Of a stretch of 39,236 nucleotides of DNA, positions 1 through 39,236 are shown one piece after another. Numbering within the stretch: the first letter of the stretch is position 1; each line of letters starts with the position of its first letter. The notes below the pieces were generated by a model. That model saw only the letters and a program-made list of their open reading frames with translations, ran no database searches and was not told the DNA's origin. The stretch is taken from contig CATKHK010000160.1 in assembly GCA_949751835.1 (NCBI GenBank), positions 1 to 39,236 of the forward strand, read 5' to 3'. The position numbers and the translations under genes are program-made. The stretch is from Blepharisma japonicum. Taxonomy: Eukaryota > Ciliophora > Heterotrichea > Heterotrichida > Blepharismidae.

Positions 1-644
1 AGCATTTCAAGGATAGTAATTAGGAGAAATCCTTATTACATCAAAGGTGTAATTAGAGGAAGCATAAATTAATTTTGAATAATTGATTTGCCTTATTTTA
101 TGCACATCTTTAGCTTTATTATCCAGTTTGCTTTTTCATTTAAATTGCAAAGTAAAAATCAAGAGTTGAAACAATCATACTCTTGCACAATTTACAGCTC
201 AAGCGTGGATTTTCATTTTAGACAAAGATGCCAAATTTCGTTTTAAAAAGTTTTATTATTTGGCATTCAATTTGAATGATTTTATTTATAGCTAGCATTA
301 TTATCTCATGACGAATAATCATAAATTTTGATTTGGATAAATTTTATTGATAGTGACTAGAACTGAATTTCAGCTTGAAATTTGGCAATGAGATATGAAA
401 ATAAATAGAAGAGTGATCCTAAATATGTTTTAAAGCTTATATCATAAACCTTTCCTCTTAGCAAGAGATCAAAATGAATTATATTTTAAATGGATTAATA
501 GTTAAGCTAAGCTTTTCTTAGAGATAATCATAACTTTTTCATCTAAATTAAACTTGCAATAACTGTTATAGGTTTTCATATAATCTTATATCCAATATAA
601 TTGACTTAGGAGTCTAAATTAATGGAAAATATAATCCTAAGAAT
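1..644. other. AT-rich intergenic, nothing recognised
   Basis: AT-rich sequence upstream of the first gene. I looked in all frames with TGA as Trp and saw no convincing coding stretch, RNA gene or repeat. Confidence 0.5.
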
Positions 645-1710
645 ATGAGTACCATAAGATGCTATCGGCCAAAATGTGACCGAGAAGTTGAATTTTTATG
701 CAACTGCACTTCCCCAGATACTTATTCTTGCAAGAAGCACTGTGGAAGCCATTGCAGATCTAGTAAAGGACCTCATAATTTCATCTCATTATTTTATGAG
801 CCTGTTGAAGGCACAAAAGAAGCGATCCTTAGCTTTCTTGCAGAAGAAAAGTCAAAAATTGAAGAAATAAAAAAAAATATAATTACTTCTTTCTCAAACT
901 CTTTGCCGTCATCAAAATATCCTTGCACAAGTTTTAAAAGAAATTGACTCTTATTCTACACAAATTGGCAATTATATTGAAAAAATCTGAATAACACAAA
1001 GTCTAACAATATTGGAGAAAGATCCAGCTTTAAATTTGTTAGCTTTACAATCAAATGAAGCTATCGATAAAGTTAGAGCAATTTTTATAGAAAGATCAAA
1101 TAATAACATTAAGCTATTTTGCAATATAGAAAATCAAGTAGATTCAATTATCAAGAGCTTTTATGAAGAAAAGTCCAAATTTATTTCTGATGAAAAGCAG
1201 TGTGAATTAAAAAGCAATCTTAAAAAAGAAATGAATTTTAAGGATGAAGGGGAAAATTTACAGCCAGCACTAGACAAGTATAAAGAAGCTATCAGAATTG
1301 ATCCAAATAATGCTGATGCATACAATGGCCTAGGACTTATCTTTGAAAATGAAAAGAGATATGAAGAAGCAGTAAAACATTACAACGATGCAATTAGAAT
1401 CAATCCAAATTATGCAATTTATTATACAAATAAAGGAGATGCTCTATTTGAGTTAGGCAGAAGAGAAGAAGCTATGGAATGCTATAAAGAAGCTATCAGA
1501 ATTGATCCAAATAATGCACCTGCATACAATAACATAGGAATTATCTTGAAAAATAAAAAGAGATATGAAGAAGCAGTAAAACATTTTAACGATGCAATTA
1601 GAATCGATCCAAATGATGCAATTTATTATAGAAATAAAGGAAGTGCTCTTAGAGAGTTAGGCAGAAGAGAAGAAGCTATGGAATGCTTTAACAGAACTAA
1701 AAAATTATAA
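645..1710 (+). CDS. B-box-like zinc finger / TPR protein with one internal frame break
   Basis: The start ATG at 645 opens a short Cys/His-rich module (C6, C11, C19, C21, C29, H32, C33, H36, C37), which resembles a B-box-like zinc finger. A charged helix follows (LAEEKSKIEEIKK). The frame then shifts by one base somewhere between 883 and 943, after which a second frame runs from SQTLCRHQNIL to the TAA at 1710. The C-terminal part has four clear 34-residue TPR repeats (motif YKEAIRIDPNNADAYNGLG and variants), so a protein-binding scaffold is likely. I found no 15-16 nt GT...AG intron that explains the shift, so it is an indel: sequencing error or early decay. The TPR part is repeated almost exactly at DNA level with a 204-bp period (two TPRs). 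Related B-box/kelch relics lie at 19750-21845 and 3246-3905. The partner protein cannot be told from the sequence. Confidence 0.8.
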
Positions 1711-1888
1711 ATTGTTTAATCTTATCAAAAATAAATAAATTTTATCAGATCATTTTATTTATAATATAATATAGATTTATTAAAATTTAGCAGTTAAAGC
1801 TACAAATTTTTAATAATTTTAAAATATAGCAATTTATGATGACTTGAACGTGTCCAATTTTTGCTAGCACAATCCACATTCTTCAGAG

Positions 1889-2720
1889 ACTTGCTCATTT
1901 TTTCTTGGCTGTAATATCTCTATAAGGCTGATTTCATTTTTGTAGCTGACATTTAATTTATGTGAATTTATTTGCTCAAAACACAATGTAGAATACCTGG
2001 CACATCATTAAAAAACAAGCCTTCAGCTTTAGTGAATTCTGTGCAGGCTAAGATTTGGATTTTCAAAGGTGCAACTGCATCACACCAGTAATCTGCATTA
2101 ATGTTGTGCATGATGAATAATTATTTCAATAATGAGATTGCGTTACACCTGCAGCTTGCACCAGCATAAATTGAAGCATATTGTAGTTTAAGTCCTTCAC
2201 TTGTCTTGATTTCATTCAGCATGCCGTGTTTGGCGAATAATGATGCCTTAATTCAGATGCTAAATTTATTTGTTTTAAATGCGATACAACTTATATGGCT
2301 TTTATTATAAATGTCTTTGCAACCTGATATTTGCATTTTTTCTAACAGAAATTTAATTTTAATGCACAGCTATGCATACTTGTAGGTTGTATGTATTAGC
2401 GAATTCTGCATAGACTGATATTGGATTTTCAAATATGAAGCTGTGTCGCACCTGTACCTGCATGATGAATAAATTTCACTTAATACAAGACTTCTTCATT
2501 TTTGCTGCCATAATTTCTAGGATGTTAAATATGGTGAATCATGATGATCTTATTCAGATAGCCAGCTTATTTTCTTAAAGCATGATTTAGCATACATGAC
2601 GCATCATTATGGAACAAAAGTCTTGCCTTAGGGATATCTGCAAAGGCCTATATTGGATAGTCAAAGATGCGACTGCGTCACACCTGCAACCTGCATAGAT
2701 GTTGTGTATGATGATTTATT
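1889..2720. repeat. Degenerate tandem repeat, about three units of 230-350 bp
   Basis: Three diverged copies can be aligned by eye, with cores near 1995-2120, 2365-2475 and 2590-2720. Each contains the order: 'gaattctg' or a variant, 'ggattttcaaa' or a variant, a Cys/His-codon-like stretch ending in 'cacacc', then 'tgcatgatgaat' or a variant. On the minus strand short stretches of the units translate to similar peptides (for example CDAVAPLKIQI and CDAVASLTIQY), interrupted by stops and frame changes. The block may therefore be a decayed repetitive gene, but I do not recognise a protein family. Confidence 0.45.
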
Positions 2721-2779
2721 ATTTTTTAAATAAAAAATTGCATTTCATGGCACAAGAGTTAAACTCTGTCAGAGATTGT

Positions 2780-3207
2780 GAGAAACATCAAGTGGCTTAT
2801 ATCTATTTCAAAAAAGTGTCTATTGCTTTGGAGGGATGATTATGAATACTTAACTCTATTTAGTAGATTTGATTTGGATCGAAATCAATGAATTCAATTA
2901 ACTCCAATGCCAAAAGCTGATCAAATGTGCAATAGCATAATATTTGATGGGAAGATTTTGATGTCTGGATTTAATAATAGAAATCTTTGGTTATTCTCAA
3001 TTGATATCGACTCTTTCTCGGCAATTCCTTATGAGTTTGCAAAAAGAAAGAAGAAGTTATACGAATTGGAGACGAAGAGCAGACTCAGCAATTGATTATG
3101 TTCTTGATCACGTGTATTGTTTATAAAATAAAGGAGGAATATGCATTGATGCTGCAGACTTGAAGAATGCTGATTACTACAAGTTCGATTTGAATAAAAA
3201 AAGTTAA
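2780..3207 (+). pseudogene. Kelch-repeat remnant
   Basis: A broken piece of a kelch beta-propeller gene. Visible motifs in order are YCFGG (2821), FDLDRNQW with Trp as TGA, LTPMPKADQMCNSIIFDGK, ILMSGFNN, and a last blade-like stretch GGICIDAADL that ends at the TAA at 3207. Conserved kelch features (GG doublet, spaced Tyr and Trp, then PMP) support the family. At least two frame changes separate the pieces, so it is not functional as it stands. It lies downstream of the B-box/TPR gene, and B-box plus kelch also occur together in the relic at 19750-21845, so both may derive from one family. Confidence 0.65.
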
Positions 3208-3245
3208 TCAGAAAATTTTAAATATCATTTTATCAAATAAATTAT

Positions 3246-3905
3246 TTAAAATATTTTACATTCTTTAAGCTTTTCTATAATCAAATTCTCCAGCATTTTT
3301 GCCCCGGTTGCCTTGCTAGAATTTAAAAAATGTTGAATGTCATCTAATTTATTCACAGTGATTATATCAGTGATAATGATTTCTGCAATGAGGTCAAAAA
3401 TATACTTTTTTTCTTTAGCAATTTTCTCCAGTGATTTTTCGAGTTGGCTTTCAAGCTGCTCTATTTGGCTGTATATATCTTTTATAAGCGAACTTGACTA
3501 TTTTTCTATTTCTTGCGATTTAACCTTTAGAGCTTTTATAAGATACTTCTTTATTTCAGGGTCTAGAGCAGTGCACATGGTTCTTATGTTATAAGAAAAC
3601 CCAAAAGTGATAATTAAAATTATTAATTTTGATAAGCAGGAATAACTATTTTAAGGCGATTCTAGAGTCCAGCTGATACAAAGAACTCTTTTAATTTATT
3701 TCAATTTTAGTTTCATTAATTCCCAATTCTTTAGAAACACTTGCTTCTAATATTGCCTTGTCTACGCCATAGAGGCTTAAATCAATTTAAATTATGTTTC
3801 TACCAGAGTGATAAGAGCATCAAAAAGCATTTTACATATGAAAGCATCCTCTTTGCAATTGCAAACAAACTTCAGAGTTCAGGATAATTTTCTCAAAACA
3901 GCTCA
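3246..3905 (-). pseudogene. Coiled-coil remnant of the B-box-like family
   Basis: Read on the minus strand, the segment begins with FVCNCKEDAFICK, which resembles the zinc-finger start of the gene at 645 (FLCNCTSPDTYSCK). A helical, charged stretch follows, including VDKAILEASVSKELGINETK and then IYSQIEQLESQLEKSLEKIA, ending at a TAA at 3246-3248. Several TAA/TAG codons and at least one frame change interrupt it. Most interruptions fall where Gln would fit, as in EIEK-stop-SSSLIKDIYSQ. I read it as a decayed coiled-coil gene of the B-box-like family. Confidence 0.5.
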
Positions 3906-4803
3906 ATTTTACAATGCAAATTATTTATATAAATATTCTATTATAAATAAAAATTTAGAAGCATAAAATACCTTTATTTAGCTATTTTCTTAAATTAATA
4001 GTAGAAATAGTTTCTATTCCTTATATTTATGATAAATAATAGAAAATAAATTAGGTAGTGCGTAGCTAAATAGAATTGATTCTTCACTCAATATTTTGGA
4101 TAAATAGACTATTTAAAGTGAAAATCAATTTATTTGGATATAAAGACCCTTAATAATTTATGTTTCCATAAGCTTTGAATTTTTCTTTGTGTAATGGTCT
4201 TGTGTTGATTTGGTAGGCCTATACCTTTTAGCGATCTTCTAGTATCATATATCATAATTTGACAATTCGTTATTAAAAGTCATAGTGTTCATTAAGGAAT
4301 ATAAATATCATATTTATTTTTATTTTGCAAATTCTTAACTTTTTCAATTATGCTCCACATAGCTATCACCTTTTGCAAGATGCAAATTTCAAAATTTTAC
4401 ACAGCTCAACATTAATAAGTCGAAAATCCTCTTCAGCTTCCACTAAGTTCTAATTAAATAGAAAATTATATGACCAAAATACTCTGTGGTGGGTCTTATT
4501 TTTAACAATATCATTTAGAGCAGCTTCAGCATTGCAAAATTTTTATTTTCTCCTAATTCGCTCTCCTTCTGCTAATCCTACCTTTTACTTTATTAAAATT
4601 ACATTTTCAGTTAACGAGGAAAAATTTTCATCCTCCTAAAATTTCATTTCTCTCTTAATTTTCTTTTCTCCTCTATTAATTTCCCCAAAAACATATATTT
4701 CTAACCGAAAAATTAACCCTACATCAATGAGTATTATCTCAGCCTCCATTTCTACGTCACTCCCATATTAGTCAGTAAACCCAAGACGTCTAATAAAAAT
4801 AAA
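3906..4803. other. AT-rich intergenic, nothing recognised
   Basis: No coding stretch or RNA gene could be supported. A pyrimidine-rich run lies at about 4540-4700, upstream of the kinase start. I see no defined promoter element. Confidence 0.45.
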
Positions 4804-5988
4804 ATGCTCTCGATTTTCAAAGCTATAGACAATAGCCAGCAAGGCGCTTACAAATTCTGGATGCCATGCTATCCAGCCATTTCTGAAGAAATTTTTTGTG
4901 AGACTTTATATGAAGTTTCGAAAAATCAGGTTTTAAAAGAGAGCCATTATAAATTAACCACAACAGGTCTGTTTAAAATTTCAAGCCATATAAAATTTGT
5001 TCCTATAGAATGGAAACTGGTGGAGCCTTTTGTGGAAGAGAGTGATAAGCACATACGATATGGGTTTACGCTTGGCCATGAAGGTCACTGTAAAGATTTT
5101 TACGTATCCAGCAAAGAAAAATTAGATAAATGGCTAGATTTTTTATCCATAACTTGCATAATGATGGAAATTGAGAATGACTATAAGATTCTCAAAAGAA
5201 TAGGAAAAGGAAAATGGGCGCATGTCTTCCTTGCTGTTTCAAGAGAAAATGCAAAGAAATACGCTGTAAAGTCAATTAAAAAAATGACCCTAAAAGAAGA
5301 ACATATAAACTGCCTAATTGAAGAAATAAGAATAATGAGAAAATTAAACCACCCAAACATAGTCAAACTGTATAAAGTGTATGAAAGCCAGACTCATGTT
5401 TCGTTAGTTATAGAATATTTAAAAGGAGGCGACTTATTTAGTAGGTTAATGAAAAAGAAGTCTATTTCTGAAGAATCTGTTGTTGAATTAAGCAAGAACT
5501 TATTAAGTGTTCTTGAATATTTAAATACTAAAAAAATTGTGCATAGAGATATAAAATTAGAAAACATTCTGATGGTCTCAAAAAAGAGTGATGATAATTT
5601 CAAGCTGGTAGATTTTGGTCTTGCTGCTGAAGTAACTGGAGAAGGGCTAACCCAAGTATGTGGATCTCCGGGATATATTGCTCCGGAAGTTCTAAATAAG
5701 GTTCCTTATGGAACAAAAGCTGATTTATTCAGCGCTGGGGTTGTCATCTATATTTTACTTTCTGGGAGCATGCCGTTTACAGGAAAAACATTTAATCAGA
5801 TCATTAGCAATAATAGAGAAGCAAGAATCCACTTTCGTAATAAGAAATGGGAAAGCACTTCAGATGATGCAATGCATTTTTTGCTAAAACTTATGGATTC
5901 AAGGCCAAGCTCCAGAATTTCTGCTAGTGGAGCGTTAAAGGATCCTTGGTTCAAGCTGGCAGAATCGAGGATCTATAGTGATATGTAA
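4804..5988 (+). CDS. PH-like domain plus CAMK-type Ser/Thr protein kinase 1
   Basis: A 394-residue protein with no in-frame TGA. Residues 1-122 look like a PH domain, with a closing amphipathic helix containing Trp (KEKLDKWLDFLS). Residues about 129-383 are a complete protein kinase domain: Gly loop GKGKWAHV, ATP-binding Lys156 (YAVKSIKK), helix-C Glu174, catalytic HRD with Asp249 (HRDIKLEN), DFG with Asp270, and APE ending at Glu295. HRDIKLEN, the GSPGYIAPE activation segment and the PFTGKT stretch point to the CAMK group, which phosphorylates Ser/Thr. All catalytic residues are present, so it should be active. The PH-like part suggests recruitment to membrane lipids or a partner. There is no calmodulin-binding or EF-hand tail: the protein ends just after the kinase domain. 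A paralog follows on the same strand at 7136. Confidence 0.96.
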   Translation: MLSIFKAIDNSQQGAYKFWMPCYPAISEEIFCETLYEVSKNQVLKESHYKLTTTGLFKISSHIKFVPIEWKLVEPFVEESDKHIRYGFTLGHEGHCKDFYVSSKEKLDKWLDFLSITCIMMEIENDYKILKRIGKGKWAHVFLAVSRENAKKYAVKSIKKMTLKEEHINCLIEEIRIMRKLNHPNIVKLYKVYESQTHVSLVIEYLKGGDLFSRLMKKKSISEESVVELSKNLLSVLEYLNTKKIVHRDIKLENILMVSKKSDDNFKLVDFGLAAEVTGEGLTQVCGSPGYIAPEVLNKVPYGTKADLFSAGVVIYILLSGSMPFTGKTFNQIISNNREARIHFRNKKWESTSDDAMHFLLKLMDSRPSSRISASGALKDPWFKLAESRIYSDM

Positions 5989-7135
5989 AATAATTCTAAA
6001 AATATAGCTGTAAATTACAATTTGGTTTCAGTAGGATCGATTCTCCCAATCATATTTTTTTGAATAGCCTCGACAAGATATGTCTCCTTGAATAGAATTG
6101 TAAACCTTTTTTGGAAGCAAATGTAGAGGAAAAATCAATTCTGATTAAAATGAGTGAAGGTGATTCTATAGCAATCTATAAATGTGGGCTCTATAAGTCA
6201 TATTTGATTAGTTAGCTACTATTGACTAAGAAAGCAAAAGCAATATTCTCGTGGTTGCTAAATTAATATATTGTGTATAATTTCCATATTAATTGAGGAA
6301 TTTTAAAGAACTAAAAATAATGCTTTTAAACTATAATCACTATTAAGACGATTTTATCCAAAAATAAACCCAATCTAAATTTTCTTTTAGCTTCGCTACA
6401 TTTTAGAAAATTTTCAATAATGTCAAGGAATTGAGTATTCTACCCTTTCTATCAAATTGGTCACATTCTGAAAAAGTAGATGTGTATGTATTCTAAATTC
6501 CAATTAAGCATTGGCCTCTATTGCTAAAAATTGAGCCAATAAATTTTTCCTTTTTTTCTCTGCTAATAGCTTACTTTTTCCTTATGAGGTCAAGAAATTG
6601 CGCTCACATTCTACTGTGTGTAATTCCCATCTGGACAGTCTCCCATTAATAGATTGATGGCGTAGCTTGATTAGCATTAATTTTTAGGAAAATATATTTA
6701 TTTGAATAACTTCAGAGCTAGGTTATTTTAGCAATTCAGAAGCCACAATTATCAGAGACCGATCACTTTGGAAGCCAGAAAATCAAAATTTTTAGTATTA
6801 AAGATCATTCCCATTTTCAAGAACAATTAAATTATTGAATCGAGTCATTAAAGCCGCTTACTCGCAATCTAGAAGCTTGTAAATGCCCAGAAATGTTCTC
6901 TACAAGAAACTTTGTATAGGAAGTAAAGGAGATAACTGTTTTGCTGAATATCATAGAAGTGTTACAAAAATTTAAACTAAGGTAATCCTTGTGCTATTAA
7001 TAAAATAGCTTCAGCTGGGCTTACTTATATTAAAAATAAAACGAAGATAAAAAATAATAAATTTTAGCTCTGAGCACCATTTTTACTTTCGAATAAAGTC
7101 CTTTTTTACCAGTGAAAACGAGTTTTATATAATAA
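5989..7135. other. Intergenic region between the two kinases
   Basis: AT-rich spacer of about 1.1 kb. A short open stretch near 6110-6215 is peptide-like, but too short and unsupported to call. No RNA gene, terminator or repeat was recognised. Confidence 0.45.
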
Positions 7136-8350
7136 ATGAAATCAGTCTTTGAGTTTGCGGACAAAAGCCAGCAGGGAGCTTACAAATTCTGGGTGCCTTA
7201 TGAACCTTCTAAAGATGATGCCGAAATATTTAATGATCAATTAATTTGTGTGTCTAAGCATAAATCAAAAATAGCTACCACAAACTACACATTAACTGCA
7301 ACGAAGCTCATAAAAAACTCATCAAATAGAAAAATGACTTCAATAGAGTGAAAGCAAGTTCTACCTTTTGTTGAAGAAAAAGGCAATAAAACAAGATTCG
7401 GTTTCAGATTGGGACACACAGATTGGCATAGAGATTTTTATGTCCAGACCCAAGAAAAACTCGATGTTTGGCTTGGCCATTTATCAAAAAACTGCATAAT
7501 GACCGATCTTGAGGACGATTTCGCTATTATCAGAAGAATAGGAAAAGGCAATTCCGCTCATATTTTCCTTGGGGTTTCCACAGAAAATGATAAAAATTAC
7601 GCAATAAAAGCTATAATGAAAGATTTCATTATGCAAAATGCAGAAAATACAGAGGCTGTTTTAAATGAAATAAAAATTATGAGAAGTCTAAACCATCCAA
7701 ATCTCTTAAAACTTCATCACGTTTATGAAAGCGAATCTCAGATTTTTTTAGTTTTAGACTATTTGGAAGGAGGTGACTTATTTTTAAGAATAGCAGAGAA
7801 GGATAGATTCCCAGAAAGCACAGTCTTAAAGTTATCCCATGGCTTACTAAGCGTTATAAGCTATTTAAACACACGAAATATTGTACATAGAGACATTAAA
7901 CTAGAAAACATTGTTCTGGTTTCAAAAAAAAATGAGCTAGACTTCAAATTAGTTGACTTTGGACTGGCTCGAGAAGTAAAAGAAGGGCTTTCACAAAGAT
8001 GCGGGTCACCTGGATATGTAGCACCAGAAATATTAAGAGGACTTAAATATGGAACTAAAACTGATTTATTCAGCATCGGATGTGTTATATATATTTTACT
8101 TTCTGGAAAAATGCCATTTTTTGGTAGGACGTCAAAAGAAATACTTCTTAAAAATAGGGATGGAATCATCCATTTGCAAGGAAAAGTTTGAAATACTATA
8201 TCAAGAGATGCGATAAATTTGATTCTTAAACTAACAGATCCGAGCCCAGAAGAGAGAATTAGTGCAGCTGATGCCCTGAAGCATTCATGGTTTAAAAATG
8301 CAAGGAGAGCTTCAAATGATAGCGCTTTTGGTTATAATAGAAGTCTATAA
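7136..8350 (+). CDS. PH-like domain plus CAMK-type Ser/Thr protein kinase 2
   Basis: A tandem paralog of the kinase at 4804 with the same order of parts; 404 residues when TGA is read as Trp. Two in-frame TGAs, codon 72 (IEW-KQV, opposite TGG in IEWKLV of kinase 1) and codon 352 (KVW-NTIS), match Trp in the paralog or the local kinase pattern. This is direct internal proof of the code. The N-terminal PH-like part ends in KEKLDVWLGHLS. Kinase motifs are GKGNSAHI, Lys158, HRD Asp253, DFG Asp274 and APE ending at Glu298, all intact. The stop is TAA at 8348-8350. A standard-code reading would cut it wrongly into two fragments. Its substrates are unknown; the pairing with a near-identical architecture suggests diversification after duplication. 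Confidence 0.95.
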
Positions 8351-8580
8351 ATAGTTTATTCCATTATGGATACTGCTGTAAATAAATAAGCAATTAATTG
8401 AAATACATTTTTAAGATTTTCAGATACATTATAAAAAAGAAAGGAGAGAAATTTAAAAAATAGTTTAATTATTATTGACAAATTTATATTAAATTTAGAA
8501 AAGCCTTTCAAAGCAAGAAATTATCGATTACTCCTACAATAAGATAATAAAGTATGAAATGGAGGATTGATTGGCAACGC

Positions 8581-9115
8581 TTATGATTTATGAAAAATAA
8601 AGCATCACTCCCGCACAACTTTATTCATATAGCGGCCAAAACTATAATAAGAGTATTTCTTAAACAGCCAAGCATCACTATAACCCAATGAATCTTCAAT
8701 TGTAAATTGAAATTCACCCTCTGTCAGTCTATGTAAAGGCAAATAGCTATGCCTGACAATATTGTCATAGAGGTTGTAAGAACTGCGAAAATGAAATTAG
8801 CCACGCATTTTTATTTTAGGCTACAACACTACTGCATCATCTAGTAACTGGATGTACAAAAACTCTTGAAACTTGATGAGAAAAAGGTACGTAATAATTT
8901 CAAATAATTTAGGATCAGGTTCTAAAGTTTAGCATGCCCCATCATACCCTACCCTTTAAGATTAATTTTTAAAATTTTAAATTATCGATTTCTATATGTT
9001 TAGCGATATTTTCATTTGTAAAATAGCATGTATAAAAGCGCCTTGCTTTCTAAGCTTAATCACAGCAATTTCTCCCCAAGCTGCTTCTGATTCCTCAAGC
9101 TAGATTCTTCAATAT
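8581..9115 (-). pseudogene. Unrecognised coding remnant
   Basis: On the minus strand two protein-like stretches are visible: EESEAAWGEIAVIKLRKQGA (near 9115) and, further on, PDPKLFEIITYLFL, then LTEGEFQFTIEDSLGYSD and YSYYSFGRYMNKVVREW, ending at a TAA at 8581-8583. The Trp next to the end is TGA. In-frame stops and a frame change lie between the parts. The peptide composition is clearly protein-like, but I do not recognise the family. It is probably a gene relic. A 42-nt GT...AG segment could remove two of the stops but is much longer than the introns seen elsewhere here. Confidence 0.4.
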
Positions 9116-9229
9116 AATTACCCATAAAAAGCAAAATAGTTAAGAAAGAGATGAAACCTTCAATGAACTTAAAACCAAAATAAAGATAAAAAAATCAATG
9201 CCAGGAGTGTTTATCTCACAGCTGGACTT

Positions 9230-9733
9230 TTAGTATTCGCTATGTATTACTTGCAGCTCATCCTAAAGAAACTCCACCTACTATGAAAATCATAGCAAAA
9301 CTAATGGTAGTGTGCTATGGAAAATGTTTAATTCAAAGGTGAAATAGTCGCTGATTTGAAAATAAGAGGAAAATAAATAGTCTATTACTTCGGCTTATTA
9401 GATGCCCCTGACGTTCACCAAATTTCTTTACGAAATTTACATGCTATTGAAATTTTAAAGCAAAAAGGTATAAAATATTAAATATCTATTCCCTTAAGAG
9501 ATCCGCAAGAAACTATGGGTAGCATGCTAAGATTTTCCATAGTAGCATTGAAAGGTGTGTGTCAAAGAAAAGAAGATTTGGAAAAATTTTTGAAGACTTT
9601 AAGCTTTATAGTAGAAAAGTTTATGATGGGAAGATTATACTACTTCTATTTATTTAATAAAATGAGAATTTTTTGATGTTTATGGGCAAATTTGAACTTT
9701 GAGGAGGTGGGGATATTATTGAAGATCATATAA
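9230..9733 (+). pseudogene. Unrecognised coding remnant with stops at Gln-like positions
   Basis: From about 9338 to the TAA at 9731-9733 one frame gives protein-like sequence: GEIVADLKIRGK-stop-IVYYFG, LLDAPDVHQISLRNLHAIEI, KQKGIKY-stop-ISIPLRD, and MGSMLRFSIVALKGVCQRKE. Two internal TAAs sit where Gln would be natural, and the Trp in the tail is TGA. The segment upstream (9230-9337) looks protein-like in another frame. The end has a flavour of a PLP-dependent enzyme C-terminus, but that is a guess and I assign no function. Confidence 0.4.
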
Positions 9734-9839
9734 AGAAGATGGAGTTTAGCGATTAATTTAATTTTAGTTTTTTGAAAGTCCATCTCAATAAAGGAATTAA
9801 AAAATAATTAATACCAATTAATTATTTAAAAATTTAATC

Positions 9840-10085
9840 TTAATCTCCTCCTGTGTCCGAGCTTAGATTATTTGTAACATCATGAATTTCAATCGAAAAT
9901 CCTTTGTCTCATCCAGATAAATCTGATGGCTTCTTTTTTGTTTCGTAGGTAAACCGCCCCACTGGCGAATAGTAATCAGTTGGAATTTTTACTCTTTCAA
10001 CTGAAACTGTGTAGCTTCTTTTCTTTTCATGAGTTTCGCACTTGGGCTCGCATATTTTTTGGGTTATTTTTCTAGATGATAATAT
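9840..10085 (-). pseudogene. C-terminal gene fragment, unrecognised
   Basis: An open minus-strand stretch of about 81 codons reads KICEPKCETHEKKRSYTVSV, then VKIPTDYYSPVGRFTYETKK, then DLSGW-DKGFSIEIHDVTNN (Trp by TGA), ending at TAA 9840-9842. It has no start codon, and a stop precedes it at 10086-10088. It is therefore the 3' part of a gene, truncated or joined to an exon I could not find. Low-complexity is absent and the composition is convincing for a protein, but I do not recognise the family. Confidence 0.5.
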
Positions 10086-10309
10086 TTATAAAGCTTTCTA
10101 TCATACTGCAGCTTTTATTAAATAATTCACTAATAGGCTACTTTGTAGTTTAACATTCATCCATTTTGCTTCTTTCAATAAAGCATTATTTTTTAAAAAC
10201 TTAAATTTAAGCCAACACTCATCAAAGCCTAAATAAATTTAGGAAATACTTAGATCTAATATATTTAAATCCCAAAATTAAATAATAACCTTCTGTTCTC
10301 AATATAATA

Positions 10310-13300
10310 ATGAATACTTTAGTTTTTTATTTATGCTTTTCTTTTCTTGCAAGGAGCCAGCTTATTGTCGACATTCTCTTCAGTTCCTTTACAAACCAAG
10401 GTTTCGCTCGAAATTTAACACTTTATCTCCAGCAAAGTTATCAAAATCAATTTGAATTTGACTTGGTCTACTATGATAATTTTTCGAGCTGCCAAGAGCT
10501 TAAAAATAGTCCAAATATAATTTTTGATGCAACTTTTAGTGCATCAATATCGGAATCTCTGAAAGAGTATGCTGAAGAAAACCATGCTATAATTGCTATT
10601 ATTAATAAACCCTTTAGCGGGCATTCAAATTGAGAATTCTTTACTCATAATACAATGGAAAGTCAAATTGAAGCCTTGTCAAGCATTATTACCTATTTAA
10701 ATTGGCAAACTTTTATTATAATTTCTGGTGAAGTTTTTGATGAATTTTTAAATACTTTTGAAAAAAATTGCCAATGATTTTATTTTCCGAATAGTAACGA
10801 TGAGAATTCTGCAGATTTATTTATAAGAAAGGTTATTAAGACTACTGGGATAAGAAATATTATCATATTAAATAAAGAGGAAAGCACAAATATACTTTTG
10901 AATAGCTTAGAATTGCATAAAGTGCTCACTAATGGAACTGGAGTTATTGTAGGGAGTGAAGGTTCGTGGGGTTTATATGAAAATGGAATTATTGCTTATG
11001 CAGAATCAGGTTTAGAAAACGCGGATAGCTATTTTAGTTATGAAGGTTTAGCGATTATAAAATTTTTAAATCTGGTACTTGAGTGTCCTTCTGCATATGA
11101 TCCTTTAGCGTTGCTAGAATTTCTAAATAAAAATACAGATAATCACCACCCGATTCCCAACTTTACCTTATTAAACACAAAAAATAGCCAAAAAATGATA
11201 GCCGGAAGTATTTTCAGTGGAAATTTGAGTATATCAAGTCCTCTGACTTTTCCAGGAAATTCTTCAATAATTCCAAACTCTCCGACTACAGATATCAATA
11301 TATGAATTGCAGATGGAACCACAAACCCAGGCACTGATCCAGACTTTGTAGCCACAAGTGTTATGGCAGGAGAATTTTATGCATTAGCCTATTGAAAAAA
11401 GATGCATGCTCTTGATGGCTTTGAAATTACAGTCACTGACACAGATTGTGGGGCAACCGTATTTGACGAAACTTATGCATATTACTGTTTTTCTAAACTA
11501 TTAGGAACTCCTGGTGTTGGCTATTTAACTTCTTTGTACCCATATATTTCTATTGGCTATGTTCTCACCTTGAGAGCTTTAAATTTTTCGATCCCAAACA
11601 TTTCTCCATATGCACCTTCCACCATTTCTCAAAACCAAACAAATTTTCCAGAATTCATGACAGTAATAAAAGATGAAAGATTCAATACCCAGGTTATATT
11701 GAATCTTGCGGCTGTTTTCGGATGAAAAAATTTTATTGTGACTTATGATGATAGCAATAAAGGGGTCTACGAATATTTTGCGGCAAAAATTGAACAGTTT
11801 AATATGAGGATTGAAAATGCTCCTATTTTTAGAAAAATTGATACTTATTATACCAAAGCTGATTTTCCTAAATGGAAATGGTGATTTGAAGGTATAATGA
11901 AAACAAAATCACGAACTTCGGTTCACTTTTTAACTCCCCCTCATGGGTTTTATGTAGCTGAAACATTCTATGATCTTGGAGTCAGAAGAGGTGATGTATT
12001 TTTTTTATATAATGCAAAAATTCGATATACATTTGACTGGGAAACTGACCCAGTTCAGAGGTGGAAACTTATTGACTTATTATATAGATCGCTTATTATT
12101 ACTCAAACAGAATGAATTGGCGACTATGGAAAAATGTTGAGGAGTGGGTTTGAAAAAGTATATGGGAACCAGACAGATTTTTGCTGTTTGGCATTCGATG
12201 CTGCAATGCTTCTTCTTAATGGGATAGAATATACAATAAATATGGGTGAAAATTTTAAAAACAGTCAAATAATGAATGCAAATCTTAGAAAACAAAAATT
12301 TACTGGATGCTCTGGGACTATATCAATTGAGCCAGGAGGAAATCAAAGAAGTGTGCCAACGATAGGGATTTATAGCTTAAAATGGGATGAGAAAATTCAG
12401 GATTTTTACGAAGAATTTGTAGGAATATATGACATTAGCAGTGTTCAATTATTTACTTTCTACAGTCCAATTGTGTGATATGACAATACCACAAACGTGC
12501 CTATAGATACCAGAATTTTCGAAAATGGTTGCCCATTTCCAGCTAAGAAAATTTTTCGCTCAGAGAAAGGCGCTGGGGTGCTATATGGAATAGCAATCAC
12601 ATTGATAATTATTTTTACTATTGAAGCTTTTTTAATTTGAAAAAACATCTGAAAGAAAATAGTGATTCAAAAATTAAAAATTGCTGTTCATGCACATTTT
12701 GAAGATTATATTTTGATGGGAGTTATTGCTATAGACTTTTTCCAATTTATTTCTCAAGGGCCAGATATAAGTAAATTACATGGATGACTATCGCTATTGT
12801 GCACTTATACAATGGCTAATTTTGATTCTACAGTTGCAGGGAATATTTACTGAGATTACATTTATACAGCTATAGGAATTGCATGCTATTCAATTATTTC
12901 TAGTTTTATATTATTTTATAGACGAATCAAACTTATAGGAATAATGCTGAGACATGCTATAAGCCTTGCTTTACTTTTATTGCCTATCATTGGAAATATA
13001 ATATTTGTTCCTATGGTTTCTGTGCTTTTAAGCATTTTTCAATGTGACCAAGGGATTAGCTCAAAAATTGAAGATTCTTTTATAAGGCATGACTGCACTG
13101 TTAATTGCTGGGATAATCAATATCTCATATGGGGAATTATATCAATAATTTCTTTAGTAACTTATATCCCTTTAGCAGTTTATTTAAGATATTATTATGA
13201 AATTGTTAACGACCACATTAACATCAGAACAAATCTGATTTTTATTATAGAAAAAGCAATCTGTCAATTAATTATTATTGTTATGAATCAAACAGTAAAA

Positions 13301-13774
13301 GTGTATAGTGAATCTTTGCATGGGCTTCTTTGTTCTATTCTTTTTTTCGTAATAATTTTGCTGTGCTTTAAGCAAAGCCCTTATAATTACAACAGAATGA
13401 ATCTTTGGGTTATTGTTTCCTATCTGGCTGTTTTATGAAGCTTTATTTTATCAAGTATTTATTGGCTCAAGGAATTTGATTTCCCAATGCTTTGGCTTGC
13501 TTTTCAATATTGAGGATGGCTTATTTTAATAGCAGCTGGTATTGCTATTCAGTGCAAATGGTACCCAAGCTTATTAAATACTGATAAAGTTTTAGACATC
13601 GCAATTTTTTTCAAATTTGAAATAGGAAGCAAAATAACAGCTGCCGATATAAATAGAATGAAAAAAGAAATGAATGAATCTAGATATTCTACCAAAACAA
13701 AAATATTAAACATAAATTCTACTAGAATCATCCCAACTATTAACGAAAATATGATATCAGAAAATGATCTTTAG
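10310..13774 (+). CDS. Receptor 1: tandem Venus-flytrap (periplasmic-binding-like) domains plus polytopic membrane region
   Basis: A 1154-residue protein when TGA is Trp (about 14 TGAs and a similar number of TGG); stop TAG at 13772-13774. An N-terminal signal peptide (hydrophobic residues 1-16) precedes a first type-1 periplasmic-binding/ANF-receptor-like domain (about 18-340; its LNWQTFIIIS strand is typical). A second domain of the same kind follows (about 345-730: VFGWKNFIVTYDD, KFTGCSGTISIEPGG, several Cys). A Cys-containing linker NGCPFP leads to about nine hydrophobic segments (752-1087), including LLLLPIIGNIIFVPM and LLSIFQC with a Cys/His loop (RHDCTVNC). The C-terminal tail is hydrophilic and presumably cytoplasmic. 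This fits a cell-surface ligand receptor, related in its outer half to class C GPCR and natriuretic-peptide receptors. The ligand is unknown. There are no introns. Paralogs lie at 15488 and 23897. Confidence 0.93.
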
Positions 13775-14340
13775 AATTAATTTTTAAGAATATTTTATAT
13801 TTAAAAAATCTAAAGAAAATATTAAATATATAGATTATTGATTGAAGAGCGTATATCTCTTAAAATCCCATCAAATTAAGAAATCATACAAAAAATTTAG
13901 TAATTTTGTCACAAAACAAACCTATTAATCTTTTAGCTTTGAGTGCTGCTTCTTTTGGAATTATTTAATTTTTATTTCATTAAATTGAATAAATCATCTA
14001 CTATGGGTGCATTATAGTCATTCGCCTTTTCAGATTATACTGTTACAGCAAGCATATTAATTGTAATTGAGTATTTCTTTAAATTCTTTGCCTGATATAA
14101 AAAAATAAGAGGAAAATGGCTCTTTTTAATTGGTGATATTTTTATTATGGAATTTGACATTCTAATTCAAAATTCTTAATTTAAGAGTTTAAGCTGAAAT
14201 TAAAGTCTAATATGTCAAAATAGACTGAAAATTATTATTATCTGTATTTAAGCAATATTATTTAGGTATGATATTATATTAATTAACTAACAACATCATA
14301 TAATTTTTCTTCATGGCTATCATATTTTAATAATCAAGTT
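13775..14340. other. AT-rich intergenic, nothing recognised
   Basis: Spacer downstream of receptor 1. No coding-like stretch, repeat or RNA gene could be supported. Confidence 0.45.
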
Positions 14341-14344
14341 AATT

Positions 14345-15000
14345 GCTATATAATATAAGCTCCTTCAAAATTTTGGATTTCGCCTTAAATTTAACTATTC
14401 TACTTTAGAAAACCTTCCAAGATCGATATGAAATAAACTGGCTTATTTTGATAATTCTTTAGATTGGAAAATGCTACAAAATGAGCAATCTAAGTCTAAT
14501 ATTACTTTAGCTCTTCGTTATCACAGTCATTTAGAAGTAAGCTAAATAAAATCCTTGAACAATTGCCCATATAGAAAATCAAGCTATTGAATATTTTGAT
14601 CGAGAATTTAAAAAGGAGTGAATGATTAATTTATGTTTCTCATTTATCGGCACATCTTATTGGGGATATTGATGCATTACTATAACAATTTCTTCTTTTT
14701 GAATTTTAAAGCATTTATTTTATTATTAAGCTAGATAAATTAGGCAATATGATTGAAGAATGCTAGAACTGTTACAAGACTATTACTGCCTATTATTGAA
14801 AATATCGCTTTCATGCATACAGTTTCGATATTTTAAGGTATTTTATTAAGACAAGCTCCATTTTTGATATTTCAGAATCAGGAAATTTATATTTAGAAGA
14901 TAGCCTGCAAGCATCTTAGCCTTTCTTTTCAATTTAAAACTAGATGGCTTAGAATTAAAAGAAAATTTGCACCCTAATTTTTTGAAACATTTATTTTTGA
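14345..15000 (+). pseudogene. Deleted relic of the tandem-flytrap receptor family
   Basis: Starts with a stretch aligned to the mature N-terminus of receptor 1: FALNLTILL-stop-KTFQDRYE against FARNLTLYL-Q-QSYQNQFE, where a TAG replaces the CAG Gln codon. After more degenerate N-terminal sequence it jumps to the membrane region: SYWGYWCITITISSFWILK (compare NIYWDYIYTAIGIACYS), then RLLLPIIENIAFMHTVSIF (compare LLLLPIIGNIIFVPMVSVL), then a trace of the ISSKIEDSF loop. Both flytrap domains are largely deleted, and stops and frame changes are scattered. It lies between the two intact paralogs in the same orientation, as expected of a dead tandem copy. Confidence 0.75.
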
Positions 15001-15487
15001 ATTATTATGGAAACTCTAATAATTTGAATTTAAATTCCTAAATAAAAAAATCAAAATTCTTCAAAAAACAAATACTTTGGATAAAAATAGTTGTAAAATT
15101 TTATTAAAAATCGAATTTATAATAGTTTCAAATAATTTGCTCACAATATTTCCAATCTCTATATTGTTTTAAATACTCTTAATTTTAAATGCTGACTAAT
15201 AAGTATAAAACCCTACGTGGATATTACGAATAGGAATATATTAAAAATTAAATTGAATTTCATACCAACAATTTTACTTTGTTGCCTGCCAAATTTATCT
15301 GGTCAAATTTTAATTGGGACGCTAAAAGGCTTCGACTATCCACTCAGCTTCAAATAAAGTTTAATATGAAATAGCTCAAATAATTTATTTAATAAAGAAA
15401 ACTCAATTAAATCTTGCATCAATTAAAAATACAGCAGATAACTATTGATATTTTCCTTAAAATATAGATTTAATATAAAAGTCAACT
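15001..15487. other. AT-rich intergenic, nothing firm
   Basis: Spacer before receptor 2. A short protein-like stretch near 15270-15340 may be a further scrap of receptor sequence but cannot be aligned with confidence. Confidence 0.35.
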
Positions 15488-18400
15488 ATGAGTATTTTGT
15501 TAACTTGACTCTGTATTGTAATCCTTTCTAATAGCCAACTCATTGTCGACATCCTATATAGTTCTTACACAAATAAAGAACTTGCTTTGAATATTATTTC
15601 TTTGTTGCAAAATAATTTTCAGGGCCAATTTGAATTTTACCTGAGCTATTTAGAGGACTTTGAAGATGTTCTGCAGGCCACAGATTTCCCAGATATAATT
15701 TTAGATCTAACCTTTAGCTATTCATTATCAGAATCCATCAAAGAGCTTGCTGAAGAAAAGCATTTTATAATCGCTTCTATCAATAGATCATATGGAACTT
15801 ACTCCAATTGAGAGTTTTTTATGCATAACTCATGGGAAAATCAACTTGAGTCTTTATCAAGTATTATATCATATTTCAATTGAGAAACTTTTATTGTAAT
15901 TTCTGATGAATTGCATGACAAGGACAGTGAATTTGCTACCTATTTTTCAGGCAAAAATTACCAGTGGTATTTTTTTGCAAATAATAACGATAAAAATTCA
16001 TCTGATTTATTTATAGGAAAAGCAATTCAAGCCAGTGGAATAAAAAATCTTGTGCTATTAAATAGGGGGGAAAGCACTGAATTGCTGCTACAAAGTTTAG
16101 CAGAGCAAAGTTTACTTACCCTTGGAACTGGAGTTATTGTAGGAAACGAAGGCGCGTGGGGTTTATATGGGAATGGGGTTATTGCTTACGCAGAATCAGG
16201 TTTAGAAAGTGCTGATACCTATTACGCTTATGAAGGTTTAGCATTTATAAAATTTCTAAATATGATTATAAATTTTTCTCCAAAGCCAAACGCTTTTGAT
16301 TTACTTGAATTCTTGGATACAAAAACAGCTAATCATCATCCGATCTCCAATTTTACTATTCTTAATACAGTAAACAATATAAAAACTGTAGCAGGAAATA
16401 TTTTTAATGGAAATTTGGCAATAATAAATTCTCTGATTTATCCTGGAAATTCTTTAAGAATTCCAAACTCCCCAACGACTGCTGTTAATATATGAATCGC
16501 AAGTGGAATGACAAATTGGATGTCTACTCCTGATATTGTAGTGCGAGAACTAGCTGTTGCAGAAATGTTTGCATTGGACTATTGGAAACGCATACATGCT
16601 TTAGATGGCTTTGAGATCACAGTAACAAATACCGATTGTGGAGCATCTGAATATAACGCTACCTATGGATATTTTTGCTTTTATAAATTACTCGCTACTC
16701 CTGGTGTTGGCTATTTAACATCCCCATATCCATACATAGTCCTTGCGTATATCTATACATTGAGAAGTTTAAATGTCTCAATCCCCCAGATTTCTCAATA
16801 TGCGCCTTTTGCCGGCTTAGAAAATCAAACAAATTTCCCAGAGTTCATGAGAGTGGCTAGAAGTGACAAATACAATATACAAGTTATATTTAATCTTTGT
16901 GTAATTTTTAACTGAAAAAATATTTTAGTTTTTTATGACGAGAGCAGTTATGATAACTATCAGTATTTTGTTGCAATGGCCAAACAATTTAATGTGAAAA
17001 TTGTAAATAGTCCAAAATTAAGATTGATTGATACTTACTACACACTAGATAAGTACCAGGAATGAAAATGATGGTTTGAAGGCAACACAGAGTTAAAGGC
17101 TAGACTCATTGTACCTTTATTGATTCCTCCTTATGCATTCTATGTAGCTGAAAGTTTTTATGATACTGGTATGAGAAGAGGCGATGCTATTGTGCTCTCT
17201 AATGCTCATATTGCCTATGCTTTGGAATGATTAAATGATAATGTCCAAAATGAAAAAATAGCAGAAATTTTTGATGGAGCCGTCATTGCTACACAGGCTG
17301 AGTGGATTGGAGAATATGGAGAAATGCTAAAAAAAGAATTCAATGAACATTACTCTATATCCAACGATTTTCGTTGCTTAGCATTTGATTCTGCAATGCT
17401 TCTTTTGAATGGAATAAAATTTACTATACAGAAAGGGGAGAATACCAAAAATTATTATTCAATGAACAGCAACCTTAGAAAGCAAAGGTTTACAGGGTGT
17501 TCTGGAACAGTGTCAATTGAGCAAGGAAGCAACCAAAGAAGCTTACCTACAATTGGAATTTACAACATAAGACTCGATAAAGCTACTCAAAGATTATATG
17601 AACTCCTTGTAGGATTATATGATCCTGGTAGTACTACTCTAATAACTTTATTTAAGGAGATTATCTGATTTGATACTACTACTGTAGTGCCGACTGACTT
17701 TATAATATATGAAAATGGTTGTCCTTTTCCAAAAAAACGAATTTCCCACTCAGAAAAAGGCTCTGCGGTGTTTTATGGAATTTCAGCAGCTTTTATAGTC
17801 ATCACAATTGTGTTTTGTTTATGAATCTGGACAAAATGATGGCAAAATATAAAAATTGAAAAATTAATAAATCCCGCACCTGCCCAGTTTGAAGATTATA
17901 TTGTAATGGCAGTAGTGGCGATAGATTTGTTTCAGTTCGTTAGTCAAGGACCGGACATTGGCTGACTATTTTTTTGGTTATCTCGTATATGCTCCTATTC
18001 AATGACTAATTTTGATTATTCTGTTGGTAAAAATGACTATTGGATTTACTTGTATACTGCTATGATAATTTCTTGCTATTGAATTTTTTCAGCTTGTGTG
18101 TTGATTTTTAAGTTAAATAAGCTTAATGGTTGGCTATTGAAGTATGTTAGAATTTTTGCTATGTTTTTATTGCCTGTAATCGGAAATATCGTATTTGTGC
18201 CTATGATTTTAGTTCTTTTAAGTATTTTCCAATGCGATGAAGGAATTAGTAATAGCATATCTGACTCTTTTATAAGACATGATTGCACCACTTATTGCTG
18301 AAATCATAAATATATATTATGAGCATTTTTTTCTTTAATTTCGTTGATCACATATATACCTCTCTCTATCTATTTTAGATACCATTATGAAAACACAAAT

Positions 18401-18952
18401 GATCACATCAATATTCGAACGAAACCAATTTTTATTTTACAAAAATCAGTTTTGCAGGTAAGTATTGTTGTTATGAGCCAGACCATAAAAATCTACAGTC
18501 AATCCTTACATGGTCTTTGCTGCAGCATACTTTTACTTATATTTATTTTATTATGCTTAAAAGAAAACCCTTATAATTATAGTCGTGTTAGTTTTTGGGC
18601 AATTACTTCATATTTTGGAGTTTTATGGAATTTTATTCTATCTTCAATTTATTGGCTTACTAAATTTGAGTCTCAAGAATTATGGCTTAGTCTTCAAATA
18701 TCAATTTGGGTTGCCTTAGGAATATCTGGTGTTTTGATACAGTGGAAATTTATTCCAAGTTTGCTTTTAACAGTGAAGCCGCCAGATATCGCAATTTTTT
18801 TTAGATTTTCATTAGGAGACAAGGTTTCAGCTGCAGAAATTAATAAACTCAAAAAAGAAATTGCCAAAAACAGCGACAATGTTGAATCAAAATTGTCAAA
18901 ATTTAACAATCAAGCCTACTTTTCGATTGAAAAGGATCTAATTTCAGAATAA
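15488..18952 (+). CDS. Receptor 2: tandem Venus-flytrap domains plus polytopic membrane region
   Basis: A paralog of receptor 1 with exactly the same length (1154 codons) and co-linear motifs. The start at 15488 gives MSILLTW-LCIVILSNSQL, a signal peptide containing a TGA Trp; it then matches receptor 1 at SQLIVDILYSSYTN. There are about 15 in-frame TGAs, and the stop is TAA at 18950-18952. The first flytrap has FNW-ETFIVIS; the second has IFNW-KNILVFYDE and RFTGCSGTVSIEQGS. The linker NGCPFPKKR leads to about nine hydrophobic segments with FLLPVIGNIVFVPM, LLSIFQC and RHDCTTYC. The first 100 residues and several ligand-side loops differ more from receptor 1 than the membrane core does, which suggests different ligands. 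No frame break was seen. A surface receptor is the best inference; the ligand and downstream partner are unknown. Confidence 0.93.
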
Positions 18953-19077
18953 AATCCAACTTTTAGTAATAAATTTATTAATTTATAATTTATTTATTTT
19001 TGATTGCTTACTTTATTTATATATTAAAGCTATAATATATCACCCAAAACAGAAAATCTTTATCAATCATTATTTTC

Positions 19078-19340
19078 AGAAAATCAATGTGCAGTATCTT
19101 AACCTTGAGACCAAAATTGAAAGATATAATTTCTGTAGCTCTTATTAAAATAGATAATTAAATTTGGTCTGCTGAAGCTCCAGGCGATGTTTGGATTGAT
19201 AATCAGTATGCAAGCTATATGACTCTCTAAACTGAAATAGAATTCAATGTACAATCATCGAATTAATATCTATGAGTCGGCAAATCATATTTCTGAATGA
19301 AGATAAACTTCACTATATAGTAGTTCATAGGAGGCTGTTA
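19078..19340 (+). pseudogene. Unrecognised coding-like segment with many TAA/TAG
   Basis: One frame reads like protein from ATG 19088: SILTLRPKLKDIISVALIKI, then IWSAEAPGDVWIDNQYASYM, then TEIEFNVQSSN, then YLW-VGKSYFW-MK with Trp by TGA. At least six TAA/TAG codons interrupt it, mostly where Gln would fit. I do not recognise it. It may be a decayed gene; because any frame is open when all stops are ignored, the support is only the protein-like composition. Confidence 0.3.
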
Positions 19341-19749
19341 ATTTCGGACGAAAGAATCAGCCAGAATGCAGAATATGCAGATTATCTACCTATTTAATTA
19401 TAATGTAGCTCATAACTTCTAATTAAAGCATTGCATAAAGATAATCTATAAAGGCAAAAAAATTGTGCAAAAATGCTGAAACAGCCATTACCTCTTTTCT
19501 TTTTTTTAAGATGCAGTAAAGTGGCCGAATTCTAATGCAATTTAGAGAAAGAATTACCATTCTTATTTTTGGCTATAGGATAGTGTATTATTAAAGCTTA
19601 ATGATTTATTTTTAGACAGTTGCTACCTGAGTTGTTTTTTTGAAGTAAGGCCAAATTTCCAAAGTCTATTATTTCCTATTGGATTTCAGCTTGAAATATT
19701 GTTTTCAGCACTCTCGAAAATATTTGCCCCTTTTTAAAATAAATAAATA

Positions 19750-21845
19750 TAAACTTGTTATAAGAATCGAATATCTAAAAAGTGTATTGCATGCGCAATG
19801 AAAACTTATATCTTGGGGAGGTAAGGCCAAACTTTCTCATACATCTCACGTAAAATCATATCTTTCAGACAGTTTATTATCTCCTCCTATCAGATAGATA
19901 AAATTATTATAAAATATTGGATCAGCATGGTTATTCACTTTTGAGTTTTTCAGCTTTGTAAAATTTTTATACTTATCAACTGTAAATACAAGGCCTGAAC
20001 TAGAGCCATAATTACAACAATAAAAATAAGTTTTATTAGGAAGAATGCAACTTCTAGCAGACGCGTGAATTGATTCTTGAGTTGGGAGAGTTACAGTTGA
20101 AGAAATTTGGACGTTTTCTAAATTTATATACTTTTTTTGCGCATTTGCTTTTTAAAGCGAAGATTTGAAATAGACAATGAGGAATATTTCCAATTCATGA
20201 CTATATAATAAAACGAAAAGCAAAATGCTGATTTCCTTAATTCTCAGGTTACTAAATTTAAATCTATTAAGAGCCGATAAGTGCATATAAACATCCTTTG
20301 CAATTATTCCCTTAAGTTACCTTAAGATGGAGTTTATCATTATAAAAAGCAAATTGGAAAATTTAAATAGCAAATTGTTGGTTAAGACAAGACAATCAAT
20401 AATTCTTGAGGTGCTATTACTGCTATTGCAGTTTAAGATAAAATCTTTGGCAGAAATTTTACTTTGCTTGATTCAAATTAGAATGGAGTCGAGTCCAGTT
20501 CATCATGGAGGATAAATGCTAATTGGAAATTTTAAAATAGCAAAATGCAGATTATCGACAACTTTAGCTTCTAAAACTGCACCTATCCAAAGCAAGATAA
20601 AATTTCTTGGAAATTTGACTTTTCTTAAATTTTAATATCAAATTTTACCAGCAAACTTATATAGCAGTTGTTATACCTCAATAGTATCAAAAGTCATTAT
20701 AGCCAGCTTCTTGTATATCTAATGAGTATTTCAAAGATAAAGTTATTATCGCATTTTAGCTCATTTTCAAAAATCTGCTGCATTTATGATCTGCAAGAAG
20801 AGCTGCTTTGATGCTTATTAAGAATAGGCTTAAATATCAGTTTTTGCTAAGTTCCATAGTACTCTATTTTAATTGAAATGCCAGCACATTTAGATTTGCT
20901 AAAAAGGAATAACACCCCAATCTCAAAAAAGTGTATACCTTTTCGGCCCTTAATAGGTTTAATTAATAAACTGAGCTTCTTGTTTCATATAAGCAATTAT
21001 GCTTTTGATATAGGTTCGTCCCTCTATTCAGCTCTCTTCTCTTTAAAAGTAAAGGCACAAAAAAGGCATAGTAGCAAAAGTTAAAGAATTATGTCTAAAA
21101 AATGATAGTTCATTTGATTCAATTTCATCTTCAATATTGGCAAAAGAAATCTTAAAAGGGATTTTGTAAATGTTTTTAATTGCTTCATTTATTTCCTTGT
21201 AATCTAATGTTCATCTATTTATATCCCACAAAAACATATTGTGTTGAATATATGAAGCTTTTAATTTTAAAGCATTTTCCATATCATCTTCAGTATTAAT
21301 GTTAAGAATTCTTCTATACTAAGCAAAATCTCAATTATTTTATTGCATCTCATTTCTGCTTCATTGATTGATCAATATATTTTGCAAATTCGCTTTTATG
21401 ATATATTAAATATTTTATTCAAAGCACTTAGTACCAGCATTGTATTGGTAAAATAAATAGGCAACAATAATTTTTTAGATAATTTCATTTGCACTAGCAA
21501 TCGCTTCAATTCTATGCTTTTTAATATAATGATGTGGGAATTTTTATACTTCTCATCAACAAATTTAACCAATTTGGTAAATTCACAAAACACCCATAGA
21601 AAGGTTTCTTATGAAAGTGTTTGAATTTCTATATCTTTTTTGAATATATTTAACTTATTGATAACAGGTTGCTTAATTTCTTCTTCTGGTCTAAAATAAA
21701 GCTTTAAACAGTTGTGACCTTTAGATATTGGCTTTACTACATGCTCAGCAGTGTGCTCTTTGCAAAGAAAGATGATTCCTTCGCATTCACACTTTGCAAA
21801 GAGCTTGCTTTTACAGCCATCTATAGAGCATTTGTGATTAAGCAT
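19750..21845 (-). pseudogene. Decayed B-box-like / kelch gene
   Basis: The start at 21845 gives MLNHKCSIDGCKSKLFAKCE, then FLCKEHTAEH, a Cys/His module like that of the gene at 645. A helical region follows (FRPEEEIKQPVINKLNIFKK), then a TAA at about 21612, where the gene at 645 appears to have CAA, then FVDEKYKNSHIIILKSIELK. Further on, open pieces are NINTEDDMENALKLKASYIQ and IKNIYKIPFKISFANIEDEI. The 3' part is a kelch propeller piece: SARSCILPNKTYFYCCNYGS, IYLIGGDNKLSERYDFTW-DVW (Trp by TGA), LALPPQDISFHC. Frame changes and stops throughout show decay. The domain order (zinc finger, helical linker, kelch) defines the family. Confidence 0.65.
20336..20660. repeat. Degenerate direct duplication inside the B-box/kelch relic
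   Basis: The stretch 'aattggaaaatttaaatagc' near 20351 recurs as 'aattggaaattttaaaatag' near 20521, and 'agataaaatctttggcag' near 20437 recurs in altered form near 20599. The spacing of about 165-170 bp is kept, so this is a diverged two-copy tandem repeat. No function is visible. Confidence 0.35.
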
Positions 21846-21896
21846 ATTTATAGATTTATAATAGAGTATTAATTTAAGGTCTATTCTAAAAGTCAA

Positions 21897-23290
21897 AAAT
21901 CCAGGCTACTCATAGCTTATAACGAGCCATACAAATTTTATTGAATTTTAATATTTAGAATGGAGTCTCTTTAGCAATTGACAGAGAATTACTAATAGCC
22001 CATAATGCTGAAAATTTAATTAATTTATTTATTCCTTTTATTTGCTTTAATCGCTTATTGTATTTCCTAGATATTAATAAAACATAAAATCTTGGGATAA
22101 ATTTATAATATTTTAGACCCACAGAATGCTAGAAGTGGGCTACTTGGGCGTAGGCAGCCTTCATCTTGCAGTCATGAGAAAGCTAATAAAAAATTTGCAT
22201 TGATTATTTTAAGATTATATATGATAAGTTGAATAAAGCTTAACTATAAGCACCGATAGCAATCAGCTAGCCTTTATGTTAAATATCTTTCATAAATGTT
22301 GGCAGATCGGATTACACTTTAGTAGGAACACTGTTTAATGTTTAAAAAGAATATAATGACTTAAATCCTGATATTTATTCTGTAAATTGAATCTTCAACA
22401 TAGGCATAGTCCTATAAAATTTTATCTTAAATCTATTATTTCTTTAAATATCCTTTATTTTTATAGCCGCTGACTTTAATAATAATTAATAGCATAATAA
22501 ATTTATAAAACCTAGATAGAGCAATTGGCTGTATCAATATTACTAGCATTTAATTGAAAACTGTGGAGTGTTTAAAGATAAGAGTTTTGTTATTAAAAAA
22601 TCTAATTCAATCTTTTTAAATATCAGAATATTTCCATTTTTGGCTAATAAAATTGCTTTAATAAATTCATGCAATCAACAGTTACTATCTTTATATTCTT
22701 ACCAGCTTTTTCTACATTTGAATTGCAATCCTATTATCAAGTATAAAATAAAAATCAAACCTTTATCATATTTTGCATTTATTTTAAAGGTCTACTCTAT
22801 AAGCCCTAGTGCAGCGCAAACGGAAGAAGACTTAGGAGAACTTATTGTATAAAAACCTGTGCTATGCTTTTAATTAATCACTAAGCCTAGCTTGTGACAT
22901 TTTGTTAATGCTTACCACCAAATCAGCAATCTTTTCTTGTTGATCAAGTCGATCAAAGAGTTTCTTGCTTCTTTATGGCACTAAAATGAAAAAGAAGAGG
23001 TGAAAGTGCTAAAAAATTCAGAAAAGTAATGTATCAATATGTATGCATTGCTCAACTTCTAAATGGCGAGCTTTTCTGTAATTGACAGAAGTTATAAATT
23101 TCAAGTGCTGCCTCTGTAGCAAAAAATACCAAGTTAATTTTATTTATGGCTCTATTCGTTATAAGATTAATTTTGCCTAATTTTTTCAAGAAGCCATCCT
23201 TAATGCCTTATCATTACAAATTTGCTATGATCTCTTAAACGAATAGGGTTGATAAATAATAGGCCAAAATTTAATTTTTGAAAAGCTTTT
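21897..23290. other. Degenerate AT-rich region with no supported gene
   Basis: Several short open stretches exist on both strands, including a 94-codon plus-strand frame at 22568-22852 and a stop-poor minus-strand stretch at 21960-22180. None shows a domain or convincing composition. I regard the region as relic or spacer sequence. Confidence 0.35.
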
Positions 23291-23299
23291 CATTCAAAA

Positions 23300-23480
23300 G
23301 ATTATATTTATCTCAAAAGCAGTTTTTATTACTTTGGAGGATCTATAGATTCTATTTAGATGAAAATAGATAAATTAAATCCACTCCACTGCCAAAAGCA
23401 ATTCATTTTGCCTAGGATAACTTTTAATGAAAAACTTTGATTATATTGATAATATTAGAACAATATTAACTCTTTCTAAT
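23300..23480 (+). pseudogene. Short kelch remnant
   Basis: The phrase YYFGGSIDSI, followed by KIDKLNP and a Leu-Pro-containing stretch, then ITFNEKL, matches the order of a kelch blade seen at 2821-2990 (YCFGG, then a Trp/Pro stretch, then IIFDGKIL). Stops and frame changes interrupt it. It is a scrap of the same propeller family. Confidence 0.4.
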
Positions 23481-23610
23481 ACTTTAAGAGTAAAAAGATT
23501 GTACTTGATTAAAAGCGATTATAAGTTAGGCAATGGAAATATTTATTAAATCAATAAATGTACAAAATTCATAATTTTTATTTATGTCCTTTCATAGGTT
23601 TCTATCCTTA

Positions 23611-23702
23611 TGCTGAGCTTTAATTGCATTATAATATTAATTATAAAATAAATTTTTGCTGAGATTTAATTTCATATAATATTAATTATAAAATCAATTT
23701 TA
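23611..23702. repeat. 46-bp direct tandem duplication
   Basis: Two adjacent copies, 23611-23656 and 23657-23702, both start 'tgctgag' and share 'atataatattaattataaaa' or a near-identical form. A few substitutions separate them. The repeat lies upstream of receptor 3. Confidence 0.75.
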
Positions 23703-23896
23703 ACTATGTAGGTACACCTGAAATTCGACTTTATTGAAGTTAAATTGAAAATTATTAAAAATAATTCAATAAAAAAATTAAAAGTAATCATACATTGTGA
23801 ATTATCAAAATTCTGATTTTCAAAATATTGGCTTTCTAAAAAAAAGCAATAAATAAAATAGACAGCCATAAAAGCTTAAGCAATATAATTTAATAC

Positions 23897-26800
23897 ATGC
23901 CAGCTCCCTATAATTATTTTTTTAAAAATTCTGATGAATATTCTTTGATAATATATATGCAACATAGCAACAAAAAACATAATGATCATTGCCTACGATT
24001 TTTTATGCTAATTTCTTTAGCTGTGATTGGGCTTTCAGTAGCATCTGAAGTTTTAGTTGTTTATTCAACCTCCTCACAAAGTATTATGCTAAACTTAATT
24101 GATGAAATCACAAATAGAACTACTCCATCCTCAATTGTAATTTCGCCAGTTAGCTTTCCCTTCCTTAAAGAAGAAATCTTAACAAAACCGAATATTTTAG
24201 CAATTTTCGACATCACAAACAATTTAAACTCACAGTACTCAATCTCAAGGCTTTGTGAGGAAAACCTTATTTTTCACTTCTTGGTTACTGGTAGTTTGCC
24301 TTACCATAGCAAGTGAACTTTTTCACTTGCAAGCTCAAAAAGCAGCTCAAACAAAGCTTTTACTACAACCTTAAGCTACTTTAATTGGACAGATGTGATA
24401 GCAATTAGCAGTATAGAAAGCTATTCAAATATTCATCCTATAGTTAGCAATTATTCTCAGAAAATAGAATTTTTTTCTGTTAGTTCAGGAATTTATATTC
24501 AAGAATTTGTGAGAAAAAATCTCATGAAATTCGGCTCATCATTATTTTATTTATTCACAGATAAAAATTGTTCTATTGAAATTCAGCAAACATTATTATC
24601 ATCAAAAATGATGGGCAGCGGAACTGGAATTTTGTTGATGGGTGAAAGTACTTATGAGCCAGTTGTTAATGGAGCTTTAGCTATTGTTGAAAAAGGCAAA
24701 GAAGAGGCAGATTCATATGAAAAATATTTATGAATAAAAATTTCAGAAATGATTTTTATACTAAGCAACGTATCTAGCCCAGATGAATTTTCAGCTACTT
24801 TATTAAAAAGATGCCCTGATCATTTTTGTGCAAATGGATTTTCTGTCATAAATTTTCAAGGAAATTTAAAAAAGGTTGTTGGGTCCATATTTGATGAAAA
24901 TTTTATATTAAATTCCCCTGTAGTTTTCCCAGGCAATAATATTGATATTCCAGCTTCACAAAAAAAAATTTTATATATCAGCGCAAATGATGGGATAACG
25001 AACCCTGGAGGTGATCCTTCAAAAATAATTCTTCTTTACAAAAGAGGTCTTACACTAGCACTAAATAATATTAACAATGGAACTGAAATTCTTCAAAATT
25101 TTCAGCTTAAACTCAATGATTTTGACTGCGGAGCAATATTATATAACGAAAGCTTTTTAAATAATTGCTTTCAACAAGGTAAGGAGAATTTAGGGTTAGC
25201 GCATATTGTGACACCAAATTATTTAGTTGCAGTAGGGGAAATGCTTGCAATAGCAAAATTAAATATAACGCTTCCTTTTGTGGAAGCTACGAATATTCAT
25301 GATGATCTCTCAAATATCACTAAATATCCATTCTTCACTCGAATCAGTTTGCCAAGCTCACTTACGCAACCACAAATCCCATTAATATTAAAAGCCATGG
25401 GCTGAACAAATATCGCAATTTTATATCAAAATGAGAGTGCAGGGATTTCATCTAATTATTATATTAGCCAAGTAGCAGCAAAGCAGAAAATAAAAATTGT
25501 GAATAATTTAAGAATAATTCCTGCACTTCTCACAAGAAGTCAGCTTATTAATTATAAAGACGTTTTCCAAGAAATTATTGATACAAATGTAAGAATGGTA
25601 GTACTTGCGTTAAATTCGCCTTTATTGGACTATGCTGCTGAGCTATTTTATGACTTAGGCATGAGAAGAGGCGATATCATTTTTTTCACAGTTCTCCCAG
25701 GATGGCTTTCAACAGTGGCAAATAAAGATGATTATACGTATAAAAGGATTGAAATTGCAGTGCCTATGATGACTTCGCTGCAGTCGATTTTTATAGGCAC
25801 CCTAGGCAAAAAGTCTATAATGATCTATATAAAAATTATGGAAACGTTCAACCTGCTTCATCATCTTGCTTATTTTATGATGCTGGGGTGTTAATAGGGA
25901 CAGCTTTAGATTGAACTATAAATAAGGGGAACGACATTAATGATCCGAATGTTCTTGAAGCTGCGATTAGAAATGTGAAATTTACTGGTTGCACAGGAAA
26001 AGTATATATCGTAAAAGGTAGCAATGATCCAAAAGTTTCAAGTTTTACAATCCAATCAAATTCTTATAATGCCTCAACAGGAATTGCAAGGATTTTTGAT
26101 ATAGGATATTTCGCACCTACATGATCTAAAATTTTAAGTATCGATACTCCTTTTATATATCCAGATGGCACCACCAATAAGCCTGGAGATTACCGAATTA
26201 CAAGAACAAACTGCCCATTTGATGATAAACTAAAGCAAACATTTTTTAAAGGACAAGCACTGAATTTTGGGATTTGTTTTTTTATTGCTTTAATTACAAT
26301 TATTATAACTTTTTTTATTTGAAAAAAGTGATGGAATCTAGATATCGGAGAACTTACAATTAAAGAAGAAATTTCAATTCCAGATATTGTTGTAGGGATT
26401 ACAATTGCAGTAGAATTTTTGTAGTCATTTCACAGGGCCCAAATACTAATTTTATGAATTCTTTTATTTCTATTATTGCAGATGCTGTGTCCTTGGATTT
26501 TATAAAAATTATGAAGCTCGAAAATGGTGTTTTTTGGTATTTGCTAACTGTGATTAATATTTTGTGTGGATTTTGGGTGATTTTTTGTCTTGAATTTTTT
26601 TTTCTCAATTAGGTGAAAGATTCAGCTATATTTGGGGATTTAGGATGTTCGGGCAATTAGCTGATTATTCTATGCCAATTTTGGGGAATTTATGCTTTAT
26701 CTCTTTTATATCAGTTTTATTAGAAGTTTATATATGTGACCATTCTATTGGAAAAAGTTTTACTGATATCTACCTCTCAATAGATTGTTATCAGTTCTGC

Positions 26801-27385
26801 TGGCAAGGAAATCACATTACTTATGTTGTTTTATCGTCGTTGTCACTAACCTTCTACATACCTCTTGCAGTGTTTTGCCGTCCTCTTTGGCAAGAATTTC
26901 AAGATTCATTGCATGTAAAATCATATCCTTTGTATTTAATGGTAAAAACAGCTATTCAAATAATTTTAATAGTTATCAACAAAACACTGAAAAAATCAAG
27001 TGCTACTGCTCATGGATTTTTATTCACTTTTTTAATAATACTTTATTTAGGCTTTTTCTTGAAATTTAGGGCTTTTAACTATGAAAGATTTAATTGGTGG
27101 CACAAACTAAGCCTAGTCGGAGTTGCCTGGTTTTCTTTGTTATCAACAATAAGTTTTTTGGTGGATGGAGCTGATTTTCTATTGATTTGAATAATTTTAG
27201 GTGGGTGGGGATTGATAGTCTTGATTGGATTTGGTGTCCAAAAGAAGTATCCAAGTTTACTATTTACGAAGAAAGGAAAAGATACTTCAACCTTATTCAA
27301 GTTTGCATTTACTTTTGGGGCAAGGTCTGGAGTGCACCATTTTAAAATTGAATCTCCCAAACTTGATTATATAAAAAAGTGCTAA
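23897..27385 (+). CDS. Receptor 3: divergent tandem-flytrap receptor with three frame breaks
   Basis: Same architecture as the receptors at 10310 and 15488. The longest start is 23897; ATG 24005 gives a cleaner signal peptide (MLISLAVIGLSVASEVLVVY). The first flytrap has YFNWTDVIAISS, the second AMGW-TNIAILYQNES and VKFTGCTGKVYIVKG. The linker has TNCPFDDK. Membrane segments include MPILGNLCFISFISVLLEVY and a Cys-rich loop (CYQFCWQGNH). The stop is TAA at 27383-27385. The frame shifts by -1 three times: in A5 (25808-25812), T5 (26416-26420) and T9 (26595-26603). The protein is well conserved on both sides of each. About 1127 residues would result from ATG 24005. Either these are missing bases in homopolymers (sequence error), or the gene has recently died, or frames are bypassed. 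A relic of this gene lies at 38625-39236. Confidence 0.85.
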
Positions 27386-27631
27386 ATTATTTTAATTTAT
27401 TTATTGTTCTCGGCTATTAAGCAATAATTAATTTTATTGTTTCTTAATTTGATAAATTATTAAGGTTGTTTATCTCAAATAGACAGCACAGAATAATAAT
27501 TGATTCCAATGTAAATACTGATTAGATGAAAGCATCATTAAAAATTGAAATTTGTTAGATATAAAAGGATTCTTATTTCATTACTTACATATTAAAATGT
27601 TTATATAACAAAAATTTACACTATTCTACAC

Positions 27632-28225
27632 TTAAATCAAATGGATTTCTGCTCTACTCTCCTCTGATAATTTTTTACCCGAATTTATGCCTTTGATTGC
27701 CTTCACTTATGCCTATTTTGCTATTTCCTTACCAATACCTGGTCTTCTTTCTGCCTTAGTTTCTGCTTCAATTTCTGTTTCAATTCCTGTTTCAATTCCT
27801 GCCCTATTTTCTGCTAAAATTCCTCTCCTTTTTTGTTCTTTCCACTTGAACCCTTTGACTCTCCTCCCGATTTAGTTTATGCAAGTGAATTGGCACCATT
27901 CGCTTTGTTAAAAATCTATACAGTTTCTCGATTATTTCTCCTCCATCTTCATATTGTCGTCGCCAATTCTTCATGTCTTAGAATATTTAGCAGGCTTTCA
28001 TTGGCTATAATCAGCTTTATCATCATCAAGAAGCTCATCAGTTCTGTAGCAGAACTATAGGGGGGTTTTACTATATCATCGTAAACAACTATCAAAATTA
28101 GCCAATTTCTTTGGTATTTCACCAGCCTCGCACAACCTTCATTCTTTTTCTGGAGCAGTTTTTCGAAGGAAATTTACCTCCTCAAATTGTGCATTTAAAG
28201 TAAAAGTGTAGAATTAAATTTGGTG
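27632..28225 (-). pseudogene. Unrecognised charged protein gene with in-frame TAA/TAG
   Basis: One minus-strand frame stays protein-like for about 195 codons, to TAA 27632-27634. In order it shows FEEVNFLRKTAPEKEW-RL (TGA Trp), EAGEIPKKLANFDSCLRW-YS, TDELLDDDKADYSQW-KPAK, YSKTW-RIGDDNMKMEEK, GRRVKGFKWKEQKRRGILAE, an IETGIETEIEAE tract, and VKAIKGINSGKKLSEESRAE. Six TAA/TAG codons interrupt it, most where Gln would be natural (for example EIAK-stop-A-stop-VKAI), but I see no frameshift. It is either a gene inactivated by point mutations or one in which these codons are read. I do not recognise the family; its composition (Lys, Glu, Asp, Trp) suggests a nucleic-acid or ribosome-associated protein only vaguely. 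Confidence 0.45.
27759..27806. repeat. 12-bp tandem minisatellite
   Basis: About four imperfect copies of 'tttctgtttcaa' with variants. Being a multiple of three, it encodes the alternating IETGIETEIEAE tract of the minus-strand remnant in which it lies. Confidence 0.8.
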
Positions 28226-28479
28226 CAGCCACAATTATTTATTCTCAAGCTGCCTATTAATTAAAATCTTGGAAGACACTATTCCTGGAGCACTTGCTTA
28301 TAATGAAACTATCAAGGTTTGAATGGAAGATGGCTAAAAATTATTGAAATTAAAATAGTAGTGTTTATTTGAAGTCTATCATTTTTATATGTTTAAACTT
28401 AGCCAAACAGAAGTCATTCTCTTTTAGAGGCTTATTTTAGCTCTTGTAATCATAATTACGATCCTCCCTATACATTAAC
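28226..28479. other. Intergenic, short protein-like scrap
   Basis: On the plus strand about 28275-28340 reads ILEDTIPGALAYNETIKVW with Trp by TGA, between stops. It is too short to assign. Nothing else was recognised. Confidence 0.25.
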
Positions 28480-29010
28480 TTTGACACTATTTTATCAATT
28501 ATAACTATAGAAAGCAGCTTGCTTTATGCATATTGATTTTCTCACAGAATTTCCTAATGACTTCAGACTTCTTATTTTTTTCGTTATTACGTCTTCGTAT
28601 TCTGATCCCGTTAACAGATTTTGCAGTAAAAACAGCATAAAGGCTTCATAAAATTGCTTCCTGAAAAGCATATAGCTAGTAGGAAGCTGAAGTGATCCCA
28701 ATAGAAACATAGAAAATTTATCTAATCTTTAAATAAGGATATTTAGCATGAAAAACTGAAGAATCTGCAGCCTGTGCTCAATTAAATGATATGAAGACAA
28801 AACAATCTGCATATGAGGAAAAATAAAAGTTGTTTGCTGAATCAGCTTCAGCAGCCTAGCCCAATTAATTGCAGAATAAGCATCATAATCTGATTAAACT
28901 TGAAAACTTGCCTCTAAGAGTCGATGTAAATTTTACCCTATAACGCCTGAAAGCTCTGCTAAGTTAACTATTGGACATGAAAAGTCAGTGCAAACGCCCC
29001 AATATCAATT
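28480..29010 (-). pseudogene. Relic of the secreted Cys-rich protein family (N-terminal domain)
   Basis: This aligns with the N-terminal domain of the gene at 31835-33239. Blocks in order on the minus strand: the equivalent of EAWGLDADF (degenerate), RVKFTSTLRGKF (compare PVKFSSTLSDNI), ADSANNFYFSSYADCFVFIS then FNW-AQAADSS with Trp by TGA (compare TDSANNFQFTV and FNWVEDANS), and LGSLQLPTSYMLFRKQFYEA (compare TSPFQLPYGYMLFGKSVYAE) with TGSEYEDV. Frame changes and stops separate the blocks, and the Cys-rich half is missing. It is a dead, partly deleted copy. Confidence 0.7.
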
Positions 29011-29209
29011 TTATATAATATTAGAAAAGGCATTCAACTGAGGCGCTGCTTAAAGGCTCAAACCTAATACTTGAGTGAACTATTTAGTACTTGAGATTGA
29101 TGTCTCTATAGAGCGTTTCATGATTGCAAGCTTTGATAATTTTAAGTAGAAAATCTTCTTTCTCGGCTGCTTTAGGAATCATTTTTGGTAATTACTTACA
29201 TTTTTGACT

Positions 29210-31127
29210 TTATATTGTGCTTTTCTTCGAATGGATAATTCTTTCCTTTATAGAATTTTGGCAGGTGAGCCAAAACTGTTTCTTGCATAAGAGCCACCAT
29301 TTTTTGTTTGAGATTTTCTGAAAGATAATTGTATCATTCAAAATTCTATCACGATCATTAGAAGTCTTCATTAGGTCCATCTCTAAATCATGAATTTGGC
29401 TAGTTAAGTTTTTCTTTTGTATTTTCACTTTGCTTTCTATATTAGTTTGTTCTTGAAGCAAGGTTGCTAGCTATTTCATATGAGCTTCTTTTCTTTCATT
29501 CAGAGTGTCGTTGAGCTCTTCATTTTCGGTCTTTGATCTATCTAAATTGGTATTAAGCATATAAATTTCTCCTCTTAAACTTTCAATAGTGGCATTTGCT
29601 TTTACAAGCTGCCTTTGCAGATCAGCTCTTTCTTCTCCCAATTGATTAATTGTGGTTTCCAAAGCTATAGTTTGTTCAGAAGCACACTTATCGTTTTGCA
29701 TGATTTCTCTCTGCAAGTCTTGGTTTCTTTTATTCCAATTTTCTCTTAATTCCTCACTTGATCTCATCCTGGTTTCCAGCCCTTTAAGTGCCATGTTAAA
29801 TTTTATGGTTTCTTCTTATCTGATCTTAAAATCCTGCTCCGTTAATGCTCCTTGATGATTAGATTTAAGCTGTGTGATTTGTCCTCTGAGGGTTTTATTC
29901 TCATTTTCAACGCTTCTCTTGCAGTTCTCAAATTCCTAATGCTTTCTTCAGCATCTTCTAACTTATTTGTAAAATCTCTATTAATTTCAAAACTTCTTGG
30001 AGGTGTGTTTTTTAGCTCTATCTAATGAGTTTCTCGAGCTGCTTGCAAAGTCTGTCCTACTGGGAAAGTTTTTCGTCATATGATCTATTTCTTTCTATAG
30101 TAGAGTTTTGAAGCTTTTGGAATGCTCTTGGAGGTTTTCTAGCTCTTGATTTAAAATCCCTTTTTGGTTGTTGGCCTTGCTTAATTTGGTTTTAAGTCTT
30201 ATATAACTCTTCTGTCATCCATTTCACGCTTAAATTATTCTTCTTTTTGAATCATAACTGCTTCTTTAGCCATAACTCGTTTGGCTTTTTCGTTTTCTAG
30301 CTCTCCTAGTAGGTCATTTCTCATTTTATTACTTCTTCGAGCTTCTTGGTCCAATAATAATTCCAATTCATTAACTCTAATTCACTTCTTGTGGTAGCCA
30401 TAATTTGAGCTTCTAATTTCAGGCGAATATCATCAGAAAAATCCCTTGAAGCTGTCCTTTCCATACTTTTCGAAATACTACGTGGAGATCCATTCCTTGA
30501 TTTATTTAGAGACTGCCTTTCAAAATTTGTTCAAGCTGTTGTAAAAGGTCTTCTGGGATTTTATTCCCTGACACTTCGACTGCTTGAATTGTATAAGGCT
30601 TTCTTAAAGCTGACAGAAATGATCTTGCTCCAGATGCTCCAATATCATTCCATCTTAAATACATTTTTGTAAGCGATTTATTGGTTTCTATCAAATCTGC
30701 AATATGTCCAGCACCTTCAGGATCAATTCAGTTATTTCGTATATCTAAAGTCTGGACTGACTCATTATAAGCAAGCGCTTCAGCGTAAGGCTTAAGATTG
30801 TTTCCTAGATTGTTCCACTCAAGTGATAAGTTACGTACAAAGGTTTGTCCTCGAAGAGCTGATGCTATGACTCTAAATACTTCACCAGTGATATTTTTGC
30901 CACGAAGCTCTACACTGTGAACTCCTAAGTTGTCTTTCAAAAAAATGTGCTACTATTCCACAGCCTTCGTCCCCAATAAAAGCATCGCCGAGATTTAAGG
31001 TAGAGCTGCCTTGCTGGGCAGAGAGCTTGTTTTCGATCTTGCTTAAAGATAGCTCTTTGATGATGAGTTGTCTATCAGAGTTTTGCGATCTTCTCTAATC
31101 TGGAGTTGAACCTTTGTAACTTGACAT
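29210..31127 (-). pseudogene. Leucine-rich-repeat / long coiled-coil gene, frameshifted
   Basis: The likely start at 31127 gives MSSYKGSTPD followed by TAG, then RRSQNSDRQLIIKELSLSK. The N-terminal part is a ribonuclease-inhibitor-type LRR domain: LGVHSVELRGKNITGEVF, LSLEWNNLGNNLKPYAEALA, LDIRNNW-IDPEGAGHIADL (Trp by TGA), MYLRWNDIGASGARSFLSAL. A Ser-rich linker (NKSRNGSPRSISKS) leads to a long coiled coil, in pieces such as MRNDLLGELENEKAKRVMAK, KANNQKGILNQELENLQEHS and TTINQLGEERADLQRQLVKA. At least six single-base frame changes and several TAA/TAG codons, mostly at Gln-like coiled-coil positions, break it. In ciliates LRR plus coiled-coil proteins are often cytoskeletal or ciliary; that role is inference only. 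Confidence 0.7.
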
Positions 31128-31139
31128 CCACTAAAAAAT

Positions 31140-31830
31140 AATTTTGGCGCAGATATATGTGATAGATACTCTTTATGTAGTTGAAGTTACTTTTCTGTCC
31201 AGTTTCTTTTATAAGAGCCCTTAATTTAAATTAATTTTAAGTTATTGCTTTGCAAGTTAATGCTTAATTTTTCTTTTATTTCAGGAAGTAAAACTAAAAC
31301 AAGTCTTATAAGTTTTAAATTTTAAGGCTCATATTGGAATTGATTAATAATTTAAGTATTTAAGAATATATATATAAATATCAATTAAATATGAAGACTG
31401 TTATTTTATTCTTTAATATAACAGGGATTTGCGAATATAATAACATTTTGAAAATAATCAAAAGAATGTAGATTCCTGTATTCTCATAGAATTTAATGAG
31501 CTATTAAGACTATAGTATTATTTGAATATTCTATAATAAATTTGATTTTTTGCTATTATATTATGAAATGCAATGCTTAGAGTAAAGCATTCTTATCGGT
31601 ATGCTTTTCAGGATATTTGATCTAATCTGCTAAAATAGAGCTAAAAATCTCAAAAATATTAAATATTTTCAATTTAAAAATATCACTATAGTCACTTATC
31701 ATCTAGTTACTTTACTTATTTTAAATTTTTTTTAATTCATTCATAAAAATTGCTATTTATTCTTGGATTTAATACATAATAATATCTATATAATAGCAGA
31801 AATTTTAAGTCAAATTATGAAAGTAATTAC
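31140..31830. other. AT-rich intergenic, nothing recognised
   Basis: Very AT-rich spacer between two convergent-side minus-strand genes. No coding stretch or RNA gene could be supported. Confidence 0.5.
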
Positions 31831-31834
31831 CTTA

Positions 31835-33239
31835 TTAGACTTGATTGAATACCAAATCTATGTCTATTGGAATTTGACTTTCAGTAAGATCAGTTGTGAT
31901 AGTGCATTGCTTTGCACCTGCTAAGCAGGCATTAAATGTCCATCCAGCTGTTGAAATAGATGTAGGAGAGGCTGAGACTGTTTTAGCACTTATAGAATTT
32001 TTCGTCAAGTCAGTTGTAAGAGCACTTGCAAAGTCAAGCTCTATGATGTTTGGACTGCTAAAACTAATTTGGAATCCAACGCTATCAACTCTGCAGGTAT
32101 TTCCAACTTGCTTGATAGCTGTAGCGCAGATAAAACACTGAGGGCTCGGGTTGCAATTAGTACAGGAGTTAGCGCAAGCTAAATAATTTTTACCAATACA
32201 AGATTTTTTCCCTGATCCATCGTCATAAAGAAAGTTGTTTGCTGCACATAAAGTACAAGAATCTCCTGAGGTTGAGCAATCAAGACAATTAGTGAGGGCA
32301 TTAGAACAGCCTAAAATAAAAATTACAGCGATGATTTATAAATGAGTATCCAGCCATGCAACCACCGCATCTGAACTGAAAATCGCGATTTGGCTCAATA
32401 CAACTATCACACGTACTTGATGAAGGACACCGGCACATTGCCGTCGAACTCATGCAAACACCATTCTCGTCGCACACATCATCAATACAATCATAAGTGC
32501 AGGTGCTCATGCTCAAAAAGCTAGAAGCATTATTTTTGTTTGTCGAATATAAAACTCTATATTCTGTACCCATAAAATAAACCGATTTGGCAATAACAGC
32601 ACGATAAAATTCTGCATAAACTGACTTCCCGAAAAGCATATAGCCATAAGGAAGCTGGAAAGGTGAAGTCGATCCTGCAACAGAAGTGTAAGTAGTTTTT
32701 GCTACTCCTGTAATAAGAACATTTAACGTAACAGCTGAATTAGCATCCTCTACCCAATTAAATGCAATGAAGAAAAACTTATCTGTATAGCAATTACTCA
32801 AAGGGACTGTAAATTGAAAGTTATTGGCTGAGTCAGTAGTAGTAGCATCTTTATAAAACTTTCCATCGATAACCCCATTTGCTGTTGAAGAAAAAACATA
32901 ATGAGGTCCAGAGCTCTGTCCAAACTGGAAAATGTTGTCACTTAGAGTAGATGAAAATTTCACAGGATATACCACTGAATACTCTGCTAAACTAGATATT
33001 TCGGTGTTAAAATCAGCGTCAAGGCCCCAAGCTTCACCTTTTTTTACAAGTGTAAAGCACATTACAGCACTTGAAAGATCTTGAGATGCTGGATTTGGGT
33101 TTAAATTAATGGAAGATCCACTTGGCAAGCTGTTACCGGCAAGTTTATTTTTCTGAAGATATCACGCATCAATGTAACTGCTTTCAGCAGCTGGTAACAA
33201 GAAGGCAAGGATTGCAATTAGTAATCCAATCAAACTCAT
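31835..33239 (-). CDS. Secreted or surface Cys-rich protein with one 16-nt intron
   Basis: Exon 1 is 33239-32327 and exon 2 is 32310-31835; removing the 16-nt intron joins the frames and gives 462 residues, ending in TAA. The start codon at 33239 begins a clear signal peptide (MSLIGLLIAILAFLLPAAES). One TGA encodes Trp (IDAW-YLQKN). Residues about 40-240 look like a beta-sandwich (VMCFTLVKKGEAWGLDADF, FQFGQSSGPHYVFSSTANG, FQLPYGYMLFGKS), possibly LamG/concanavalin-like. From about residue 245 a furin-like Cys-rich region follows, with many CxxC spacings (CDENGVC, CRCPSSSTCDSC, TNCLDCSTSGDSCTLC). The C-terminal domain ends in LVFNQV. There is no obvious membrane anchor after the Cys-rich part. 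An adhesion or extracellular-coat role is inferred. Relics are at 28480 and 36494. Confidence 0.92.
32311..32326 (-). other. 16-nt spliceosomal intron
   Basis: On the minus strand it reads 'gtaatttttattttag', with GT...AG ends. Removing it restores the frame within the Cys-rich region (HRC joined to CSNALTNC). The paralog at 36970-36985 has an almost identical intron at the same place. Confidence 0.92.
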
Positions 33240-33840
33240 ATTTATAAAGGATTTTTATCGACTCAAATATTAGCTTGACAAAAAACATGGTGAAGCAATT
33301 TAGTTAAAAATTCAAAAACCTTAATAGACTAGCGATCACCAAAAGGCTCTACCCAGCAATAAATATATAAATTTTAAAATTATAAGCTTCAAAAAGTTTA
33401 AACTTTTCTCGACTTTAGTAAAAAATTCTTGAGTCTTCAGCAATTAACTCCTTTTAGAAATGCAAGCAAGCTTTCTCAAGCAATTACTTGAATTTTATTT
33501 ATTATGACTTAAACAAATGAAATTTAAATTTAATTACTTAAAATAAAGCTCTCAATTTATATCTTGACTTAGTTTCATAAATTCATAAATCAAAAATTAT
33601 GAAAACAATAGTTTAGAATGAAGATGATAGGATCTGAAGATAGATAATTGGCTTATTTACCAGAAATAATCAATTTTAGAAGATTAAATTGGTAACTATT
33701 CATTAGGCAGCAATTTTTGGAGTCAAACTATCACTCAAAATAACTATAAATAAATTTGCAGAATTTTTATTAGTAAAAAATGTTTTAATGGATAATTAAT
33801 TTATGTGTGATTATAAATTGATTTTGATTATAAAAAATTC
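33240..33840. other. AT-rich intergenic, nothing recognised
   Basis: The region upstream of the secreted-protein gene start. No promoter motif I can defend and no other feature was seen. Confidence 0.45.
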
Positions 33841-34170
33841 ATTTCTTATAAGCTTTTAATTCAGCTATATTAATTGCTTTTAGAAATTTTTTTTTGTTGA
33901 GTCTTTGAATAACCTCTTTAAGCCAGGCATTATCGTCGTAAACATCTGAGTACTCAGTTTCATTTTTGCTGCATTACTCTGAAGACACCCCAAATTTTAT
34001 AATTGTTGTAGAGATAGAATAGCTGGAGCTGCTGGAATATTATTAGTGACTTTTCTTTTCCAAATCGCATCCATATATGAAAAATTTTCCAATTTCTCTC
34101 AACATATTTTCTAGAAATGCCTGCAAATTGCTTTATCAATGAGCTTAATAGCACTACAAGTTCATCTATT
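33841..34170 (-). pseudogene. Unrecognised coding remnant
   Basis: The minus strand shows an open stretch of 64 codons (33960-34154) and, overlapping its end in another frame, YSDVYDDNAWLKEVIQRLNK then FLKAINIAELKAYKKW with Trp by TGA. The second stretch is strongly protein-like. A frame change separates them. The family is not recognised. Confidence 0.35.
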
Positions 34171-34904
34171 GCTTAGTCATTTTTTAAATTTATGCTATTT
34201 AATCATCCATTTTAAGCACTTACAAAAAACGGTAAATTTTTTTCTCTTTTGAAAGTTTCAAAGTTAGAAAGCTCCAAGTTTACTATCAAGAATGAGCATT
34301 AGGACTAAAACGTCAATAGATAAGCCTATTTCGTGAAGAAGTGCTAAGAAATATGCTTATATTAAGGATTTTTAATCTCTTTAAAGCTAAGAGAAGTATA
34401 TATAAGTTTTTGATCTCATTAAAGCCAAGTGAAGTAGAGATTGTTATCCATAGACGAGAGCACTCAAGGAGCATAATAAATATTTAAACGCAATTTTTTA
34501 ACTGCAAGTCTTGAGATTAATGCCTCCTCATGGAAAGATAAGGCTGGATGTGTAAAAGTTAACTTCAGCAATTCATTATTTTTTAGTAAAATCAAATTTA
34601 TTTGGAAAGAGAATCCTAAACTTAATAATACTTAACGGTTATTGCCCATTTCTCCTCTTCTGTTAGTCACATTTTCATCTGTTGCCTAGGGGCAAAAAAT
34701 GGTCTATACCTCTGCACTACTATGATCCGCTTCTCCTAGAAGGCTCATGGTGAGTTTTTTCAATAGTTGGTCTTTTTACTATGTTCTTGAAATGCACAGC
34801 TGTAAACTCAGAATGATTTTACGAAATAAAGAGAGAATAATTTTTGTTGAGCTGAAAAAATGAAGCAACTCAAGTAATTATTTCCAGCAGATTTTCTCTC
34901 TGAA
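34171..34904. other. AT-rich intergenic, nothing recognised
   Basis: There is a short direct duplication near 34365-34440: two similar copies of a phrase containing 'taaagc.aag.gaagta' about 56 bp apart. Otherwise nothing was seen. Confidence 0.35.
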
Positions 34905-35180
34905 TTAGGAATTTACGTCGAAAAGATCAGAATAAGCAGATGACTTCTCCTGATCCATCTTCGGCATCATCCCAAGGCTTGCTGCCCTGTAAGACTCTGT
35001 GTGGTCCCACCGTCTTTCTACTTCAACTTTACGAGTTATGCTTTCAACAATTCCTTCCGCATAATCTATAAATTCACTTCATTACTCCAGCCCATACTAC
35101 ATCCACGCATTTAGAGCCCAAAGTGTGCAATTATTTCACTTTCAAACATCTCACGAGTTTGGTTTCAAGGCTATTATTTG
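34905..35180 (-). pseudogene. Unrecognised coding remnant
   Basis: The minus strand carries EFIDYAEGIVESITRKVEVE, then RRWDHTESYRAASLGMMPKM and KSSAYSDLF, ending in TAA 34905-34907. It is preceded in other frames by SKCVDVVWAGVMK and MFESEIIAHFGL. The composition is that of a soluble, charged protein, broken by at least one frame change. I do not recognise it. Confidence 0.45.
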
Positions 35181-35189
35181 CTGCTCCCC

Positions 35190-35883
35190 CATACCTTAAT
35201 AAGGAATTATTAAGTGTTACTGGATAATAAAATTAAAGCCTCTATAACTAAGAGAGACGAAATTCTTAGTCTAAAAATTCAGCTGATAAGGGCTTCAATT
35301 GTTTGAGTGCTAGAAATGATAGAAAAATATTAAATCTTGATTGAGTGCTCGAGATCAAGCTTGCTGGAATGCTTCTTAATAAAGTTAAGATAGAAAATGT
35401 AGTTTGAAGCACCATCAAAGTAAAAAATGTATTGGTCTCATTTGCCTTTACAAAAGCAGATAAGCAATAGAGAGCCTTTTCATAATTCTCTTAAAAATGC
35501 TTCAAAAAGAACTGAGTCAGAGAATATATTGGTTTTCTTAGTGAAAGAGCAAAACTCACTTTGACTAGCTAGCCGAGATTGCCTGATTAGTATTTGTTGA
35601 GATCTAGGTAAGAAAATTGTGAATATAGCTGCAGATATTTTGATAATCTACCATGATGATTTTACTATCAATTAAGGAAATCCAGATTTTGGAGACCCTT
35701 TACAAAAAAACATTGTCACTTTAGGAGTTGAGCAATACAGATACAATGATTTAAGGCTTTTATAAACTTTGAGTTGAAATATAGCTGAATTTTTCACTTA
35801 ATTGAAAAAATTTTCAAGTCAAAAACTCACCGAAGTTCCACACAAAATATTAATTAAAAAAATTCGTTCGCTTCTTAAGAATT
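35190..35883 (+). other. Weakly coding-like segment with TAA/TAG
   Basis: One plus-strand frame gives protein-like pieces: ASITKRDEILSLKIQLIRAS, NASKRTESENILVFLVKEQN, LGKKIVNIAADILIIYHDDF, GNPDFGDPLQKNIVTLGVEQ and SSQKLTEVPHKILIKKIRSL. About eight TAA/TAG codons interrupt it. Since any frame is open when stops are ignored, this may be relic sequence or chance. Confidence 0.25.
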
Positions 35884-36480
35884 AATTATTTGTCAAAAAA
35901 ATTATTTTACAGCAATATAAATTACACGAATTTTGCATCCCATGGCATTATTAAAAAATCATGTATACAGGTAAGGCCATTTTCATATTCAAATAGAGAT
36001 CTTTATTTTCAATTAATAATCGATAAATTTTTTGAAATTTTCTATTTTGCTAGAAATAGAGCTAGCTACATGATTCTATGTGCAATTTATTACAAGCTAG
36101 TAAATTATTTTGCCCAACATATTTTAAAAAATTAAAAAATAGCTCATAGAGATAGCATAACTTTATGGAAATTTGAATGCACAATTTCAGGCAATTATCT
36201 ACTTCTTTCTCTATATCTATTCTATAAAAAATGCCATATGATGCTTTGAGTTTTTATAAATATATATTTATCATAAGTATGCATTCTGCTAAAGGAACCA
36301 AAAATCGTAAAAATGGAAAACTTTGGCTTAAAACATTATGACTAGTGTGATTTATTGTCTATTCTCTTTGATGAGCCTTGAGTGCATATTTAATTGCTTG
36401 GGATATTTAAGAAATCAGCCCATGACTTAAAAACATTGGCTATATGATGGCAGAAATTATTAATAGTCAAATTAAGAAAG
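35884..36480. other. AT-rich intergenic, nothing recognised
   Basis: An 81-codon open frame at 35890-36135 is AT-driven and has no recognisable feature. Nothing else was seen. Confidence 0.4.
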
Positions 36481-36969
36481 GATATTTACCTTATTAGACT
36501 TGATTGAATACCAAATCAAAGGTAAATGGAAGTTGACTTGCCAAAAGGTTAGTCACGATAGTGCATTGCTTTGCCCCTTTTTGGCATTCATTAAGCACCC
36601 ATCCAGTTGTTGGAATAGTTGTAGAAAAGTTTGAGCCTGTTTTAGCAGTAAAAGAGCCTTTAGTCAAGTTAGCTGTAAGAGCACTTGCAAAATTGATAGT
36701 TATATTTGGATAGCTAAAGCTAGTTTGATATCCAACGCCATTAATTTTATAGGTAGTTCCATTTTGAGCGAGAGCTGAAGCACATTTAAAGCACTGAGAG
36801 CTTGGTTGGCATAAGCTGCAGGAGTCGACACAAGCTAAATAAAATTTACGAATGCAAGATGTTGTGCCTGCTCCATCATCATAAAGAATGAAGCCTGCTG
36901 GACATAAAGTGCAAATTGATGTTGATGAGGGCGAGCAATCAATACAATTGGTGAGTGTATTAGAGCAGC

Positions 36970-36985
36970 CTAAAGTAAAAAATAC
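36970..36985 (-). other. 16-nt spliceosomal intron
   Basis: Minus strand 'gtattttttactttag'. It sits at the same position and has the same length as the intron at 32311-32326, joining NYHC to CSNTLTNC. Confidence 0.88.
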
Positions 36986-37440
36986 AGTGATAATTCTTAT
37001 ATGAGTATCCAGGCAAACATACTCTACAGTCGTTACCGTAATCACGGCCAGCCTCAGAACATGAGTCACAAATGCCTGTTGTGCATTGACACAAAGCCAC
37101 AGAACTTCAACATACGTTGCCAGCATAGCATATATCATCAGGGCAACCTAGGCAGGCCTGAGTTTCATAGCGAGTACTTCCTGGCACTTTGGTGTACAAT
37201 TTGTTATAGTCTGTCCCTTGAAAGAAAGCACTTCATAGGAGATGAACAGTAAGAATGGTTGCTGATATTGATTTCCCAAAAAACATATAGCCTGTAGGAA
37301 ACTGAAAAGGATCAGTTGAGTTATAAACTGAAGTTAGGGAAATTGGTGCTTGGCCAGAAATGAGAATATTTGATGTGACCACTGAAGGAGTTCCTGCCTG
37401 CACAAAATTAAAGACGATATAGATAAATTTATCTGTATAG

Positions 37441-37825
37441 TTGGCCAATCATAACCAAGACCAACCCCTCCCTCTGCTTCCATATGCGTAAATGCTAAAA
37501 TTATTATTGTAAAATTAAAGACGATAGAAAAACATTGCAAAGAGGTTGTAATTAGCCAAATATTGCTTTTCAAAATTATATATTACATTAAAAAAAACTT
37601 CAAATGCTATTTTTAGCGTTTTTATAATAAATACAAATTAAGATTTTCTTTCAGATAAAAAGTAGCAATTTTTTTACTGTAATTATATTTTTTGCTTCAA
37701 ATAGCAGTAATCTATTTGAACTATTTTAAAATTATTATTAATACTTTTTTACTTACAATAATAGTTTAATTTTTATACTCTATGGATGAAGCAATGGTGG
37801 ATCTGAGTCATGCTTGACCATATAG
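37441..37825. mobile_element. MITE- or IES-like element with imperfect inverted termini
   Basis: Inserted inside the Cys-rich paralog. The intact gene has 'ctgtatagcaattactc'; here 'tatag' stands on both sides (37436-37440 and 37821-37825), a 5-bp target duplication containing TA. The ends are imperfect inverted repeats: the left begins 'tggccaatcataaccaag' (from 37442) and the reverse complement of the right is 'tggtcaagcatgactcag'. I count 18 of 25 matches, and similarity continues to 'tgcttc' on both sides. The interior is about 80% AT and encodes nothing I can see, so it would be non-autonomous. TA-flanked elements of this kind are removed as internal eliminated sequences in ciliate germlines; whether this one is excised is unknown. 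Confidence 0.65.
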
Positions 37826-38185
37826 TAATTACTCAAAGGAACTGTAAAGGAGAAATTGTTATTCAAGTCAGTTGAGGTTGCATTTCCATCAGTATAGAAA
37901 GCCCCATTAAATTGGCCGTTGTTGGCTGATGAAATGATATAGTGAGGTCCGGAACTACTTCCAAATTGAAAGCTGTATCGCTGACAGTCGATACAAATTT
38001 TATCCAATAGCCCACTGCGAATTCTGAGTAACCATTTATGTTGCTAGAATAGTCAACCTCGAAACCCCAGTCCCCACCAGCCTTATAAGTCATCTTGCAA
38101 GTCATGCTTGATATATCTGTTGAAGGTTTCGTCTTTAAATCGTTACTCCATCTCCCCCCGCTCTTGAAGCTATCGATACCTCTTA

Positions 38186-38456
38186 ACTAATAAATGGGCA
38201 ACCATTTTCAAAAATTCTGGTATCTAAGGCACGTTTGTGGTATTGTCATATCACACAATTGGGCTGTAGAAAATAAATATACAAATTGCCCGAGGATGGC
38301 GCTATCTTTGCCATCCTCGGGCAATTTTTATAATTGAGCTCTGCTAATGTCATATATTCCTTGAATTTTCTCATCTCATCTTAAGCTGTAAATCCCTATC
38401 GTTGGAACACTTCTTTGATTTCCTCCTGGCTCAATTGATATAGTCCCAGCGCATAT
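38186..38456 (-). pseudogene. Inverted fragment of receptor 1
   Basis: The minus strand matches receptor 1 at about 12313-12537 with only a few substitutions, covering the end of the second flytrap and the linker (GTISIEPGGNQRSVPTIGIY, then IVW-YDNTTNVP, ENGCPF). Differences are a 21-nt in-frame deletion between short 'agga' repeats, a 1-nt loss near 38226 and a 51-bp palindromic insertion at 38280-38330. The high identity shows a recent copy. It abuts the truncated Cys-rich pseudogene. Confidence 0.9.
38280..38330. mobile_element. 51-bp GC-rich palindromic insertion at a TA
   Basis: Perfect 18-bp arms, 'aaattgcccgaggatggc' (38283-38300) and its reverse complement (38310-38327), enclose a 9-nt loop (38301-38309). 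With the TA on each side the inverted repeat reaches 23 bp with one mismatch. Comparison with receptor 1 gives the empty site: one TA there, TA on both sides here (38278-38279 and 38331-38332). So 51 bp plus a TA duplication were added. The core is far richer in GC than its surroundings. It has no coding capacity. Confidence 0.85.
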
Positions 38457-38624
38457 TTTTAGTACAACCCAGTGTCGACTTTCTCTCCTTCACAAAAATA
38501 GTGTTAAAGATTATAAAAATATATCCTAAAAATATCAAAACTATTTAAATATTGACTTTCTACGAATAAAAAACATACAAACATAATAACTTAAGTAACA
38601 CAGTTTATAATAAATATAAAGACT
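38457..38624. other. Junction sequence, unassigned
   Basis: A short AT-rich stretch between the inverted receptor 1 fragment and the receptor 3 relic. No homology to other parts of the window was seen. Confidence 0.4.
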
Positions 38625-39236
38625 AATTGATGAAATCACAAATAAAACAATCCCATCCTAAATTGAAGTTTCACCAGCTAGTTTTTTAATACTTAAAGAA
38701 GAAATCTTAATTATATCAAATATTGGCATCACAAACAATTTAAACTTTCAGCAATCAAATTTAGGTTTTTTAACTAAGGAAATTTTTATTTTTCACCTTT
38801 TAGTTACTGATAGCTTACCATTTCATAGCAAGTAAACTTATTCTCTTTCAAATTCGAAAAAATTCAAAAGCAACTTGCAGCTACTTTGATTGGACAGATG
38901 AGATTTCAATCAGTAGAAAAGAAACTCATTCAGATACTCATCTTATGGTAAATAACTCAAAAAATAGAATTTTTTCTGTCGACTTAGGAATTTAGATTCA
39001 AGAATCTGTGAGATCTCATGAAATTCGCTCATCATATCAAAAAATTTTTATATAGAGTTTTTGTATAAAAAAATCCAAAAATATAAGCATCTAATGGGTT
39101 AGTAATATCCATCCTTCACTTAAATCAGTCTACCATGCTCACTTACACAGGCACAATTCCCATTAATCTTAAAAGCCATGGGCTGATTAAATATTGCAAT
39201 TTTATATCAAAATGGAGTGTGGTATTTCATCAAATT
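38625..39236 (+). pseudogene. Relic of receptor 3, runs off the window
   Basis: This aligns with receptor 3 from LIDEITN (24097 onward) through the signature 'attggacagatg' (YFNWTD) and 'gaatttatattcaagaat', then jumps across an internal deletion of about 0.8 kb to the segment around 25320-25450 ('ttaaaagccatgggctga', AMGW). Many stops, including TCA to TAA (Ser to stop) and TGA to TAA (Trp to stop), and frame changes show decay. The 3' end is outside the window. Confidence 0.85.

What the first reader, a model, noticed from the sequence alone, without database searches (positions are those of the whole stretch)
38278..38332. 51-bp GC-rich perfect-arm palindrome inserted at a TA with TA duplication
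The empty site is preserved in receptor 1, so the insertion is precisely defined: 18-bp perfect arms, 9-nt loop, TA on both sides. It is almost all terminal inverted repeat, and GC-rich in an AT-rich genome. It could be a minimal MITE, a miniature eliminated sequence recognised as a hairpin, or a structure-forming mobile unit.
Basis: seen in the sequence. Interest (0 to 1): 0.85.

Follow-up and report, generated by a model that had tools for sequence, protein, structure and literature searches.

The report
Tiny hairpin transposon kept in soma
A 51-base hairpin in a ciliate genome turns out to be one of about twenty closely similar copies of a very small jumping element that inserts at TA sites and, unlike most such DNA in ciliates, appears to stay in the working (somatic) genome, once even lying in frame inside a gene.

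Summary
In detail: window 38278-38332 is a hairpin (18-bp perfect arms, 9-nt loop) at a TA; two paralogues keep a single TA there (12450-12451; C5). Four occupied/empty comparisons show 53-54 extra bases, three with a clean TA duplication. TGA=Trp and CCCTAACA telomeres point to a Blepharisma-type ciliate. I read it as a very short, non-autonomous TA-target (Tc1/mariner-like) MITE made almost only of its inverted repeats; no autonomous partner was found. Two things stand out. It is present in a somatic-type assembly (one copy about 80 bp from a telomere), and 53-54 bp is below the 65-bp first length peak reported for excised sequences of B. stoltei; escape from elimination by size is my inference. 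One copy adds 18 codons to an open 654-aa F-box/ankyrin frame whose paralogues lack them. Elimination and mobility were not tested directly. Palindromic IESs and MITEs are known in Blepharisma: a new variant of a known kind.

The parts
38278..38332 (.). Whole unit: TA - 51-bp palindromic element - TA
   Evidence: Sequence and hairpin search; dispersed copies
38278..38279 (.). Left copy of the TA target-site duplication
   Evidence: Paralogues at 12450-12451 and in L081 have one TA
38331..38332 (.). Right copy of the TA target-site duplication
   Evidence: Paralogues at 12450-12451 and in L081 have one TA
38283..38300 (+). Left perfect arm, holding the family core CCGAGGATGGC
38301..38309 (+). 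9-nt loop; on the minus strand it contains AAGATA, the loop of subfamily A. One core base is missing on one side in this copy, so the loop is 9 nt where the consensus has 6
   Evidence: Alignment of 19 copies
38310..38327 (-). Right perfect arm
12450..12451 (-). Empty target site (single TA) in the paralogous receptor gene copy
   Evidence: 12450-12530 (minus) matches the left flank at 95% and 12361-12402 (minus) the right flank at 91%; TA confirmed
38195..38450 (-). Degenerate copy of the receptor gene segment that carries the insertion (approximate limits)
   Evidence: Alignment; stops in all three minus frames around the element

Best explanation
A very short non-autonomous DNA transposon (MITE) that consists of little more than its two inverted repeats: TA / TA - C or G - 7 variable nt - core CCGAGGATGGCGC / 6-nt loop / mirror image / TA, 53-54 bp counting one TA. 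Shown: dispersed copies, near-constant length, single empty TA sites in paralogues, and presence in contigs of a telomere-bearing (somatic-type) assembly. Inferred: a germline transposase of a TA-target superfamily (Tc1/mariner-like), not identified here, moved it by cut and paste, reading the core and the TATA(C/G) ends. Also inferred: at 53-54 bp it is too short for the ciliate excisase to bring both ends together, so it stays in the macronucleus, is exposed to selection, and therefore remains at low copy number.
For: Nineteen two-armed copies aligned, window's included, one decayed copy (L076) and three truncated copies (L018, L023, L036). The gapped pattern with a TATA end finds 30 matches (15 loci) against 0 for the reversed control. 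Clean TA duplication, junctions read by eye, at three of four sites compared: window against 12450 and L081, L006 against L018, L007 against L047. The fourth, L032 against L055, shows a 54-bp difference with decayed ends. Length with both TAs is 55-56 in 18 of 19 copies; L026 was cut at 57 by the cutting rule. Telomere repeats CCCTAACA, and a telomere at the start of C99 about 80 bp from copy L040. First length peak of B. stoltei IESs at 65 bp (PMC9942856, part 1 of 3 of the Results).
Against: No autonomous partner was seen: no two opposed arms (up to 2 mismatches) lie at transposon-like spacing on one contig. None of six DDE_3 matches lies beside a pair of arms; one, on C22, has a single 2-mismatch arm-like match 1.1 kb away, in which I saw neither core nor hairpin (L080). 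The most conserved part is the inner core, not the ends, which is unusual for a transposase-read terminus. The length-escape step rests on a published distribution for B. stoltei, and I have not shown that this assembly is that species. No reads were available to show full somatic retention or new transposition.
Confidence: 0.8

Rival explanations
1. Retained or partly excised IESs: ordinary germline-limited palindromic IESs of the ciliate that are left in the assembly by inefficient excision or by germline DNA in the library.
For: Palindromic, and mostly TA-bound, IESs are reported for Blepharisma stoltei (PMC9942856, passages); excision is described there as a continuum. Five of 19 copies lie in small contigs of 21-60 kb (C143, C144, C160, C166, C190).
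Against: Fourteen of 19 copies lie in contigs of 152-938 kb; one is next to a telomere; copy L032 lies in frame in an open 654-aa frame. The end of the Bogo TIR, a marker of germline-limited DNA in B. stoltei, gives 0 matches at up to 1 mismatch, though this would also be so in another species.
Confidence: 0.25
2. Hairpin-recognised mobile unit: the folded strand, not a double-stranded terminus, is what the mobilising enzyme reads (as for REP-type hairpins read by Y1 transposases in bacteria, recalled), so the outer arm may drift as long as it stays paired.
For: Pairing holds while sequence changes: 22 cells with changes on both sides, 0 of 500 shuffles as high; covariation score 0.147 against 0.086, 0 of 500. 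In 18 copies (L029 left out) the outer eight positions match 6.7 of 8 within copies and 5.1 of 8 between copies; 1 of 100000 permutations as high.
Against: The changes sort mostly by subfamily, so there are few independent events: permuting inside loop subfamilies gives 2823 of 100000 as high. Two measures are unremarkable: pairs with changes on both sides (25 of 500) and further pair types (137 of 500). A TA duplication is typical of DDE cut-and-paste, not of Y1 enzymes (recalled).
Confidence: 0.15
3. A conserved functional hairpin (regulatory or RNA element) that has been copied with its surroundings rather than moved on its own.
For: Strong conservation of the 13-nt core; strong predicted fold of the window copy.
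Against: Matches between copies mostly stop near the element's ends, except within the receptor-type family; four occupied/empty comparisons show insertion without flanks; no Rfam match in the window at gathering score; no constant position relative to open frames (no gene annotation was available).
Confidence: 0.04
4. Local synthesis or repair artefact (snap-back) unique to this place.
For: Perfect inverted arms with a short loop can arise by template switching (recalled).
Against: Eighteen further two-armed copies and one decayed copy carry the same core.
Confidence: 0.01

Closest known systems
BogoMITE and palindromic IES repeat families of Blepharisma stoltei (rnd-1_family-87, -160; 'MITIES'), PMC9942856 (abstract, part of Results, passages)
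   Same: Short, non-coding, inverted-repeat elements in a Blepharisma genome; about three quarters of IESs there are TA-bound; the palindromic families are named as possible MITE-derived IESs.
   Different: BogoMITE is about 389 bp with TAA/TTA duplication and a poly-C TIR, and its TIR end is absent from this assembly at up to 1 mismatch. Family-87 makes up part of the 153-bp class. Those are described as IESs; the present element is 53-54 bp and in a somatic-type assembly. Sequences of family-87 and -160 were not available to me.
Tc1/mariner-derived MITEs (general; recalled)
   Same: TA target-site duplication, inverted repeats, no coding capacity, dispersed copies.
   Different: Almost no internal sequence; the conserved core is inside the arm; no parent transposon found.
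Rickettsia palindromic elements (PMC10969869, passages)
   Same: Palindromic mobile unit found in frame inside protein-coding genes.
   Different: About 150 bp, bacterial, 44 in-gene integrations reported in one species; here one in-frame copy of 54 bp in a eukaryote. No homology claimed.
Correia elements of Neisseria (PMC10969869, passages; TA-type ends recalled)
   Same: Small inverted-repeat elements with TA-type ends.
   Different: Longer (204 bp in the review), bacterial, with internal sequence.

Membership tests
MITE (miniature inverted-repeat transposable element) | Terminal inverted repeats | tested here: met
   25 pairs, 88.8% of 472 cells paired over 19 copies, the truncated arm of L029 included
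MITE (miniature inverted-repeat transposable element) | Target-site duplication shown by empty sites | tested here: met
   TA at 3 of 4 sites compared, read by eye; the fourth shows the size difference but decayed ends
MITE (miniature inverted-repeat transposable element) | Short, no coding capacity, several dispersed copies | tested here: met
   53-54 bp; 19 two-armed copies, 1 decayed, 3 truncated
MITE (miniature inverted-repeat transposable element) | Autonomous parent transposon sharing the ends (usual, not required) | tested here: not met
   None seen in this assembly: no long-spaced opposed arms, DDE_3 matches not flanked by them. A germline-limited parent would not be in a somatic assembly
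Tc1/mariner superfamily (origin of the ends) | TA target-site duplication | tested here: met
Tc1/mariner superfamily (origin of the ends) | Mobilised by a DDE/D transposase of that superfamily | not testable with these tools
   Needs the germline genome and an assay
BogoMITE | TIR ending CTCCGTGAGCGAACAAAA and TAA/TTA duplication | tested here: not met
   0 matches at up to 1 mismatch in the whole assembly; duplication here is TA
Internal eliminated sequence (IES) of ciliates | Removed from the macronucleus | tested here: inconclusive
   Present in a telomere-bearing assembly and next to a telomere, against removal; no reads to measure partial excision
Internal eliminated sequence (IES) of ciliates | Length within the common excised range (first peak 65 bp in B. 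stoltei) | tested here: not met
   53-54 bp; the range is from PMC9942856, for one species, and describes peaks, not an absolute limit

The most novel reading that the evidence does not exclude
A transposon that hides from programmed genome editing by being too small: by shrinking to its two inverted repeats (53-54 bp, about one helical turn below the first IES length peak) it can no longer be looped and cut by the ciliate excisase, so it survives in the somatic genome and has in one case become 18 codons of a gene. The copies would then mark the lower length limit of the excision machine.
Probability: 0.25. Interest if true: 0.78.

Novelty: new variant of a known kind. Interest (0 to 1): 0.55.

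Why it matters
Ciliates normally delete mobile DNA from the somatic nucleus, which is thought to let it pile up harmlessly in the germline. A mobile element that stays in the soma at a size just under the first excised length peak offers a natural test of what the excisase needs (length, spacing, end sequence) and of the idea that excision shields insertions from selection: about two dozen copies found here against about 8,000 copies of the excised BogoMITE in B. stoltei (PMC9942856, abstract). It is also among the smallest units for which insertion at a duplicated target is documented by empty sites, as far as I know (recalled, no survey made), and one copy shows such a unit lying in an open reading frame.

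Tried and rejected
RNA element: no Rfam family at gathering score and no tRNA in the window. Bacterial or viral origin of the core: the exact core palindrome has 0 matches in genome contigs and viral contigs. A wider family sharing only the end TATA(C/G)AAATTGCC: 27 matches against 7 for the reversed control. Twelve belong to known copies; the other 15 were fetched and 0 of 15 shows the core or a hairpin of score 11 or more. Of five further places fetched, one is the decayed copy L076; L077 and L078 have a single arm-like stretch, L079 and L080 none. Other hairpin families: leaving this family aside, in the window, five 10-kb inner stretches and five 10-kb contig-start stretches nothing scored 13 or more, except a stretch of N in L056 that my script scored because it let N pair with N. 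The highest real ones elsewhere were 12. This sample is about 0.3% of the assembly. Intron: published Blepharisma introns are mostly 15-16 bp (PMC9942806, passage), so a spliced 54-nt unit is unlikely; not tested with transcripts.

Autonomous parent: not found. L035 and the third arm at C7:117190 (L033) were seen as possible fragments and not counted.

Full report
Check of the observation. The window holds one outstanding hairpin, at 38278-38332: 18-bp perfect arms, 9-nt loop, TA on both sides, 51 bp between the TAs. Its score is 19; the best in 60 Markov resamplings of the window is 12. GC is 44% against 30.6% for the window. The flanks match the paralogous receptor segment at 12450-12530 (95%) and 12361-12402 (91%) on the minus strand, where a single TA (12450-12451) stands in place of the insert. 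A second paralogue on C5 (81-82% over the flanks) also has a single TA and no hairpin (L081). Both junctions are read by eye; the alignment placed the first one badly. The insertion-bearing receptor copy is degenerate, with stops in all three minus frames near the element.

Copies. A search of the window's own assembly (45,185,585 bases, 224 contigs) with 201 bases around the element found hairpin matches in 11 further contigs. The pattern TTGCCCGAGGATGG with up to 2 mismatches gave 94 matches against 29 for the reversed control; many of the 2-mismatch hits are probably chance. A gapped two-arm pattern with a TATA end gave 30 matches, 15 loci, against 0 for the control. A query with copy L041 found copies of that subfamily again and led to one decayed copy at C77:187967. 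In all I aligned 19 two-armed copies, the window's included (L029 has lost the outer part of its right arm), plus one decayed (L076) and three truncated (L018, L023, L036). Counts are lower bounds, as the tool states.

Anatomy. Approximate consensus: TATA(C/G)AAATTGCCCGAGGATGGCGC-AAGATA-GCGCCATCCTCGGGCAATTT(G/C)TATA. With both TAs, 18 of 19 copies are 55-56 bases; L026 came out at 57 through the cutting rule. Three loops go with different outer arms: AAGATA with AAATTG; AATACA with ATTTTG (L012; L009 is mixed); GGAATG with ACTTTC, GCCTTC and others. The inner core is almost invariant; the outer arm varies but stays largely paired. Over 25 pairs and 472 cells, 88.8% are standard pairs, and the covariation score is 0.147 against 0.086 in shuffles (0 of 500 as high); sliding the partner by 1-3 columns drops pairing to 37-43%. 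Against this, 25 of 500 shuffles reach the 8 pairs with changes on both sides and 137 of 500 the number of further pair types, and permutation within loop subfamilies gives 2823 of 100000 (18 copies), so the signal comes from few ancestral changes.

Empty sites. L006 against L018 (84% over 1.6 kb): 54 extra bases in L006, GATG-ATA-GG in L018. L007 against L047, a TPR gene on the same contig: 54 extra bases at AAAGG(T/C)-TA-CTATCG, the junction read by eye; L007 also lacks two single bases that L047 has and looks like a pseudogene. L032 against L055: 54 bases, ends decayed. With the window (53 bases) this makes four sites, three with a clean TA duplication.

Copy in a reading frame. L032 (C7:16.5 kb) lies in a 654-aa stop-to-stop frame under TGA=Trp, with F-box-like and ankyrin matches over Pfam's cut-offs and an LRR match below it. 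In the protein search, eight paralogues match as two adjoining pieces, query residues 1-60/61 and about 77-146, so they lack the insert; of these L055 and L054 were aligned as DNA (the L054 alignment was printed in part). The insert adds 18 codons without breaking the frame. Whether the protein is made was not tested.

Host and compartment. TGA appears to be read as Trp: receptor frames stay open across it (sequence, by eye), and close protein matches carry in-frame TGA. The repeat (CCCTAACA)3 has 168 overlapping matches, control 0; the 100 listed lie on 13 contigs, at their ends where I know the length. The same repeat is given for Blepharisma stoltei in PMC9942806 (passages). The species is not established; the total size (45 Mb) differs from the 41 Mbp published for B. 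stoltei ATCC 30299. Copy L040 lies about 80 bp from a telomere at the start of C99. These facts place the copies in a somatic-type assembly. PMC9942856 (abstract, part 1 of 3 of the Results, and passages) reports about 40,000 IESs, the first length peak at 65 bp, a periodicity of 10-11 bp, palindromic IES families, and BogoMITE. The present unit, 53-54 bp, is below that peak. Escape from excision by size is my inference.

Mechanism. Shown: insertion at TA with duplication, dispersal, presence in the assembly. Inferred: a TA-target DDE transposase acting in the germline; a parent was not seen in this assembly. Exposed copies should be selected against in single-copy genes; the four sites I could compare are all in members of gene families, but a paralogue is needed for the comparison, so this is no test.

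Distribution. Of the 19 two-armed copies, 4 lie within 1 kb of a contig end (0.19 expected), 6 within 5 kb (0.94 expected) and 10 within 20 kb (3.8 expected). C99's end is telomeric; those of C68, C166 and the window are not; those of C32 and C190 were not read. Assembly breaks in duplicated regions could cause this excess.

Literature. Searches for Blepharisma with MITE, palindrom, genome assembly, and for palindromic or macronuclear MITEs of ciliates listed no paper whose title or abstract start describes a 54-bp somatic palindromic element, and I saw none in the passages of the two Blepharisma papers. The supplements of PMC9942856 were not open to me, so an earlier mention there cannot be excluded.

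Verdict. New variant of a known kind.

Noticed in passing
C99:115-170, C68:785, C166:812, window 38278 (G000): Two-armed copies are over-represented near contig ends: 4 of 19 within 1 kb (0.19 expected), 6 of 19 within 5 kb (0.94 expected). Of the four nearest ends only C99's is telomeric.
   Followed up: partly
L032:1493-1548 (C7:16.5 kb): A copy in frame inside a 654-aa F-box/ankyrin open frame, adding 18 codons that eight paralogues lack in the protein search, two of them aligned as DNA.
   Followed up: yes
L009 / C7:117190: A third partial arm (TTGGCCGAGGATGG) lies just outside a complete copy, and the two outer arms of that copy resemble different subfamilies; possible nested insertion or recombination.
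   Followed up: no
window 991-1710: TPR-repeat open frame with a 204-bp tandem repeat (2 copies, 89% matches).
   Followed up: no
window 10700-27200: Several related receptor-like open frames in a row; no Pfam match for the three segments tried.
   Followed up: no
L059:7653-7685 (C69): Unrelated 33-bp hairpin (48% GC, 11-bp perfect arms) in a telomere-bearing contig start.
   Followed up: no
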